Positions 1 through 64,000 are shown, counted from the first letter of the stretch. The stretch is DNA of 64,000 bases from a bacterium (GCA_040755755.1 JBFLZW010000002.1:1-64000); one strand, 5' to 3'. Numbers and translations are program-made. The notes: a model not told the origin generated them from the letters alone.

Positions 1-72
1 AGGTTTCCACCCTATTCACAATCTCAACAACTAATTTCACTTGTTAACTATTTTATAAATTTATAATTTGGG

Positions 73-112
73 GGTGGGGGAATTTTCGGCTGTCACGGTG
101 GGGGAATTTTCG
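73..112. repeat. two 16-bp direct repeats, probable IS21-type element end
   Basis: The 16-mer GGTGGGGGAATTTTCG occurs at 73-88 and again at 97-112, a 24-bp period. Multiple G-rich terminal repeats of this kind occur at the ends of IS21-family elements next to istB. No istA/istB sequence is in the window, so the element body would lie to the left. The assignment is by resemblance only. Confidence 0.4.
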
Positions 113-150
113 ATTGACATTACCAAGCCTTGGTATTTTTCAGACAGCCT

Positions 151-187
151 CTGAGGCAATGGCTGTTCAGCGCAATGCCCTCGGTGG
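151..187 (+). repeat. copy A of a ~37-bp inverted repeat shared with 7126-7163
   Basis: The stretch containing TGAGGCAATGGCTGTTCAGC, followed by GCAATGCC and CTCGGTGG, matches the reverse complement of 7126-7163 with about one base of length difference. Homology stops on both sides. The core is itself an imperfect palindrome (GGCAATGG facing GCAATGCC). The second copy abuts a decayed IS110-type transposase, so this is probably part of a mobile element. Confidence 0.6.
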
Positions 188-372
188 ATAAAGGCACTGA
201 AGAAGTATGGCTATTGGCCTGTACAAGCACAGGTAAATCAATGAGTTAACCCCACTCTCCGTGGGCTGCAATCCAGCCTGTAAACCGGCAGGTTGACGGG
301 AAGGGAGGAGTTTGCCCTTGGTCCCCCAATATTTTCACGGTAAGAAGCACGCTTGTGAACTTACGAATTTTT

Positions 373-687
373 CTATTTATTAATATTTACCATCTGCTTA
401 TTCAATTCCATGAGCATCTGCATGACCGTATCGAATCTCTGGTTTAATTGGCCTATCTCCTGCCTGACTTGCCCGATCTGGGAATCAATCTTCTGATTTA
501 ATTGAGCACTCAAGCTATCAATCCTAGTTCCCAGGTTATCAACCCTCTGGCCTATAATATCGATCCGTTGATTGAGATACCGGGAGCTTTCCTCTTGCCG
601 GGTTTTAACCTCATCAATGGCCGAATAAATATCGTCCAGGGTAACTCTCTTAAATACCTTGGCTGTTGTGGCTAATGGGTCATTCAT
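373..687 (-). CDS. small coiled-coil protein, function unknown
   Basis: This is a 104-residue protein with no family I recognise. From about residue 28 to the end the sequence is a continuous hydrophilic helix with hydrophobic residues spaced in heptads and many Gln, Arg and Asp, the pattern of a parallel coiled coil. There is no signal peptide or membrane segment. A plausible ribosome binding site (GGGAGAG) precedes the ATG on the minus strand. Upstream of it, 688-1054 is non-coding. Such proteins are often annotated as hypothetical or apolipoprotein-like; I assign no function. Confidence 0.55.
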   Translation of the reverse strand: MNDPLATTAKVFKRVTLDDIYSAIDEVKTRQEESSRYLNQRIDIIGQRVDNLGTRIDSLSAQLNQKIDSQIGQVRQEIGQLNQRFDTVMQMLMELNKQMVNINK

Positions 688-884
688 CTTCGCTTTACTC
701 TCCCTGCTCTATAAATTCAGTTAGCTCTTTTTTGAAAAGCGGCAGTTTTTGCCAATTTTGGCAGCTTTGATGTAATAATATATCGATAGTCAGAAGAGAT
801 CAAGATTAAAAATCTATCAACTTTGAGTGTATAGTTATACTGCTGGCGAGCGAAAGATGGGCGGTTGACGGTTCTTTTTATTTA

Positions 885-916
885 TTGACTTTCTTGCATC
901 GTTTTGCCATTATGAT
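885..916 (+). promoter_or_regulatory. candidate sigma-70 promoter for the TPR gene
   Basis: TTGACT at 885-890 is followed 17 bp later by CATTAT (908-913), with an alternative TATGAT at 911-916. It lies in the AT-rich 688-1054 gap about 140 bp before the TPR start. Identified by eye only. Confidence 0.35.
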
Positions 917-1054
917 ATATAAATATGCCTGCTTTTTAGATCCGTGTCACTTATTATTAAGGATGAGGCAGGCTTACCCTTATCAAAAGGGGTAAACTAT
1001 TTTTTTGTGAGTTCCCTTACTGGTAATGCAGTTATTCATGAACAAGGAACAGCA

Positions 1055-2116
1055 ATGAAAAAAGCGGCTACTCGAACAACCAAAACTTTGTTCTCTCTGA
1101 TTTCTTTCCTGGTAATCATAATAATCGTATTCTTCTCTCGATCTGTCCTGGCCAGGGTAACTGCTTCCGGTCTGGATAAAAACCCACCGGGGAAAAAGAG
1201 CGGCATTCTCTCCTCGCCAGACAAGCCAAATCAGGCGAAGGAGCATTTCCAGAAAGGGGTGGAATACACTCAGTCCAATCAAGTGGATCTGGCTATCAAG
1301 GAGTACCGCACGGCTCTGGAACTTGATCCTAATTTCATCATGGCCCATGTAAACCTGGGCATGAGCCATATTCAAAAGAAAGAGTTTGATGCTGCTGTCC
1401 GGGAATTGCATAAGGCCATCCAGATAAATCCGAAATTGACCCTGGCTCACCTCAATCTTTGGTGGGCTTACCGGCAGCAGGGGAAGTATGATGAAGGAAT
1501 TGCGGAGCTGAAAAAGGTCATCGCTCTCGATCCCAATGACACGAACGCTTACCTGAACCTGGGTAACAGCTATCTGTCGGATAAAAAAATGGCACCCGAA
1601 GCCATTCAAGCCTATCTCGATGGATTAGCCAAGGGTAATGAAACGGCGGAGATTCATCAGAAGATCGGCAAGGCTTATGAGATCAACCGGCAGTTTGACA
1701 AGGCTATCGAGCACTTTCACCTGGCTATCGGAACTGACAGGAACAACCTGTACACCTATCTGTTCCTCTATGTCACTCTCGAGAAATCGAAGAGAAAACT
1801 GGAGGCTGCCGAGACACTCAGAAATGGCCTTGCTGCCTTCAAAACAAGGTCTCTCCTGGCTGATTCATCGTACACGGATATTGCTCACCTTATGGAATGT
1901 CTTCTGGGAACATACTCTGAAAAGGACCTGTTATCTATCAAAAATCCCGTTATTATCTGTCAGGTACATTACTATCTGGGAATGAGCTATTTTTTCCAGA
2001 ATAAACGGAAAGAGGCTATTCAGCACTTGCAGCAGGCAATCGAGACGCAGATGAATATCATCTCGGAATATGAATATGCAAAAATAGAACTCGAACAGAT
2101 TCAAGGTCAGAAGTAG
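1055..2116 (+). CDS. exported TPR-repeat protein
   Basis: About 353 residues from ATG 1055, which has an AAGGA ribosome binding site 7-8 bp upstream; the frame stays open to a GTG at 944, but that start lacks one and would bury the signal sequence. The N-terminus is basic (KKAATRTTK), then a strongly hydrophobic segment (about 11-30) and a SRSVLA-type cleavage site, so the protein is exported or membrane anchored. At least four tandem tetratricopeptide repeats follow (roughly residues 65-230), with the usual alternation of G/A/Y helix positions and DP turns (ALELDPN, AIQINPK, VIALDPN). TPRs mediate protein-protein contacts, here probably in the periplasm. The C-terminal 120 residues are helical and less repetitive. 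No enzyme domain is seen and no partner is indicated by the neighbours. Confidence 0.8.
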   Translation: MKKAATRTTKTLFSLISFLVIIIIVFFSRSVLARVTASGLDKNPPGKKSGILSSPDKPNQAKEHFQKGVEYTQSNQVDLAIKEYRTALELDPNFIMAHVNLGMSHIQKKEFDAAVRELHKAIQINPKLTLAHLNLWWAYRQQGKYDEGIAELKKVIALDPNDTNAYLNLGNSYLSDKKMAPEAIQAYLDGLAKGNETAEIHQKIGKAYEINRQFDKAIEHFHLAIGTDRNNLYTYLFLYVTLEKSKRKLEAAETLRNGLAAFKTRSLLADSSYTDIAHLMECLLGTYSEKDLLSIKNPVIICQVHYYLGMSYFFQNKRKEAIQHLQQAIETQMNIISEYEYAKIELEQIQGQK

Positions 2117-2269
2117 CGCTGTACCCTTATTTTTCTTGCCGGAATTTGTATTCCTGAAGTAGTCCGTTTTTCCACTCCCCCTTTACTCCAGCAACAGCTC
2201 TATTTTATTGGCAGAAAAGGCTTATGCCCTCTCTGTCCTTTTCGGGCGATAGGAAAATTAAAGCAGAGC

Positions 2270-2299
2270 TTGACAATTCACCGGCGTTTACCATAAGAT
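2270..2299 (+). promoter_or_regulatory. candidate sigma-70 promoter for tatAC
   Basis: A perfect -35 box TTGACA at 2270-2275 is followed after 18 bp by TAAGAT (2294-2299, four of six matches). It sits about 100 bp before tatA in a gap with no ORF. Confidence 0.45.
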
Positions 2300-2398
2300 G
2301 TTCGTATAGTATCTGAAAAGGCAGGAAAAGCATCGCTACTTTGAGGTCCTTGGCCATCATGGTAATGAGCCCTGGATTTTTAAGGAGGGAAAATCGGT

Positions 2399-2782
2399 AT
2401 GTTTGGCATCGGGACAGGAGAGCTTCTTATCATTCTCGTTATTGCTCTGGTAATTATCGGGCCGAATAAACTCCCGGAACTGGCAAGAATTCTGGGTAAG
2501 GGCCTTGCGGAATTCCGAAAGGCCGCGGATGATCTCAAAGATTCTGTAACCAGAGAAATGAAGGTCGAGGAAGAGAAGCGGAAGTTATTAGAGGTCTATA
2601 ATAGTCCGAAGGTAATTGACCAGAATAGTCCAAAGACAATTGATCAGGAGAATACCGGGGATCAGGCCAAAGCCCCTGATGAAACGGCCATGCTGACCAA
2701 AACTCAAGAAGAGACAGAAACTCAACGAGAAGAGAAAGGACCTGTAGCCACGGATGCTGAAAAACCCAAAGATCTCCTTTGA
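2399..2782 (+). CDS. tatA: Sec-independent translocase TatA/TatB family protein
   Basis: A 127-residue Tat component. It has the family architecture: short periplasmic N-terminus with the conserved Glu (GTGEL, residues 5-9), one membrane helix (about 8-22), the GPNKLPEL hinge, and an amphipathic helix (LARILGKGLAEFRKA). The long charged, Gln/Glu/Thr-rich tail (about 55-127) is longer than in typical TatA and closer to TatB length, so it could fill either or both roles. The start has an excellent AAGGAGGG site. The 3' end overlaps tatC by 29 bp, so the two are co-transcribed. TatA forms the translocation channel for folded, twin-arginine proteins. Confidence 0.92.
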   Translation: MFGIGTGELLIILVIALVIIGPNKLPELARILGKGLAEFRKAADDLKDSVTREMKVEEEKRKLLEVYNSPKVIDQNSPKTIDQENTGDQAKAPDETAMLTKTQEETETQREEKGPVATDAEKPKDLL

Positions 2783-3506
2783 TGATAAGCTTCCTGTCAC
2801 TCATCATCTGGCAGAGCTTCGGCAGCGGTTAATCGTTATTATTATTGTCGGGACGATTTTCTTTTCGATAGCTTATACTTTTTCAGAATATATTCTGACC
2901 TTTATCAAGAAGCCTCTTCAGGATTATTGTGAATTTATCTTTACCTCACCGACCGAAGTTTTTTATGCCCATATGAAGATGTCGTTTTTCGTGGCCCTGT
3001 TCTTATCGGCTCCCCTTATCTTTTACGAAATCTGGGCCTTTGTTGCCCCTGGACTGCACCAAAACGAAAAAAGATACACCCTGCCGATTATCCTGTTCAC
3101 CTCGGTCTTTTTCATCATCGGCATTGCCTTCGGCTCTCTGGTGGTGGTACCATTCGGCGTTCGATTCCTGATGACCTACAAGGTTACACCCGATTTAATA
3201 GCCCCGAAAATCAAGATCAGTGAATACCTGAGCTTTTACAGTATGACGGTATTAATAAACGGGATTATCTTCGAGCTGCCGTTCGTTGTTTTATTCCTTA
3301 CCAAGATTGGTCTGGTTAAACCGGAAATGTTGACCAAGAATCATAAATGGGCTATTCTGGTCATTTTTATCGTCTCCGCAATCTTCACTCCTCCGGATAT
3401 CTTCTCCCAGTTCCTGATGGCGATTCCACTTACCATTCTGTATGAGATCAGTATCGTAGGGAGCAAGCTGGTCTACTGGAAAAAGCGCAAGACGCGCGAG
3501 GCTTAA
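2754..3506 (+). CDS. tatC: Sec-independent translocase TatC
   Basis: A 250-residue polytopic membrane protein, the normal size for TatC, the receptor for twin-arginine signal peptides. Family signatures visible: the cytoplasmic N-terminal HLAELRQRL (about 14-22), the first periplasmic loop with FTSPTEVFYAHMK, the cytoplasmic FVAPGLHQNEKR loop, the FELPFVV segment of a later helix, and FTPPDIFSQ before the last helices. Six hydrophobic segments are apparent. The start overlaps the end of tatA; an AGAAAGGA sequence lies about 13 bp upstream. Together they provide a minimal TatAC translocase. Confidence 0.95.
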   Translation: MLKNPKISFDDKLPVTHHLAELRQRLIVIIIVGTIFFSIAYTFSEYILTFIKKPLQDYCEFIFTSPTEVFYAHMKMSFFVALFLSAPLIFYEIWAFVAPGLHQNEKRYTLPIILFTSVFFIIGIAFGSLVVVPFGVRFLMTYKVTPDLIAPKIKISEYLSFYSMTVLINGIIFELPFVVLFLTKIGLVKPEMLTKNHKWAILVIFIVSAIFTPPDIFSQFLMAIPLTILYEISIVGSKLVYWKKRKTREA

Positions 3507-3584
3507 TTACACAGCGCAGGAATTACGCGACCAGTTGGCCTGGTTGCTAATTCAGGCTGAAATATAAATATAAGGAGTTGACCG

Positions 3585-4673
3585 ATGAGTTATCAAATTA
3601 CGTTAATCCCCGGAGATGGCATTGGACCGGAGATCAGCCAGGCTGCCAGAATGGTCCTGGAAGCGACCGGGGTCTCTTTTGATTGGGAAATCGCTCTGGC
3701 CGGTGCCGAGGTGATGGACCAGTATGGTACACCGCTGCCGGATGCGGTGCTGGAATCTATCCGGAAGAACAAGGTGGCCCTGAAGGGGCCGATCACTACG
3801 CCGGTGGGGAGCGGATTTCGGAGTGTCAATGTCGCCCTGCGCAAGGAATTGAATTTATATGCCTGCGTGCGTCCGTGCAAAACCTATCCGGGTGTGAGGT
3901 CCAGATATCAGGACATCGACCTGGTCATTGTCCGGGAAAACACCGAGGACTTGTATGCAGGAATCGAGTTCGAGCAGGGAAAGGAGGATACCCTCCGGCT
4001 CATTCAGTTCATCAGTCAGACCAGGGGAGTAAATGTCGGTGAGGATTCGGGCATCAGCCTCAAGAACATTTCGGTCAGGGCTACCGAGCGGATTGTTCAC
4101 CATGCCTTTCGGTATGCGCGGGAAAATAACCGGCGCAAGGTTACGATTATCCATAAAGCCAACATCCTCAAATATTCGGATGGGCTTTTCCTCAAGGTCG
4201 GGCGTCAGGTAGGCGAGCAGTATCCGGACATAGAGGTGGAGGACCGGATCGTGGATAATATCTGCATGCAACTGGTTCAAAAGCCGAACCTGTATGATGT
4301 CCTTGTCCTGCCGAACCTCTATGGGGATATTATTTCTGACCTTGGAGCAGGACTTGTTGGCGGCCTGGGGGTGGCACCGGGGGCCAATATCGGGGATGGA
4401 GTGGCTGTTTTTGAACCGACTCACGGCAGTGCCCCCAAGTATAAGGGGATGAACAAGGTCAATCCCATGGCCATGATGCTTTCCGGGGTGATGATGCTGC
4501 GCTATCTGAAAGAGCAGAAGGCGGCAGACCGCCTGGAAAAGGCCATTGCCGCCGTGATCCGGAAAGGTGAGCGGGTAACCTACGATCTCTTACCCGATCT
4601 GGATATAACCAGGGCAGCCTCGACCACGGAAGTAGCCGAGGCGGTAATCGAGGAGTTGTCCTCGAACACCTGA
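3585..4673 (+). CDS. icd: isocitrate dehydrogenase, short form
   Basis: A 362-residue beta-decarboxylating dehydrogenase. Visible signatures: GDGIGPEI (10-17), the substrate segment GFRSVNVALRKELN (77-90) with Ser80 at the isocitrate-contacting position, VRENTEDLYAGIE (116-128, catalytic Tyr124), catalytic Lys191 in IHKANILK, metal-binding NLYGDIISD (244-252) and FEPTHGSAPKYKG (276-288). The Ser-Val-Asn-Val-Ala-Leu-Arg segment distinguishes isocitrate from isopropylmalate dehydrogenases. Lys285-Tyr286 sit where NADP-dependent enzymes place Lys-Tyr, while NAD enzymes usually have Asp-Ile, so NADP use is inferred. A GGAG site precedes the ATG. Malate dehydrogenase follows directly, giving a TCA-cycle pair. 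Confidence 0.9.
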   Translation: MSYQITLIPGDGIGPEISQAARMVLEATGVSFDWEIALAGAEVMDQYGTPLPDAVLESIRKNKVALKGPITTPVGSGFRSVNVALRKELNLYACVRPCKTYPGVRSRYQDIDLVIVRENTEDLYAGIEFEQGKEDTLRLIQFISQTRGVNVGEDSGISLKNISVRATERIVHHAFRYARENNRRKVTIIHKANILKYSDGLFLKVGRQVGEQYPDIEVEDRIVDNICMQLVQKPNLYDVLVLPNLYGDIISDLGAGLVGGLGVAPGANIGDGVAVFEPTHGSAPKYKGMNKVNPMAMMLSGVMMLRYLKEQKAADRLEKAIAAVIRKGERVTYDLLPDLDITRAASTTEVAEAVIEELSSNT

Positions 4674-4708
4674 ACCATCAATACAATATGGAAACAAGGG
4701 AAAAAACG

Positions 4709-5656
4709 ATGCCACGAGAAAAGATTTCTATCATCGGTGCAGGTCATGTAGGTGCCACGACGGCATATCTGTGCAGCCTGGAGGAACTTGGCGAGGTGAG
4801 CCTGGTCGATATCATTGAGGGCCTGCCTCAAGGGAAAGCCCTGGATATTGAGCAGTCCCTGGCGGTCCTGCAACGGGATGCCACCATCAGCGGAACAACT
4901 GATTTTTCCCGGATAGCTGGCTCCCGGGTTGTAGTCATTACGGCCGGTCTTGCCCGAAAACCCGGCATGAGCCGTGATGACCTGCTCAGAATCAATGGCG
5001 AAATCGTCCGGGGAGTCGCCGAGAAAATCGCCGCCTATGCTCCTGAGGCTATTATTATCAATGTCACCAATCCGATGGATGTCATGACCTATCTGGTGCA
5101 AAACGTGAGCCGGATCCCGCCGGACCGGGTTCTTGGCATGGGAGGCGTTCTGGACAGCGGCCGGTTTGCAGCCGCCATCGCCGGGAAAACCGGAGTATCG
5201 ACAAGCCAGATCTATGCCCTGGTCATCGGCATGCATGGAGATTTGATGATCCCGCTGCCCCGCTATTCTACCGTTTACGGCCAGCCGCTCACCAGTCTGC
5301 TTTCTCGGCAGGAGATTGAAGAACTGGTCAGCCAGACGGTTAACGGCGGGGCCAGGATTGTCAAGCTTCTTCAGAGCGGCAGCGCCTACTTTGCGCCGGC
5401 AGCCGCGATCGTGGAGATGCTGAGGTGCATCCTGCAGGGAAGAAATAAAGTCCTCCCCTGCGCAGCCTGCCTCGATGGTGAATATGGGCAGAGGGACATT
5501 TACCTGGGGGTTCCGGTACGGCTGGGTTATCAGGGGCTTGAAAAGATCGTGGAGATAGAGCTCGACCCTTCTGAAAAGGCAGCCTTTGAGAAATCCGCCG
5601 AATCAATAAGAGGAATGATCCAGGTCCTGAGAGGTGCGAATATTCTTTCCCGATAG
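4709..5656 (+). CDS. mdh: malate dehydrogenase (LDH-like type)
   Basis: About 315 residues from ATG 4709, preferred over ATG 4688 because only the former has a ribosome binding site (AAGGG about 8 bp upstream). It oxidises malate to oxaloacetate with NAD. Seen: the Rossmann GAGHVG (10-15), Asp34 that binds the ribose of NAD, the substrate loop ARKPGMSRDDL with two arginines (Arg83, Arg89), which favours malate over lactate, INVTNPMD (117-124), GGVLDSGRF with Arg152, and catalytic His176 in GMHGD. Length and motifs match tetrameric LDH-like MDHs of anaerobes. It lies 35 bp after icd and 50 bp before ndk, probably one operon. Confidence 0.93.
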   Translation: MPREKISIIGAGHVGATTAYLCSLEELGEVSLVDIIEGLPQGKALDIEQSLAVLQRDATISGTTDFSRIAGSRVVVITAGLARKPGMSRDDLLRINGEIVRGVAEKIAAYAPEAIIINVTNPMDVMTYLVQNVSRIPPDRVLGMGGVLDSGRFAAAIAGKTGVSTSQIYALVIGMHGDLMIPLPRYSTVYGQPLTSLLSRQEIEELVSQTVNGGARIVKLLQSGSAYFAPAAAIVEMLRCILQGRNKVLPCAACLDGEYGQRDIYLGVPVRLGYQGLEKIVEIELDPSEKAAFEKSAESIRGMIQVLRGANILSR

Positions 5657-5706
5657 CAATATCGAGCAATCCGAGAACACCGGAAATAAAACCACAAGGA
5701 GGAGTG

Positions 5707-6126
5707 ATGGAAAAGACACTGATTATGGTTAAACCTGATGCAGTAATTAAAGGCTCTATCGGCAAGGTCCTGACCCATTTTGAAGACAAGGGATTGAAAA
5801 TTATCGCCGCCAGGATGGTGCACCTGAGCAGGGAAGAGGCAAAAAAGTTCTATTATGTCCATCGTGAACGTCCTTTTTATGAATCTCTGACCGATTTTAT
5901 GTCCTCAGCTCCGATTATGGCCGTGGTTCTGGAAGGGGAGAATGCCATCAGCCGTGTTCGGGAAATCATGGGGGCAACCAATCCCAAGGATGCCAAACCC
6001 GGTACTATCCGCAGCAGCCTGGCGGAAAATGTGGAGCGAAATGCAGTCCACGGGTCAGACTCTCCGGAGTCGGCAGCATATGAAATTCCCTTCTTCTTCA
6101 ACCAACTGGAGTTATGTTCTTATTGA
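5707..6126 (+). CDS. ndk: nucleoside diphosphate kinase
   Basis: 139 residues. It transfers the gamma-phosphate between nucleoside triphosphates and diphosphates through a phosphohistidine. Motifs: TLIMVKPDAV at the N-terminus with Lys9, GATNPKDAKPGTIR (89-102), and the active-site NAVHGSDSPESA with His115. An AAGGAGG site is at 5696-5702. A GTG at 5704 is in frame but too close to it, so ATG 5707 is chosen. Full length, no anomalies. Confidence 0.95.
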   Translation: MEKTLIMVKPDAVIKGSIGKVLTHFEDKGLKIIAARMVHLSREEAKKFYYVHRERPFYESLTDFMSSAPIMAVVLEGENAISRVREIMGATNPKDAKPGTIRSSLAENVERNAVHGSDSPESAAYEIPFFFNQLELCSY

Positions 6127-6173
6127 GCCATGTTCCTATTCGTCATGAAGAGGGTACGTAAAGAGGCGAAAAG

Positions 6174-7400
6174 ATGAGAAAGGGAATATTTCTCGTATTC
6201 ATACTCGCGGTGCTCATCACCCTGTATGAGATAGCCGACTTTGCCACTCATGGGAATATCGTCGGCTTTCTTATCAACAGGGGTTCGGTCTCCCGGACGA
6301 AATCCGACTTTACCCCCAGGTATCTCGGCCTGTGGACAAAAGATGGCACACAGATCCCGAAGTGCCAGAGAATACAGAGAGTGCAGGGGGAGAATGCCTT
6401 TGAATTCAGTGGCCTGGACCCTGCTCCGATTGTCAGGCAGGGTCTGGGATTCGTCTATTTCAAGGGAGATGAGAGCACTATCGACGAGCTTACCCTGACC
6501 CGCCTGGAGTGGTCGGAAGCCCGGCAATCATTCATGGCTGAAAAGAGTATTCCCTTCCACATCGCCCCCAACTACCGGGGAAAGCCCCGCATGTTCGAGA
6601 TTGTCATTGATCCTCCTCTGGAAAGCGGATACTATGCTTTCAATTACGAACAGAATCCTGCTGTTATCTACAATTTCATTATCATTGACGATGTGCAGGA
6701 TGCTCAGTACGGCAAGGCTGCGGAAACCTGTGAAAAATTCTGGAAATACCTGATGGCTGAAAAGCATGCCAGGCTGTCCGGTTTGTTGAGCAGTGACCTG
6801 TCGAGAAGGCTTGGCACCGAGGGAGAATTCAAGAGGTTCAGAAGCGGATTTCTGGATGAGATACTGAGCAGGATCAAAGCACGGTGCAGACCGAAGGACC
6901 CATTCGCTGTCTATGCATCCTCACACGACCGGGAAGATTTGGAATATTCCCCTGCCCTGCGGCTGGATCGGATACGGCCCCTCGATGTCCTCCGCGGAAG
7001 GATCGTCATCCCCTATGAGGTCAGGGTCAGTGCCGATAAGCTCCCTCCCCGGATAGTGGAGATGGAATTTGAGGTGATGGGCGGGAAGATAAGCAATTAT
7101 AGTCTTCCAAGTTTGGGTTTTTTTACCACCGAGGGGCATTGCGCTGAACAGCCATTGCCTCATGGTTCACACATTGATCTATGTATGGCTCTTTGTGTTT
7201 CAATATGGCCCATACCACTTCCAAAATCTTATGCCCCACTGCTACTATGGTTCGCTTGTGTCCCCGTCTTATCACAAGCCCGGCTCCTTATCACCCTCTA
7301 TGAGGGCCTCGATCATTTTCCGAATACCGCCAGCAGGTCATTTTACCGTACGTTTCTGCACCGTGATTTTCTCTTGCGGGGAAATTTCTTCTTGTGGTAA
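6174..7400 (+). CDS. membrane-anchored protein of unknown function with IS-derived C-terminus
   Basis: The frame encodes 408 residues. Residues 1-20 form a hydrophobic signal/anchor (GIFLVFILAVLITLYEI). Residues 30-315 look like a genuine folded, exported domain with normal composition and no family I recognise. From about residue 316 (nucleotide 7120 on) the character changes: Cys, Leu, Pro and Ser become frequent, and the DNA is a mobile-element repeat (7126-7163) followed by the antisense strand of a decayed IS110-type transposase. The native C-terminus has therefore probably been lost and the current one is read-through. It follows ndk by 47 bp on the same strand. Confidence 0.6.
   Translation: MRKGIFLVFILAVLITLYEIADFATHGNIVGFLINRGSVSRTKSDFTPRYLGLWTKDGTQIPKCQRIQRVQGENAFEFSGLDPAPIVRQGLGFVYFKGDESTIDELTLTRLEWSEARQSFMAEKSIPFHIAPNYRGKPRMFEIVIDPPLESGYYAFNYEQNPAVIYNFIIIDDVQDAQYGKAAETCEKFWKYLMAEKHARLSGLLSSDLSRRLGTEGEFKRFRSGFLDEILSRIKARCRPKDPFAVYASSHDREDLEYSPALRLDRIRPLDVLRGRIVIPYEVRVSADKLPPRIVEMEFEVMGGKISNYSLPSLGFFTTEGHCAEQPLPHGSHIDLCMALCVSIWPIPLPKSYAPLLLWFACVPVLSQARLLITLYEGLDHFPNTASRSFYRTFLHRDFLLRGNFFLW
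7126..7163 (-). repeat. copy B of the ~37-bp inverted repeat
   Basis: Reverse complement of 151-187, from the CCACCGAGG side to GCCTCATGG. It lies exactly at the border between the host-like coding sequence of the preceding ORF and the IS110-type remnant, so it is a plausible element boundary. Confidence 0.6.
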
Positions 7401-7437
7401 GATTAGGCTTATGCGGACGGGTGTTGCACTCAAGGTA
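7163..7437 (-). pseudogene. decayed IS110/IS1111-family transposase, C-terminal part
   Basis: Reading the minus strand, scattered frames resemble the C-terminal region of IS110-type DEDD transposases. The clearest piece runs from about 7270 down to 7175 and encodes RRGHKRTIVAVGHKILEVVW followed by AILKHKEPY, the typical late RRGxKRAxVAVxH...Y segment. Stops and frameshifts break the rest. The N-terminal RNase-H-like domain is not present. It overlaps, antisense, the tail of the 6174 ORF. Confidence 0.6.
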
Positions 7438-7502
7438 TAGTTATGGTGCAAGGTTAGAATGAGATGACAGATAACAAAGCTCAATGGAGAAGCAGATAAC
7501 GA

Positions 7503-7744
7503 GTGGACAAAGAAAAAGGGAAAGATGCAATTCACCCAGAGATCGAGATCCTCAAAAAGGCAATTTTTCGTATCCAGACAAAACTGAGGGATTACGAAAC
7601 CAGATACGGCCCCTCGATAGAGACTCCCTTTATGGTAAAGTTGATGACATGGAGCTTTTGGAATGGGAAGGAGAACTTGAGACGCTGAAAAGATTAAAGG
7701 AAAAATGGAAGTCTCTCGAGGAAATAACTTTTGAGTATGGATGA
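7503..7744 (+). pseudogene. small charged protein gene split by a frameshift
   Basis: A GTG start at 7503 opens a frame encoding a helical N-terminal part (HPEIEILKKAIFRIQTKL, DYETRYGPSIETP). Near 7625-7635 the sensible sequence moves to the next frame (YGKVDDMELLEWEGELETL then KRLKEKWKSLEEI) and ends at 7744. Joined, they give about 80 residues of one acidic/basic helical protein. The change requires loss of one base or gain of two. It resembles small proteins paired with short toxin-like ORFs. A second ATG at 7737, overlapping its stop, begins a short frame that runs into glgC and may be the stub of such a partner. Confidence 0.55.
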
Positions 7745-7788
7745 GTATGTCTTTAAAGTATACCTGGTGCAGGGGAGAGAGTGGTTAG

Positions 7789-9030
7789 ATGGTGAATTTA
7801 AAAAAAGTCTTAACCTTTATTCTGGCTGGAGGCGCGGGGAAGCGGCTTTACCCGTTAACCAGAGATCGGGCCAAGCCGGCAGTCCCTTTTGGAGGCATTT
7901 ACCGGATCATCGACATTGTGCTGAGTAATTGCGTCAACTCCAATATCCGCCGCATTTATATCTTGCCCCAGTATAAATATGAATCCCTTGAGCGCCACCT
8001 TCGGCTGGGCTGGAATATCTTTTCGCCGGAGCTTGGAGAATTCATCATCTCGATCCCTCCGCAGATGAGAATCGATGAAAACTGGTATCAGGGCACAGCC
8101 AATGCCATCTTTCAGAACCTCTATACTCTCAACGAAGAAAATCCCGAGTATATCCTCATCCTTTCCGGTGATCACATTTATAAGATGAACTATGCGGAAA
8201 TGATTCAATACCACATCGACAAAAAGGCAGATATCACCGTGGCCGCCATTGAGGTTGAAAAACAGCAGGCTGCCCTGCAACTGGGAATCGTCGAGATTGA
8301 CGAGAATAACAAGATTATCGGCTTTGAGGAAAAGCCCCGTGATCCCAAAACGCTGCCTCATGACCCCAGCCTGTGCTTTGCTTCCATGGGAGTGTACGTA
8401 TTCACGACCAACGTGCTTCGCGAGGTCCTGAAAGAAGATGCCTGGAGGGAATCCGAACACGATTTTGGCAAGAACATTATTCCCATGTCCATTCCCAATC
8501 ATCAGGTGGTTGCGTATAATTTCAAGGACGAAAATAAAAAACATGCCAAATACTGGCGGGATGTCGGGACCATCGAGGCTTACTGGGAAGCCAATATGGA
8601 CCTGGTGTCCGTAAATCCGCTGTTTAACCTGTATGACCGGGAATGGCCTATGCGGACACACCATATCCAGGCACCTCCTGCCAAAACCGTGTTTGCGGAA
8701 GAATTCGGCGATGGGGAACGGCATGAGCCCCGCTTCGGGGTAGCTGTTGATTCGCTCATTTCTGAAGGGTGCATATTAAGTGGCGGACGGGTTCAGAATT
8801 CGGTGCTGTCACCGAATGTCTATATCCATAGCTACTCGTATATCTATCGATCGGTGCTGATGGAAGGGGTTGAGGTCGGCAGGTACTCCCGGATTCGAAA
8901 TGCCATCATTGATAAGGGGGTTATCATTCCCCCCAATACCACCATCGGCTACAACCTGGAAGAGGATGCAAAGAAATACACGGTCAGCGGTTCAGGGATC
9001 GTGGTTGTTCCCAAGAAAATGGAAATCTAG
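7789..9030 (+). CDS. glgC: glucose-1-phosphate adenylyltransferase
   Basis: 413 residues, the usual GlgC size. It makes ADP-glucose from ATP and glucose 1-phosphate, the committed step of glycogen synthesis. Seen: the nucleotide-binding LAGGAGKRLYPLT (12-24) with the AKPAVPFGG continuation (28-36), NWYQGTANA (98-106), the metal-binding SGDHIYKM (126-133), FEEKP (179-183) with the glucose-1-phosphate lysine, and YWRDVGTIEAYWEAN (255-269). The C-terminal 120 residues form a left-handed beta-helix with hexapeptide character. Other glycogen genes are absent from the window. An AGGGGAGAGAG stretch precedes the ATG. Confidence 0.95.
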   Translation: MVNLKKVLTFILAGGAGKRLYPLTRDRAKPAVPFGGIYRIIDIVLSNCVNSNIRRIYILPQYKYESLERHLRLGWNIFSPELGEFIISIPPQMRIDENWYQGTANAIFQNLYTLNEENPEYILILSGDHIYKMNYAEMIQYHIDKKADITVAAIEVEKQQAALQLGIVEIDENNKIIGFEEKPRDPKTLPHDPSLCFASMGVYVFTTNVLREVLKEDAWRESEHDFGKNIIPMSIPNHQVVAYNFKDENKKHAKYWRDVGTIEAYWEANMDLVSVNPLFNLYDREWPMRTHHIQAPPAKTVFAEEFGDGERHEPRFGVAVDSLISEGCILSGGRVQNSVLSPNVYIHSYSYIYRSVLMEGVEVGRYSRIRNAIIDKGVIIPPNTTIGYNLEEDAKKYTVSGSGIVVVPKKMEI

Positions 9031-9102
9031 CACTCTTATTCCGCTACTCCGCAGTCATCCCTCTCATGGTAGTCCTCTTGCCTTCACGGCGGTCATGATT
9101 AG

Positions 9103-9130
9103 TTGACAGAGGCAAAAAACAGGGTAAACT
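9103..9130 (+). promoter_or_regulatory. candidate sigma-70 promoter for the AlkP pair
   Basis: TTGACA at 9103-9108 and TAAACT at 9125-9130, spaced by 16 bp, precede the first phosphodiesterase gene by about 40 bp. Confidence 0.4.
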
Positions 9131-9169
9131 TTATCTTATTTTACCGGGAAACAGGAACGGAATTCACTG

Positions 9170-11308
9170 GTGACACGCAATCTTGGTGATTATGGTGATT
9201 ATGGAGATATGATAGAAAGAGTAAAAAAGTTTTCGGTTCGGGTCTTGGCATCGGTCGGGATTTTGTTTTCTCCTGTCCTGGTCCGGGAGGCAGCGGCTTA
9301 TATCGGTCCGGGAGCGGGAATCGCTTTCTTCAGCTCATTTTTCATTCTCCTGGCAACGTTTTCTCTCGCCCTGCTCGTCATTCTCTTCTGGCCGATCCGG
9401 ATGATCGTTCATGGGGTCAGGCATCGCTTCAAATACCGGAAATATTTTGACCAGAAGTCTCACCGCACGACCCAAAGGGTGGTTATCCTGGGTCTTGACG
9501 GAATGGACCCCGGGTTGACGGAAAAATTCATGCAGCAGGGGCTTTTGCCAAACTTTTCCGCACTGAAGGAAGAGGGCAGCTATACCCGCCTCCAGACCAC
9601 CTGTCCGGCTATTTCTCCGGTGGCCTGGTCCACCTTTGCCACCGGCATGACACCGGCCAGGCATGCTATTTTTGACTTTTTCACCCGCGATCCATCGACC
9701 TATCTGCCGGTCCTCTCTTCGGTAGATATTCGCAAATCCGAAGGCAGGTTCACGGGGCCGAAGATCAAATCTCTCAAAAAGGGGCGGGCTTTCTGGGAAA
9801 TCCTGGGAGATGTCGGCATTTCCAGCTCCATTATCCGGGTGCCGGTCACCTTTCCGCCGGTAAAATTCAACGGCAGGCTCCTGTCTGCCATGTGCGTTCC
9901 AGACCTTAAGGGAACTCAGGGGACTTTCTCCTTCTATACCACCCGTGATGACCGGCTGGAAAAGCGAACCGGGGGGGCATGTTTCAAAGTGGCAAAATCC
10001 AATGGTAAAATTTCCTCCTTCCTTTATGGGCCGGAGGATCCTTATAAGCAGGGCGCTCCGGAAAGCCAACTGCCCTTTGAGGTGATCCTGCCTCCGGGAG
10101 GCGGCGATGCGGAGCTGAGGGTTGCAGACCAGAAGTTTGCGCTCAAACAAAGAGAGTTTACTCCCTGGGTCCGGCTTCCTTTTCCCATCGGCAAGAAAAA
10201 AATCTATGGCCTGTGCCGGTTTATGCTTCTGGAAGCGGTGCCTGATTTTGAGCTGTACGTCACGCCGATCAATATCGATCCGGAAAGCCCCATCCTGCCG
10301 ATTTCACACCCCTTTGTCTACGCCATGTATCTTGCCCGGCTCATGAACAGTTATGCCACTCTGGGCCTGGCGGAAGACACCTGGGCTTTGAACGAGCGGG
10401 TCCTTGACGAGCAGGGTTTTCTGGACCAGACCTACGCGAATCACCGGGAGCGGGAAACGATGTTTTTCCATGAGCTGGACAAAGTGCGAAAAGGCGTTTG
10501 TGCCTGTGTCTTTGACACCACAGACCGGATTCAGCACATGTTCTGGCGGTATCTGGAAAAAGACCATCCTGCCCACCGGGCTGCCGGAAATCCGGGATAT
10601 GAAAAAACCATCGAGGAATTATATAAAAACATGGACGACCTGCTGGGCCGGGTGCGCCGGAAAATCGATGGCAATACCCTGCTGATGGTGATGTCCGACC
10701 ACGGATTCAAATCCTTCCGCCGGTGCGTTAATCTGAACTCCTGGCTCTACCTGAACCATTACCTGGCTCTGAAGGAAGGAGCCAAAGAGAGCGGTGAATG
10801 GTTTGCCCAGGTGGACTGGTCAAAAACGCGGGCCTATGCACTGGGGCTTGGAGGAGTTTTTATCAACCTCAAGGGGAGGGAATCACAGGGTATTGTTCAG
10901 CCGGGGACGGAGTTCAGGCAGCTCAAAGATGAGCTTTCAACCAGGCTGAGCGGCCTGAAAGATACTGCCCAGGGGATGGTGGCCGTTAACGAGGTCTATG
11001 ACTGCCAGCGCATCTATCATGGCCCCTATACTGACAATGGACCGGATCTGGTCATCGGCTACGCACAGGGGTATCGGATATCCTGGGACTCGGTGGTGGG
11101 CAAAGTCAATGACCTGGTCTTTGAAGATAATCTCAAGAGCTGGAGCGGTGATCACTGCATCGACCCCAAGGAAGTTCCGGGGGTTTTATTCACTAACCGC
11201 AAGAACACGGCCAGATCTGCCGGTATGGTTGACATTGCACCGACTATCCTGCGGGAATTCAACCTGCACGTCCCCCCGTCTATGGAAGGAAAGCCGCTCT
11301 TTGATTGA
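9170..11308 (+). CDS. membrane-anchored AlkP-superfamily phosphodiesterase, copy 1
   Basis: 712 residues from GTG 9170; an ATG at 9209 with a nearby GGAG is an equally possible start. Two hydrophobic segments (about 21-43 and 50-80, separated by the AAYIGPGAG motif) anchor it, followed by a type I phosphodiesterase/nucleotide pyrophosphatase domain in the alkaline phosphatase superfamily. Metal-site signatures: LGLDGMDPG (108-115, Asp110), the nucleophile segment SPVAWSTFATG (149-159), MSDHGFKSF and WSGDHCIDP near the C-terminus. Full set retained, so probably active on a phosphodiester or phosphonate. The substrate cannot be read. A paralogue follows 25 bp downstream. Confidence 0.85.
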   Translation: MTRNLGDYGDYGDMIERVKKFSVRVLASVGILFSPVLVREAAAYIGPGAGIAFFSSFFILLATFSLALLVILFWPIRMIVHGVRHRFKYRKYFDQKSHRTTQRVVILGLDGMDPGLTEKFMQQGLLPNFSALKEEGSYTRLQTTCPAISPVAWSTFATGMTPARHAIFDFFTRDPSTYLPVLSSVDIRKSEGRFTGPKIKSLKKGRAFWEILGDVGISSSIIRVPVTFPPVKFNGRLLSAMCVPDLKGTQGTFSFYTTRDDRLEKRTGGACFKVAKSNGKISSFLYGPEDPYKQGAPESQLPFEVILPPGGGDAELRVADQKFALKQREFTPWVRLPFPIGKKKIYGLCRFMLLEAVPDFELYVTPINIDPESPILPISHPFVYAMYLARLMNSYATLGLAEDTWALNERVLDEQGFLDQTYANHRERETMFFHELDKVRKGVCACVFDTTDRIQHMFWRYLEKDHPAHRAAGNPGYEKTIEELYKNMDDLLGRVRRKIDGNTLLMVMSDHGFKSFRRCVNLNSWLYLNHYLALKEGAKESGEWFAQVDWSKTRAYALGLGGVFINLKGRESQGIVQPGTEFRQLKDELSTRLSGLKDTAQGMVAVNEVYDCQRIYHGPYTDNGPDLVIGYAQGYRISWDSVVGKVNDLVFEDNLKSWSGDHCIDPKEVPGVLFTNRKNTARSAGMVDIAPTILREFNLHVPPSMEGKPLFD

Positions 11309-11333
11309 AATTGAAGGAGAATTAAGGAGAATT

Positions 11334-13340
11334 ATGGAAAGGAATATCGTGATTAGCAAGCAAAGAAAATATGCCTCCATATGCGGCCTGCTGAGATTCA
11401 TCGTGCTGGAGGGAGTGCTCCTCCTCGCTTTCTGCTCCTGCATCGGTTTGGCCGAGGCAGGCTCGAAGAAGATGATCGTTCTGGGATTTGACGGCATGGA
11501 TCCGCAATTACTGCAAAAATATATGGATGCGGGAAAGCTTCCCAACTTCAGGAAACTGGCTGAAACCGGGGACTTTAAGCCCCTTTCGACCACCATTCCG
11601 CCGCAGAGCCCGGTGGCCTGGGCCACCTTCATCACTGGCCAGGATCCAGGCGGCACCAATATTTATGACTTCATCGCCCGTGATCCCAATACCTACCTGC
11701 CGTACCTTTCCATCGGCGAAATCTGCCCTCCCAAAAAGGAGGTAAAGATCCCTCTTTTGAAATGGGTTGTGCCCATTTCCAAAGTCGAAGCAAAACTCTA
11801 CCGCAAGGGCAAAACCTTCTGGGAATACCTGGATGAGGTTTCCGTTCCATCCACGATCCTTCAGGTCCCCTCCAATTTTCCGCCGGTGCAGCACAAGGGG
11901 AAATCCTTGAGCGGGATGGGCACTCCGGATATCATCGGTACCTACGGAACCTTTCAGTTCTTTACCTCAAAGCCCGGAGAGGGCGGAGCGGAACAGGGCG
12001 GGCGGGTCTACCAGGTAGTAGTCAAAAACAACGTCATAGAAACCGAGATCCAGGGCCCGGTCAATACCTTCAAGGAAGAGCGCCCGATATCCACAATACC
12101 CTTAACCATTAAGCTCGATCCTAAAAACCCGATAGCCCGGCTGAAGTTTGACGACCAGGATATTATCCTGAAACAGGGTGCATGGACCGGATGGCTCCCC
12201 TTTACCTTTAAAATGAGTTTTTCCAGGGCCTGCGGGATCGGAAGGTTTTACCTTAAGCAGGTGCGGCCTGAGTTTCAGCTCTACTTAAGCCCCATCAACG
12301 TTGACCCCCGCCAGCCTCCGTTTGACATTTCCTGCCCACAAGAGTATGCCAAAGAGCTGGCGGAGCGGATCGGCCTGTTCCATACTCAGGGAATACCGGA
12401 AGATACCTGGGCCTTGAACGAAGGACGGCTGAATGAAGAAGAGTTCCTGGCACAGAGTGAAGTATCACAGCAGGAGCGGCTGAGAATGTACCGGCTTGAG
12501 CTGGCCAACCTGAAAAAGCAGAAAACCGGACTGCTCTTTTGCTATTTCTCGGCCACTGATACGATCCAGCACATGTTCACCGGCTATATGGACCCTCAAT
12601 TCCCCGGCTATACCGAAGAAAAAAATAAAAAGTATGGCCAGGTTATTCCCGATCTGTATCAGAAAATGGACCAGATTGTGGCTGAAACCCTGAAGCGGAT
12701 GGATCCGGGAACTACCCTGCTTATTCTTTCCGATCATGGCTTCGCTACCTACAGCCGATATTTTAATCTGAATACCTGGCTGCATCAGCAGGGCTATATG
12801 AAATTTATCGATGAATTCCAGAGAGTAAGCGGTGAGTTCTTTGAAAATGTGGACTGGAAACGCACCAGGGCTTATGCCATGGGCCTGAACGCCCTCTATA
12901 TCAACCTGAAGGGGAGGGAGGTCCAGGGGATTGTCAATCCGGCTCAAAAAACCGCCCTGCTGGAAGAGATTCGAAAAGGATTATTGAATTACCGGGATCC
13001 TGAAAACGGCCAGCAGGTCATCAGCCATGTGGATATACCGGAGAAAGCCTACCGGGGGAAATACCGCAATAGTGCCCCTGACCTGATCATCGGCTATAAC
13101 CGGGGATACCGGGCCTCCTGGTGGACAGCCCTGGGACAGGCTCCGGAAGATATCATGGGGGACAATACCACCAAGTGGAGCGGCGATCACTGCATTGCCG
13201 GACAACTGGTTCCGGGTATCGTGCTGGCCAATAAGAAAATCAAAGTCAATGATCCGGCCATCATCGACCTGGCACCCACGATCCTGAACGAGTTCAAGGT
13301 GGGCAAAAAACCGGAGATGACCGGACGGGTGATATTTTAG
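11334..13340 (+). CDS. exported AlkP-superfamily phosphodiesterase, copy 2
   Basis: 668 residues from ATG 11334, which has an AAGGAGAATT site; the frame stays open much further upstream, but that would overlap copy 1. A signal peptide (hydrophobic 19-40, cleavage after GLAEA) replaces the double anchor of copy 1, so this copy is likely soluble or periplasmic. The catalytic domain parallels copy 1: LGFDGMDPQ (50-58), SPVAWATFITG (92-102), LSDHGFATY and WSGDHCIAG. Both share an insert of about 200 residues between the nucleophile and the later metal ligands. Tandem duplication with divergence of the membrane signal is inferred. Confidence 0.85.
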   Translation: MERNIVISKQRKYASICGLLRFIVLEGVLLLAFCSCIGLAEAGSKKMIVLGFDGMDPQLLQKYMDAGKLPNFRKLAETGDFKPLSTTIPPQSPVAWATFITGQDPGGTNIYDFIARDPNTYLPYLSIGEICPPKKEVKIPLLKWVVPISKVEAKLYRKGKTFWEYLDEVSVPSTILQVPSNFPPVQHKGKSLSGMGTPDIIGTYGTFQFFTSKPGEGGAEQGGRVYQVVVKNNVIETEIQGPVNTFKEERPISTIPLTIKLDPKNPIARLKFDDQDIILKQGAWTGWLPFTFKMSFSRACGIGRFYLKQVRPEFQLYLSPINVDPRQPPFDISCPQEYAKELAERIGLFHTQGIPEDTWALNEGRLNEEEFLAQSEVSQQERLRMYRLELANLKKQKTGLLFCYFSATDTIQHMFTGYMDPQFPGYTEEKNKKYGQVIPDLYQKMDQIVAETLKRMDPGTTLLILSDHGFATYSRYFNLNTWLHQQGYMKFIDEFQRVSGEFFENVDWKRTRAYAMGLNALYINLKGREVQGIVNPAQKTALLEEIRKGLLNYRDPENGQQVISHVDIPEKAYRGKYRNSAPDLIIGYNRGYRASWWTALGQAPEDIMGDNTTKWSGDHCIAGQLVPGIVLANKKIKVNDPAIIDLAPTILNEFKVGKKPEMTGRVIF

Positions 13341-13496
13341 GGGGGGATAATGGGGCTGGGGGCCAGCGCCCAGTGCCAAGTGGGTAGATCGGATATCTTG
13401 GTGGCAGGTATCCGAAAGATAAAGTATAAGATATTGTATAGCAATAGCAGGGCATTCTCAGGCCTAATGAGCACAGGAGTAAGGGAGCAGGAGAAT

Positions 13497-14393
13497 ATGC
13501 GCTTTCTCAATCCCAAGACGGATTTTGCCTTCAAGAAGATATTCGGCAGCAGGCAGAGTAAGGATATTCTGATTTCCTTTATCAATGCCATGCTGCGCTT
13601 CAGCCCTGAGCATGAGATTATCAACCTGACGATTATTGACCCTTATCAGGCACCACAGATCAAGGGAATGAAGGATACCTGCCTGGATGTCAAGGCCAGA
13701 AGCAAAGACGGCAGAGAGATTATCATCGAGATGCAGGTATTGAATGTGGCTGGCTTTGAGAAGAGGATTCTCTACAATGCAGCCAAATCCTATTCCAACC
13801 AACTGGATGAGGGAGACGATTACCCCAAGCTCAATCCGGTCATAGCCCTTACCATTACTGACTTTATCATGTTCGATGAGCCGAAGATCATCAGTAAATT
13901 CTGCCTCACGGAAAAGGATGATTTTTTCCCCTGTCTCAATTCCGATCTTGAGCTGGTATTCGTTGAGCTGCCAAAGTTTGATAAGACCGAAGAGCAGTTA
14001 GCCGATATCACCGACAAATGGCTATATTTCCTGAAGCATGCGCGCTCACTGGATATTGTCCCGCATACCCTGAAAGTCGAGAAGCCCATATCCAAAGCCT
14101 TCAAGATAGCCAATAAGGCCAACCTGACCCGTGAGGAACTTGATGATCAGGAACGGCGGGAGATGTTCATCCAGGACCAGCGGGGAGCAATTGCCAAAGC
14201 GGATGAACAGGGATTTAAGCGGGGACTCCTTGAAGCTATCTCCCTGGGGTTGGAGCTCAAGTTTGGCAGGGAATGCCTGCAACTTTATGATCGGATCAGC
14301 AGGATGGATTCAGTTGAACAGTTAGAAAAGATTAATGAAGCGATAAGAACAGCATCAAGCTGTAAGGAAATAGAGAATTTAATCTTAAGGTAA
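13497..14393 (+). CDS. Rpn-family PD-(D/E)XK nuclease / transposase-like protein
   Basis: 298 residues starting at ATG 13497 with a GGGAGCAGGAG site. It opens with MRFLNPKTDFAFKKIFGS, the hallmark of the Rpn / PDDEXK_2 family (recombination-promoting nucleases once annotated as transposases). The nuclease core is visible as LDVKARSKDGREIIIEMQV (Asp, then Glu-x-Gln after a beta hairpin, about 60-78). The C-terminal region (residues about 225-298) is charged and helical, with the ELKFGRE and DRISRMDSVEQL segments usual for the family. No inverted repeats or target-site duplication were seen, so mobility is not shown. It starts the accessory stretch that interrupts the AlkP neighbourhood. Confidence 0.85.
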   Translation: MRFLNPKTDFAFKKIFGSRQSKDILISFINAMLRFSPEHEIINLTIIDPYQAPQIKGMKDTCLDVKARSKDGREIIIEMQVLNVAGFEKRILYNAAKSYSNQLDEGDDYPKLNPVIALTITDFIMFDEPKIISKFCLTEKDDFFPCLNSDLELVFVELPKFDKTEEQLADITDKWLYFLKHARSLDIVPHTLKVEKPISKAFKIANKANLTREELDDQERREMFIQDQRGAIAKADEQGFKRGLLEAISLGLELKFGRECLQLYDRISRMDSVEQLEKINEAIRTASSCKEIENLILR

Positions 14394-14493
14394 CGGAGAC
14401 TCCACAAGGGACTTGGCATTCCGTAGAAATCCTGAGACTCGGTAAGATCAGTTAAGTGCAACAAAGGCCGAGCCGGGCAAGGGAGAAAGCAAA

Positions 14494-14820
14494 TTGCCTA
14501 TAGATACGGAGATAAACCTTATCGTCAATACAATTATCGAGAGACTATCTCCTGAAAAAATCGTACTTTTTGGTTCTTATGCCTATGGACAACCTACTCA
14601 GGATAGTGATCTTGACATTCTTGTAGTAGTTCAAAAGCATGATCAGCCAAGGTATAAGAGGGCACGGGAAATCAGAAAGTGTTTATGGGGTAAGGTTTCG
14701 GTTCCAAAGGATATATTAATCTATACGGTTGATGAGATACGGGAATGGGAAAATGTAAAACAGGCCTTTATAACCTCGATCTTGGAGCGAGGAAAGGTGC
14801 TGTATGAAAAAAAGGGCTGA
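14494..14820 (+). CDS. mntA: MntA-type nucleotidyltransferase antitoxin
   Basis: 108 residues from a TTG start preceded by AGGGAGAAAG. It is a minimal nucleotidyltransferase: FGSYAYGQPTQDSDLDILVV contains Gly27-Ser28, ten residues, then Asp39-x-Asp41, the GSX10DXD motif of MntA proteins that AMPylate and neutralise their HEPN toxin. The stop overlaps the start of the HEPN gene by 17 bp, typical for type VII MntA/HepT modules. The order (antitoxin first) and sizes match. An intact, probably functional module is inferred. Confidence 0.85.
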   Translation: MPIDTEINLIVNTIIERLSPEKIVLFGSYAYGQPTQDSDLDILVVVQKHDQPRYKRAREIRKCLWGKVSVPKDILIYTVDEIREWENVKQAFITSILERGKVLYEKKG

Positions 14821-15205
14821 CCTGGTAAAAGAATGGTTCACCAAGGCTGACCATGATTTAATAGCAGCAGGATCACTGCTCAAAGCAGAAGAACCATTAA
14901 ACGATGTAATTGCATTTCATTGCCAGCAGGCAGTTGAAAAGTATCTTAAAGGATACATGATACATCTTGGTTTGGCATTTACCAAAACTCATGAAATAGG
15001 AGGTCTTATAGCCGTAATAGAGGGAAAAGACCCTGAGATTACATACCTTAAAGAGGGGGCTGATGCACTTACTGATTATGCTGTTGAGATAAGATATCCG
15101 GAAAGTCACCTCACACCCTCTCAGGAGGAAATTAAGGCTGCTATTGAAATTGTACAAGAAGTTCAAGCTTATGTGAGAAGTAAGATAAGCGAGGCAAAAA
15201 GCTGA
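14804..15205 (+). CDS. hepT: HEPN-domain toxin (HepT-like RNase)
   Basis: 133 residues. HEPN hallmarks: WFTKADHDLIAA at 11-22, FHCQQAVEKYLKGY (38-51) and the catalytic R-X4-H motif RYPESH (Arg97 to His102), which in HepT cleaves RNA, notably tRNA, and is silenced by AMPylation of a nearby Tyr. It overlaps the upstream MNT gene and is translationally coupled to it. No anomalies. Confidence 0.85.
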   Translation: MKKRADLVKEWFTKADHDLIAAGSLLKAEEPLNDVIAFHCQQAVEKYLKGYMIHLGLAFTKTHEIGGLIAVIEGKDPEITYLKEGADALTDYAVEIRYPESHLTPSQEEIKAAIEIVQEVQAYVRSKISEAKS

Positions 15206-15218
15206 AGAGGTGTTCGCT

Positions 15219-15413
15219 ATGTTTGGAAGCAAGGTAAAAATCGATAAGGACTTGTTAAAACGCGCCGAAGAATATGCCAGCCGCAAAGGTTATCCTTCAG
15301 TAGAAGAATTCATCAGTCATGTGCTGGAAAAGGAAATGCGGGCGGAAGATGAATCCTCCGAATCGCAGGAAGAATTGAAGAAAAAATTACAGGGATTAGG
15401 CTATATTTCCTGA
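15219..15413 (+). CDS. small ribbon-helix-helix-like protein
   Basis: 64 residues from ATG 15219 (GAAGAGG site 9-10 bp upstream); an in-frame GTG at 15210 is too close to the site. It begins MFGSKVKIDKDLLKRAEEYA, then RKGYPSVEEFISHVLEKEM, the strand-helix-helix pattern of Arc/CopG-type proteins, and ends LKKKLQGLGYIS. A similar small protein occurs near AlkP-superfamily genes in some anaerobes (from memory, not checked), so it may belong with the phosphodiesterase pair and not with the adjacent HEPN/MNT genes. DNA binding is a guess. Confidence 0.6.
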   Translation: MFGSKVKIDKDLLKRAEEYASRKGYPSVEEFISHVLEKEMRAEDESSESQEELKKKLQGLGYIS

Positions 15414-15448
15414 TAGCAGGCTTTATCGCTACGCTCGTGTAGAGAGTA

Positions 15449-17296
15449 ATGTTAGCAAGAAAGGCAGAATTAATGCCTAAAGAAGATCAGTTAGGTAATA
15501 AATGCTTTCTCGCTTTACCATTTACCCAGAACTTTGTTCCCGTGCGAGAGGCTATTATTGCAGGTGCAAAGCAAGCCGGGTTTCAGGTTGTATCTCTCGA
15601 TCAAGGTCCCGTTTTACCAAGCGGTACCATTCGAGAAGCAATTATCGGCGAACTCACGCAGGCTGATTGCATTATTGCTGACATAACGGATCGCAATCCC
15701 AATATTTTTTTTGAATTAGGTCTGGCACAGGCAATGGGCAAGGGATTGCTTCTTATATCTCGAGAAAAGAACTTCAATGATATACCATTCGATCTTCGAG
15801 AATTCCGGGTAATTATTTATAGTTATGATTCAGTAAGCCTTGACAGTCTATCAAAAAAAATTAGCCTTTCTCTTCGCGAATACCGTCGCTTTCCTCGCCC
15901 TTCCATTATTTATCCTGGGTTTTCATATTCATCGCCATTCTTCATTGAGTGGGAGCTGTTGAGCGAAAGAGAGGTGGAGAACCTTTGTCGTGAGCTATTG
16001 GCACAAATGGGATTTCAGCGACTTGAATGGGGTAAAATTTCACCGGAAGTTGATTTGGTTGCGGAAATTCCAAAAAAAGATCCTGATGGCTATGAATATC
16101 GAGAGCTCTGGCTAATTTCAATGGGACTTCACGCGCCAGTTGAAATTTTGCTGGAGATAATTACTCATGATCCTGATTTTCTTATTCATCGTGTAAAAAA
16201 ATATTCAGAGCAATTTGATAAATATTTTAGCAAAGCCATTGAAGCCCCAGTTACGTTCCTCTTTATCACTTACCGCAAGGATTCGAAGCTAGAGGAATTT
16301 AAAGAACTTCGTGAGCGCCTTGAGAAACGCCGTCAAAAAGGGCTGCCTGGACACAACCTCCGTATTCGGGTTTGGGACCAGGAATACCTTACTTCTCTCA
16401 TCCATCGATTTCCACAAATCGGGTATAAATACTTCTCCGACCAGGGAAGAATTCGTTCTAAAACGAGAAAGTCCTATGAGGAATTATACAAAGAGAATTC
16501 TAACTTATTGGCTAATCAAACAAAACTTATTACTGACCTTGAAGGAGAGAAAAACAGGAGAATACGTGCTGAAAGGGATGCGGTCTGGAAGGATATCTCC
16601 TTTTCCGCAGCCCATAAAATCGGTAATCCTATCTTTGCTATAGAAACTGATCTCGATCCATTAGTTAAAAGGATTCGAGAGCAAAGAATTGATGAGGTGG
16701 AAGAAGTTGTAAAAAATATTCATTCCTCAGTCGAAAAGGCAAAAGCATTCGTTGAGCAGTTCAAATCCTTAGCACGTGCTCAAGAAATCAAACCAATTTC
16801 TACTCTTTTATATCCTATCCTCGAAGATGCATGTCGTTCTCTCTGTAGCAAAGATATCTCGTGCAAAATAGAATGCTCACCAGAATTGGCTGTCCTGGCA
16901 GACCCTGAGAGATTGGCCGAATGCTTCGATGAATTGGTTGCGAATGCGGCACATTGGTTTGATAAGCCAGAAAAAAAGATTGAAATAAAGACTGTTTATC
17001 CAGTTCCAGAACCGTTGCCGAGTTTTGTTGATTCCAGTAAGATATACGTTTTAGTCCATGTAAAAGACAATGGCTGCGGGATTCCAATTCTTAACAAACA
17101 AAAAATCTTTGATGCCTTCTTTACTACCTATGACCATGGTACAGGCCTGGGTTTAGCTTTGGTGCGACGTATCATTGATGGACATGGAGGCGGGATCATT
17201 GAAACTGGCATTCCTAATCAGGGAGCTGATTTTGAGGTTTACCTTCCTCTTCCTGATCAGAAGAATAATGAGAGCAAATCTTCTTTGAATATTTGA
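15449..17296 (+). CDS. TIR/deoxyribosyltransferase-like domain fused to a histidine kinase
   Basis: 615 residues (ATG 15449; ATG 15473 with AAAGG upstream is an alternative start). Three parts are visible. Residues about 17-150: an NDT/TIR-like Rossmann-type domain with CFLALPF, DCIIADITDRNPNIFFELGLA and Glu89 at the position of the catalytic glutamate. Residues about 165-330: a region with restriction-endonuclease-like character (REVENLCRELLAQMGF, then VDLVAE), of uncertain fold. Residues 345-605: a coiled coil, then a histidine kinase with H-box FSAAHKIGNPIFAIE (His389), N-box ECFDELVANA (Asn499), and G boxes VKDNGCGIP and GTGLGLALV. No membrane segment, so a cytosolic sensor. It ends just before its response regulator gene. 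The N-terminal domain may bind or cleave a nucleotide or NAD; that is inference. Confidence 0.85.
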   Translation: MLARKAELMPKEDQLGNKCFLALPFTQNFVPVREAIIAGAKQAGFQVVSLDQGPVLPSGTIREAIIGELTQADCIIADITDRNPNIFFELGLAQAMGKGLLLISREKNFNDIPFDLREFRVIIYSYDSVSLDSLSKKISLSLREYRRFPRPSIIYPGFSYSSPFFIEWELLSEREVENLCRELLAQMGFQRLEWGKISPEVDLVAEIPKKDPDGYEYRELWLISMGLHAPVEILLEIITHDPDFLIHRVKKYSEQFDKYFSKAIEAPVTFLFITYRKDSKLEEFKELRERLEKRRQKGLPGHNLRIRVWDQEYLTSLIHRFPQIGYKYFSDQGRIRSKTRKSYEELYKENSNLLANQTKLITDLEGEKNRRIRAERDAVWKDISFSAAHKIGNPIFAIETDLDPLVKRIREQRIDEVEEVVKNIHSSVEKAKAFVEQFKSLARAQEIKPISTLLYPILEDACRSLCSKDISCKIECSPELAVLADPERLAECFDELVANAAHWFDKPEKKIEIKTVYPVPEPLPSFVDSSKIYVLVHVKDNGCGIPILNKQKIFDAFFTTYDHGTGLGLALVRRIIDGHGGGIIETGIPNQGADFEVYLPLPDQKNNESKSSLNI

Positions 17297-17310
17297 AAAG
17301 GAGAAAAAAA

Positions 17311-18405
17311 ATGGCTCGTGTTTTGATTGTGGATGATGAGATTGAAAATCTTAATTCACTTAAGCGCGCGCTGGGAGATATGAATCCAGATTGGGATATT
17401 CTGACCGCCATGAATGAGACTGAAGGTAAAAGCATCCTGGAACGGCAGCTTATTGAAAAACAACCCGTAGACGTAGTTTTAACTGACCTGGTAATGGATA
17501 GTGAACAAAGCGGCATGAACATTTTACAGGAAGCAAGGCGACTGGATCCACTGATCATGGCAATTTTATTCACAGCAAAAGAAAAAAGCCTCGACCGCTA
17601 TGCAGCATTTGATATTGGAGCTTTTGATGTTGTCGAAAAAAATATCCGTGGTACAACTGCGGTACGGGAGATAAGCATTAAAACAAGTGCAGCTCTCCGC
17701 TATAGAGAATGGTCCCAACGAATCAATTTTTTACGCAAATATTTTGATCCAAAGGTATTTGATACTATTGAAAAAGATCCCTCACTCCTATCAGTGAGAA
17801 GGCGGACTCTTACGATAGCTTTCTGGGACATAAGGGGTTTCTCGCTCTTATGTGAGATTCTGAAAGCGCATTCGGATCTTATAGCTGGTTTTCTTAAAGA
17901 TTACTGCGAAGCAGCCGCTAAAATAATTTTCGATAATAATGGTGTACTTGATAAATTCATCGGTGATGGGATTATGGCGCTGTTTGGTGTCCTCAACCAC
18001 AAGGATGACCAGGGAAAGACTGATGCTATTGCAGCCATTCAAGCAGCCATTACCTTACGTTCCAAGTTTGATGAGATTTCAAAAAAATGGCTGAAGCAAT
18101 GGCAGCTTTATGTCCCGGATAAGATCAACATAGGTCTCGGTTGTGGAATACATACCGGGGAGGTACTTGTTGGAAATGTTGGGACCGAGTTCAGAGATCA
18201 GTTTACTGCGCTCGGCCCGCAGGTAAACTTTGCCTCAAGAATTGAATCCCGTTCTAAATCCGGACAGATTCTCGTTTCTCAATCTACAGAAGCACGGATC
18301 AAGGGAGTGATTGCCACTTCGAAAGACAGCGAAATCTCTGACATTAAAAATATTCCCGGAGTGTTTGATTTATTTGAGGTTATTGAAGATAAACTAAGCG
18401 CCTGA
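17311..18405 (+). CDS. response regulator fused to class III adenylate cyclase
   Basis: 364 residues from ATG 17311 (AAAAGGAG 8-10 bp upstream, just after the kinase stop). Residues 1-125 are a receiver domain with the acidic DDE at 8-10, phosphoacceptor Asp59 (LTDLVMD) and Thr88/Lys90 in FTAK. Residues about 165-345 are a class III cyclase: metal ligands Asp173 (FWDIRGFS) and Asp219 (DKFIGDG), purine-recognition Lys215 and Thr299 (the Lys/Thr pair of many adenylate cyclases), and transition-state Asn306 and Arg310 (VNFASRIE). All catalytic residues are present, so cAMP synthesis controlled by phosphorylation from the upstream kinase is a strong inference. No cAMP receptor gene is adjacent. 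Confidence 0.92.
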   Translation: MARVLIVDDEIENLNSLKRALGDMNPDWDILTAMNETEGKSILERQLIEKQPVDVVLTDLVMDSEQSGMNILQEARRLDPLIMAILFTAKEKSLDRYAAFDIGAFDVVEKNIRGTTAVREISIKTSAALRYREWSQRINFLRKYFDPKVFDTIEKDPSLLSVRRRTLTIAFWDIRGFSLLCEILKAHSDLIAGFLKDYCEAAAKIIFDNNGVLDKFIGDGIMALFGVLNHKDDQGKTDAIAAIQAAITLRSKFDEISKKWLKQWQLYVPDKINIGLGCGIHTGEVLVGNVGTEFRDQFTALGPQVNFASRIESRSKSGQILVSQSTEARIKGVIATSKDSEISDIKNIPGVFDLFEVIEDKLSA

Positions 18406-18493
18406 AGAGAGAATCCAATCTAGTGGATACAAGTAAAGAGGTGCTATACTATTTAAGTACACATTGGGTAATATCCAAAAGGAGAAATCCATT

Positions 18494-18745
18494 ATGGCTA
18501 TTATTGAGAATATGACCTTGTCGGAATTGAAAGAAAAGTTGAATTCATTACAACTACCTGGTGATACAGATTTAGTTGTAACTATTGAAAAAAAGGAAGA
18601 AACCAAGAAAACCTGGGATAAGCAAAAGGCTTTGGAAGCTATGAAAAAGCTGAAAGGTTCGGGTAATGGCAGGCTTGTTGATGCCCTGCTCAAAGAACGT
18701 AATATAGAATGTAACAAGGATAATCTCAAGGAAACATCATGCTGA
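18494..18745 (+). CDS. antitoxin-like small protein without a toxin partner
   Basis: 83 residues from ATG 18494 with AAAGGAG upstream. The N-terminus (NMTLSELKEKLNSLQLPGD then LVVTIEK) and the positively charged helical end (KALEAMKKLKGSGNGRLVDA) resemble VapB-type antitoxins that precede PIN toxins. Here no PIN gene follows; the next gene, overlapping by 7 bp, encodes a membrane protein. It may be the survivor of a toxin-antitoxin pair or a separate regulator. The identification is by general resemblance. Confidence 0.5.
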   Translation: MAIIENMTLSELKEKLNSLQLPGDTDLVVTIEKKEETKKTWDKQKALEAMKKLKGSGNGRLVDALLKERNIECNKDNLKETSC

Positions 18746-19563
18746 CCATTTTACATCTTATCGGAAGCTTCCTCGACATTGTCGCACTCCCCTTCAAGCG
18801 CTTTGAGCCCTTCTGGGGCTTTACGGCCATCTGTCTGGTCATGGGGACGATTGTCGTCATTATCTTCAAGTATGTATCCAATCAGAAGAAAATCAAAGCC
18901 GTAAAAAGCCGGATCAAGCTGCACTTTCTGGAAATCAGAATCTACAAGGACGACTTCCGGGAGGTTTTGAAAGCCCAGAAGGAAATCCTGAAAAACAATT
19001 TCCGCTACATTGCCTACAATACTCAAGGGGCAGTGCCTGTTATTCTCCTGTTTCTGGTCACGCTCTCTCAGATAAACCTGCGGTACGGTTATGCTCCCAT
19101 CATGCCGGGCGAGCCCTTCGATGTCAAAGTCACTTACGCCAGGGATGCTGACCGGCGGCCTGAGCCGGAGCTTATCCTCCCTGAAGGGCTTGAGGCGCTT
19201 ACCCCTGCCATGCACCTTGGAAACGAAGACGAAGTCAGTTGGCAATTGCAGGCTTCGATGGAAGGCAAGTATCAACTGGGCTTCAAGCTCTGCGATCAGA
19301 CATATACCAAGGAGATCGTTATCGGCAGGAGCAGCGCGCCTTTTGGCTCACAGCTCATCCGGGAGAGTTTCTGGGCTCCCCTGGTAAATGCCGCGGAACC
19401 GCCACTGCCCAAAACAGCCAGGCTTCAGAGCATTGACATTGGCTACCAGCCGAAACACTTTACCTGTATCTTCTTTGGCTGGAAAATCCATTGGCTGCTG
19501 ATGCTTCCCATTCTGGCCATCTCCTTCGGGCTGGTGGTTCGAAAAATCCTCAAGGTGGACTGA
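18739..19563 (+). CDS. inner-membrane protein, possibly YidC/EMC3-like topology
   Basis: 274 residues. Hydrophobic segments at about 27-47, 94-113 and 250-268. Between the first two lies a highly basic amphipathic stretch (KKIKAVKSRIKLHFLEIRI, then FREVLKAQKEIL), and the second is followed by LSQINLRYGYAPIMPGEPF, a pattern seen in EMC3/TMCO1-like relatives of the YidC/Oxa1 insertases. A periplasmic beta-rich region (about 115-240) precedes the last helix. The insertase relation is tentative. The gene may originally have adjoined the AlkP pair, with the nuclease, toxin and signalling genes inserted between. Confidence 0.6.
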   Translation: MLTILHLIGSFLDIVALPFKRFEPFWGFTAICLVMGTIVVIIFKYVSNQKKIKAVKSRIKLHFLEIRIYKDDFREVLKAQKEILKNNFRYIAYNTQGAVPVILLFLVTLSQINLRYGYAPIMPGEPFDVKVTYARDADRRPEPELILPEGLEALTPAMHLGNEDEVSWQLQASMEGKYQLGFKLCDQTYTKEIVIGRSSAPFGSQLIRESFWAPLVNAAEPPLPKTARLQSIDIGYQPKHFTCIFFGWKIHWLLMLPILAISFGLVVRKILKVD

Positions 19564-19579
19564 TCCGGAAAACCGGGGC

Positions 19580-19603
19580 AGGAGGGAACATTTGCTCCCT
19601 CCT
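19580..19603. terminator. hairpin between convergent genes
   Basis: A perfect 8-bp stem AGGAGGGA/TCCCTCCT (19580-19587 and 19596-19603) with an 8-nt loop lies in the 43-bp gap between the + strand membrane protein and aspS on the minus strand. No T-run follows on either strand, so termination is a probable but not certain role. Confidence 0.45.
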
Positions 19604-19606
19604 CAA

Positions 19607-21385
19607 TCACGAATGGTCGAGCTTGATTCGAAGCTCCTTCAACTGCTTTGGCATGGCCTCACCGGGGGCATTGGTCATCAGGCAGGTAGCCTTCTGGGTC
19701 TTGGGGAAGGCGATTACGTCCCGGATAGAAGTGGTACCGGCCAGAATCATAATCAGCCGGTCCAGTCCCAGGGCCAATCCGCCATGAGGAGGAGCGCCGT
19801 ATTCCAGGGCTTCCATCAGGAAGCCGAATTTTTGCCGTGCCTCTTCCTCCTTGATGCCAATCCTGTCAAAGAGTCTGGTCTGCATCTCCTTGGTGTGGAT
19901 TCTGATGCTTCCGCCGCCGATTTCCTGGCCATTTAAAACCAGGTCATAAGCCTGGGCCCGGGCTTTTAAGGGGTCACTCTCCAGGAGTGGAAGGTCTTCA
20001 GGCATCGGGGCAGTGAAAGGATGGTGCATGGCCACATAGCGGCCCTCTTCATTGTCGTATTCCAGCAGGGGAAAGTCGATTACCCACAGGAAATCATACC
20101 GGCTGGAGTCGATCAGGTTGAGTTTTTGCCCCAGCGTAAGGCGAAGAGCACCAAGGCTTGCAGCCACCACAGCCGGAGTATCGGCCACGAAGAACAACAC
20201 ATCTCCTGGCCTGGCCTGCATACGGGTGCGGATATTGGCCACTTCTTCTTCAGAGAGAAATTTCTTCAGCGGGGACTGGATATCATCCTCATTGATTTTG
20301 ATCCAGGCCAGCCCTTTGGCCCCATAGATCTGGACCACCTTGGCAAGGTCATCAATTTCACTGCGGGAAAACTTCCCGCACCCCTGACCGTTAATGCCCT
20401 TGACCTGACCGCCTTTTTGCACCACCTCGGCAAAAACCTTGAACCGGGAATTTTGAACCAGGTCCCCGATATCCACCAGCTCAAGCCCGAAGCGGGTATC
20501 CGGCCGGTCAACGCCATAGCGGCTCATGGCCTCCTGGTAGGTCATCCGGGGGAACGGGGCGGAAAAGACAAGCTGTTTTTCTTCCTCGAATATTTCCCGG
20601 ACCATCCCTTCAACAACCTGCATGACATCGTCCCGCTCCACAAATGACATCTCAAGATCGATCTGGGTGAATTCCGGCTGCCGGTCAGCCCGCAGGTCCT
20701 CATCCCGGAAGCATTTCACGATCTGGAAATACCGGTCGTAACCGGAAACCATCAGGATCTGCTTAAAGAGCTGGGGGGATTGGGGCAGGGCATAAAAGCT
20801 GTGCGGATTGACCCGGCTTGGGACCAGGTAATCACGGGCCCCCTCCGGCGTGCTCTTGCCCAGGACCGGGGTTTCGATCTCCAGGAAACCCTGTTGCGTA
20901 AGGTAGCGGCGAACCTGCTGATAAATCCGGTGGCGCAGCATCAGGATTTTCTGGAGGGCAGGCCGCCGAAGGTCAAGATACCGGTAACGCAGCCGGACAT
21001 CCTCAGCGGTATCGATCTGGTCTTCGATCTGAAAGGGCATGCTCTTGGCCTGATTGAGAATTTTTACCTCTTCGACCATCAGCTCGATCTCTCCCGTGGC
21101 CAGATTCGGATTGGCCATCCCTTCGGGCCGCAGGGCAACTTTCCCCCTGACGGCGACAACATATTCATTCCGGATCTCATGCGCCTTCTGGTGGCTGTGC
21201 GGTGCATACTCCGGGTTGAACACCACCTGCGTCATCCCTTCCCGGTCCCGCAAGTCGATAAAAATAACCCCCCCATGATCTCTTCTCCGCTGGACCCAGC
21301 CCATCAGGGTAGCCTGCTGGCCCACATGGGATTTATTGAGTGAATTACAGCTTCCTGTTCGTTTCCATCCATCTAAGTAATCCAT
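19607..21385 (-). CDS. aspS: aspartyl-tRNA synthetase
   Basis: 592 residues starting at the ATG complementary to 21383-21385, which has an AAGGAAGG site; the frame is open 25 codons further but without a site. Bacterial-type class IIb synthetase: N-terminal OB fold for the anticodon ([19 protein letters not shown]), motif 2 around [19 protein letters not shown], a bacterial GAD insertion domain (about 295-405) and motif 3 [10 protein letters not shown] near the C-terminus. It charges tRNA-Asp. Full length, no defects. No GatCAB genes are present to say whether it is discriminating. Confidence 0.96.
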
Positions 21386-22086
21386 ACTGTACCTTCCTTG
21401 GTCCTCCGAATTCTTTAAAAAGGTAGATCCATTGCTGCTATCAAGGTTTTGATTTTTCATTTTTCGTTGCTCATACTATTAAATAATTGCCTTTTAATAT
21501 TACAATGAGACTTTTCCCTTTTCCTTCACAGAAGAGGAGTGGTTAAAGGACTCCATGGTTGTATTCACCCCTACCTAACATCCCCCCTCAAGGGGGGGAG
21601 GGATTGAGGATACTCCTCAAGAGACAGGGAAGCCCTCTGTGGCAAGGGAGGCGTCTTCTAACTCCTCCCCTTGAGGGGAGGGAGCATTCTTTACACTCCT
21701 CCCCCCTGAAGGGGGGAGGCTGGGTGGGGGTGATGTATTATGACCATTCCTCTATCACTACAGAAAAGTCTCGTTGTAATACTAAGAGGATATCTTCCAT
21801 TGGTTAATTATGTTCCTTCCTTCCTCAACAGCTTGAATATCCTCTGTACTCCAACTCCACAACCCCCATCTCCTTCATTGAAAGGAAGATTTTTTAATTC
21901 TATTAAGCCTTTCTTAGATTTTCATATCCAGTTTATAAGCTACCATTGTTAGCTCCTTGGTTTAAAGCCAAGTCCCTTGCCTCAGTAAAGCATTATTTTC
22001 ATCATAGCAGGATTTTTTGATGGGTTAATTGTCAATTGGTATAATGCAAACCAATCCTCATATCGTCTTCATACTGTCAACGAACC
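21386..22086. other. 700-bp gap without a gene
   Basis: Between aspS and the repeat-rich nuclease-like gene there is no supported coding sequence. It contains the C-rich repeat cluster (21577-21734) and otherwise AT-rich sequence. The GGTAG/AAGG site for aspS lies at its left edge. Confidence 0.6.
21577..21734. repeat. C-rich palindromic repeat cluster, locus 1
   Basis: Three short G/C palindromes built on CTCCCCCTNAAGGGGGAG lie at about 21581-21600, 21663-21680 and 21697-21719. The right end (CTCCTCCCCCC through GGCTGGGTGGGGGTG) is the reverse complement of the left end of locus 2 at 39954, so both belong to one dispersed repeat family. No ORF of substance overlaps it. Confidence 0.7.
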
Positions 22087-23010
22087 CTATATCTTTTCCA
22101 CATCTTCAGCAAAAGAATATACTTCGATCCCGGCCCCTGCGGCTATGTCCTTTGCTTTATCATCTACCATTGGTGAGATGACTATCTTCCGGTTAGCCTT
22201 ACATTCATGTCGCTTCTCGTAATATTTGATCTTTCGCTCAAAGGCATACATATCTGCCTTACTCATGGAAGACTTGATCTCACAAATGATCAAGAGCCCG
22301 TTTTTTATGATCAGATCGAGCTCAACCTGATCTGGATGGCCAAATACCTCTCCCTGGTCATCAAACTCAGTAATATTGAGTACCTGGATATTGAAAGTAT
22401 CTTTGAGGATCCCTGCCAGAGCGTTGCGGAATGAAGCTTCCGTGTGGAGCCCCCAGCGGGCACCAAGTGCTCCGATCGACTGATCATGTTTGCGGTTTAG
22501 CACCTTGAGCTCTTCAAGTACCCTATCAATAACTTTCTGGTTTTCCCACCACTTTTTGTTCTGCTCCTCCCATTTTCGTTCATTGGCTTCCCATTTTCGT
22601 TCATTGGCTTCCCATTTACGGTCATTAGCTTCCCATTTACGTTCATTGGCTTCCCATTTACGGTCATTAACTTCCCATTTCTTGACTTGCTCTTCCCATT
22701 TACGTTCATTGGCTTCCCATTTACGGTCATTAGCTTCCCATTTCTTGACTTGCTCTTCCCATTTACGTTCATTGGCTTCCCATTTACGGTCATCAGCTTC
22801 CCATTTTTGCCTCTGCTCTTCTCTATCCCTTTGGAGCTCATTAAGTATACGGTCAAACCGATCTTCGGTTTCGAGTTTTCCGGCATAGTACTGCGAGGAA
22901 AGCCGCAGGATAAACCGTGCTATTTCCTCATCGGTCTGCATTATTTTGGGTAATTGCTCTCTTATTATCTCTTTAATTTCTTCGATTTCCATGAATAAAC
23001 CACCATCCAT
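22087..23010 (-). CDS. DUF3782-type coiled-coil protein with C-terminal nuclease-like domain
   Basis: 307 residues (TTC-context ATG at 23010; Met7 at 22992 is an alternative start). The N-terminus (EIKEIIREQLPKIMQTDEEI) is followed by a long coiled coil made of thirteen near-identical 7-residue units (KWEANER, KWEANDR, KWEEQVK), about residues 63-155. The C-terminal domain has the PD-(D/E)XK pattern: Glu in LHTEASFRN, Asp in ELDLIIKNGLLIICEIKSS with the Glu-x-Lys, about 210-260. Such DUF3782 proteins are common in filamentous and uncultured anaerobes; the activity is not established. Copy number of the repeat is likely to vary. Confidence 0.8.
   Translation of the reverse strand: MDGGLFMEIEEIKEIIREQLPKIMQTDEEIARFILRLSSQYYAGKLETEDRFDRILNELQRDREEQRQKWEADDRKWEANERKWEEQVKKWEANDRKWEANERKWEEQVKKWEVNDRKWEANERKWEANDRKWEANERKWEANERKWEEQNKKWWENQKVIDRVLEELKVLNRKHDQSIGALGARWGLHTEASFRNALAGILKDTFNIQVLNITEFDDQGEVFGHPDQVELDLIIKNGLLIICEIKSSMSKADMYAFERKIKYYEKRHECKANRKIVISPMVDDKAKDIAAGAGIEVYSFAEDVEKI
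22550..22812. repeat. 21-bp tandem repeats coding for heptads
   Basis: About twelve to thirteen units of 21 bp (minus-strand sense: AAATGGGAAGCCAATGAACG and variants) encode the KWEANER/KWEEQVK heptads. Units recur in higher-order blocks of three, suggesting duplication of 63-bp segments. Confidence 0.85.
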
Positions 23011-23147
23011 GCTTTCAAGAGGAAAACTTCATTAAGGGGCCTTTCTCCTCTTTTACAAATATTTATACTCCTGGAACCCCTGTACTGTCAAGGTGCAGGC
23101 AGGCTCCTTTCAACACTCTGGTGCCAGAGCACCATTAAAACCGCCTA

Positions 23148-24410
23148 TCACCCCAGAACCTTTGCTTCCAGCACAGCGGCAATATCACTATCCAGGGCTA
23201 TTTCCTCCTGCACGGAGCGGGTCATGTCCCGCAGCAGCAGGAGGCGGCTGGCCAGTTCGTTTTCACCAAGAATAAGGGTGAGGCGGGCTCCCATTTGATC
23301 GGCCTGTTTGAGTAAAGCCTTCAGCGACCGGTCCTGGTAATTCATGATTACCCGCAGGCCCCTGCTCCGCAGGGTCCGGATCAACAGGAATGCCTCTTCC
23401 CTGGCTTTCTGCCCTAAAGCTGCCAGATAGATCAGGGGCTGAGGTTGTGGGGCAATCCCCTGTCCCTGCAGGGCCATGATCACCCGTTCCATGCCGAGGG
23501 CAAAACCGATGGCCGGGGTCGGCGGTCCGCCGAATTCTTCAACCAGGCGGTCATACCGCCCCCCGCCGGCGATGGCATTCTGAGCACCAAGCCCGCTGGC
23601 GGTGACCTCGAAGGCGGTCCGGGTATAGTAATCAAGCCCACGGACCAGCCGGTGGTTGATCCGGTAGGGAATATCAGCCAGTTTGAGCAGGCGCTCGACC
23701 TCCTCATGGTGCTTCCGGCAGTCCGGGCACAGGTGTTCGAGAATGACTGGAGCCTGAGCGAGGATAGCCTGGCAGGCTTCATTTTTACAATCCATGATAC
23801 GGAGGGGGTTTTTCTCGTATCGCGTCTGGCAGTCGGGGCACAGGCTCTCGAAATCCTTCCGTATGAATTCCTGCAGGATCTTTTTATACTGAGGGCGGCA
23901 ATTCTCCGGGCATCCTACCGAATTGAGGAACAGAGTAACACCGGCAAGCCCCAGCTTTGAGAACAGATCATTCAGCAGGATCAGCATCTCGGCATCCACA
24001 CCCGGCTCAGCCAGGCCAAAGACCTCGGCTCCGATCTGATGAAACTGCCGGGTACGCCCGGCCTGCGGCCGCTCATAGCGGAACATCGGCCCCTGGTAAT
24101 AGAGCTTCTGATAAGGACTTTCCGCATACATCCTGTGCTCCACAAAGGCCCGCACCACCGGGGCTGTTCCTTCAGGCCGCAGGGAGAGGCTGTTGCCCTT
24201 GCGGTCTGGAAAAGTATACATCTCCTTGGAGACAATGTCCGTCTCTTCACCAATGCTTCGAATAAAGAGGGCCGTGTCCTCGAAAACCGGGATCCGAAGC
24301 TCCGAAAACCCGTAGTCCTGGAGCATCTTCCGACCAATTGCTTCCACGTATTGCCAGATTCCTACTTCTTGGGGGAGTATGTCCTTGACCCCTCGAATCG
24401 CCTTAATCAT
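23148..24410 (-). CDS. hisS: histidyl-tRNA synthetase
   Basis: 420 residues, the bacterial HisRS length. Motif 1 region near the N-terminus, motif 2 YYQGPMFRYERPQAGRTRQF (about 105-124) with the following HQIGAEVFG, the histidine-specific loop RGLDYYTRTAFE (about 260-271), motif 3 within AIGFALGMERV and a C-terminal anticodon domain. The insertion domain carries several Cys pairs (CPDC, CKNEAC, CPDC), as in some bacterial HisRS. A GAGGAGG site precedes the ATG. No defect seen. Confidence 0.96.
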   Translation of the reverse strand: MIKAIRGVKDILPQEVGIWQYVEAIGRKMLQDYGFSELRIPVFEDTALFIRSIGEETDIVSKEMYTFPDRKGNSLSLRPEGTAPVVRAFVEHRMYAESPYQKLYYQGPMFRYERPQAGRTRQFHQIGAEVFGLAEPGVDAEMLILLNDLFSKLGLAGVTLFLNSVGCPENCRPQYKKILQEFIRKDFESLCPDCQTRYEKNPLRIMDCKNEACQAILAQAPVILEHLCPDCRKHHEEVERLLKLADIPYRINHRLVRGLDYYTRTAFEVTASGLGAQNAIAGGGRYDRLVEEFGGPPTPAIGFALGMERVIMALQGQGIAPQPQPLIYLAALGQKAREEAFLLIRTLRSRGLRVIMNYQDRSLKALLKQADQMGARLTLILGENELASRLLLLRDMTRSVQEEIALDSDIAAVLEAKVLG

Positions 24411-24569
24411 GAATCTTCATTCCTCCTCACTAAGTCAGGCATTATTCTGCATGTTTTTATCTTTCCGGAAGGAAATTGCAGAGGCTTTCAGCAAAAGGGG
24501 GTAAATTTACGTATCAGGGTTAGTATAGTACACTTTTCATCTTTAGACAAGGGAAGGCTTTACGCCGGT

Positions 24570-25154
24570 CTATGCGGAGAACCGGTGTTTCATCTTCCAC
24601 AGGAGGGGAATGACGATGAGTTCCGCTAGGATCACGGCTGATAGATACGTCCCAGGTTTCAGACGGTATACCCGGGCCAGAATCTCCAGCACTACCTGAA
24701 TCATTACCCAACTGAGATAGGCTTTCAGGCCCCAGCGTTTGAGGCTGGAAATCCCGTAGGCGACAATCAGGGTGAAGATTCCGCCAGCCAGAATCAAAAG
24801 AGCGGCAAGCATCCGGGATGCGTAGGGAAGATTGGATGGAAGCAAAGGTATCGGAAGAGTAATCGATTTACCGGGTTTTACCAGAAAGATGGACAGGGCA
24901 ATCAGTGCGGCGCTCAAAACCCACAGGACTCCTGACAGGATTTGGGCTGAGAAGGGGGCCTTTTTCTTTTCTTTCCTTGATGAAACCGAAGCGCCGGTCA
25001 GGTCCGCCTTTCCCGCCGAGGACTGAGAAGTGTGAGCAGGCTGGCTTCCTCTGGGGGGGGATGCCGGGCTGGAGGCTAAAATCCATCCGCATTCACCGCA
25101 GATTTCAGCCCCGCGGGGATTGAAGATGTTGCATTTGGGGCATGATATCGGCAT
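24570..25154 (-). CDS. zinc-ribbon membrane protein
   Basis: 194 residues from ATG 25154, chosen because of the GAGGAG site directly upstream; the frame is open 46 codons more without one. The N-terminus is a zinc ribbon: CPKC at 5-8 and CGEC at 19-22. A Ser/Pro/basic linker (25-70) leads to about four hydrophobic segments (75-95, 110-135, 140-160, 165-185). Such zinc-ribbon/DUF-like membrane proteins have no known activity; the ribbon probably faces the cytosol. It follows the outer-membrane barrel gene on the same strand. Confidence 0.7.
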   Translation of the reverse strand: MPISCPKCNIFNPRGAEICGECGWILASSPASPPRGSQPAHTSQSSAGKADLTGASVSSRKEKKKAPFSAQILSGVLWVLSAALIALSIFLVKPGKSITLPIPLLPSNLPYASRMLAALLILAGGIFTLIVAYGISSLKRWGLKAYLSWVMIQVVLEILARVYRLKPGTYLSAVILAELIVIPLLWKMKHRFSA

Positions 25155-25227
25155 ATATTTCTCCTCGTAAGGTTCTCCATAAGATTGCCTGAACAATGAA
25201 TAAGCCAATTCGGTCAAGCAGTGTGCG

Positions 25228-25914
25228 TTAAAATTCCCATAATAATCCGAGCCGGTAGAGCCGTCCGCTGAGATCGAGTTTATTCTCTCCAAAATTGTCG
25301 ATCTTCAGCCATCGTGCCTCAAGAACCAGGTAGGTATTATTAATGCCATACTCCTGTTCTGAGCTTCCCGCTGCTTCGGGATCGAGCCAATCCAGCAGAA
25401 ACCGGATGCCAGCCAGGCCATGATAGCCGTATTTGTCGCCTTTGATAGTTTTATCTCCTTCCTTCTTCTCCCGATATCCCCAGGCATCCATACCTCCCCC
25501 AAAGTAGGGAACCAGCCGCTGTCCTTCAGTATACCGGAAAAGGTATGAGCATTGGATATATCCAGCGCCAAGGCTCATCTGTGCCTTGCTGATACTGGAA
25601 TCTCCCTCATCACGGAGCTTATACCCATTGAAGTTAGTCCCCCCTGCTCCCGCGGCTGCCTCGATTTGACCAAACCAGGTCTTGGAAAATTCCACAAACC
25701 AGGCCAGTTGTCCATCGTCGCTGTAAACTCTCTGGAAATTAATATCCTGGGGCAGGTAGTACCCTGCCCAGAGAGAAGCCGACAGGTTGCGGGATGGGTC
25801 AGCAGCAGCCCAGGAATTCCGGCCGCAAAACCCGAAAACACCGATAACCAGCCATACCAAACACCACCGGCACCACTTCCAAACAGCAAATCTCAATCCC
25901 AACTCCTTGGCCAT
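25228..25914 (-). CDS. small outer-membrane beta-barrel protein
   Basis: 228 residues. A signal peptide (hydrophobic about 17-30, cleavage near SWAAA) precedes alternating strands rich in Tyr, Gly and Trp and ends with LYRLGLLWEF, a terminal Phe as recognised by the BAM machinery. Size fits an eight-stranded OmpA/OmpW-type barrel. No ligand can be read. It lies 6 bp after the beta-propeller gene. Confidence 0.65.
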   Translation of the reverse strand: MAKELGLRFAVWKWCRWCLVWLVIGVFGFCGRNSWAAADPSRNLSASLWAGYYLPQDINFQRVYSDDGQLAWFVEFSKTWFGQIEAAAGAGGTNFNGYKLRDEGDSSISKAQMSLGAGYIQCSYLFRYTEGQRLVPYFGGGMDAWGYREKKEGDKTIKGDKYGYHGLAGIRFLLDWLDPEAAGSSEQEYGINNTYLVLEARWLKIDNFGENKLDLSGRLYRLGLLWEF

Positions 25915-25920
25915 ACTCTT

Positions 25921-27876
25921 CTACCTCGATTTTTCTGCTTCGGAGAATTGTCTGATAAATTTTCCCTGCAAGTTTTTTACAAAACAGCCGCCAGTCTCAC
26001 CGACAAGATCAGTCAAGCCTCGCCCCATTTGCGGCGTTCCAAAGCTTAAGTCCGTGATATCCGACGGATCGGATTCATTACCCGCAGTATCCCTGGCTGA
26101 AACCGCCACCGCATATCTTCGGCCATTCATGAGGCCGCTGATATCATGCTCATATTTGCTTCCGTCAAGAAGATCGCTTTGGCCGGAAAACGTGCCGGTA
26201 TTGGCATCCGATCCCACAGGTACTTGTTTCCACCAGACCCGGTATTGGGCAATACCTGAGAGCTTATCGTGGGCTTTGGCCCATTTCACTCTCAGTTTTT
26301 TGCTCCCTGATTCCACCGAAGTTACCACCGGCAATTGCTCTGGTTTATCGGTATCATAAATAAAGGAGAACAACACCGGATAGCGCTCCTGATCTCCGGC
26401 TTTATTCCAGGCAATTTCGGCAATGTAGGTCCCCTGCCGGTCATCGGGCGGAAGCGGCTGAGTAGTGTATGTTGTCAATTTTTCGGCATTTGACTTGTTG
26501 ATCACAAATCCCGGATCCTGGCTTATCCGGCTGTTGGGGTCTTTTAACTGAACCTGGCGAATCACGTATTCACCGCTCCTGGTTGATCGCCAGCCGACCT
26601 GCACCTTTGACTGAAAAGCGCCAAAGTAGGCGTAAGGGTGTGTCTGATACATCTGGGGCGATGTAAGGGTAATGATCGGAAGCCGGGATGATTTCCAGAG
26701 CTTGAACCTCCCGCCGGAATCCTGAGTTCCCAGAAAGAGATAGCCATTGTTCGGGTCTGCATACAGCCAGCGTAAGCGGTTGGACGCATCGGTAAAGAGC
26801 GATTTCCCTGTGTTCGGGTCATTGATGGTAACCGCTCCCCACTGCTTTTCCCGCTGCTCCAAATTGCCTGGATCATACCATAACCGGAAAACCTCTCCTT
26901 TTCCATTGGTATCGAAGCTCAGAAAAAGGTATGAGCCCAGGCTCACCATCGACAGGGGAAGGGACCGGCTGGGATCGATGAAACCATTCCAGGAGGATGT
27001 CCGGCTGAATTCCGCTCCTCCCTTGAGCAGGGACCACACCTGAGCACCTTTTCCATTCCGGGCAACTGCATAGAGCACCTGGTCACAGACAGCCAGGGCT
27101 GGTATGCTCAGGTTGCTCTCCATCCAGCCGAAGGCGTTATAGCGATAGAAGGAATTACTCGCACTGCTGCTATCCAGCCTCCAGACTTCGGCTTTATTCT
27201 GGCTGTTTGCCGTATTCTCGATCCCAAGGTACAGCCTGGCATCAAATTCCTGAAAAGCACTCGATATCAAGGCGGATGTGCTTTCGCCAATCCGCTCCCA
27301 GGTATTGGAGGTAATTTCCGGATTATTGGTTCCGGTCTCGGTGGATCGCCACAATTGAACCAAGCCCCCCGAATCTCCCCCGCTCGCGATTCCCAGATAG
27401 AGATGCTCACCAAATGAAGAGAGCACAGTGATTATTTCTGCTGAACCAAGTCCCGAAGGGCCGACTTGTTTCCATATTCCCTGACCGGGGTTCTCCAGCC
27501 GCCACAGGTGAGGGCTGCTGTCTTGAGCCCGGGTAGCCACATACAGATATCCTTTATGCGAGCCAAGAGCAGTGGAATCAGGGTCACTGATGCCATCGAT
27601 AGTAACTTCCGTCCACCCCTGAGTCGGAACATTCGGATCGTGTCGCCAGAGACGGAACTTCTCATCCTGGACATCGGTGGAGAGGTAGAGCCAATTCCCC
27701 GCCATGCACGGTCTGGAAACCTGTTGGCCCTGGTCTTCCCAGGATTTTTGAGCCGAAAAATAGAGAGAGCCCTGAGCAGAACAACGGCTCTGAAAAGCTG
27801 GCAATTGGCTCCAGAGCAGTCCGGCAACCGCCAGAATCAGGATCGGTAACTGACGCTTCGGTTCGGGTATCGCCAA
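25921..27876 (-). CDS. exported beta-propeller-like protein with fibronectin type III domain
   Basis: About 651 residues from TTG 27876 (AGAGGGGG about 9 bp upstream). The frame also opens at 27960, which would overlap the cytidine deaminase by 64 bp. A signal peptide (LPILILAVAGLLWSQLPAF, cleavage near CSAQG) is followed by several 55-65 residue blocks with a recurring LYLG/LYVA... VWRL/LWR pattern, like the blades of a propeller (residues about 40-390). A fibronectin type III domain follows at about 530-620 (WKQVPVGS, NGRRYAVAVSARDTAGN). Probably a periplasmic or surface protein paired with the neighbouring barrel. Function unknown. Confidence 0.65.
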   Translation of the reverse strand: MAIPEPKRQLPILILAVAGLLWSQLPAFQSRCSAQGSLYFSAQKSWEDQGQQVSRPCMAGNWLYLSTDVQDEKFRLWRHDPNVPTQGWTEVTIDGISDPDSTALGSHKGYLYVATRAQDSSPHLWRLENPGQGIWKQVGPSGLGSAEIITVLSSFGEHLYLGIASGGDSGGLVQLWRSTETGTNNPEITSNTWERIGESTSALISSAFQEFDARLYLGIENTANSQNKAEVWRLDSSSASNSFYRYNAFGWMESNLSIPALAVCDQVLYAVARNGKGAQVWSLLKGGAEFSRTSSWNGFIDPSRSLPLSMVSLGSYLFLSFDTNGKGEVFRLWYDPGNLEQREKQWGAVTINDPNTGKSLFTDASNRLRWLYADPNNGYLFLGTQDSGGRFKLWKSSRLPIITLTSPQMYQTHPYAYFGAFQSKVQVGWRSTRSGEYVIRQVQLKDPNSRISQDPGFVINKSNAEKLTTYTTQPLPPDDRQGTYIAEIAWNKAGDQERYPVLFSFIYDTDKPEQLPVVTSVESGSKKLRVKWAKAHDKLSGIAQYRVWWKQVPVGSDANTGTFSGQSDLLDGSKYEHDISGLMNGRRYAVAVSARDTAGNESDPSDITDLSFGTPQMGRGLTDLVGETGGCFVKNLQGKFIRQFSEAEKSR

Positions 27877-27896
27877 AATCCTGGTTCCCCCTCTGA

Positions 27897-28352
27897 CTAT
27901 GGGCGGCTGCTGTTCAGATAATAGAATGCCTGTGGCAGCAGGTCTCCTATCCTGGCCCACTGAACATCTCCCTGTGGATTGTCCATAATGATCGTGATAT
28001 CAGGTGCAAATTCCCAGATCAGTTGCCGGCATGCTCCGCAGGGGGTAATCACTCGCGGGCTGTCACTGACAATAGCCAGAGCTTTGAATCGTTTTTCCCC
28101 CTCGGACAGGGCCTTCAGGAAAGCCACCCGTTCAGCGCAGATGCTGAGGCTCAGGGAGATGTTTTCGATATTACACCCCTGATAGCACCGGTCTTCGGCG
28201 GTGAGCAGGGCTGCTCCTACTCTAAATCCGGAGAGCAGGGCAATGGCTTTCTCTTTGGCCTGCCCGGCTTGCGTGATCAACTCCCGCCAGGCGGGGACAA
28301 TACTATCGATAGCCAAAAGACTGGCGGAATTTCTCGAATTCATGATATTCAC
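27897..28352 (-). CDS. cdd: cytidine deaminase
   Basis: About 151 residues from a GTG at 28352 (GAAGGGA about 8 bp upstream). An upstream TTG and an internal ATG at 28343 are alternatives. It deaminates cytidine and deoxycytidine to the uridine forms in pyrimidine salvage. Zn-site motifs: FRVGAALLT, CNIENISLSLSICAER with the catalytic Cys-Ala-Glu, and PCGACRQLIWEF with the two zinc cysteines. Normal tetrameric-type length with a slightly extended N-terminus. The start overlaps the lipM-like gene by 4 bp. Confidence 0.92.
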   Translation of the reverse strand: MNIMNSRNSASLLAIDSIVPAWRELITQAGQAKEKAIALLSGFRVGAALLTAEDRCYQGCNIENISLSLSICAERVAFLKALSEGEKRFKALAIVSDSPRVITPCGACRQLIWEFAPDITIIMDNPQGDVQWARIGDLLPQAFYYLNSSRP

Positions 28353-29197
28353 CAATGCTGTCCCTTCCTCGTCCAGATATCCTGGGAATATTTTTCCTGA
28401 CTGAGCCTGATGGCTTCCTCATGCTCCCAAAAGGTCAATGAGCCGGGGACTAAGGAGATGTGAAGCACCTCCTCGAATCCCTGGATCAGGGCATCCTTGA
28501 CCAGCGAGGCAGTCACGGGGCCACCAGCCGCTTCCTCCAGGGAGATGAATTCCAAGCCAGCCGTTGTGGACTGCCCGGATTCTTCTCCTGAGATCGCCTT
28601 TCCTCCCGACCGGGAGAATCGCTCAGGCTGAGGGAACAATCGACAGATCAATTCCCGCTGGTCTTCTATCATAATTGAGCCCTGCTGTAACAGAGCCCCC
28701 TCCTCTCGCCTTTGGGCGTTACCCATAACCTTTTTCCCCTGGACCAGAATTTCATACCTGGCTGCTCCGGAAAAACAAAACGGGGTCCGGCTGATTCTCC
28801 GCTCAGGACATAACTGAGCCTCAATCCCCAGAATTCCTAATCCCCGCTGGATAGCCTGACTGATCTTTTGATAACTGGCCAGCACCCCCCGGGGAATTAC
28901 CGGATTGCTTTCAGCAAGAACCAGGGAGCAGGAAATATCCCCCTTATGGAGCACCGCCCTTCCGCCCGTTGGCCTGCGGACCACGGCAAGACCTGATTCT
29001 TGTGCCTGATTCAGGTCAAAATGGTCAGAAATTTTCTGCAAACATCCAATCGAAACAGCCGCAGGGGTCCAGGTATAAAACCGGATAGTTGAGACAGCAT
29101 CACTCTTGCGGGCACATGCCTTCAGCATGGCCTCATCAATGGCCATGTTCATGCAGGCATCATAGGCTGTCAGGTCAAGTAACCGCCAGGGCTGCAC
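28349..29197 (-). CDS. lipM: LipM-like octanoyltransferase / lipoate ligase family
   Basis: 282 residues from a GTG with AAGGATAAT upstream. Family signatures: RRPTGGRAVLHKGDISCSLV (about 74-93) and the SGAARYEILVQGKKVMGNAQ region (143-162). Cys141 in TPFCFSG is at the place of the catalytic cysteine of LipM octanoyltransferases; true lipoate-protein ligases lack it and carry an extra C-terminal domain, absent here. So octanoyl transfer from acyl carrier protein to GcvH or other lipoyl domains is the best guess. LipA was not found in the window. Confidence 0.8.
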   Translation of the reverse strand: MQPWRLLDLTAYDACMNMAIDEAMLKACARKSDAVSTIRFYTWTPAAVSIGCLQKISDHFDLNQAQESGLAVVRRPTGGRAVLHKGDISCSLVLAESNPVIPRGVLASYQKISQAIQRGLGILGIEAQLCPERRISRTPFCFSGAARYEILVQGKKVMGNAQRREEGALLQQGSIMIEDQRELICRLFPQPERFSRSGGKAISGEESGQSTTAGLEFISLEEAAGGPVTASLVKDALIQGFEEVLHISLVPGSLTFWEHEEAIRLSQEKYSQDIWTRKGQHW

Positions 29198-29216
29198 AAT
29201 GAATGGATTATCCTTA

Positions 29217-29630
29217 TTAAAAGGAAACCTGGATCACTTTGAGAGGGCAGACTGACACGCACTGCTCGCACAGAACACAGTCATCCCGATTGAACTCAAT
29301 TTTCCAGGTGACTGCATTTAATGTCAGGGCCTTCTGATGGCATACAGCCAGACACATCCCGCAACTTACGCACTTGTCCTCGTTGAGCTGGATGTCCTGG
29401 GCCAGAGACTTGACCTCGATGCCTTTACTTTCGACATAGCTCAACCCTTTTTTAATGTTGTCGAGTTTTCCGCGCAGCTCCAGGACAATCCGTCCAATCT
29501 CCTTGGGAATGATCTTGGCCCGCAGGATATTGACAATCAGGTCATAGTCCTTGATCAGGTGGTAGATAGCCGTATCTTCCACAAGGTTTGGCGGAAAGGT
29601 CAAGATAACTCTTCTGGTGACAGTATTCAT
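29217..29630 (-). CDS. NIL-domain ferredoxin, partner of homocysteine synthesis protein
   Basis: 137 residues. An N-terminal NIL domain (about 5-75, RRVILTFPPNLVEDTAIYHL) is joined to two [4Fe-4S] motifs, CVSCGMCLAVCHQKA and CVLCEQCVSVCPLK. The ATG overlaps the stop of the DUF39 gene by 4 bp, so the two are translationally coupled. In methanogens the equivalent pair (MA1821/MA1822 type) makes homocysteine by inserting sulfide-derived sulfur into aspartate semialdehyde, the ferredoxin partner supplying electrons or sulfur transfer. Confidence 0.88.
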   Translation of the reverse strand: MNTVTRRVILTFPPNLVEDTAIYHLIKDYDLIVNILRAKIIPKEIGRIVLELRGKLDNIKKGLSYVESKGIEVKSLAQDIQLNEDKCVSCGMCLAVCHQKALTLNAVTWKIEFNRDDCVLCEQCVSVCPLKVIQVSF

Positions 29631-30811
29631 GATTTTACGCTATCCTTCTGGGATGCGGCAGTATCCTTCTGGGGCAGGGGCTTAAACCGGGTGTCCCGCG
29701 AAAGAAGCCGGATCGGCTCCACCAGGAAAAACTCTCCCCGCCTGATCCAGTCCTTGAGGATAGCGGCGATCTCCCTGGCCATGAAGAGACTGGAAACCGG
29801 GTTTGTCGGCACCGCATTCCCGTTGATCTGGACTGATCCGGACCGCAATTCCTGGTAACTGGCCCTGCCATAAGTCGGCCTGGATAATTTTTGTATGCTG
29901 TAGTCATAAATGGTAGTGTAAATATCCTTGTCCCGGATAGATACTGATTCGGCTATTCCCTCATCGAGAACAGGGATTGGAATTCCGACTCCCACCATGA
30001 GAGATACTCCGTACTGTTTTATGGTTGCTCCCCGCAGATAGCGGGCATTCATCTGCTTCAGGTCACCCATGAGCATCAAGGTTGCGGCGCTGCTGAGCGG
30101 AACCTTGTTAGCCGCCCGAAGCTGATTGGGATTGTGCTGAGTCCCCTCGCCCAGGACATAGCCGATCCCTCCGCCCAGGAATATCTTCGTCCCAAAGCCG
30201 ATCGTGCGGTACTCAGGATCATTGATGAGGGGGTTCAGTTGCCCTGAGGTGGAGTAGGCGACATTTCCGAGCCTTGGCAGCAGGGTGCCCATATAGGTGT
30301 GCAGAGTCCTTGGGGAAGAATTGGTGGCTGCCGCATAGTTTTGATAGGCGTTCCGGGGGTTCAGCAGCGTGGCCTGATTGATGCTGTCCAGCGTGATCTG
30401 AACCGTCACTCGTTCCGCAGGATAGCAATCCGTCTTGTAGCCTTCGGCTTCCAGTCGAATGGTTTTGCCCGAAAGAAGGTCTTCAATGACATGCCCTCCT
30501 CCATACTGGATCCCTTCCGTCTCCGAAGCGGCAGTAGCCCCCAGGTAGGTATCCACCGCAGCAAGCCCCTGGTAGGCAGGTACGTCATTCAGCCAGATTT
30601 TATCCATCTTGATCGGAGGATCGGCGTGCCCGAAATTCAAAAAAACCCCCGAAGAACACATCGGGCCAAAAGTGGCAGTGGTCACTACATCAACCTTGTC
30701 CGCTACAGCCTTGATCCCCTCTGCATCGGCAAGCTCACACACCTCATCGGCTGTGACCACCACAGCCTTTCCCTGCTTGATCTTCTCATTTATCTCTTCG
30801 TATGTCTTCAT
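29627..30811 (-). CDS. hcyS: homocysteine biosynthesis protein (DUF39, aspartate semialdehyde sulfurtransferase)
   Basis: 394 residues, DUF39 family. Cys52 in FGPMCSSGVFLNFGH matches the essential cysteine of the family, and Cys131 (YKTDCYPAE) a second conserved one; GFGTKIFLGGGIGYVLGEGT is another family block. The methanogen protein has C-terminal CBS domains; here the C-terminus is a short Gln/Ser-rich tail without them. With the coupled NIL-ferredoxin, this gives an O-acetylhomoserine-independent route to homocysteine in anaerobes. Confidence 0.88.
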   Translation of the reverse strand: MKTYEEINEKIKQGKAVVVTADEVCELADAEGIKAVADKVDVVTTATFGPMCSSGVFLNFGHADPPIKMDKIWLNDVPAYQGLAAVDTYLGATAASETEGIQYGGGHVIEDLLSGKTIRLEAEGYKTDCYPAERVTVQITLDSINQATLLNPRNAYQNYAAATNSSPRTLHTYMGTLLPRLGNVAYSTSGQLNPLINDPEYRTIGFGTKIFLGGGIGYVLGEGTQHNPNQLRAANKVPLSSAATLMLMGDLKQMNARYLRGATIKQYGVSLMVGVGIPIPVLDEGIAESVSIRDKDIYTTIYDYSIQKLSRPTYGRASYQELRSGSVQINGNAVPTNPVSSLFMAREIAAILKDWIRRGEFFLVEPIRLLSRDTRFKPLPQKDTAASQKDSVKS

Positions 30812-30814
30812 GGG

Positions 30815-31120
30815 TTACTCTCGCCGGTACTCTCGTGTTTCGGGTCCAGGCCAATGTCCATTCCCTTGATTGACTGCCTGAAATTGGGTCGAATATTCAA
30901 ATATCCAGGATGTATGTCCAGGGTCATTGATATTGGCTACCAATTTTATCTGTTTTCCCGGAGATGTCAAGGGAAAAGAGGTAAGGGCATACCCGTCAGG
31001 CCAGGAGTAGTATGCGATGGCTGAGATTGAGCCCGATGGAGAGAGATACAGCGGATGGAGCTTTCCGGGCAGGTAAAATTTAGTATCAATAAAACAAAAA
31101 GTTACTTGGGTTTTCCCCAA
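30815..31120 (-). CDS. uncertain ORF upstream of hcyS
   Basis: 101 codons from a TTG start without a convincing ribosome binding site, ending 3 bp before hcyS. Codon choice looks coding and the sequence (SGSISAIAYYSWPDGYALTS, then TSWIFEYSTQF) resembles beta-rich secreted domains, so it may be the tail of a truncated exported protein. No family recognised. Confidence 0.35.
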   Translation of the reverse strand: MGKTQVTFCFIDTKFYLPGKLHPLYLSPSGSISAIAYYSWPDGYALTSFPLTSPGKQIKLVANINDPGHTSWIFEYSTQFQAVNQGNGHWPGPETREYRRE

Positions 31121-31124
31121 AAAC

Positions 31125-31144
31125 TGTGAATAACTTGTGGATAA
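31125..31144 (-). promoter_or_regulatory. pair of DnaA boxes beside an AT-rich stretch
   Basis: TGTGGATAA at 31136-31144 is the exact complement of the DnaA box TTATCCACA; TGTGAATAA at 31125-31133 differs by one base. They are in the same orientation, 11 bp apart (one helical turn), with a further TTGATAA at 31146-31152. The 31215-31260 stretch is very AT-rich, as an unwinding element would be. Whether this is an origin or a DnaA-regulated or titration site is not known. Confidence 0.55.
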
Positions 31145-31314
31145 GTTGATAAGTTTGGTATTTAACCACTTGGAAAATGGATTTGAATACCAGAATCAGT
31201 GCCTTGTGTAAAGTAAATTACTTTTATTTTATTCTAATTATATAGTAATGAATATCATAAGGAAGTTATTGAGAGCAGTGGAATGCCAAAGAAGAATTTG
31301 ACAGTTCAGGAATA

Positions 31315-31656
31315 ATGCGTTACAGTAAAGTCAATCTTTTCCCTGATCAGAGTCAGAACCTTGCTTTGAATGAGAGTTATATCCTACTGGTATTGGGACA
31401 AGAAACGTTCCCAACTGGAGATGTGTCTGTCCAGAAAAAACAGACCCTGGCGATATTGGTTACACATTTGCGGCTCCCTCCAAGGAGCATGAAGGCCAGC
31501 ATGAATCCTTTTATACTTTTGCACTTTTTGGACGGAGCATTTTGGGGTAAGGATATGAAAGAAGTATCTGAACTTCTTAAAAACCTTTCCCGGAGAAAAC
31601 AAAATGAAAAGATGGTGTCAGGTCTCGACTTGATACGCAAGATATCTGAAGGTTAA
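31315..31656 (+). CDS. hypothetical protein, uncertain
   Basis: 113 codons from an ATG with AGGA close upstream. No domain recognised. The C-terminal half is basic and helical (ELLKNLSRRKQNEKMVSGLD). No membrane segment. It could be a small regulator or a chance ORF in the gap after the DnaA boxes. Confidence 0.35.
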   Translation: MRYSKVNLFPDQSQNLALNESYILLVLGQETFPTGDVSVQKKQTLAILVTHLRLPPRSMKASMNPFILLHFLDGAFWGKDMKEVSELLKNLSRRKQNEKMVSGLDLIRKISEG

Positions 31657-31766
31657 AACCGTGATTGCTCAAATCGAGTGAGGTAGTATCAAGTGCAAGG
31701 TTAACAATGACCTTGCCCTTTTCTTTGTCCAAAATCATTGCGGGCAATGGGATTAAGGAAAGAAAA

Positions 31767-32573
31767 ATGAAGATTATTAAGGAAAAATGGCAATGGTTCT
31801 ATCGCATCGCTGCCATAATGCTGTTTATCATTGTAATATATCCTGTGATAGTACATATGACTGGCAGCGATCAGCAGCGAGTAGTAGATCGAATGCAAAA
31901 TCTGCTTGATGTCCAATCCTTACCAAATCATGTTTCCCCTGATGAACTCAGCAGGTCTGGCCCAGAGGCAGGAAAATTAGATGTCAATGAGTATTTCCGT
32001 ATACTAAGACACCTTAAGATGGCTCCTGAAACTGCACTCGATTATGTCTATGCATACAATGGGTTCAGCGGGTATCCGATTCTCTATGCAAGGAGTGAGC
32101 ATCAGCAGCCGATCAAAACATTCAAAAGGTTCGCAGACTTGCATGGCGGGTTTAAAGAAGCTTTTAACGCTCAATATGATTATCTCGATAAGGTCAGTAC
32201 AGACGGAACCGCTGAAGGCTTCTTTGAGCTGGTCGTCCTTCGGCTGCTGGGAGATCAGTTCTATCTGGATTGGCATGCATACTATAATTACATAACTATT
32301 CTATGCGATAGATTTGCACTTGAACGTTTACTTTTTTCCAGGCGTATCAACGAATGTTTCCTTCCAATTGGGGTGCAGTTGCGGGCAAGACTCATTGATT
32401 GTATGCCAAAAGTGCATTTTGAGGATGATCGAGTCCGCGTTTCAGTAGTTATATATAGCGACTGGGGCGGGTTCTTTCGGTATGAGTTCCAGATGATGCG
32501 AAATCCACCTTACCATTTACTCGAAACGCACCGCCAGCAACTGGTCAAGTACAACTGTGGTGTCTGGTTTTGA
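31767..32573 (+). CDS. membrane-anchored protein of unknown function
   Basis: 268 residues from ATG 31767 (TAAGGAAAG upstream); an upstream in-frame start at 31665 has no site. One hydrophobic N-terminal segment (about 9-28) anchors it, the rest is a soluble domain on the outside. No family recognised; the sequence has normal codon use and well-distributed aromatic residues. The IS3 remnant begins just downstream. Confidence 0.6.
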   Translation: MKIIKEKWQWFYRIAAIMLFIIVIYPVIVHMTGSDQQRVVDRMQNLLDVQSLPNHVSPDELSRSGPEAGKLDVNEYFRILRHLKMAPETALDYVYAYNGFSGYPILYARSEHQQPIKTFKRFADLHGGFKEAFNAQYDYLDKVSTDGTAEGFFELVVLRLLGDQFYLDWHAYYNYITILCDRFALERLLFSRRINECFLPIGVQLRARLIDCMPKVHFEDDRVRVSVVIYSDWGGFFRYEFQMMRNPPYHLLETHRQQLVKYNCGVWF

Positions 32574-32680
32574 ATGAAAACAACCAATTATAATGGATTC
32601 GGAAATTCGGACAGCGGATTAAGTTACACTGGAGGCGGAATTGAGCTATACTGGAGCTGAAAGATAAGGAGGTCCGCAGA

Positions 32681-32860
32681 TGGGTTTACGAACCAAACAT
32701 ACCCCAGTATTTAAAGCGAAAGTGGCCCTGGAAGCACTCAAGTGAGGAGAAGACCTCAGCAGAGTTGGCTGGAGAGTACCAAGTGCATCCAGGACAGATA
32801 AGGAAATGGAAACAGATAGCCAAGACGGACCGGCAAAGATTTGTTTGGCAAATATGAAAG
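32681..32860 (+). pseudogene. broken IS3-family orfA (transposase HTH)
   Basis: ATG 32681 with a GGAGG site encodes TKHTPVFKAKVALEALK, the start of an IS3-type OrfA, then hits TGA. The protein continues in the next frame as EKTSAELAGEYQVHPGQIRK followed by WKQIAK, the helix-turn-helix. OrfB is missing. Sequence just upstream (32600-32660) may be the element end, but I could not define the repeat. Confidence 0.7.
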
Positions 32861-32913
32861 CGGCCAAGAGGATTTATCCTGCAACAGGGGAAAATACCTG
32901 AGAGCGAAATTAC

Positions 32914-32985
32914 ATGAGAAAGATGGTCATTATTGATGCCGGGCCTTTGATAGCCCTGTTCAATAGATATGCCTCGAAAACCTCC
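32914..32985 (+). pseudogene. N-terminal stub of a PIN-domain protein
   Basis: ATG 32914 begins MVIIDAGPLIALFNR after two codons, the first strand and catalytic Asp of a PIN toxin (VapC-like). After about 18 codons the similarity ends and the frame runs antisense into the next gene. A truncated toxin left by a rearrangement at the IS3 remnant is likely. Confidence 0.55.
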
Positions 32986-33004
32986 TGGCCTGGTCCATCT
33001 TCCC

Positions 33005-35047
33005 TCAATCACCACTCCCTGTTGCTGCACCGTGCAACAGCCGCTCCTCTGTGTGCGCAGTGAGCTCAGGGTTGAAGCATCGCTGATGGCTGAAGATATA
33101 CGAGCCTGCATGAGCAATGATTTTCACCTGGCGCTCCAGGCGGCTCACGACTTCGGGAAATTCATCGGCCCGGTCCCTGTCAGGCTGACCCACAAGATAG
33201 AGAGATGATGGGGCGTTTAACCGGGCAACCAGATAATAGCCTCCCTGTACAAAGCCCAGCTTCTCATCATTTGCAGTAAGCATGGCGTACCCCGCATCTT
33301 CGGGGATGCCAAGAAGATCTCTCCCCCAGCAGTGATGAACGACCGGCTGCTTCAGAATTCCCAGCAGGGTAGGAAGGATGTCGATTTGTGCGCCGATGGT
33401 ATGAATTCTGCGCGGCGTACTGCCCAGGATCTTTGGTGCATACAGGAGGCAGGGGATATGAAACTGGCTGAGACTGAGATCAGTCCTGTAGTCAAGGTTT
33501 TTCCCATGATCAGCCACGATCACAAAGATCGTATTATTGAAATAGGGCTGCTTTCTGGCCTCCTGAAAAAACTTCCCCAGGGCATAGTCGGAATATTTAA
33601 AGGAATTGAGATACTTGCTCTGGACATGGTCAGGGGGATAGTAGGCATACGGTTTGGGAATGCGATAGGGTTCGTGATTGCTTACGGTAAGCACCACGCC
33701 GGTAAAGGGCTGCGGCAGCCGGGAAAATTCCTGATTGGCGCGGCTGAAGACCGCCTCATCCGATATGCCCCACTCGGTCTGAAAATCCTCTTTCGGAAAG
33801 TCCTTGTGGCCGACAAAGCGGTCAAAACCGTGGCGGCGGAAATAGCCTTCCATATTGTCAAAGTTCAGATCGCCACCATAGATAAAGCAGTTCTGATAGC
33901 CGAGCGGCTTTAACACACTGGCCAGATTGAGCATGGGCTGCTGACTCTCTACTTTTTGCATCATCGAAAGGCCGATCAGACAGGGATATGAGCACAGGAT
34001 GGCGGTCAGCCCCCGGTTGGTGCGGCATCCATTGGCGTAGAAGCGGTCAAAGAGGATGCCTTCACGGCACAGGCGGTCGAATTCCGGAGTCACCTGATAC
34101 GGGCCGCCCAGGGCCCCGACATAGGCTCCGCTGAAGCTTTCCATCATGAAAACCACGATATTGGGCCGCCGGGGAACAGAGTCAGGAGGAAAGTCCCGCC
34201 GCCGGACCAGAGGATACTCCTTTGGTGACAGAAAGGTTTCTCCCTGATGGGCCACGGATCGCTGAACCAGACGAATGGCCTCTTCGGGTGAGGTGATGCG
34301 CAGTTTTTTTTCCAGGGAGCGGTTATCTTCCAGAAGCTCCTGGTACAGGGACCGGCCCAGAGTGAAGATACCATTCAAAGCCATTTGGTTTGAAAAGTTA
34401 TGTTTGCTGAAATAGGCATGTCCCCAGTTTATCGGTGATGAGGCTAAAGTTCCCCGTGCACCAAGAACCAGCATGCCAATACCGGCCAGGAGTGAAAGGG
34501 CCTGGTGCCGAAAGGACCGCTCCTTCGCCCGGCTGAGGAGCGCCTGCCCGGACTGGAAAATCACCCAGCCGAACAGGGCGGCCAGGAAAGCCCACCCCAG
34601 GAGATAGGGGATCACCGGATACTCCTGCCAGACAGTCCGGAGGGCCGGCCCCATAGTTTCCAGATACTGAACAGCCAGCAGGTTGAGCCGGGAATTGTAA
34701 GCGCCGAAAAATTCCAGGTCGATCGTGGACAAGAGAAAGAAAAACCCGAAAACCGCGCCCAATGTCAGAAGGAAGACCGTGCGGATGCCCCGACTCCGGG
34801 ACAGGGGAAGAAACGGGGCGGGCAGAAAGAACAGGATCAGGATATAGGAGGTAATCACCATGTCAAACCGCAGTCCAACCAGAAAGGCCTGCACAATCTC
34901 TCCGGCAGGGATACCTGATGTGAGCTTCAGGTAGCGGAGCAAAAAGAACAGGCGAAACAGCCCGAAGAAGATCAGGCTGAGCCCAAAGGCCAGCCCGAAG
35001 AAAAGAAGGGCATCGGGCAGAAGTAATCCACGTACTCTCCTGCTCAT
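33005..35047 (-). CDS. LTA-synthase/MdoB-like sulfatase-family phosphotransferase
   Basis: 680 residues. Five hydrophobic N-terminal segments (about 8-36, 48-80, 85-110, 145-165, 185-200) precede an extracytoplasmic sulfatase-type domain. Catalytic features: VVFMMESFSGAYVG with the metal-binding Glu, GCRTNRGLTAILCSYP with the nucleophile Thr, VVADHGKN, and a final histidine region. This is the arrangement of glycerophosphate or phosphoethanolamine transferases of the LtaS/MdoB/EptA superfamily. In a Gram-negative, decoration of a periplasmic glycan or lipid A is plausible. The ATG overlaps the msbA stop by 4 bp, so it is coupled to lipid A export. Confidence 0.85.
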   Translation of the reverse strand: MSRRVRGLLLPDALLFFGLAFGLSLIFFGLFRLFFLLRYLKLTSGIPAGEIVQAFLVGLRFDMVITSYILILFFLPAPFLPLSRSRGIRTVFLLTLGAVFGFFFLLSTIDLEFFGAYNSRLNLLAVQYLETMGPALRTVWQEYPVIPYLLGWAFLAALFGWVIFQSGQALLSRAKERSFRHQALSLLAGIGMLVLGARGTLASSPINWGHAYFSKHNFSNQMALNGIFTLGRSLYQELLEDNRSLEKKLRITSPEEAIRLVQRSVAHQGETFLSPKEYPLVRRRDFPPDSVPRRPNIVVFMMESFSGAYVGALGGPYQVTPEFDRLCREGILFDRFYANGCRTNRGLTAILCSYPCLIGLSMMQKVESQQPMLNLASVLKPLGYQNCFIYGGDLNFDNMEGYFRRHGFDRFVGHKDFPKEDFQTEWGISDEAVFSRANQEFSRLPQPFTGVVLTVSNHEPYRIPKPYAYYPPDHVQSKYLNSFKYSDYALGKFFQEARKQPYFNNTIFVIVADHGKNLDYRTDLSLSQFHIPCLLYAPKILGSTPRRIHTIGAQIDILPTLLGILKQPVVHHCWGRDLLGIPEDAGYAMLTANDEKLGFVQGGYYLVARLNAPSSLYLVGQPDRDRADEFPEVVSRLERQVKIIAHAGSYIFSHQRCFNPELTAHTEERLLHGAATGSGD

Positions 35048-36825
35048 GATATTATTTCATCACAGGCAGCCATATCCTGGGCAACCGACGGCAGCGGCAG
35101 CGGCTCCTGGGTGGCAAATTGTGTCTGGTACAGATGAGCATAGATACCTTTTTGGGCCAGGAGGGTGACATGGTCCCCGATTTCCTGAATCCTGCCTTGA
35201 TTCAGAACCACGATCCTGTGGGCCCCGCGCACGGTAGACAGGCGATGGGCGATAATAAACGTGGTCCGGTCCTGCATCAGGTTATCCAGGGCCTGCTGGA
35301 CCAGGGCTTCGGACTTGGAGTCCAGTGACGAGGTGGCCTCGTCGAGGATCAAAATGGCGGGATTCTTGAGAATTGCACGGGCAATGGCTATCCGCTGTTT
35401 CTGCCCGCCCGAAAGTTTAACTCCCCGCTCACCGATTCGCGCATCATACCCATCCGGCATCTGGCTGATGAAATCATGGGCCAGGGCTGCCTTAGCCGCC
35501 TCGATCACTTCAGCATCACCGGCGTCCGGCCTTCCATACAGGATATTATTCCGTACCGTATCATTAAAGAGGATCGTTTCCTGGGTAACAATGCCGATTT
35601 GCTGTCTCAGGGAGCGCAGGGTAGCCTTTTTGATGTCCTGGCCGTCAATGAGGATGTCCCCTGAGGTGGCCTCGTAAAACCGGGGAAGCAGGCTGACCAG
35701 CGTGGTCTTGCCCGCACCGCTGGTTCCGACGATAGCTATAATCTCTCCGCGGGATACCCGGAGGTTGATATTCTGCAGTACAGGCTGTTTCTCATATCGA
35801 AAACTGACATCCCGATACTCGATACTCTGGCGAAGGGGAGGCATCTCCACCGCATCTTCGGCCTCCCGGACACTCGGCTGAGCATCGAGAAACTCGAAGA
35901 TCCGCTGTGAGGCGGCAATCCCATGCTGAATATCGTTATTAACATGGGTCAGCTTTTTGATCGGACTGTACATCATCAGCAGGGCGGTCATAAAGGAGAA
36001 AAAATTGCCCGGCGTGGATTTTCCGGCAATGACCTGTGCCCCGCCAAACCAGACGATAAAGGCAATACCGAAAGATGCCAGCAGCTCCATCAAGGGGGTA
36101 GAAAGTATCGCCACCCGGCCGGCCCGCATCTGCTCGTTGAAGAACCGCTGATTTTCCCGCCGGTAACGTTCGACTTCCCGCTCTTCCATATGAAAGGCTT
36201 TGACAATCAGTGCCCCGGACAGGGTCTCGTGCAGGATGACATTCAGGTCAGCGACCTTTTGCTGGACCTTGCCGCTGATGCGCCGGAGCTTCAATCCCAT
36301 CTTCGAGATCAGAAGGGCCACAAAGGGCAGCACCAAGACGGACAGGATAGCCCAGAACCAGTTGCAGTAAAACATCACCGCCAGAAAACCGATAATGTCG
36401 AGCGGCTCCCGCAACAGATCCGCAAGGGAATGGGTAATGGCCCGCTGAACCAGCCCTACGTCATTGTTAATCCGGGCCATAATCAGACCCGTAGACCGCT
36501 TGGTGAAAAAATCCATGGATAGTGAGTGAACATGGGCAAAAAGCTCGCCCCGCAGGCTCATGACCACCTTCTCTCCAATATACATCATCAGATAGCCCTG
36601 GATATAGGTGAACGTACCTTTCAGTAAATAAAGAATGAGCAGGGCTATCGGCAGCAGCTTGAGCATGATCCATCGCTTGTTGATAAAAATATCATCCAAT
36701 ACCGGCTTGACCATATACGCAATCGAGGAATTAAGACCAGCGGTCAGTGTCATGCACACCATGGCAATGGCCATTTTTTTCCAGTACGGTCGTACGAATC
36801 TGAGAAGACGTCTATACATTTCCAC
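35044..36825 (-). CDS. msbA: lipid A export ABC transporter MsbA
   Basis: 593 residues, a full half-transporter: six membrane helices (about 15-310) fused to an ABC domain. Walker A VGTSGAGKTT (about 375-384), signature VKLSGGQKQRIAIARAI, Walker B ILILDEATSSLD and the H-loop AHRLSTV are all intact. It flips lipid A-core across the inner membrane. GTG start with AAGGATG upstream. It follows hldE across a repeat-containing gap. Confidence 0.93.
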   Translation of the reverse strand: MEMYRRLLRFVRPYWKKMAIAMVCMTLTAGLNSSIAYMVKPVLDDIFINKRWIMLKLLPIALLILYLLKGTFTYIQGYLMMYIGEKVVMSLRGELFAHVHSLSMDFFTKRSTGLIMARINNDVGLVQRAITHSLADLLREPLDIIGFLAVMFYCNWFWAILSVLVLPFVALLISKMGLKLRRISGKVQQKVADLNVILHETLSGALIVKAFHMEEREVERYRRENQRFFNEQMRAGRVAILSTPLMELLASFGIAFIVWFGGAQVIAGKSTPGNFFSFMTALLMMYSPIKKLTHVNNDIQHGIAASQRIFEFLDAQPSVREAEDAVEMPPLRQSIEYRDVSFRYEKQPVLQNINLRVSRGEIIAIVGTSGAGKTTLVSLLPRFYEATSGDILIDGQDIKKATLRSLRQQIGIVTQETILFNDTVRNNILYGRPDAGDAEVIEAAKAALAHDFISQMPDGYDARIGERGVKLSGGQKQRIAIARAILKNPAILILDEATSSLDSKSEALVQQALDNLMQDRTTFIIAHRLSTVRGAHRIVVLNQGRIQEIGDHVTLLAQKGIYAHLYQTQFATQEPLPLPSVAQDMAACDEIIS

Positions 36826-36969
36826 GGCTAATCATCCTTAAGGGGCTGTCCCCAAGTGAAATACAAAGACAGAGGCAAAAAAACAAAGACAAAGGACACC
36901 ACAGAGACACTGAGGCACAGAGAAAAACACCAGGTGGCCACTGTATCTCCTGACCACTGACCACTCTCT
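36826..36969. repeat. low-complexity repeat patch between hldE and msbA
   Basis: Contains the phrase CACAGAGACACTGAGGCACA and, at 36950-36993, two copies of TGACCACTGACCACTCTC. The second runs into hldE and supplies its last codons. The same TGACCACTGACCA unit is found as its complement near 45760-45805, and the CAGAGACGCTGAG phrase near 55826-55895. Confidence 0.65.
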
Positions 36970-38463
36970 TTACTGACCACTGACCACTCTCTCCTGCCGG
37001 TGATTGCTGAGGATTCTGGCAATCAGGCTGCTGGTGGAAATATCCTGCTCAAGATCCACCAGTTTGACCGAGCCTCCATAGCCTTCCACGATTTGCCAGC
37101 CCACGACCTCGGTCTTGCGGTAGTCTCCACCCTTGACCAGCACTTCCGGCTGTAAAGCGGCGATAAGATTGTGCGGGGTATCTTCCGGAAAAATCACGAC
37201 ATAATCCACACAATTCAAAGCTGAAAGCAGCCTGGCCCGCTCCCCTTGAGTCATGCAGGGGCGGTTGGGGCCTTTCAGCCGCCGTACCGAATCATCGTCG
37301 TTGATGGCCACAACGAGCACGTCTCCAAAGCCTCTGGCTTCATGGAGCAGCTTGATATGGCCGATATGGAGAAGGTCAAAGCATCCGTTGGTAAAGACAA
37401 TCCGCTGCCCTTTCAGCCTGTGGCGGGAAACAAGGTCCTGCAATTCCAAAAAGGTTTTGACCTTCTGATCGGTCGAATACTGGCCGCCCCCGCAGGCAGC
37501 CAGAATCTCCGCAGCGGTCACGGTGGCTGTCCCGACCTTGCCGACCACCACACCGGCAGCCAGGTTGGCCAGTTCCGCAGCCTCATCCAATGGCAGCCCG
37601 GCAAGGTACCCAAGCGTCAGGGCAGCTAAAGCGGTATCTCCGGCCCCCGAAACATCAAACACTTCTCTGGCACGGGTAGGTAACGTCACCGGCTCATGCC
37701 CCAGCCGGAAAAGGGAAATCCCGTCCTTTCCCCTGGTTATAATGACACCATCAAGCTCCAGCTCCCGCAGGAGCTTTTCTCCGGCTGTGCGGACATCTTC
37801 TTCGGTGCGGATCACCATGCCCGTGGCCTGGCCAGCCTCCTTCTGGTTGGGGGTGATATAATGGGCCTTGCGGTATTTCCGGTAGGACATCCCCTTGGGA
37901 TCGACAAACACCGGCTTTCCCTGGTCCCGTCCCAGGCTGATGATTTTTGGGAGCAGCCCCTCGGTCAGGACCCCTTTCTGATAATCGGACAGGATAATGG
38001 CCGCACTTTCCGGAAGGTGCTGCCGGAGATAATCCACGATTTTTTCTTCCCACACCGGATCGATGGGACGGCGGACCTCCCGGTCGATGCGCAGAACCTG
38101 CTGATTGCCTGCCAGCACCCGGCTTTTTCTGGTGGTTGGCCGGGCCGGGTCCTGAAAGATGCCATCGGTGGAAACTCCCTTGCGGGCAAATTCCGAAAGC
38201 AGTGCCTCACCGCCTGCATCCTGGCCGATAACACTGCACATGCGCACCTGTCCCCCCAGGCTGATGATGTTGGCCACAACATTGCCCGCACCTCCCAGGG
38301 TCGTGAACTCCCGCTGCACATCCACCACCTGCACCGGGGCCTCCGGAGAGATCCGCTCCACCTCTCCCCAGAGATATTCATCGAGCATGACATCTCCTAC
38401 AACCAGGATATTCTGCTGGCTGATCCGGGGGAGAATTTCATCCAGTTTACTGCGGGTTAACAA
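36970..38463 (-). CDS. hldE: bifunctional heptose 7-phosphate kinase / heptose 1-phosphate adenylyltransferase
   Basis: 497 residues. N-terminal PfkB-type kinase (about 1-325; GGAGNVVANI near 57-66, DVSGAGDTALAAL near the end) phosphorylates D-beta-D-heptose 7-phosphate; C-terminal nucleotidyltransferase (about 350-490, FTNGCFDLLHIGHIKLLHEA) adds AMP to the 1-phosphate. Both are needed for ADP-heptose of the LPS inner core. TTG start with AAAGGAGG 9 bp upstream. The last codons (RVVSGQ then stop) are read from the TGACCACTGACCA repeat, so the native C-terminus has been replaced by a few residues; the domain itself ends before that. Confidence 0.94.
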   Translation of the reverse strand: MLTRSKLDEILPRISQQNILVVGDVMLDEYLWGEVERISPEAPVQVVDVQREFTTLGGAGNVVANIISLGGQVRMCSVIGQDAGGEALLSEFARKGVSTDGIFQDPARPTTRKSRVLAGNQQVLRIDREVRRPIDPVWEEKIVDYLRQHLPESAAIILSDYQKGVLTEGLLPKIISLGRDQGKPVFVDPKGMSYRKYRKAHYITPNQKEAGQATGMVIRTEEDVRTAGEKLLRELELDGVIITRGKDGISLFRLGHEPVTLPTRAREVFDVSGAGDTALAALTLGYLAGLPLDEAAELANLAAGVVVGKVGTATVTAAEILAACGGGQYSTDQKVKTFLELQDLVSRHRLKGQRIVFTNGCFDLLHIGHIKLLHEARGFGDVLVVAINDDDSVRRLKGPNRPCMTQGERARLLSALNCVDYVVIFPEDTPHNLIAALQPEVLVKGGDYRKTEVVGWQIVEGYGGSVKLVDLEQDISTSSLIARILSNHRQERVVSGQ

Positions 38464-38652
38464 AGTTGAGTGCCTCCTTTAGCCTCTTTTCAGGGTTTGG
38501 CATCTGCAACGCATAAGTTACGTCGAGCGGTTGTATCTTCTAACACATATTTTTTGAAAAATTCAGATCGTGTAACCCTAGCGGTGCGACCATGCGTCGC
38601 TTGATACATGTATGAATAATATTGACTGAATTCTGATTTAGAATTGTTTTTA

Positions 38653-38991
38653 TTAGCTATAGTTTCTCAGGTTCATTTGGTAATTATGTACCGCTTCCAT
38701 TATACGGCTAAAAAGTCTCTCTGAAACAATGGCTACATCGATATCTGAGTCATAATCGAAATCCTTGCTCTTATATGGGCTAAAACCGAGTTTAGCGGAA
38801 CCGGTGATGAAAATTTCATGGAAATCAATATTGAAGTTATTTGCGATTCTTTTTCTAAACTCATAGTAATCATCTTCTTTGGAGGCAAAAATAAATGGGG
38901 TACCATGGAGTACTTTTTTTCGACAAAAGTCTACTAACTCATCCTCATTCTGAATTGCCCGCAAAGAAGTCAAAAAATTTTCTATCATCAT
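38653..38991 (-). pseudogene. truncated nucleotidyltransferase-like protein
   Basis: 112 residues. ITGSAKLGFSPYKSKDFDYD and DSDIDVAIV show a Gly-Ser / Asp-x-Asp nucleotidyltransferase core with a longer spacer than in MntA. Relatives I recall are about twice as long; here the protein ends soon after the core (NLRNYS). It is probably truncated and incapable of catalysis on its own. No HEPN gene lies beside it. Confidence 0.6.
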
Positions 38992-39011
38992 ACGGACTAT
39001 CGACCTTCAGC

Positions 39012-39213
39012 TCAAGGCGTCGTTTCCAACACCAGGTTTTCGGTTGACAGATTAAATATATCTTTCAGGCTATACCTTTCAGTAGCACCGATGATTTCAA
39101 GGCCAATGACTTTGCCCTCTTTGTCAAAGTCCAGAGTAACTCCTTCTTCTACTTCCTGGGTATGGGAGACCAATATAGAGTGCATCTACCTCTCTATCGT
39201 ATTCAATTTTCAA
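39012..39213 (-). pseudogene. DUF2283 small protein with a frameshift
   Basis: From a TTG at 39213 (AGAGGA upstream) the minus strand encodes KIEYDREVDALYI, then must shift frame to continue EVEEGVTLDFDKEGKVIGLE, then IIGATERYSL to the stop at 39012. Joined, it is a typical DUF2283 protein of about 67 residues. A single base change near 39165-39170 accounts for it. Usually these lie beside a DUF4258 gene, not found here. Confidence 0.65.
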
Positions 39214-39318
39214 GGCATTTTCCTCTTTATTTCCTTTTCATCTGTTTTCGCGCATGTATGCTGAGGAATATCTCCATACTCCACTCTGCATCAGACAGAT
39301 ATTATTAAGAGCAGGAGG

Positions 39319-39609
39319 TTAGCTCTCCAACTTCAATAGCTTACTCCCATGAATGACGGTAATGATTTCCAAATAATCATCTTTAATTTGGTAAATAATC
39401 CTATAGCCCTTATAGATCAGCTCCCTTACCTTGGGGTTATCCGCTTCGGGAACTCGCCGGCCTATTTCAGGAAATGACTCCAAATGTTCGACCATCTCAA
39501 AAACTCTATCGTTGAATATCTTGGCGTAGTAGGGAGAATCTGAGGCGATAAACTTGCATATTTCTTTTAAATCTTCAATCGCATCCTCTGACCACCTTAT
39601 TTTAGCCAT
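39319..39609 (-). CDS. ParE/RelE-family toxin
   Basis: 96 residues: KIRWSEDAIEDLKEICKFIA at the N-terminus, the helical hairpin with FEMVEHLESFPEIGRRVPE and the C-terminal strand YKGYRIIYQIKDDYLEII and VIHGSK, all typical of ParE. The antitoxin gene lies upstream and overlaps it by 13 bp. Length is full, no defect. ParE members usually target gyrase, RelE members mRNA; the sequence here looks closer to ParE. Confidence 0.85.
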   Translation of the reverse strand: MAKIRWSEDAIEDLKEICKFIASDSPYYAKIFNDRVFEMVEHLESFPEIGRRVPEADNPKVRELIYKGYRIIYQIKDDYLEIITVIHGSKLLKLES

Positions 39610-39782
39610 TCTTTCATGATTTCCTTTGCTTCCTCATGAGTATAAAACTGCCCTGTTTCTAATTGCCTCTGTCCCTTTAATATCTTTTGCTTTACATAGA
39701 GATGTTCCATAATATCTTCCAAGGTAGAATCATCAGGCAATTGTTTCACTAAGGAAATAACCGCATCCTTTGTTGTTGGCAT
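39597..39782 (-). CDS. antitoxin of the ParE/RelE pair
   Basis: 61 residues from ATG 39782, preceded by an excellent AGAGGAGGTG site; an upstream start at 39848 would be less supported. Sequence TTKDAVISLVKQLPDDSTLE then IMEHLYVKQKI is the usual antitoxin partner of ParE in deltaproteobacteria-like genomes. It overlaps the toxin gene by 13 bp, so one operon. Confidence 0.8.
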   Translation of the reverse strand: MPTTKDAVISLVKQLPDDSTLEDIMEHLYVKQKILKGQRQLETGQFYTHEEAKEIMKEWLK

Positions 39783-39953
39783 GTAAATCACCTCCTCTCT
39801 AATCTTGGTGCACCTTGTAGAGTAACTGTACATTCTCATACTCTTCAATATAATGCCGAGTGAGCATAAAGGTCAAGAGATAAAGACTTATCTTTATTTC
39901 AAACAGATGTTCCCCATTTTCCTTTTCTCGAGAGGAAAGGTGGCAATAACCAT

Positions 39954-40129
39954 CACCCCCACCCAGCCTCCCCCCTCAAGGGGCAATGTCATTAACTTAA
40001 GGATTAACCGCGACCAACGCCCCTCACCCCGACCCTCTCCCCTTCAGGGGCGAGGGAGAAAAACACTGCCCTTGAGCCCCACGCCTGTTCTTAACTTAAT
40101 ACCATTGCCCCTCAAGGGGGGAGGAGTGT
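39954..40129. repeat. C-rich palindromic repeat cluster, locus 2
   Basis: Palindromes around 39967-39985, 40035-40055 and 40106-40127 share the CTCAAGGGG core. The outer ones are near-perfect inverted copies of each other (CCTCCCCCCTCAAGGGGCAA versus its complement), so the whole may be a 176-bp non-autonomous element. Its left end matches the right end of locus 1 (21700-21734), inverted. It ends 2 bp before the stop of the truncated DUF1016 gene. Confidence 0.7.
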
Positions 40130-40130
40130 A

Positions 40131-40465
40131 TTAGACGCTCCTATACAGGACATTGAAGATTCGATTTCCGAATTCGGGAGTCAGGGCATCCCGAATTCGG
40201 GGGTATGTGGTGTAAAACAATCGATAACGCCGCAATTCACGGACATCAACTCTTGAGATTCCTGCCTTTCCAAGCTCCTCAGCAAGTTTCTCCAGCAAAA
40301 CCTCGCCATATTGCGCTCTATCCGCGCCATTTTGTTCATATTCTCGGATATACAAGCCGATCAGCCAGTTGCGTAGCGTAAGGCTAATATTAACGGCCCG
40401 CCCAGCCGGGCGGCCAGTTCATCATGAACCTGCCGGATGGTGCCAACTAAATTTTTAAAGCTCTC
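40131..40465 (-). pseudogene. truncated, frameshifted DUF1016 (YhcG-type) nuclease N-terminus
   Basis: The minus strand from 40465 encodes SFKNLVGTIRQVHDELAARL, then, after a single-base frame change near 40398, NISLTLRNWLIGLYIREYEQ and the GADRAQYGEVLLEKLAEELG continuation to 40131. This is the DUF1016 N-terminal domain. The PD-(D/E)XK domain is missing; the frame ends at the edge of the C-rich repeat, which probably caused the truncation. Confidence 0.7.
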
Positions 40466-40538
40466 AGCTTGTGTTCATTCGAGTCCATTCGTGATCCCTA
40501 TATTTGAATCCAATTTTCTGTATTAACCATCCTATCAA

Positions 40539-41636
40539 CTACAAATACAGAACCTTCTCCATCGCCTGGATCAGTTTCCGGTTCTCCTCTTCCAGCCCGA
40601 TGGTGATCCGCACCGAGTTCGGCAGGCCATATTCCTTCACCGGGCGCACGATTACTCCTTCGCCCAGCATCCGGTCGCTGAAGGCTTTTCCGTCCCGGCC
40701 CACATCCACGAGGATAAAGTTAGCCACCGAGGGAACATGGGGCACCTGCAGCCGGTCGAATTCCCGGCACAGGTACTCATAGCCACGGCGGTTTACCTCC
40801 CGGTTCCGGTTCAGGAATTCATCATCCTGCAAGGCTGCCTCGGCAGCCACCAGGGCCAGGGAATTCACGTTGAAGGGTTGGCGGACGCGGTTCATCAGCG
40901 ATATCAGATCAGGAGAGCCGATCCCATAGCCGACGCGCAATCCGGCCAGGCCATAGATTTTCGAAAAGGTCCGGGCGATCAGAACCGGATGGTCAGGATG
41001 GGCTCGCAGCCAGGCAAGGGAATCGGGAAAAGCCGCATCTTCCACGTACTCATAATAGGCCTCATCGATAACTACAATCGCGGTTTTCGGCACCTGATCG
41101 AGGAACCAGGCCAATTCGTCGGCAGTGACCATAGTTCCCGTGGGATTATTGGGGTTGGCGATGAAAATCAGTTTGGTTTTCGGAGTTATCGCGTCAGCCA
41201 TGCTCCGAAGGTCATGGGTATACTCTTTCATCGGCACCAGGACATTTTTCCCATTGGCGGCCTGAACCAGCAGGCTGTAGATAATGAAGGCCGGATGGCC
41301 GCTGACAGCCTCTTCGCCGGGAGCAAGAAAGGTGCGGACAACCAGTTCCAGGATTTCATTGGTGCCGTTGCCCAGAATAATCTGATCGCTGGAAACTCCG
41401 AGTTTTCCGGCCAGCGCTTTCTTGAGATAGAATCCGCTCCCGTCGGGGTAGCGGTGAATCTCGGACAGCGCCCCCTGCATGGCCTGAACAGCCCTGGGTG
41501 ATGGTCCGCAGGGAGTTTCGTTGGAGGCCAGTTTGATCACTTCGCACAGACCCAATTCCCGCTGCACTTCTGAAATGGGCTTGCCGGGCAAGTATGGTTG
41601 AAGCTGATGGATATGTTTTTGGGCTAGATCTTTCAT
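40539..41636 (-). CDS. hisC: histidinol-phosphate aminotransferase
   Basis: 365 residues, class II PLP aminotransferase of HisC type. Signatures: KLASNETPCGPSPRA (about 35-49), GNGTNEILEL (87-96), NPNNPTGT, the DEAYYEYVED segment and the PLP lysine in ARTFSKIYGLAGLRVGYGI. AAGGACA site before the ATG. It may also act on aromatic 2-oxo acids, which would suit the neighbouring pheA. No other his genes are present. Confidence 0.92.
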   Translation of the reverse strand: MKDLAQKHIHQLQPYLPGKPISEVQRELGLCEVIKLASNETPCGPSPRAVQAMQGALSEIHRYPDGSGFYLKKALAGKLGVSSDQIILGNGTNEILELVVRTFLAPGEEAVSGHPAFIIYSLLVQAANGKNVLVPMKEYTHDLRSMADAITPKTKLIFIANPNNPTGTMVTADELAWFLDQVPKTAIVVIDEAYYEYVEDAAFPDSLAWLRAHPDHPVLIARTFSKIYGLAGLRVGYGIGSPDLISLMNRVRQPFNVNSLALVAAEAALQDDEFLNRNREVNRRGYEYLCREFDRLQVPHVPSVANFILVDVGRDGKAFSDRMLGEGVIVRPVKEYGLPNSVRITIGLEEENRKLIQAMEKVLYL

Positions 41637-41737
41637 TGTGTTTGTCCTTATGAATAAAGAGCAGTAATGAGCCGTGAGGGCAAAGCCTGGGGTTGCATTT
41701 TGGGTGTATTGAAAGCGTGTTTTATTGTGTGCGTGCC

Positions 41738-42814
41738 CTACCCTGTGTTGAGTTTACTTTTTGGGTATGATCCCAGAATCTTGAAAAAATCACAGTGAAC
41801 CTTGAGGTCATCGAGCAGCCGGACTACCCGCTCCTCCTGGACATGGCCATCGAAGTCTACCAGGAATACCGACTCCCAGGGACGATTCGGAATGGGGCGG
41901 GATTCGATCCGGTGCAGGCTGATCTGGTGGTGGACAAAGGGCTGGAGAAGTAACGAAAGCGCTCCGATCTGGTCTTTCATGGAAAACAGAATCGAAGTCT
42001 GATCATCTCCGCTCGGCGCACTCATTCCCTTCCATAAGACCAGGAACCGGGCAAAGTTATGGGTATTATCTTCAATCCTCTTGCATATCGTGTGAAGCTG
42101 GTACAATCCACGGATGGTTTCTTCGGCAATGAGAGCGGCAGAAGCATCCTCGCGGACCAGTTCGACGGCCCGGTAGGTGCTGGGGACCTCGATTACCGGC
42201 TTGCCCGACATATTCTCCCGCAGCCACTCGCTGCACTGAGCAATGGACTGTGGGTGCGCATAAACCTTTTCGATTTTATCAAGCTCCGTATGATGCCCCA
42301 GGAGATCGTGCCGGATATTGAGGATAATTTCCGTGCAGGTTTTGAGCTCCGAATCGATAAAAAGATCCAGGGTATGACTGGCCAGCCCTTCGGTGGAATT
42401 TTCCAGCGGAAGCACCCCGTAATCAGCCTGGTCCCGTTCCACAGCGGAAAACACCCGGCCAAGGCTTGTCATTGGAATCAAAGAGGCCGAGAGGCCGAAC
42501 TTTTTCAGGGCCGCGATATGGGTAAAGGTAGCCTCCGGCCCCAGGTAGGCGATTCTCATGGGCTTTTCCAGGGACAGGGAGGCGGAAATAATCTCCCGGA
42601 ATACCGACTTGACGGACGATGCAGGAAAGGGGCCTTTATTGATCCTCTGGAGCCTGCTTAAAATCTGCTCTTCCCGGCTGGGATCGTAATAAGCCCTGCT
42701 GCTTTTGGCTTTGGATCTGCCGACTTCCTTGACCACTTCGGCGCGGGCATTTAGCAGATCCAGGATCTGATTATCAATTTCATCGATTTTTTTTCGTAAA
42801 CTCTCCAAATCCAC
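41738..42814 (-). CDS. pheA: bifunctional chorismate mutase / prephenate dehydratase
   Basis: 358 residues from a GTG with GGAG 9 bp upstream. Residues 1-85: AroQ chorismate mutase (LRKKIDEIDNQILDLLNARA). Residues about 92-270: prephenate dehydratase (AYLGPEATFTHIAA, LPLENSTEGL, TYRAVELV). C-terminal ACT regulatory domain with RIESRPIPNRPWESVF, the ESRP-type phenylalanine-binding motif. It makes phenylpyruvate and is inhibited by Phe. It lies 100 bp upstream of hisC, likely co-transcribed. Confidence 0.94.
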   Translation of the reverse strand: MDLESLRKKIDEIDNQILDLLNARAEVVKEVGRSKAKSSRAYYDPSREEQILSRLQRINKGPFPASSVKSVFREIISASLSLEKPMRIAYLGPEATFTHIAALKKFGLSASLIPMTSLGRVFSAVERDQADYGVLPLENSTEGLASHTLDLFIDSELKTCTEIILNIRHDLLGHHTELDKIEKVYAHPQSIAQCSEWLRENMSGKPVIEVPSTYRAVELVREDASAALIAEETIRGLYQLHTICKRIEDNTHNFARFLVLWKGMSAPSGDDQTSILFSMKDQIGALSLLLQPFVHHQISLHRIESRPIPNRPWESVFLVDFDGHVQEERVVRLLDDLKVHCDFFKILGSYPKSKLNTG

Positions 42815-43010
42815 CGCTATTTTCTCCAGGCTGTTCGCTTTTTCTCTATTTCCCTGCCGTTAAAGCGCAAGGAATTGATAAAATATCAGGTTGTGGATTG
42901 AATTTACAAGAATTCCCCCCAATTGTCAAGAACAAGAAATATCCCGGAATCCCAAAAGGCATGGAGGAGGTGCACCTTACTGCGACAGCCTCCCAGACTC
43001 CCCACCCGCC

Positions 43011-44174
43011 CTAGTCGGGAAGGTACCCTGCCTGCTGCAACTTGCGGTATAATCCACCGGCTTTATTCAGGCTGTCGAAGATGAGCGAAATGCTCATGGT
43101 AGCCCCGCTGATAGAATCGTACTCCGGACGAAACTGATAATTTTTCGTCAGATGCCTGCCCACGATCCGCTTTTCCAAATTCTCGGCATCTGCTGCAGTT
43201 ATGGAAAGATTATCATACTTGGTAATATGCAGAGGAATAAAGTTTGTGACCACGCCCTGACCATTAAAAATGAGCAGAAAATAGATGGGGTGGCAGACGT
43301 CGCAGAGGGGAGGGCGGGTATACACTTTGGCAACCCATCGCTTTCTTCCTGCCAGAGGGAGAGAATCGACAATATAGATATCCTGGTACTCCGGCAAGTT
43401 TTTTTTCTGGAAGGATAACCGCTGCTTTGTATCGCCGTGAAGGATGGCCTGTTGGATCTTTCCCCGGATTTCTTTTTCCGACCAGGATAGTTGGATAGAT
43501 CGAGGTCGTGCCTGGACAACTTCGAGATGCCGATGTTCCTGAATTTTTCTCTGGAACGAGGCCAGGTCAAGTGAGACGAGCTCTTTTAATTCGGCAAACA
43601 GGGTATCAGCATTTTGAATGAGCCCAAGGTGCGATTTGGCCAGCAGCACTCCCTCCGGCGATTGCCGCAGGATGAGGAGGTAGGGGGTACCGCCGGGATT
43701 TCCCAGGGCTTCATAAGCCTCAAATTCCGGATCAGGGATAATTGGAAAAGGGACTTTTTTTTCCGCCCGAAACCGCTGAGTCTCCCGTTTATTATTCCCG
43801 GCACCAACAGCCAGAAACTTGATCCGGCCCTGTAAGCTGCTATCCCGGGATATTTTCTGATAGAGAGTATTCAGGAGAGGGGCCTGCGCCAGACAGGAAA
43901 CACAGTACCGGTTGAGGAATTCCAGGACGATGTAATCGGCCTGAATATCATCGAGAGAAAAAAAACTTTCTTCACGAAAACTGAAAAACCCACGACGAAG
44001 GCCAAGATATCGGCGCTCCTCCTGAGTCAAAGTGTTCAGCAGGGGAATAGCGGGAATTTTCTTTCCAGCCCGAAGCCGAGTATCGGCGTCAAGGTTCCCC
44101 CTGGCAGGAAACAGGGCAGGCACGAGAAGAAACAGGAGCATAGAGAATGATACGAAAAACACCCTGACTCGCAT
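43011..44174 (-). CDS. exported thioredoxin-like protein with a C-terminal FMN-binding motif
   Basis: 387 residues from ATG 44174 (GGAGAAATG upstream); an earlier in-frame start overlaps the flavodoxin gene. A signal peptide (1-24) precedes a thioredoxin-like domain (about 70-225) with the redox centre RYCVSC (Cys91, Cys94). After a linker, the C-terminal part contains a second Cys pair (PPLCDVCHP) and ends with DSISGATMSISLIFDSLN, the Ser-Gly-Ala-Thr motif by which NqrC/RnfG-type domains bind FMN covalently through Thr. Such a fusion is not one I know. It suggests transfer between a thiol and a flavin in the periplasm. The adjacent flavodoxin-fold gene supports a redox role. Confidence 0.65.
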   Translation of the reverse strand: MRVRVFFVSFSMLLFLLVPALFPARGNLDADTRLRAGKKIPAIPLLNTLTQEERRYLGLRRGFFSFREESFFSLDDIQADYIVLEFLNRYCVSCLAQAPLLNTLYQKISRDSSLQGRIKFLAVGAGNNKRETQRFRAEKKVPFPIIPDPEFEAYEALGNPGGTPYLLILRQSPEGVLLAKSHLGLIQNADTLFAELKELVSLDLASFQRKIQEHRHLEVVQARPRSIQLSWSEKEIRGKIQQAILHGDTKQRLSFQKKNLPEYQDIYIVDSLPLAGRKRWVAKVYTRPPLCDVCHPIYFLLIFNGQGVVTNFIPLHITKYDNLSITAADAENLEKRIVGRHLTKNYQFRPEYDSISGATMSISLIFDSLNKAGGLYRKLQQAGYLPD

Positions 44175-44178
44175 TACA

Positions 44179-44775
44179 TCATTTCTCCAGAATTGTTTGA
44201 GCCAGATATTTCCCCAGGCGGGAGGCTTGCTGCACAGCCAGTGGATGCTGGAGAATTTCCCCTTTGTGCTCAACACCCGGATAAAAAAGTTCGGAAATAT
44301 AGCGGATGTTCATGATGGTGAACCAGATTTTGACAATCTGCTGGGCATTTTGAAAGAATTGATATTTGTTCATTCCTCCCACACATAAGAACACTCCCGG
44401 GATCTTTGATTCTGATGGGAAAAAGGGTGTCTTCAGCAGGTATTTGGATACCCAGCAGCACTGGCCCCGGTCAACGAGGGCCTTGGTTTGAGCCGTCAGA
44501 CTCCCGAAGAACACGGGGGAAGCGAGGATAATTCCGGCTGCCTGCCGAAGGTGAGAATAAATATTTTGCATATCATCCCGGATTACACATTCGCCGGTCT
44601 TCAAACACCCTCCACATTCCTGGCAGGGTTTAATCCGCAATTGGTTGAGCTGAAACTTTTTCCCCGCAAGGCCGGCCTCCTGAGCGCTCTGCAGACAGAC
44701 GTCAACCAGCGAATCAGTGTTCCCCCCGAGCCGGGGGCTTCCGCACAGGGCAATAATCGAAGGGTTTTGAGTCAC
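44179..44775 (-). CDS. flavodoxin-fold NAD(P)H-dependent FMN reductase, iron-sulfur flavoprotein-like
   Basis: 198 residues. The FMN-binding loop CGSPRLGGNTDSLVD (11-25) and ASPVFFGSLTAQTKALVDR (about 85-103) are typical of NADPH-dependent FMN reductases. A cysteine cluster CQECGGCLKTGECVI (51-65) resembles that of archaeal-type iron-sulfur flavoproteins, so a [4Fe-4S] cluster is possible. It overlaps the sensor-like gene by 4 bp and ends 4 bp before the thioredoxin-like gene: one operon of three. Confidence 0.85.
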   Translation of the reverse strand: MTQNPSIIALCGSPRLGGNTDSLVDVCLQSAQEAGLAGKKFQLNQLRIKPCQECGGCLKTGECVIRDDMQNIYSHLRQAAGIILASPVFFGSLTAQTKALVDRGQCCWVSKYLLKTPFFPSESKIPGVFLCVGGMNKYQFFQNAQQIVKIWFTIMNIRYISELFYPGVEHKGEILQHPLAVQQASRLGKYLAQTILEK

Positions 44776-45572
44776 TGTCTTCTTCCTCTTCGCGAGGCCG
44801 GATTCCGCCGGTTTTGATAAGCCATTGAGGAATAGGATGGCGGCGGGGCGGGGGGATTGACCGTTTTTTTCATTTTTCGATACAGGAAAAACATGGCGGT
44901 AGGGATGGAAATAACGATAAAGGTAAGGACCAGGACAAAAACTCCGGCAATTTTTCTGGTAACAGTCCGATCGGCAGTCGGTCTGACCGTACGCTCCGCA
45001 ACTTTCCCACCTGATGGCGGCAGGAACTGGCTGGGCTGATTAAGCCGGTTAGGCATGCCGGGCCTGCTGAGATTGACAAACCCCTGCAGCAGGGCAAGCG
45101 TGCCCTGGCCATTGGACTTGACAGGAATAGTAATCAGCAGGCGGACCCCGATGAACTGCTCTCCCAGGGCCCCTTTCGGAACAGTGAGGTACTTTTCTCC
45201 CGTTTGCGGATTTTTCAGCATAATCTCTTCAAATTCCGGATGCTGATCCTGAAACCGTTCAAGGTACTGAAAGACAATATGCCGCTCTCCCTGCCTCCGG
45301 GGATTTCTTTCGCCGGCCAGGAACCAGTCTGTCTGCTGGAGGTACTGCACGAGCTGAGGGTCTTCAGCCAACTGCCGCAAGGCCGATTGTGACCTCTGGA
45401 CCCAATCCGGAGAGGAGGAGAGGTTCTGGATCGCAGAAGGATTCTGGATACCCTCTCTTTGTGCGACTCGGGAACGGGCATTGAAATAGAAGATAAAGAA
45501 GGTAAGTATCGTAAGGACCGGAATCACGCCGCCCAGGGCGAGGATAAGGATAAATTTTTTTGGCAATTTCAT
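44772..45572 (-). CDS. two-helix membrane protein with a cache-like external domain
   Basis: 266 residues. Membrane segments at about 7-30 and 208-230 flank an external region of about 175 residues whose order (WVQRSQSALRQLAEDPQLV, later TGEKYLTVPK and a PVKSNGQGTLALLQGFV strand) resembles single-cache sensor domains. After the second helix there is only a short, Pro/Arg-rich tail and no kinase, cyclase or methyl-accepting domain. So it may be a scaffold or an incomplete sensor. AAGGGGGGT before the ATG. Confidence 0.6.
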   Translation of the reverse strand: MKLPKKFILILALGGVIPVLTILTFFIFYFNARSRVAQREGIQNPSAIQNLSSSPDWVQRSQSALRQLAEDPQLVQYLQQTDWFLAGERNPRRQGERHIVFQYLERFQDQHPEFEEIMLKNPQTGEKYLTVPKGALGEQFIGVRLLITIPVKSNGQGTLALLQGFVNLSRPGMPNRLNQPSQFLPPSGGKVAERTVRPTADRTVTRKIAGVFVLVLTFIVISIPTAMFFLYRKMKKTVNPPAPPPSYSSMAYQNRRNPASRRGRRQ

Positions 45573-45875
45573 ACCCCCCTTCGTTTGCTAAAAGATAAGG
45601 ATTCAACTTGAAAATATTATTAAATCATACTTCCACGTGCTTCGTCAAGTCAGGCTGACCGCTCCTGCAAGCATCTTCAAACTATAAAGCTCATCCATGA
45701 TGCCGGAGTGTCGTCCAACTTACCTATAGTTCGGCCTTTTCCCATGAATCAGCGCAAGGAGGTCAGTGGTCAGTGGCCAGTGGCCAGTGATCAGTGACCA
45801 GTGTGGTGCACGGCGTTATCCTGCACTGTGACCGAAAAACAGCATAAATACAAGAGAAATCCTCCGGCAATCAGG
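45573..45875. other. gap with TCAGTGGTCAGTGG repeats
   Basis: No gene. At 45760-45805 the phrase GGTCAGTGGTCAGTGGCCAG and its variants recur six times with a 7-bp period, the complement of the repeat at 36950-36993. Confidence 0.6.
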
Positions 45876-46910
45876 CTACCATATCCTGCTGACCACAAAT
45901 TCTCCCGCCTCTATGGCTGCGCCTGCCTTGTTGATGATCAGGTACTCTCCGCTCCAGGTATCACCTTTGACCTTTCCCTCAAACGAAATGGTCAGTGTGG
46001 AATTCCCCTCTCCGGTGACAGTGCTCACCTGAATCTGATCCCCCTGGATAAGACCGGTCGCGCTGAGGGCGTTGATAGTAGGATGATCTACAAAAAGAAA
46101 AACTCCACTGGCTGCTGTCCCTTCCTGAGCCAGGTTAATCGAAGCGGAACCGCTGGTCTGGTTCTGCTGTGAGTTAAAGCTCGATGTCCAGGTACCGATC
46201 CATACTCCACCCACCTGTGCAGGAGGGTCCTGACTGGTGGAAGTTGAGGAAGCAGTATTGGGATCACTCTGCTGGCCTGATGGTGCCGGGTTGTAATAGC
46301 CGGAATAATCAGGATAATAGGAATACGGGTAAGGAGCCAGAGTAGAGCCGGGGAGATAAGAAATCCCGGGGATGAGCCCTCCCTGAACAGGATAGCCGGA
46401 AGAAACCGGCGGGTAACCGGAAGAAGCCGATGGATAGCCGGAAACAGGAGGATAATAAACTGACGGGGGAGCGGGGTTTGTATACCCTGGCAGAGGATTG
46501 CCATACACTGCATATGGCGGAATTATTCCTGCCTGGCCCTGTGACGGCAGGTAAGGAGCATTCCATCCGGAACCATAAACCGGATTTGCAGGCTGCCAGG
46601 AGGGGGCAAAGGGGATAACTCCATTCGGGTAGATGCTTTGAGGAGGCAGATTGGTCAGAGCGGGAGAAGCAAGGCCCGCAAGAGAAGAATAGGGAATCGC
46701 AGATACCGGCCATGCCTGCCCATACCCCTCCAATCCCAGGGATAACAATCCCGGATACCCGAAGGGATCCGGAAAAGGGCTGGCAATTACTGGAGGCAGT
46801 ACGGCGGCGGGAGGCAGAACAGTCCACTGGGATTGAGCTGTTCCGGCAAAAGCACAGAGTGCTCCAAAGAGTATGAGGGTGATGATCACAAGCCTGATCA
46901 GTCTGGTCAT
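45876..46910 (-). CDS. exported Tyr/Pro/Gly-rich protein with a C-terminal beta domain
   Basis: 344 residues from ATG 46910 (GGAGAG upstream). Signal peptide 1-27 (cleavage after GTAQS). Residues about 30-225 are low complexity with repeated SSGYPPVSSGYPVQGG-like units, as in surface or cell-wall-associated linkers. Residues about 235-344 form a small compact domain starting GGVWIGTWTSSFNSQQNQ, a pattern of beta-sandwich/lipocalin-like domains of unknown ligand. It is probably surface exposed. No partner gene is clear. Confidence 0.65.
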   Translation of the reverse strand: MTRLIRLVIITLILFGALCAFAGTAQSQWTVLPPAAVLPPVIASPFPDPFGYPGLLSLGLEGYGQAWPVSAIPYSSLAGLASPALTNLPPQSIYPNGVIPFAPSWQPANPVYGSGWNAPYLPSQGQAGIIPPYAVYGNPLPGYTNPAPPSVYYPPVSGYPSASSGYPPVSSGYPVQGGLIPGISYLPGSTLAPYPYSYYPDYSGYYNPAPSGQQSDPNTASSTSTSQDPPAQVGGVWIGTWTSSFNSQQNQTSGSASINLAQEGTAASGVFLFVDHPTINALSATGLIQGDQIQVSTVTGEGNSTLTISFEGKVKGDTWSGEYLIINKAGAAIEAGEFVVSRIW

Positions 46911-47246
46911 TATCTCTCCATTGGGGAAATGGTACAAAGCTCTTGCTGCTTCCAGGAAAATATTTCTCTGCTTGAAGGTTGCAATAACTGTACCCAAGTT
47001 GTGGGAGAGATAAGGGATTAAAAGACTTCGCTATTTTATCGTAGTGAAGGGTGTCATATAGGCAATATTATGCATACTATGCATAATATTGCCTATATGA
47101 AGACAAGTATGCAAAACTCTACACAGTGTTACAACTCAACGCTAGAGCACTGTTGCTATCACACCCTCAAGATAATGCTCCCGCTTTCTGCGGCTATCGC
47201 TATGAGGGATATCCTTCCCCTGCCTTCCGCCTCCAGGCGCGTACCC
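46911..47246. other. gap containing a long perfect palindrome
   Basis: No supported gene. It contains the 47-bp palindrome described separately and, to its right, sequence without recognised signals up to the end of the aryl-CoA ligase gene. Confidence 0.5.
47054..47100. repeat. perfect 47-bp palindrome
   Basis: Two 23-base arms (47054-47076 and 47078-47100) are exact reverse complements around a single C at 47077; they begin TCATATAGGCAATATTATGC. It is AT-rich and has no flanking T-run. It could be an operator, a remnant of a miniature element or an extrusion-prone site. Confidence 0.8.
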
Positions 47247-48548
47247 TTACAGCTTCCGGTTATCGACAACCCTCCTGGCCTTGCCCGTGGTTCGCTCCAG
47301 GGAGCGGGGCTCGACCAGGGTGATCCTGACATTGAGGCCCAGCAGGGAGGAGATTTTCTTCTGGACGCGCTTTTGGAATTCCTGCTGAAGCTTCATTTCA
47401 TCGTAGAATATCTTGTCGGACACTTCCAGCCGCACTTCCAGGGTATCGAGAGCGCCTTCCCGGTCCACGATCAACTGATAGTGAGGCTCGGCCCCTTCTT
47501 CTTCCAGCAGGACATATTCGATCTGGGAGGGGAAAACATTTACTCCCCGGATGATCAGCATATCGTCGGAACGGCCCGTGACCCGCTCCATGCGCATGAG
47601 GGTCCGTCCGCAGGGGCAGGGCTCTTTGATAAGGCGGGTGATGTCGCCGGTCCGGTAGCGGATCATGGGCAGGGCCTCTTTGGTGATGGTGGTCAGCACC
47701 AGCTCTCCCATCTCGCCCACCGGCAGCCGCTCGCCGGTCTCCGGATTGATGATCTCCGGAATGAAGTGGTCTTCCTGGATATGCAGGCCGCACTTATGGT
47801 GGCACTCTCCAGCCACACCGGGGCCGACGATTTCACTCAGGCCATAATTATCGGTGGCGCTGATATAGAGATTTTCCTCGATTTTCTTCCGGATGCCTTC
47901 CGACCATACTTCCGCGCCGAAGCAGCCGATTTTTAAGGACAGCTCGTTGGGATGGACATTCATTTCCTTCATGACCTCGCCGATATGCAGGGCATAGGAG
48001 GGGGTGCAGACCAGGACCGTGGTCTTGTAATCCTTCATGATCATGACCTGCTTTTCCGTATTGCCGCTGGAAACGGGGATGACCGAGGCACCGAGCCGCT
48101 CCGCACCGTAGTGGAGGCCGAAGGCTCCAGTGAAAAGCCCGTAGCCGAAAGCGATCTGGATGACGTCTTCCGAGGTTACCCCGGCGGAAACCAGAATACG
48201 GGCCACAAGATTGCTCCAGTGCAGCAGGTCGTTTCGGGTATAGCCGACCACCGTGGGTTTGCCCGATGTTCCGGAAGAAGAATGGATGCGCACCACTTCC
48301 CGCAGTGGTACGGCGAACATGCCGTAAGGGTAATTGTCCCGCAGGGCTGATTTTCGGGTAAAGGGTATCCGGGCCAGATCATCCATGGTTTTTATTTCTT
48401 CAGGGATGATGCCAGCCTCATCAAAGAGCCGGTTATAGAAGCGCACGCTCCGGTAAGCCCGGTTCAGCGTTGCCTGCAATCTCTCAAGCTGCAGTTGTTC
48501 CAGATCCGTCCGATCCATGGATTCATAGTCTTTCTCCCACATAGGCAT
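47247..48548 (-). CDS. paaK: phenylacetate-CoA ligase family protein, copy 1
   Basis: 433 residues. AMP-forming aryl-acid:CoA ligase: [16 protein letters not shown] (about 93-107, P-loop), [27 protein letters not shown] and the [20 protein letters not shown] hinge region followed by PSQIE. It activates phenylacetate (or indoleacetate) to the CoA ester, or runs in reverse with an acyl-CoA to make ATP. It is the last gene of the liv-iorA cluster, following livF by 12 bp. Confidence 0.92.
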
Positions 48549-48560
48549 GCTCCTTACTCG

Positions 48561-49295
48561 TTATTCCCAAACCTCTTTTTTGGATTTTCCCAGATATGCC
48601 CGGACAATCTCCTGATTCCCCAGGATAGTGGCTGCCTTTTCCTCCAAAACAACTTTGCCCGTTTCCATCACATAAGCCCGGTCAGCGATCTTCAGGGCCC
48701 GCATGGCGTTCTGCTCTACCAGAAGGATCGTGGTGCCCCGCTGGCGCAGCTTTTCGATTACCTGCATGATCTCATTGACGACTTTCGGGGCCAGCCCCAT
48801 GGAGGGCTCGTCCAGGAGCAAAAGCTTTGGCGATGACATGAGCGCCCGGCCAATGGCCAGCATCTGGGCCTCTCCTCCGCTCAGATTACCGGCTGGCAGG
48901 TGCCTGCGCCGATCCAGGGAAGGAAACAGGGAAAAAATGACCTCTATGTCCTGCTCGATGGTTTTTTTCTTTATCCTGCCGAGCCGGTGATAGGCCCCCA
49001 GTTTGAGATTATCGATAACCGTCAGGGGATTAAAAACCTGCCGCCCCTCCGGGACGTGGCTGATTCCGCACTGAACGATCCTGTGGGGAGTAAGGCGGGT
49101 GATGTCCTGCTTTTCAAAAGAGACCTCACCTTCCCGGTTCTTCATCAGACCGCAAATCAGGTTTAACAGGGTGGTCTTGCCCGCACCGTTGGCCCCAAGG
49201 AGGGTGACGATTTCTCCCGGTGCGACGTGGAGAGAGACATTTTTCAGAACATGCACCTGCCCGTAGCAGGCATTAATACTCTTGAGCCTCAGCAT
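48561..49295 (-). CDS. livF: branched-chain/aromatic amino acid ABC transporter ATPase LivF
   Basis: About 244 residues from ATG 49295 (GGAG site); a 12-codon longer frame exists. Walker A GANGAGKTT, signature NLSGGEAQMLAIGRALM, Walker B LLLLDEPSMGLAP. One of the two ATPases of a Liv-type importer. It overlaps livG by 23 bp. Confidence 0.94.
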   Translation of the reverse strand: MLRLKSINACYGQVHVLKNVSLHVAPGEIVTLLGANGAGKTTLLNLICGLMKNREGEVSFEKQDITRLTPHRIVQCGISHVPEGRQVFNPLTVIDNLKLGAYHRLGRIKKKTIEQDIEVIFSLFPSLDRRRHLPAGNLSGGEAQMLAIGRALMSSPKLLLLDEPSMGLAPKVVNEIMQVIEKLRQRGTTILLVEQNAMRALKIADRAYVMETGKVVLEEKAATILGNQEIVRAYLGKSKKEVWE

Positions 49296-50073
49296 TGCTT
49301 TGGGTCTCCATCTCGCCCAGGTAGGCGGCAATTACCTTCGGATTGGCCTGAATATTCCTGGGGATATCCTCGGCAATCTTCTGGCCGTACTCTAAAACCA
49401 TGATCTCATCCGAGACCTCCATGACCAGCTCCATGTCATGTTCGACCACCATCATGGCGATTCCCCGCTTGCGGATCCGGAAAATCAGCTCGGCCAGTTG
49501 GCCGGTTTCTTTGGTGTTCAGACCGGCGGCAGGCTCATCGAGCAGGATCAGCTTTGGCTCGGTGGCCAGTGCCCTGGCAATCTCCAGAAGCCGCTGGTGC
49601 CCGAAGGGGAGGCTGCCTGCGGCTGCCTGGGCCTTGTCCGCAAGCCCCACGAAGGCCAGGGTTTGCAGAGCCTGCTCACGGATGTTCTTTTCTTCTGCCC
49701 GCATGCCGGGAAGCCGCAGGGAAGAGGCGAAAATACCGCTGATTGACCTGATATGACGGCCCATCATGACATTTTCCAGAACCGTCATGTTGGTGAACAA
49801 CTGGATATTCTGAAAAGTCCGCACCAGCCCCAGCTCGGCAATGCGATACGGCTTTGAGCCGGTAATCCTCTGCCCCTGAAAGTGAATCTCCCCGCAGGAG
49901 GGAGGGAGAATCCCGCTGATCACATTGTAGACCGTAGTCTTACCGGCCCCATTGGGTCCGATGAACCCTTTGATGCTCTTTGGCTTGACACTAAAGCTCA
50001 GATTCTGAATGGCCTTAACGCCGCCAAAGTCTTTTCCGAGGCCCTTGACTTCAAGGAGAGGCTTATCCGGCAT
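49273..50073 (-). CDS. livG: branched-chain/aromatic amino acid ABC transporter ATPase LivG
   Basis: 266 residues with Walker A IGPNGAGKTT, signature region LPFGHQRLLEIARALA, Walker B LILLDEPAAGLN and the LivG-type YLGE end. Pairs with LivF in the transporter. It follows livM by 3 bp. Confidence 0.94.
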   Translation of the reverse strand: MPDKPLLEVKGLGKDFGGVKAIQNLSFSVKPKSIKGFIGPNGAGKTTVYNVISGILPPSCGEIHFQGQRITGSKPYRIAELGLVRTFQNIQLFTNMTVLENVMMGRHIRSISGIFASSLRLPGMRAEEKNIREQALQTLAFVGLADKAQAAAGSLPFGHQRLLEIARALATEPKLILLDEPAAGLNTKETGQLAELIFRIRKRGIAMMVVEHDMELVMEVSDEIMVLEYGQKIAEDIPRNIQANPKVIAAYLGEMETQSNAEAQEY

Positions 50074-50076
50074 ACC

Positions 50077-51057
50077 TTACGATTCCTGCCTTGTCAATTT
50101 TTTCCATCCCAGGGCGATCTTCCGGCTCATGCCCTGCGGCATGAAGACGATCGCCAGGATCAGGAGCAGCCCATAGACCAGAATATCGTACTCGGCGAAC
50201 ACATCCAGGACCTGCGGCAGCATGGTCAGGATCGACGCTCCCAGCAATCCGCCCCAGATACTGCTCATCCCGCCGATAACGCCCATGGTCAAAAGCCGGA
50301 TCGACTGGGTCAACCCAAAGTCCGGCGGGCAGAGAAAGGTGGAGTAATGAGCGAAGATACTGCCCGCAATTCCGGCATACATGGCACTGATAACAAAAAC
50401 CTGTGTTTTGAATTTTGCAATATCCACGCCAATGGAATGAGCTGCCACTTCACTGGAATGGATGGCCCGCAAGGCCCTGCCCACCCGCGAATTAACCAGA
50501 TTGACGGCCAGGTAAACCAGCACCAGGGCCACGATCCAGGTGAAGTAGTAATAGTTGACCTCTTTCAGGTCACGGCTGTTCATAACATAGCCCAGGATGC
50601 TCAGTTTGGCCACACCAATCCCCTCCGAGCCTCCGGTAATCCCAAGGTTGGCGAACAGGCTCGAAAAGATCATCCCCATGCCAAGCGTGGCCATGGCCAG
50701 ATAATGACCCTTCAGCTTCAAAATGGGTTCAGCCAGAAGGTAGGCTACGGCAGCGTTCAGGCCGATGGAGAGGGCAAATCCGAGCCAGGGGGAAAGGCCG
50801 AACCGGGTGGTGACGATTCCCGATGAATAGGCACCCAGGCCGAAAAAGGCAGCGTGCCCCAGCGATATCTGGCCGGCATAGCCCATGAGCAGATTCAGGC
50901 CAATGACCACGATGCTGTTGATTCCAGCCAGCACCAGCACGCTGAGATAATAATCGCCCGCATCGAACCGGCGCAGGGCCAGGGGCGCTGCCAGTACCAC
51001 AAGGCAAAACAGGAAAAAGTGGGCCTGCTCGATTCGTTTCCAGATACTCTTGACCAT
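50077..51057 (-). CDS. livM: ABC transporter permease LivM
   Basis: 326 residues, about eight to nine membrane segments, with the LivM signature GLNLLMGYAGQISLGHAAFF (about 53-72) and the EAA-like region RALRAIHSSEVAAHSIGVD. Its start overlaps the livH stop. Confidence 0.94.
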   Translation of the reverse strand: MVKSIWKRIEQAHFFLFCLVVLAAPLALRRFDAGDYYLSVLVLAGINSIVVIGLNLLMGYAGQISLGHAAFFGLGAYSSGIVTTRFGLSPWLGFALSIGLNAAVAYLLAEPILKLKGHYLAMATLGMGMIFSSLFANLGITGGSEGIGVAKLSILGYVMNSRDLKEVNYYYFTWIVALVLVYLAVNLVNSRVGRALRAIHSSEVAAHSIGVDIAKFKTQVFVISAMYAGIAGSIFAHYSTFLCPPDFGLTQSIRLLTMGVIGGMSSIWGGLLGASILTMLPQVLDVFAEYDILVYGLLLILAIVFMPQGMSRKIALGWKKLTRQES

Positions 51058-51938
51058 TAAACCCGCTCCCCGCTCCTGATGAAGAGAATTCCCTGCGGAC
51101 GGATCAGCAGGACCGCCAGCAGGATACAGAAGGAAATGGCATTTTTATAGCTCGATGAGATCAGACCGGCTCCAAGCTCTTCGACCACGCCCAGCACAAA
51201 TCCCCCGACAATGGCCCCGACATTGTTGCCCAGCCCGCCGACAATGGCCGCGCAAAACCCTTTGAGCCCGAAGGTGACGCCGGTGTCGTATTTCATCCCG
51301 AAGGGTGCCAGAACGCCGCCAGCCAGAGCACCCAGGGCCGCACTGAGTCCAAAGGAGAGGATGACCATGGTCTCGACATTGATACCGACCAGCATGGAGG
51401 CCTTTTTATTGGCTGCACAGGCGGTCATGGCCTTGCCGTGGATCGTCTTTTCGTAAAACAGATGCAATCCGCTCATGGCCAGGAGGGCGATGGCCAGAAT
51501 CCATACATACTGCCGGTCGAAAATGGCACTGAAGAACCGGTACGGCTGGCCGGAAGAAAAAAAGGGGACGAACAGATCGTTTCGTCCCCAGATTAACATG
51601 ACAGCGCCCCGCAGAAAGATCGAGGCACCGATCGTAGCCATAATCTGGCTGACCACGCTGCTTTCCCGGAGAGGGCGAATCATGAGCACCTCCATCAGGA
51701 TGCCGATGATGGCCACAGCCAGAACACTCAGTCCAAAGGAAATTGCCAGATTCAGGTGGACATGGTGGTACAACGTGGACATGAAAACCGCACCCAGCAT
51801 CACGAATTCACCCTGCGCGAAATTGATGATGTCGGTCGATTTGTAGATGATGGTGAAGCCAAGGGCAATGAGGGCGTAAATCCCGCCGTTGGTAATGCCG
51901 TTAACCAGATACTGAAGGAGTTGATCAGTGAAGTTCAT
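51057..51938 (-). CDS. livH: ABC transporter permease LivH
   Basis: 293 residues, eight membrane segments. LivH signatures: NGITNGGIYALIALGFTIIY (about 13-32), DIINFAQGEFVMLGA, and ACAANKKASMLVGINVE. Partner of LivM. Confidence 0.94.
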   Translation of the reverse strand: MNFTDQLLQYLVNGITNGGIYALIALGFTIIYKSTDIINFAQGEFVMLGAVFMSTLYHHVHLNLAISFGLSVLAVAIIGILMEVLMIRPLRESSVVSQIMATIGASIFLRGAVMLIWGRNDLFVPFFSSGQPYRFFSAIFDRQYVWILAIALLAMSGLHLFYEKTIHGKAMTACAANKKASMLVGINVETMVILSFGLSAALGALAGGVLAPFGMKYDTGVTFGLKGFCAAIVGGLGNNVGAIVGGFVLGVVEELGAGLISSSYKNAISFCILLAVLLIRPQGILFIRSGERV

Positions 51939-51963
51939 GAGTCAACCAGCTTTCGTTTTTAGA

Positions 51964-52014
51964 GGAGTCAGAATTCAGAATGAGCAAGCCTGCTCTCTTC
52001 TGAATTCTGACTCC
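51964..52014. repeat. 17-bp perfect inverted repeat between livK and livH
   Basis: Arms GGAGTCAGAATTCAGAA (51964-51980) and its exact complement (51998-52014) with a 17-nt loop, followed by a partial third copy to about 52030. A hairpin here could attenuate the operon or stabilise the 3' end of the livK message, giving more binding protein than permease. Confidence 0.6.
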
Positions 52015-52036
52015 TGAATTCTGACTCCTTTTTCCA

Positions 52037-53200
52037 TTACTCCAGATAAGTCCATTTTCCATTGACGATCTTGATCATGACCAGCGATTCGGGGCCAAGG
52101 CCGTGGTGGTCCTTGTCCGAGAAGTTGAATACACCGCCGATACCGGCAAAATTTTTGGTCTTTTCAATCTCATCCCGGATGCGGTCTATATCGTCGCCCG
52201 CCTTCTTGATAGCCTGGATCACCAGATTGATGGCATCCCAGGCATGACCGCCGAAGGTATCAGCCGTAGCGTTATATTTGGCCTTAAAATCAGCGGCATA
52301 CTTGGCCAGTATCTTTTTCTGCGGATCAGTCTCCGGCAGAGAATCGACCACCAGGAGACGGCCTGCCGGAAAGATTATTCCCTCGGCTGCCTCTTTGGCC
52401 TGTTCGATGAATTTCATGCTGGCGATGCCGTGGCTCATGAAGATGGGAATCGTCATGCCGAGCTGACGGATGTTGGCAGCCACCTTGGCCGACCCCTTGT
52501 CCGTGCACCAGACGATCAGGGCCTTGGCATCGGTCCCCCGGATCTTGGTGAGCTGGGTGGTCATATTGGTGTCATCCTCGGAGAATTTTTCCCTGGCTAC
52601 AATCTCGATCCCGAATTCCGGAGCCAGGGAGTCAACCTGGACCAGCCCGCCGGAGCCAAATCCCCCTTCAACCGACATAAAGGCGATCTTCTTGATGTCC
52701 TGTTTCTTCAGATAGCCCAGGATCTTGGTCATGGCCTGCCGGTCGGTCTGGGGAGTCTTGAAGACCCATTTCTTCGGAGGATCGGTGATTTCAATCCGGG
52801 CCGCACAGGAAATATTGGGGACTTCACTGTTTTGAATAGTTTCGATGATGGCCATGCTCTCTCCGCTGGTGCTGGGGCCGATGATGGCCAGGACCTTGTC
52901 CTTTTTGACCAGCTTGTTCACGCTCTCAAGTGCCCGTTGATTGTCCATGGCCGTATCGTAGAAAACCAGTTCCACCGGATGGCCGTTGATTCCGCCAGCC
53001 TTGTTGACCTCCTCCACCACCATCTCGGCTGTCTGTTTTTCCGGAGTGCCAAGGGCGGAAGCCTTGCCCGAAATATCGAAAATGGCCCCGATCTTGTACG
53101 GTTTGGCACTTTCAGCGGAAAAAACGGTCTTGGCCAAGAGTAAACCTGCACATACGAAAACTGCCAGAACTACCAAAAACCTGGTCATTCTTTGTTTCAT
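52037..53200 (-). CDS. livK: ABC transporter substrate-binding protein, LivK type
   Basis: 387 residues. Signal peptide (about 1-29, cleavage near VFSA), then a type I periplasmic binding fold: YKIGAIFDISGKASALG at the start, EVNKAGGINGHPVELVFYD (about 69-87), AIIGPSTSGESMAIIE (110-125). Captures the amino acid or aryl-acid for LivHMGF. No lipobox is seen, so a soluble periplasmic protein. Gene context suggests aromatic ligands. Confidence 0.93.
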   Translation of the reverse strand: MKQRMTRFLVVLAVFVCAGLLLAKTVFSAESAKPYKIGAIFDISGKASALGTPEKQTAEMVVEEVNKAGGINGHPVELVFYDTAMDNQRALESVNKLVKKDKVLAIIGPSTSGESMAIIETIQNSEVPNISCAARIEITDPPKKWVFKTPQTDRQAMTKILGYLKKQDIKKIAFMSVEGGFGSGGLVQVDSLAPEFGIEIVAREKFSEDDTNMTTQLTKIRGTDAKALIVWCTDKGSAKVAANIRQLGMTIPIFMSHGIASMKFIEQAKEAAEGIIFPAGRLLVVDSLPETDPQKKILAKYAADFKAKYNATADTFGGHAWDAINLVIQAIKKAGDDIDRIRDEIEKTKNFAGIGGVFNFSDKDHHGLGPESLVMIKIVNGKWTYLE

Positions 53201-53252
53201 TTCAGAACCTCCCTTAAAGTGTTAGATGTTGCCAGTTCATACGAACTGTTTA

Positions 53253-53684
53253 TTACAGATTGCTCAATTCCTCATCGGTAATAGTTGATATGCCGCTTTG
53301 CTGCAACACCCGCAGGGCTTCGTTCATGTCATCGAAGCGAAAGATCATAATGGCCTTGTCCGTCTTTTTCTCCAGAAATCCGTAGAGATATTCCACATTG
53401 AGTCCTGCGGATTTCAGAACATTGAGCACCGAGGAGAGCCCTCCGGGTTCGTCGGGAATTTCTACCGCGATGACCTCGTTTTTGTTGACGGTCAGACCGG
53501 CGCCTTTCAGCACCCTGTAGGCTTTTTCCGTATCATTGACGATCAGGCGGACAATGCCAAAGTCCGAGGTGTCGGCCAGGGAAATAGCCCGGATGTTGAT
53601 CTTCTGCTCTCCGAGCAACTGGGTTACTTCGGCCAGACGGCCCCTTCTGTTTTCCAGGAAAATGGAGATTTGCTTGACGATCAT
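53253..53684 (-). CDS. tandem ACT-domain protein
   Basis: 143 residues consisting of two ACT domains (about 5-70 and 70-140): QISIFLENRRGRLAEVTQLL and AVEIPDEPGGLSSVLNVL. Such proteins bind amino acids and are commonly found between an aryl-CoA ligase and the liv or ior genes. It probably senses the cluster's amino acid. It lies 17 bp after the ligase gene. Confidence 0.9.
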   Translation of the reverse strand: MIVKQISIFLENRRGRLAEVTQLLGEQKINIRAISLADTSDFGIVRLIVNDTEKAYRVLKGAGLTVNKNEVIAVEIPDEPGGLSSVLNVLKSAGLNVEYLYGFLEKKTDKAIMIFRFDDMNEALRVLQQSGISTITDEELSNL

Positions 53685-53701
53685 AATCTTCCCCCCTCTC
53701 T

Positions 53702-55030
53702 CTAGTCTTCCTTCAGGTTCCTTCTGTCCTGAACCCGCACCGCCTTGCCCATGCTTCGCTCGATGGCGTGCGGCTCCATCAGTTTAATCCTGGTATTGAT
53801 GCCCAGGACACTTTCCAGCTCATTCTTGATCTTTCGTTCCATCTCCTCAAACTTCTTGATCTCGTCGAACAGGTTCCCCTCCGCAACCTCGACCCGGATT
53901 TCGATGTCGTCCAGGGTTCCTTTGCGGTCAACCACTATCAGGTAATGGGGAGATACCCCTTCGATCCTGACCAGAACATCCTCGATCTGCGAGGGGAAGA
54001 CGTTCACTCCCCGGATGATCAGCATGTCGTCGGTCCTGCCGGTAACTCTTCGCATCCGGACCAGGGTCCGTCCGCATTCACAGGGTTCAGGATTGAGAAC
54101 CGTAATATCGCGGGTTCTGAACCTGATGACCGGAAAGGCCTCCTTGGTCAGGGTGGTGATCACCAGTTCGCCCTCTTCTCCGTACGGCAGTACCTCGCCG
54201 GTCTCGGAATCGATCACCTCCGGCAGGAAAAAGTCCTCATTGATGTGCAGGCCGTTTTTGTGCGGGCACTCGCTGGCCACTCCGGGGCCGATGATCTCGG
54301 TCAGGCCGTAAATGTCAAGGGCCAGGATGTCCAGCTTTTTCTCGATCTCAAGGCGCATGCTGTCGGACCAGGGCTCGGCCCCGAAAAATCCCACTCTCAG
54401 GTTCAGTGACTTGACATCCACCCCCATCTCTTCGGCCACCTCAGCCAGACAGAGGCTGTAGGAGGGAGTGCAGCCGAGGGCATCGGTTCCAAAGTCCTGC
54501 ATGATCATGATCTGCCGTTTGGAATTTCCCCCGGAAATGGGCACGACCGAGGCACCCACCTTCTGCGCGCCATAGTGCACGCCCAAACCGCCGGTGAACA
54601 GTCCATAGCCATAGGCGTTCTGAACCACATCCTTTTCGGTCACACCGCCGCAGCGAAGCGTCCGGGCCATGACCGTAGCCCAAAGGTCCAGGTCGTTTCG
54701 GGTGTAGCCCACGACAACCGGCTTCCCTGTGGTTCCGGACGAGGAGTGAATCTCCACCACCTCATGCATGGGCTTGCTGAACAGGCCGAAGGGATAAGTA
54801 TCCCGAAGGTCCTGCTTGGTCATGAAGGGCAGGCGGCTTAAATCCTTCAGACTCTTGATATCCTCCGGCTTCACGCCATGCTCGGCAAACCGTTTCTGAT
54901 GAAAGGGAACGGCTGCATGGACCCGGTGAACCAGATTGCGCAGCCGCTCCGTCTGAAGCGCTTCCATCTCCTTTCGATCCATACACTCATATTTTTCATC
55001 CCAAAATCCTTGAGCTATATCACCTTTCAT
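53702..55030 (-). CDS. paaK: phenylacetate-CoA ligase family protein, copy 2
   Basis: 442 residues. [44 protein letters not shown] and the [20 protein letters not shown] hinge show a full AMP-forming ligase paralogous to copy 1 in this operon. Two isozymes may serve different aryl-acetates (phenyl- versus indole- or hydroxyphenylacetate) or opposite directions. The ATG overlaps the iorB stop by 4 bp. Confidence 0.92.
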
Positions 55031-55632
55031 ATATTTTTCTCCATACTTTTTCGTCCCAACTGAAAGGCCTGTTCATTAATCTGCCGGGTTGTGGCCGGAA
55101 CCTGCGCCCGAATTGTCCCAAGCCATATATCCTCGCCAATATCCGGCAAAAGCCCGGACAGAGCACCGAGGAGAACCATGTTCATGGCTTTCCTGCTTCC
55201 TGCCTGCTCAGCCAGCCCGACACCCTCGATCAGGCGGACCTGGCGCCCGCTCTTTGATAAAATCAGCTCGATGTCAGCAGGGTACTCCGCAAGGCCGGCG
55301 CTGACCGGAGCGGGATTGATTTTCAGGTTGTTTACCAGGATATGCCCTTGAGGCCGGACGGAATTCACCCATCGCAGCGCTTCCAGCAGCTCGAAAGAAA
55401 GCAAAAAGTCAGCCTCACCCTCCCTGATCAGGGGAGATGCAACCTGGCGGCCAAAGCGAACGTGCGTGGAAACACTTCCACCCCGCTGAGACATACCGTG
55501 AACTTCACTCTGTTTAACCTCAAATCCCGCCTCCTTTCCCGCATTGGCCAGAATTTTACTGGCCAGGATAATCCCCTGACCACCTACACCAACGATCAAA
55601 ATGTCTTTTTTGCCGCTCATGTTCTCGTTCAT
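55027..55632 (-). CDS. iorB: indolepyruvate ferredoxin oxidoreductase, beta subunit
   Basis: 201 residues from ATG 55632 (TAAGGTG about 10 bp upstream). Gamma-type 2-oxoacid oxidoreductase fold: [20 protein letters not shown] (about 11-30) and the [19 protein letters not shown] segment. With IorA it oxidatively decarboxylates aryl pyruvates to aryl-acetyl-CoA and reduces ferredoxin. iorA lies 334 bp upstream across a repeat-filled gap, an unusual separation. Confidence 0.93.
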
Positions 55633-55966
55633 GGTATGTTGCACCTTATATAGAGTTCTCCACCCTGCTGGAGGAGAATAGTTGTACCTGCTTTTCGGAT
55701 AGGCACCAAGAAGGGGAATAGATTTGAACTACCAGCGTGATCCATATACGCCTGCTCTACTACCTAATAGTTAGGTTCAAATAATCGCTCTTATGGGAAA
55801 GACGACACGGCAGTGTTGTATTTCTCCCGCAGAGACGCTGAGACGCAGAGGATATCATTTTCGGTTATTCTCTGCGCCTCTGCGTCTCTGCGGGAAATCG
55901 TTCTTCCATCCTTAAATAGCACAGCCCTTCGGATGTATGCCATGTATCCCATATGAGCGCAAATAA
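55633..55966. other. gap between iorA and iorB filled with repeats
   Basis: No ORF of worth. It holds an inverted repeat (55826-55851 and 55877-55897, core CCCGCAGAGACGC) of the CAGAGACGC-type family and, near 55700-55790, a weakly tRNA-like stretch on the minus strand that does not fold into an acceptable tRNA. Confidence 0.55.
55826..55897. repeat. inverted repeat of the CCCGCAGAGACGC family
   Basis: Left arm 55826-55851 (CCCGCAGAGACGCTGAGACG then CAGAGG) and right arm 55877-55897 (CCTCTGCGTCTCTGCGGGAA) pair over about 20 bp apart from an 8-base insertion in the left arm. A related phrase is at 36895-36920. Dispersed repeats of this kind are frequent in uncultured anaerobe genomes. Confidence 0.7.
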
Positions 55967-57718
55967 TTACGCGCAAGCCGGTTTGATGGCCTGAGCCTTG
56001 CAGACCTGCTCGCAGACCGGACAGCCATTGCACAGGAGCGGGTCGATCTGCGCTTTTCCTTCACTGCCCGAACTCATGGCCGGGCATCCTAATTTCAGGC
56101 ACATCCTGCATCCGGTACAAGCTCGAGGATCCACCTGGCGCTGAATGCGTTTGGCATTTCTTTCCAGCAGCACACAGGGCCTGCGGGAGATGATCAGGGA
56201 GGGCTCGGCGGTTGCTGTTTCCTGATCTATTACCTGCCCTAATTGAGCAAGGTCATATGGGTCAACCACTTCCACCCGGCTGATACCCATGGCTTTTGCC
56301 AGGGCGACCAGGTCCACCGCCCGTGTTTCCCGACCCTTGAGCGTGCGGCCTGTGCCGGGATGCTGCTGAAACCCGGTCATGGCCGTGGTCCGGTTATCGA
56401 GAATGATGACCGTCGTGGTCCCCTGATTATAAGCGATATCCAAAAGGCCGGTTATTCCGGAGTGGCAAAAGGTTGAATCGCCGATCACGCCGACTACCGG
56501 CCGGGTGTCCGATCCCTCGATGGCTTTGTTAAACCCGTGCGCAGCCCCGATACTGGCACCCATGCAGATGCACATGTCCATGGCCTCAAGAGGCGGCATC
56601 ACGGACAGGGTATAGCAGCCGATATCACCCATGGCTCTGATCTTTTTCCGGTTCAGGGTATAGAACAGGCCCCGGTGAGGACAGCCCGGACACATGGCCG
56701 GGGGCCGGGGAGGAATGGCCACCCCGGGGTTAAATACATCCCGCGAAGACTCTTTGCCAAAGGCTCTGGCGACGATATCCGGCGACAACTCTCCGGTATC
56801 CGGAAGGATCGATCGCCCCCCTTCGACAGCAAGGCCCATAAGCCGGACCTGATCCTCGATAAAGGGGGTCAGCTCTTCAACCACATACAGCTTCTCGACC
56901 TGGGCGGCAAATTTCCTGATGCGCTTTTCCGGCAGGGGATAGCTCATGCCAAGCTTCAAAAAGGAGGCATGCGGCAGCACTTCGCGGGCATACTGGTAGG
57001 CGACACCTCCGGTAATGATGCCGATCGAAGTGTCATTGATCTGGCTGCTGTTCCATATGGTGGTCTCTGAAATTTCGTCCCTGATCGTTTCGGTCCGCTT
57101 ATTGATTAACGCCCGCCGCTTGCGGCTGTAGGCCGGTATCATCACATATTTTTGCGGATCTCTGGCAAAAGGCTTGCGGTGGAGGTCTGCCCTGAAATCC
57201 TCCTCCACCCAGGTCAGGGATTTGGAATGGGAAATCCGGGTAGTGAGACGCAGCAGGACAGGGGTGTCAAAACTCTCGCTGATCACCATGCCAAACCCGA
57301 CCATCTCCTTGGCCTCATGGCTGTCCGCAGGCTCAAGAAGGGGAATCTGGGCAAATTTGGCGAAAAAGCGGTTATCCTGCTCGTTCTGCGAGCTGTGCAT
57401 CCCCGGATCATCAGCCGTGATGATAACCAGCCCGCCATTCACTCCCGTGTAAGCCAAAGTCATCAGGGGATCGGCAGCCACATTCAACCCTACATGCTTC
57501 ATGGTCACCAGGGTTCTGGCCCCGGCCAGACTCGCTCCGATGCCCATCTCCAGAGCCACTTTTTCATTTGGCGACCACTGAGCGTAAATTTCCGGATACT
57601 GGACGATATTTTCCAGGATCTCCGTGCTCGGTGTGCCCGGATACCCGACAGCAACCCTTACTCCGAATTCATATGCCCCTCGGGCTACAGCCTCATTTCC
57701 TGACAGCAATACTTTCAT
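55967..57718 (-). CDS. iorA: indolepyruvate ferredoxin oxidoreductase, alpha subunit
   Basis: 583 residues from ATG 57718 (GGAG site); the frame is open 28 codons further. N-terminal pyrimidine-binding/alpha region (GNEAVARGAYEFGVRVAVGY then PGTPSTEI, 5-35), a TPP-binding domain with GDSTFCHSGITGLLDIAYNQ, and a C-terminal ferredoxin domain with two [4Fe-4S] motifs (CTGCRMCLKLGCP, CNGCPVCEQVCKA). All cofactor sites are complete. It defines the pathway: aromatic amino acid, after transamination, to aryl-acetyl-CoA. Confidence 0.95.
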   Translation of the reverse strand: MKVLLSGNEAVARGAYEFGVRVAVGYPGTPSTEILENIVQYPEIYAQWSPNEKVALEMGIGASLAGARTLVTMKHVGLNVAADPLMTLAYTGVNGGLVIITADDPGMHSSQNEQDNRFFAKFAQIPLLEPADSHEAKEMVGFGMVISESFDTPVLLRLTTRISHSKSLTWVEEDFRADLHRKPFARDPQKYVMIPAYSRKRRALINKRTETIRDEISETTIWNSSQINDTSIGIITGGVAYQYAREVLPHASFLKLGMSYPLPEKRIRKFAAQVEKLYVVEELTPFIEDQVRLMGLAVEGGRSILPDTGELSPDIVARAFGKESSRDVFNPGVAIPPRPPAMCPGCPHRGLFYTLNRKKIRAMGDIGCYTLSVMPPLEAMDMCICMGASIGAAHGFNKAIEGSDTRPVVGVIGDSTFCHSGITGLLDIAYNQGTTTVIILDNRTTAMTGFQQHPGTGRTLKGRETRAVDLVALAKAMGISRVEVVDPYDLAQLGQVIDQETATAEPSLIISRRPCVLLERNAKRIQRQVDPRACTGCRMCLKLGCPAMSSGSEGKAQIDPLLCNGCPVCEQVCKAQAIKPACA

Positions 57719-57831
57719 CGTGTTGACTCCAGACGAGATGGATGAATTATCGGTGGATAGTGGATATTGTACAATCGAACTGCTTCGTATGCTTATCGGC
57801 AAATTACCTTGGAAGTGAAGCGGACCAATTT

Positions 57832-58029
57832 TTATTTTCTGTTTACCCTGTCAATATCAGGCCCTGCCTCAGCTATTAATTTTTTCAAATCATACTTTTT
57901 TTCTGCTCTTCTCACCCTGATCTCATGAAGACCAGCCATCATATCATCTACTTCGCCTTTGGAATTGCTAAATTCCCGAGCGATTTCATCGCGTACTTCT
58001 ACCTGATAAAACTTACTGAAGTAAGCCAT
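57832..58029 (-). CDS. putative antitoxin of the PIN pair
   Basis: 65 residues from ATG 58029, with GGGAGGAAGG about 12 bp upstream; a TTG at 58074 would overlap the toxin. The sequence (FYQVEVRDEIAREFSNSKGE, DDMMAGLHEIRVRRAEKKYD) is helical and charged. Here the antitoxin follows the toxin, the reverse of the usual order, so the assignment rests on adjacency. Confidence 0.55.
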   Translation of the reverse strand: MAYFSKFYQVEVRDEIAREFSNSKGEVDDMMAGLHEIRVRRAEKKYDLKKLIAEAGPDIDRVNRK

Positions 58030-58051
58030 CTTCTCGGCCACCTTCCTCCCT

Positions 58052-58510
58052 TCAAAGCATAGCTGGCTCAACAATCTCTAATTGTTTGTAGCCCAATAGC
58101 GCATTCACAGCGTTAACTTCCCTTTTGGTCTTTAGCTTGACCATATGCTCAAAATTCCAGCTAACAAGCACATCAAGGGAATAAACTGTAGCCACTGCTA
58201 TATGGACTGCATCTTCGATATATTTTGCCGGAATTATCCTTCCCTTTATGTATTCTTCAGTCAATGCTTCTATTTCCTCTCCTCTGCTGGTGAGTCTCTC
58301 AAATCCCTTAACCAAATCAAGGAGATGTTTCTTTTTAACTTCATCACCGGTAGCTTCAATCTCCTCAACAACAAGATCTGAAATAAAGATCTCATATTGT
58401 TGAAGCTTTTCCCACAAATTCTTTGTTATTTCCTGTCGAATGGGATTTCTACTATCTATATATGCATTGGGCACAGATGTGTCAAAATAGATTTTGAGTT
58501 TCCTTGCCAT
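58052..58510 (-). CDS. PIN-domain toxin
   Basis: 152 residues. PIN ribonuclease features: KIYFDTSVPNAYID with the first Asp (residue 10), conserved Glu in LVVEEIEATGD, Asp in YIEDAVHIAVATVYSLDVLV and the SWNFEHM end. All acidic residues are present. TAAGG before the ATG. A small helical protein gene follows. Confidence 0.82.
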   Translation of the reverse strand: MARKLKIYFDTSVPNAYIDSRNPIRQEITKNLWEKLQQYEIFISDLVVEEIEATGDEVKKKHLLDLVKGFERLTSRGEEIEALTEEYIKGRIIPAKYIEDAVHIAVATVYSLDVLVSWNFEHMVKLKTKREVNAVNALLGYKQLEIVEPAML

Positions 58511-58832
58511 GTAACCTTACTTTCGCATTGCATGAGAAGTAGAGTCATAAAAACCTCTAACCTGCTATATCTCCATTATAGCACCTTATGCGGAGCTGAA
58601 GATTATTGCTTAAAGATTTTTTATTGGATATTTTTTATATTTTAAGAGCCCGCCACGCAGCAGGATTCTTGCCTTATTTCCTGATTCGTTTATTTTCCCT
58701 CCATTTTTCACTTGCACCCGGAGTTAGGAGAGATAACTCATTATCCTTATCGGCAGGTTCTGCCCAAAATAAGGGACGGGATGGGCTCAAAGCACAAGCC
58801 CATCCCGTAATAAGTGCACCAGTTACGACAAA
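58511..58832. other. gap with the porin terminator
   Basis: No gene. AT-rich sequence upstream of the PIN gene on one side and the terminator hairpin (58776-58808) of the porin gene on the other. Confidence 0.55.
58776..58808 (-). terminator. rho-independent-type hairpin after the porin
   Basis: A perfect 12-bp stem ACGGGATGGGCT / AGCCCATCCCGT with a 9-nt loop lies about 25 bp after the porin stop. On the minus strand it is followed by CCCTTATTTT, a weak T-run. Confidence 0.65.
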
Positions 58833-60242
58833 TTAGAACTTTATTGACATCTCAAAGCGGCCAAAGAAAGCATCGTCAGTAGAGACCTTATTTCCTGGAC
58901 CGACATTATGATTACCAGAATCTTCATAATAATTACCGGTTTGGAAATACTGGCCCAGCACATGGGCGGTAACTGCCGGAGTGAACTGATACTCAAGACG
59001 AGCCTGAGGGCATATACCGCGCTTCTTACTGACCCCATCCGGCACATTATTGGCTGCCAGATAGAGGAACCCCAGGTTGGCTGTCATCTTGGAGATAGGG
59101 GTAAGTTTAAGATCGGCTTCGTAAATCCTATGGTTTGTCCAAGTTCCCTCATCATAGTCAAGCTTGGTAAGGCTGGCAAGCATATCGCCATATCCATACT
59201 TGGGGAATTCGCTGTAGAATCCGTCCCAGGCTTCATAGTCGTCAGTGTTCTCGTTATCACCGGAGGTATAATATGCTCCTAATTTAATTGTGGGTTGAGT
59301 AGGAACAGGTATGGCATAAGTCAGGGTGGCAAGTCCGCCAATGGCATCCCGATCCATATCGCCCTCTTCACGGGCACCTGTTGGATCGAATCCTTTCCAA
59401 TCGACTGATCCAAACTCTTTCGTCACTTCGGCTGCATAGGTAAGGTTTTCAATAATCTTTCCGCTCGCCCGGACACCGACGGCAGTAGTGGAAGAATCGA
59501 CATCGATGTCAGGAGTAGTAGCATCGAAATCTTGGTCTAACTTATAGGCTCTTCTCTCCCGCTGAAGGACATAAACATCAAATGCCTGACCAGGCACCAT
59601 CTTAAGAGTGGTATACAGACCGTAGAGATCCTCATCATCATTGATGTTGTATTGCCCCTCATCAGGCTTGGCAGTGAATAAATCCACACCGATAACGCTC
59701 AGATCGAGGGAAAGCTTGACAGCATCGAAATAAATGGTCCGGGAGCCATCAACAGGTGTCCCCTCATAGACCAGGAACCCCTCTCCATAGGTCAGATCCT
59801 GGCGACCGATCTTAAGGTTTAGCGGCGACCCCAAAAATTTCTTGGCTTCGATATAGGAATTATCGATGATGAGGTGATTGGTCCATTCAGGTTTGGGTTT
59901 TTTCGCAGCATCTACAGTAGCATCATTATAAGTATAATCCGGGCGACCCCAGCGGGGCTCAACCGCTAACCGGACATAGCCGGTCATGCCTTCCTCAAGC
60001 TCTCCTTTTATCCACAGACGGGTCCGATGACGGTAGAATTGCTCGTTATCGTAGGCATTAACTCTTTTCCCAGCAGTACCTGCCTTAGTATTATTCAAGT
60101 CATAAATATTTTTCGTAACCTGCCCGCGAATCCGGATATCTCCGCCGTAAGTAACCTTGTTCGCCGCTTCCTCGGCACAGCATACACTCACCAAACCGGT
60201 AATCAGGACAATACTTAATAAACCAATCAACGCTTTTTTCAT
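58833..60242 (-). CDS. outer-membrane porin, alginate-export-like
   Basis: 469 residues. Signal peptide (1-23, cleavage near VCCAEE), then GGDIRIRGQVTKNIYDL and a series of alternating beta strands with Tyr/Trp at the edges (RHRTRLWIKGELEEGMTGYV, SYIEAKKFLG and LKIGRQDLTYGEGFLVYEGT), ending in FGRFEMSIKF with terminal Phe. The RQD/GEGF block and size resemble the 16-18-stranded porins of the AlgE/DUF1302-like type. Function: passage of small or anionic solutes. AAGGGGAAA before ATG; transcribed from an AT-rich upstream gap. Confidence 0.85.
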   Translation of the reverse strand: MKKALIGLLSIVLITGLVSVCCAEEAANKVTYGGDIRIRGQVTKNIYDLNNTKAGTAGKRVNAYDNEQFYRHRTRLWIKGELEEGMTGYVRLAVEPRWGRPDYTYNDATVDAAKKPKPEWTNHLIIDNSYIEAKKFLGSPLNLKIGRQDLTYGEGFLVYEGTPVDGSRTIYFDAVKLSLDLSVIGVDLFTAKPDEGQYNINDDEDLYGLYTTLKMVPGQAFDVYVLQRERRAYKLDQDFDATTPDIDVDSSTTAVGVRASGKIIENLTYAAEVTKEFGSVDWKGFDPTGAREEGDMDRDAIGGLATLTYAIPVPTQPTIKLGAYYTSGDNENTDDYEAWDGFYSEFPKYGYGDMLASLTKLDYDEGTWTNHRIYEADLKLTPISKMTANLGFLYLAANNVPDGVSKKRGICPQARLEYQFTPAVTAHVLGQYFQTGNYYEDSGNHNVGPGNKVSTDDAFFGRFEMSIKF

Positions 60243-60996
60243 TATTTTCCCCTTATAACCTTATAATATTGAAAAATAAGATTAAATATATTTCACAATC
60301 CTGATAGCCTGTTCCTCTCACCCCCTTTTTTCATGGAACTTTCCTTAAACAAGGTGCTCTGCTATTCCTTCTTCGTACTACTTCCTGAAATACCTGCCAG
60401 GGCAATCTTTGATTATAGATCTACGCCTGAGCAAAAAAACTATGGAGAACTTACATTGGCTCTTGTTGATAAGCACTATTAAGATTTAATAAATCCTGTG
60501 CCGCTGAAGTTGTGACAAGACCATAGAAAAGCCGGGTAGTTTTCTGAATATCCTGACAATTGCGCCACCTTCCATAAATCGGTATCGCATTACAATCTCA
60601 TTGTTCATTTTCCGTAGTTAATATATATCGAGAGTCCGGGGACATGTCAATATAAAAAATAAACTCAAGAGCATAAAAAAGGCAATTAGCTAAATTCTCC
60701 CTCTTGTATGAGCCGTATAATTAGGAATATGTATCATTCCTTAAACTATATCGGTAAAACTGAATCCTGTCTCTCGAAATTAAATTGCATTGTCTTTGCT
60801 CATAGGTTACTATACTCCAAATCCCAATCTTGTCTTTTCAGTCCAATTGCGTTATCTTTGCTCATAGCATAGTGTGTATCCTTTCATTTTGTTTATCCAG
60901 AATGCTGGATAAATCTAAAACGATTATCCGGGAAGATACACTACCTGCCCTTTCTCTATAAAGGTCGATTCAATTATAAGTAGGAGGTGATTCCCT
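60243..60996. other. 754-bp AT-rich gap with direct repeats
   Basis: No gene. It should contain the porin promoter on the minus strand. At 60762-60867 there are two imperfect 44-bp copies of one sequence (see repeat). The remainder shows nothing I can name. Confidence 0.55.
60762..60867 (+). repeat. two 44-bp imperfect direct repeats
   Basis: Copies at about 60762-60805 and 60824-60867, period 62 bp; the best conserved part is AATTGCATTGTCTTTGCTCA (second copy with two changes). Only two copies, so not a CRISPR. Could be regulatory or phage/attachment related. Confidence 0.6.
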
Positions 60997-61249
60997 ATGG
61001 GAAAAGATAACCTTAGAAATTCCAGATGAAGTTTTAATTTCCCTTAAAGAGACTCCTCTGGAACTTTCGCTGGATATCCGGATGTTGGCTGCGGTTAAAT
61101 TTTATCAGATGGGCAAGCTATCCTCCGGCAGGGCAGCTCAGCTTGCAGGTATCTCAAGAATAAGCTTTCTTCAATCCCTTGCACGGTATGGTGTACCAAT
61201 ATTCGAGCTTACTCCTGAAGAATTACAACAGGATATTGAGAATGCATAG
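60997..61249 (+). pseudogene. UPF0175 antitoxin with a frameshift next to the start codon
   Basis: An AGGAGGTGA site precedes ATG 60997, but that frame stops after ten codons. Reading from one base later gives a full UPF0175 protein: EKITLEIPDEVLISLKETPL, then LSSGRAAQLAGISRISFLQS and a C-terminal FELTPEELQQDIENA, ending at 61249. One extra G in ATGGGAAAA explains it. The antitoxin would overlap its DUF3368 toxin by 8 bp. Either the gene is broken or this is a sequencing/assembly error. Confidence 0.75.
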
Positions 61250-61736
61250 CATAGTGATTGTTAATACATCACCTCTCTTTTACCTTCATAGGCTGGGCTG
61301 TCTTAATGTCCTTGAAAAGTTATATGGTGAAATTATTGTTCCGGCAGCGGTATTAGCTGAACTTGAGGCAGGAGGGCGGACAGGGGGGGATGTTCCTCAT
61401 GTTGCAGAATACACCTGGATGCAGATGAGGAGAGCAACCATCCCCGCATTCATTAAGATGATCCCTGATCTCGGGCAGGGCGAAGCAGAGATCTTGGCCT
61501 TGGGCTGTGAGGAATCCGAACCTTTATTAATCATTGATGATGCTTTGGCACGAAGGATAGCAAAGCTCCAGGCATTCAAGATTACAGGTACTGGCGGTGT
61601 GTTATTAAAAGCGAAACAAAAAGGCTATATTGGCGAGCTCAGGCCAATACTTGAACATTTAAAAGAGGCTGGTTTCTACCTGAGTGATAAGTTGATCGCT
61701 GAGACATTAAAAATTTCTGGAGAAAGCCAAAAGTAA
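61242..61736 (+). CDS. DUF3368 PIN-like toxin
   Basis: 164 residues from ATG 61242, overlapping the antitoxin stop. IVNTSPLFYLHRLG (5-18) carries the first catalytic Asp position as Asn, as is normal in DUF3368; Glu in VLAELEAG, the DLGQGEAEILALG block and LIIDDALARRIAKL with paired Asp follow. A usual UPF0175/DUF3368 pair. An upstream ATG at 61179 is in frame but lies inside the antitoxin gene. Confidence 0.8.
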   Translation: MHSIVIVNTSPLFYLHRLGCLNVLEKLYGEIIVPAAVLAELEAGGRTGGDVPHVAEYTWMQMRRATIPAFIKMIPDLGQGEAEILALGCEESEPLLIIDDALARRIAKLQAFKITGTGGVLLKAKQKGYIGELRPILEHLKEAGFYLSDKLIAETLKISGESQK

Positions 61737-62007
61737 TTTTGAAATCTTTCCCCCTTCAGGCCGGAAGTTCAATTCAACGATAACCGCTTTAAGCATATAT
61801 GCAATATTGTGCAGTTATTTTAAGCCACAATTGCCCCCATGCCAAGAGCTTTCCATCAAACTGAACCACAGAGCCCGTAAAGGGCATTCCATATGAAATC
61901 CGAGAAGAAAGAAGTAATGATGAAGCGATGCTTTTTCAGGCAAAACGATTACAATTAAACCACACGGATGCATTTGCGAACGTGGAGTAAGGAGGCTGGA
62001 TAATACC

Positions 62008-62940
62008 ATGAAAATCAAAGCCAGCGACGTGATTGTGCCTTTAGATGTCCCCAAGACAATGCGGGGAGAATATACTCAGAATTATCTGACCATTACCCAG
62101 GAAAGCGGACGGCTGATACTGTTTGCCGGTGATCAGAAAGTAGAGCACCTCAACAGGGATTTTTTCGGGGAGGGCATCCATCCCCAGGACAGCGATCCGG
62201 AGCACCTGTTCAGGATCGCCGGTCAGGGCAGGATCGGGGTTTTTGCCACCCAGCTTGGCCTGATAGCCAGGTACGGGATGGATTATCCCGATGTGTCCTA
62301 CCTGGTCAAGCTGAATTCCAGAACGGATTTGGTGACGGTCGATATGGACGATCCTTTCAGTCAGCAATGGCTGGATGTCAAACAGGTGGTGGAGTTTCGT
62401 GATAACAGCGGGCTCAAGATACCTGCCGTAGGTTATTCGGTGTATCTGGGAAGCATGTATGAGGATGAGATGCTCCATCATGCAGCCCAGGTCGTATATC
62501 AAGCCCATCAGCACGGCATGCTTGCCGTTCTGTGGATCTGTCCGCTTGGCCAGGCAATAGAAGACGAAAGGGATTCGCACCTGATTGCCGGGGCTGCGGG
62601 TGTGGGGGCATGCCTTGGCAGCGATTTTGTGAGAGTGAACTATCCCCAGACGAATGGTGCCAAACCGCAGGAGATGTTTAAAGAAGCCATTCTGGCCGCT
62701 GGACGGACCAGGGTCATTTCTTCGGGAGGGTCGAGCCAGGATGTGGGAGCTTTTCTCGGAAGGATTTACGACCAGATTCACATCAGCGGTGCCGGGGGGA
62801 TATCGATCGGCAGAAATCTCCACCAGAAGTCCCTCGATGAGGCTGTCAGACTGTGCGAGGCCATCCATGCCGTAGTTATCGAGGGAGCTATGGTCGAAGA
62901 TGCTTTACAGCGCATGTGGACATCGTCCAGGGAACGATAA
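62008..62940 (+). CDS. class I (DhnA-type) fructose-bisphosphate aldolase homologue with altered active site
   Basis: 310 residues with AAGGAGG upstream. DhnA/archaeal-type class I aldolase family: ILFAGDQKVEHLNRDFFG (about 37-54), VKLNSRTDL, AHQHGMLAVLWICPLG and the late ISSGGSSQDVGAFL and ISGAGGISIGRNLHQKS blocks. In relatives the Schiff-base lysine lies in DFVKVNYP; here it is DFVRVNYP (codon AGA for AAA). If the alignment is right, the enzyme cannot form the normal imine, so it may be inactive or use another lysine. It was once followed by a phosphomannomutase gene of which only the start remains. Confidence 0.8.
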   Translation: MKIKASDVIVPLDVPKTMRGEYTQNYLTITQESGRLILFAGDQKVEHLNRDFFGEGIHPQDSDPEHLFRIAGQGRIGVFATQLGLIARYGMDYPDVSYLVKLNSRTDLVTVDMDDPFSQQWLDVKQVVEFRDNSGLKIPAVGYSVYLGSMYEDEMLHHAAQVVYQAHQHGMLAVLWICPLGQAIEDERDSHLIAGAAGVGACLGSDFVRVNYPQTNGAKPQEMFKEAILAAGRTRVISSGGSSQDVGAFLGRIYDQIHISGAGGISIGRNLHQKSLDEAVRLCEAIHAVVIEGAMVEDALQRMWTSSRER

Positions 62941-63000
62941 TGGAGAGCATCTTCAAAGCCTGCGATATCCGGGGCTCATATCCGGATACTCAGGTTCAGA
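62941..63000 (+). pseudogene. N-terminal stub of phosphomannomutase/phosphoglucomutase
   Basis: Directly after the aldolase stop, an ATG opens ESIFKACDIRGSYPDTQV, the characteristic start of bacterial phosphomannomutases (IFKAYDIRG-YP). Similarity ends after about 18 codons, where the tonB gene on the other strand begins its C-terminal coding. A deletion or inversion has joined two loci here. Confidence 0.65.
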
Positions 63001-63805
63001 GGTTCATCACTCCTCTTCCCCGCAGTTCGAAATTCAGGGTCACCTCAAACCAGATCGAGGACTCCTGGATGCCGCTGGGGAAAGGGGGGAAAGGGTTCCC
63101 ATTTTTGACCGCGGCAATGGCTGCTTCATCCAGGAGGGCAATTCTGGAGCTTCGGGTTATCTGAATCTGCTCTACCTGTCCATCGCGGTGAAGCAAAAAT
63201 CTGATGCTGACATTTCCCTCCCATCCTTTTCTGGCAGCCAGTGAAGGGAATCGCTTGCGGCTGTCGATGTGCCGGTGAATAATGCTCTGATAGGCTATGG
63301 TCTGATCAGGCTGCTCGTAAGCAGTCCTGGTCTGGAGCGGGATTTGGGGAAGCGAAACGGGTTTGATCTGGCCAAGTGCAATCCCGCCTCCAGTGCCGTA
63401 CGAGGGACCTCCCACGCCGCTGGCAGAGCGCTCCGCCGAATCATCAGCCACCGGCACGTACAGTTTTTCCACTGCCCCGCACGGTGCTGCCGCTGAGCTG
63501 GCGATCGGATGAACCGGGGCCGGTGAATAAACAGGGTTTGCACAGGGAGCCGGAAACCTGCTGGCGACTTTTGCGTTCTGGAACTGAGGCATTGCCCTGG
63601 GGCGCAGGTACGGACGGGGGATATTCCGTGCCGGTTGTTGACTGTCCTCATTTGAGGGCAGGTCTTTCAGGTCCACCTCGATCAGTAACTCGGAGGAATG
63701 GGAACGGACCAGAGGCCCCGAAGCCAGGAGAATACCGGTATGCAATATAAATGATAAAAGTAAAGAATAGGTTATTGCTCGGTTTTGTGCTCTTCTCTTT
63801 GCCAT
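62996..63805 (-). CDS. tonB: TonB-family energy transducer
   Basis: 269 residues. N-terminal membrane anchor (about 11-30, SLLLSFILHTGILLASG) preceded by a basic stretch, a Pro-rich periplasmic spacer (about 55-175), and the C-terminal TonB domain (about 185-262: RKRFPSLAARKGWEGNVSIR, then VEQIQITRSSRIALLDEAAI). It transmits the proton-motive force to outer-membrane receptors. The exbD gene is upstream on the same strand. The C-terminus ends GVMNL at the phosphomannomutase stub. Confidence 0.88.
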   Translation of the reverse strand: MAKRRAQNRAITYSLLLSFILHTGILLASGPLVRSHSSELLIEVDLKDLPSNEDSQQPARNIPRPYLRPRAMPQFQNAKVASRFPAPCANPVYSPAPVHPIASSAAAPCGAVEKLYVPVADDSAERSASGVGGPSYGTGGGIALGQIKPVSLPQIPLQTRTAYEQPDQTIAYQSIIHRHIDSRKRFPSLAARKGWEGNVSIRFLLHRDGQVEQIQITRSSRIALLDEAAIAAVKNGNPFPPFPSGIQESSIWFEVTLNFELRGRGVMNL

Positions 63806-63848
63806 ACCTCAGTAATCCTTCTTTCAATGCTCATGCAAAAGCCCCGGG

Positions 63849-64000
63849 TCAAAAATCCCTGTCCGTGGCGATACAAAGCCGTTCCGCTCCTGCTTTTTTG
63901 GCGATATCCATAACTTTTACCGCCCTGTTCAACACAATCTCCCGGTCCGCTTTAACGATGACCAGTCTATTCCGGCTGGCGGCAAGCATGGTCCGCAGCC
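63849..64000 (-). CDS. exbD: ExbD C-terminal fragment (cut by window edge)
   Basis: The last 50 codons of ExbD/TolR: RNRLVIVKADREIVLNRAVK, then VMDIAKKAGAERLCIATDRD, ending DF-stop. The rest lies beyond the right edge. It lies 43 bp upstream of tonB, forming the usual ExbB-ExbD-TonB order. Confidence 0.9.
   Translation of the reverse strand, partial: LRTMLAASRNRLVIVKADREIVLNRAVKVMDIAKKAGAERLCIATDRDF

Follow-up and report, generated by a model that had tools for sequence, protein, structure and literature searches.

A gene pair in the window (the whole 64,000-nucleotide stretch of bacterial DNA analysed here, GCA_040755755.1 JBFLZW010000002.1:1-64000) raises the question of what two N-terminal domains might do for a histidine kinase. 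Domains of the TIR-like and NDT-like kinds are known from nucleotide enzymes and from effectors of phage defence, and Mrr domains from restriction, and here relatives of both precede a kinase core whose neighbouring partner ends in an adenylate cyclase. An earlier note on this DNA had described the pair and left the order of action undecided between an N-terminal domain that senses a nucleotide or NAD change and a kinase that gates a hydrolase, with cAMP as the output. The answer that we favour, and consider probable, is an intracellular kinase that senses a nucleotide- or NAD-type ligand and, through phosphotransfer, turns on the synthesis of cAMP, the whole forming a horizontally mobile module. 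Both open reading frames lie where the earlier note had placed them, and the features of the locus are as follows.

15416..18735, + strand: insert with the pair and a small SAP-like ORF, missing at the same site of a same-genus genome (blastn, L059 and L060)
15449..17296, + strand: soluble histidine kinase gene, 615 aa (ORF; HATPase_c 3.9e-17; full-length orthologs L005 and L006)
15500..15889, + strand: DNPH1/NDT/CAP12-TIR-like domain, aa 18-147 (weak PF05014, PDB profile matches, AlphaFold and Foldseek)
15932..16453, + strand: Mrr-type REase-fold domain, aa 162-335 (hhalign, weak Mrr_cat in both orthologs, AlphaFold topology)
16454..16597, + strand: long signalling helix from sensor to kinase, aa 336-383 (AlphaFold helix 343-379; 65% invariant)
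16598..16786, + strand: phospho-acceptor helices (DHp), with His389 at 16613-16615 (HisKA below cut-off)
16796..17254, + strand: ATP-binding kinase domain, aa 450-602 (PF02518 3.9e-17; N, G1 and G2 boxes intact)
17298..17303, + strand: Shine-Dalgarno AAGGAG of the cyclase gene, directly 3' of the kinase stop codon (17294-17296)
17311..18405, + strand: response regulator with class III adenylate cyclase output, 364 aa (PF00072 1.5e-13, PF00211 6.2e-17)
17311..17682, + strand: receiver domain, phospho-acceptor Asp59 (D8, D9, D59, T88 and K110 present and invariant)
17791..18384, + strand: class III cyclase domain (phmmer to CyaB and CyaC; adenine-specifying pair K215/T299)

The two genes are tightly arranged. 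For the regulator, the most likely start is ATG 17311, behind AAGGAG and 14 bases past the kinase stop codon, rather than TTG 17293, and this choice makes the receiver aspartate number 59, as the earlier note had it. For the kinase, an alternative start at ATG 15473, preceded by AAAGG, is equally good judged by ortholog length. The genes overlap outright in both orthologs, which makes tight coupling of their translation a conserved feature. The kinase itself appears to be soluble and cytosolic, with no evident membrane segment in its sequence.

Those orthologs turned up when 84,980 species genomes were scanned with exact peptide patterns, a method that distant copies may escape: the two full-length relatives are in a Sumerlaeota MAG (L005) and a Nitrospirae MAG (L006), where the kinases are 56 and 58% identical to that of the window and the regulators, directly next to them, 70 and 72%. 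Searches with domain alignments through 9 genomes of the window's own phylum, 396 of Nitrospirota, 40 of Sumerlaeota and broad samples of 386 and 367 genomes gave no further copy, and a search with the regulator alone in further genomes found no other copy of the pair. With two relatives found and none in these further genomes, the module is rare, patchy and kept together.

What the N-terminal domain might recognise can be approached through its relatives. It matches PF05014 weakly, below the Pfam cut-off, and PF10137 is matched in one ortholog only (E=0.0024). A profile of 17 relatives compared with the PDB picks out DNPH1/Rcl (1.2e-7) and the CAP12 TIR domain (5e-4), and Foldseek of the AlphaFold model (pLDDT mostly >88 over aa 20-140) returns Rcl/DNPH1 at target TM-scores of 0.57-0.73 as well as TIR-containing structures. 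The earlier note had allowed that structure prediction might reveal a different fold lacking a glutamate pocket; the model has a DNPH1/Rcl-type fold with the pocket, and the residue singled out there, Glu89 in FFELGLA, is invariant in 17/17 aligned relatives, as are N85, G91, A93 and A77. Glu89 aligns with the DNPH1 nucleophile, so that the domain has in common with DNPH1/Rcl and the NDTs both the fold and the nucleophilic glutamate, but the column of the DNPH1 catalytic aspartate (Asp69 of rat Rcl) holds Ile or Val in 17/17, Ile65 in the window kinase. A DNPH1-type hydrolase is disfavoured because this aspartate is absent, and its absence beside a retained Glu speaks for an NAD pocket of the TIR-like kind or for a role in binding; the domain seems to resemble a TIR pocket built around Glu more than it does a full deoxynucleotide hydrolase.

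A fold with a conserved Glu in an ELG-type motif is also what the CAP12/Pycsar TIR domains (PF10137) and DUF4062 have, and in this respect the domain agrees with TIR-like NADases of the CAP12 and DUF4062 type, though the CAP12 profile matches are weak and DUF4062 is likened by description only. DUF4062 is described as similar to both TIR and NDT, with reported NADase activity and a reported role in phage defence (PMC13174449), which makes NAD a reasonable first candidate for ligand or substrate. Unlike either of these, the putative TIR-like domain here is part of a histidine kinase. The pocket around the invariant Glu89 could belong to an active enzyme instead of a binding site.

The middle region, which the earlier note had called endonuclease-like, keeps that description as a fold and loses it as an activity. 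Compared by hhalign with Mrr-type domains from other genomes, it gave a probability of 83.5 and an E-value of 8e-6, over a match that spans the first helix and motif II Asp202 (motifs I-II only); as controls, 5 other domain alignments and 60 column shuffles gave a probability of at most 1.4. Both orthologs have weak Mrr_cat matches, at the same residues in each, and the AlphaFold model has the expected helix-strand-strand-strand (alpha-beta-beta-beta) order. Foldseek of the model returned no significant match (the top weak ones include Mus81, EcoO109I, Shedu and SPARDA), and the REase-like profile, searched against PDB sequences, returned none. The N-terminal helix, the strand topology and the motif II Asp are thus common to this domain and to Mrr-type restriction endonucleases (PF04471), which differ in carrying a motif III Lys: in 3/3 orthologs Asp202 is kept and Met225 stands where the catalytic Lys is expected, the third strand reading ELW(L/F)(I/V)SMG, with I-S-M (223-225) in place of (D/E/Q)xK when motif III is aligned by eye. 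An active nuclease is disfavoured by this replacement, the domain is probably catalytically dead, and the simplest reading would be a nuclease fold reused for binding. Elsewhere, a protein at L035:5288-6178 (+) joins a REase-like domain with an apparently intact D...ExK motif (FSADILV...FEVKK) to a TIR/NDT-like domain; Pfam gives no REase match in it, and the intact domain is read from its sequence.

Beyond these two domains, the protein is a recognisable kinase. His389 lies in AAH(K/R)IGNPIFAIE, invariant in 3/3 orthologs, and Asn499, D540xG542 and G566xG are all present, the His and the N and G boxes being invariant. The HisKA match is weak and below cut-off; with HATPase_c at E=3.9e-17 and every catalytic box intact, the complete histidine kinase of the earlier note stands. 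Conservation is unevenly spread along the pair. Among the three orthologs, identity is lowest in the two N-terminal sensor domains (38-51%) and highest (75-78%) in the signalling helix, the His-bearing DHp helices and the receiver-cyclase linker; counted as invariant columns, the REase-like domain has 36% and the TIR-like domain 28%. Variable N-terminal domains on a conserved relay are the main reason for preferring a sensor over an effector: at an ortholog depth of three, this would be the usual pattern of a sensor kinase, not that of an effector under strict catalytic constraint.

The regulator has what it needs to complete such a relay. In its cyclase domain the metal ligands D173/D219, the specificity pair K215/T299 and the transition-state residues N306/R310 are invariant in the three orthologs, which, with Asp59 equally invariant, bears out the receiver and fully equipped class III cyclase proposed earlier. 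By phmmer the closest solved structures are Pseudomonas CyaB (3.6e-29) and the CyaC-type 1wc0 (7.5e-22); Lys215 is common to both and Thr299 to 1wc0, from Spirulina CyaC. Given the K215/T299 pair of CyaC, ATP is the likely substrate, and cAMP the presumed product. All three host genomes encode cNMP-binding proteins, none of them linked to the pair, which could act as cAMP receivers.

The earlier note knew of no described system with this set of domains, and that is half right: coupling a histidine kinase to a cyclase is of a known kind, and what is new is the sensor head. CyaC is a single multidomain protein with other sensor domains; the pair is two proteins with a TIR-like/REase-like sensor. 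In sequence the two are alike in joining a class III adenylate cyclase with the same K/T residues to histidine-aspartate phosphotransfer, and for Spirulina CyaC activation by phosphotransfer is on record (Kasahara and Ohmori 1999, as cited in PMC1183210). Rhizobial plasmid operons (L037, L038) encode a sensor kinase, a CheY-like protein and a REC-cyclase, and so also place a stand-alone REC-cyclase beside a kinase, but identity is about 26%, the kinase is different and the CheY gene is extra. In the part of the literature searched, no paper describes a kinase with a TIR-like/REase-like sensor head.

Put together, the favoured mechanism would run as follows. The DNPH1/TIR-like domain and the Lys-less nuclease-fold domain would together make up a sensory head inside the cell, responding to a ligand of the nucleotide or NAD type and perhaps to nucleic acid too. 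The state of the head would pass through the conserved signalling helix to His389, and the phosphoryl group would move from His389 to Asp59 of the co-translated regulator, a transfer between partners that we infer from the conserved operon pairing and, like the direction of signalling and the product, from what is known of these families. The class III cyclase would then make cAMP for the host's existing cNMP-binding proteins. What the sequences themselves establish is the domains, a kinase, receiver and cyclase with their catalytic residues in place, the conserved pairing and the mobility.

Relatives of the N-terminal domain in other settings bear on how widely it has been used. In Nitrospirota, a receiver is joined to a TIR/NDT-like domain with the motif NPNVFYE[LV]G at L031:5131-7150 (-), L032:4257-6300 (+) and L033:4958-5833 (-), one of these genomes being the host of the Nitrospirae ortholog L006. 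At L031 and L032 the gene immediately upstream, within the operon, encodes a histidine kinase, a short kinase-like fragment lies beside the gene at L033, near the contig end, and the L031 regulator is near a McrBC-like pair. There the domain has the look of a response-regulator output controlled by phosphorylation, which suggests that phosphorelay control of an enzyme-like domain is more general. Relatives also occur in temperate phages, with 317/422 pattern matches in viral contigs; the scan pattern demands the Glu, so its presence in the phage copies is no evidence of conservation. Across the viral contigs L061-L140 the domain is mostly stand-alone, in proteins of about 220-370 aa, and those stretches hold no receiver, kinase, cyclase or Mrr domain. 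A viral and plasmid search gave no copy of the full kinase, and a viral scan with the regulator gave no match. The Nitrospirota regulators and the phage relatives may keep a defence reading alive, without supporting it for the pair, for which a defence role is possible.

The most direct challenge to a sensor comes from these same relatives. The TIR-like domain might be an active NADase or nucleotide N-glycosidase effector in abortive-infection defence, which the kinase and cyclase gate or amplify, and the invariance of Glu89 across the 17 relatives, the matches to CAP12 and CBASS/Pycsar TIR profiles, the frequency of the domain as temperate-phage cargo, the reported activities of the related TIR-like/NDT-like family DUF4062 (PMC13174449) and the Nitrospirota output domain, once beside McrBC-like genes, all agree with it. 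Yet in the pair this domain occupies the place of a sensor, varies more than any other part and has Ile65 where DNPH1 has its catalytic Asp; its three hosts have no consistent defence neighbourhood, and no virus or plasmid searched has the full kinase, so that we consider an effector unlikely. Less likely again is a division of labour in which the dead REase-like domain senses DNA ends, modified DNA or protein and the TIR-like domain only oligomerises. The Mrr-type fold is indeed the more conserved of the two and lacks its catalytic Lys, and the L035 protein shows REase-like and NDT-like domains fused elsewhere, but neither Glu89 nor the NPN motif varies, which means that selection still acts on the TIR-like pocket.

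Both proteins match PADLOC profiles, for a TIR effector and for PycC, which would point to a Pycsar-like system with cUMP or cCMP as its product. The K/T pair of the cyclase is, however, that of adenylate cyclases such as CyaC, in an alignment to CyaC and CyaB rather than to the Pycsar residue columns (PMC11224242), the TIR-like domain sits on a kinase, and no cNMP-binding TIR or TM effector gene is linked: the scanned neighbours of the window pair contain no PF00027 domain, and the nearest on the contig is about 82 kb off. Membership in Pycsar was rejected on the missing receptor effector and the adenylate-type residues, and such a system is very improbable here. Rarity, with three genomes only, is what a chance fusion or an assembly artefact would predict, but the same kinase architecture with the same partner at 56-72% identity in three phyla refutes it, and this explanation can practically be dismissed; the single chance fusion that the earlier note had feared is excluded by a pair that is intact in each.

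The sensor kinase that we favour can also be given a bolder form, tentative and on balance doubtful, as an immune or stress circuit: a TIR-like reader or cleaver of NAD or nucleotides and a disarmed nuclease sensing nucleic acid would together drive the histidine kinase and so cAMP. If true, it would amount to intracellular innate-immune-type sensing through a classical two-component phosphorelay, with the Nitrospirota REC-TIR-like regulators as its mirror image. A sensory head built from both domains would tie parts of conflict systems to two-component signalling and cAMP, and because the module is small, soluble and self-contained, its ligand, phosphotransfer and cyclase activity are each directly testable.

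How the pair came to this site can be read from related genomes. In a genome of the same genus (L059) the flanking genes are about 80% identical to those of the window, and 15416-18735 is missing, with 58 bases in its place; the pair is absent from a genome of the same family (L060) too. The GC content of the pair is 40-44% in all three hosts, compared with about 49-55% in the surroundings, and in the window 41-42% for the insert versus 52-55% in the flanking housekeeping genes. Absence from relatives and low GC in every host indicate that the pair travels horizontally. The ends of the inserted segment have no convincing terminal repeat. Inside the insert, a small SAP-like ORF (18494-18745) overlaps the start of a 274-aa gene and has no counterpart beside the pair in L005 or L006.

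The neighbours had been taken earlier (HEPN/MNT, Rpn, antitoxin-like) as a hint of defence or stress, and this claim did not survive comparison. Upstream of the pair, 14494-15413 comprises a MntA/HEPN-type pair (NF047752 below cut-off) and then a 64-aa gene ending KKKLQGLGYIS. The same-genus genome has the MNT/HEPN genes and the 64-aa antitoxin-like gene at the same site without the pair, and the same-family genome has the small gene only; these genes are therefore older at the site than the insertion and are not evidence for defence. An Rpn family nuclease/transposase gene (13497-14393) is a separate insertion, missing from the same-genus and same-family sites, and insertions have recurred at the site that separates a phosphodiesterase-like gene from the 274-aa gene. 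The defence reading drawn from the neighbours was rejected on these grounds. Across the three hosts the three neighbourhoods differ, with no recurrent defence-gene location: L005 has an acetate-kinase-like gene, a MazEF pair 1.6 kb downstream and a mfd-like gene, and L006 an amylase-like glycosidase, a methyltransferase-like gene and a HDOD-like gene (all names but MazEF come from reading the sequences). Further along the window, at 22087-23010 (-), is a gene whose protein has coiled KWEANDRKWEANERKWEE repeats in tandem and a region at its C-terminus that looks nuclease-like.
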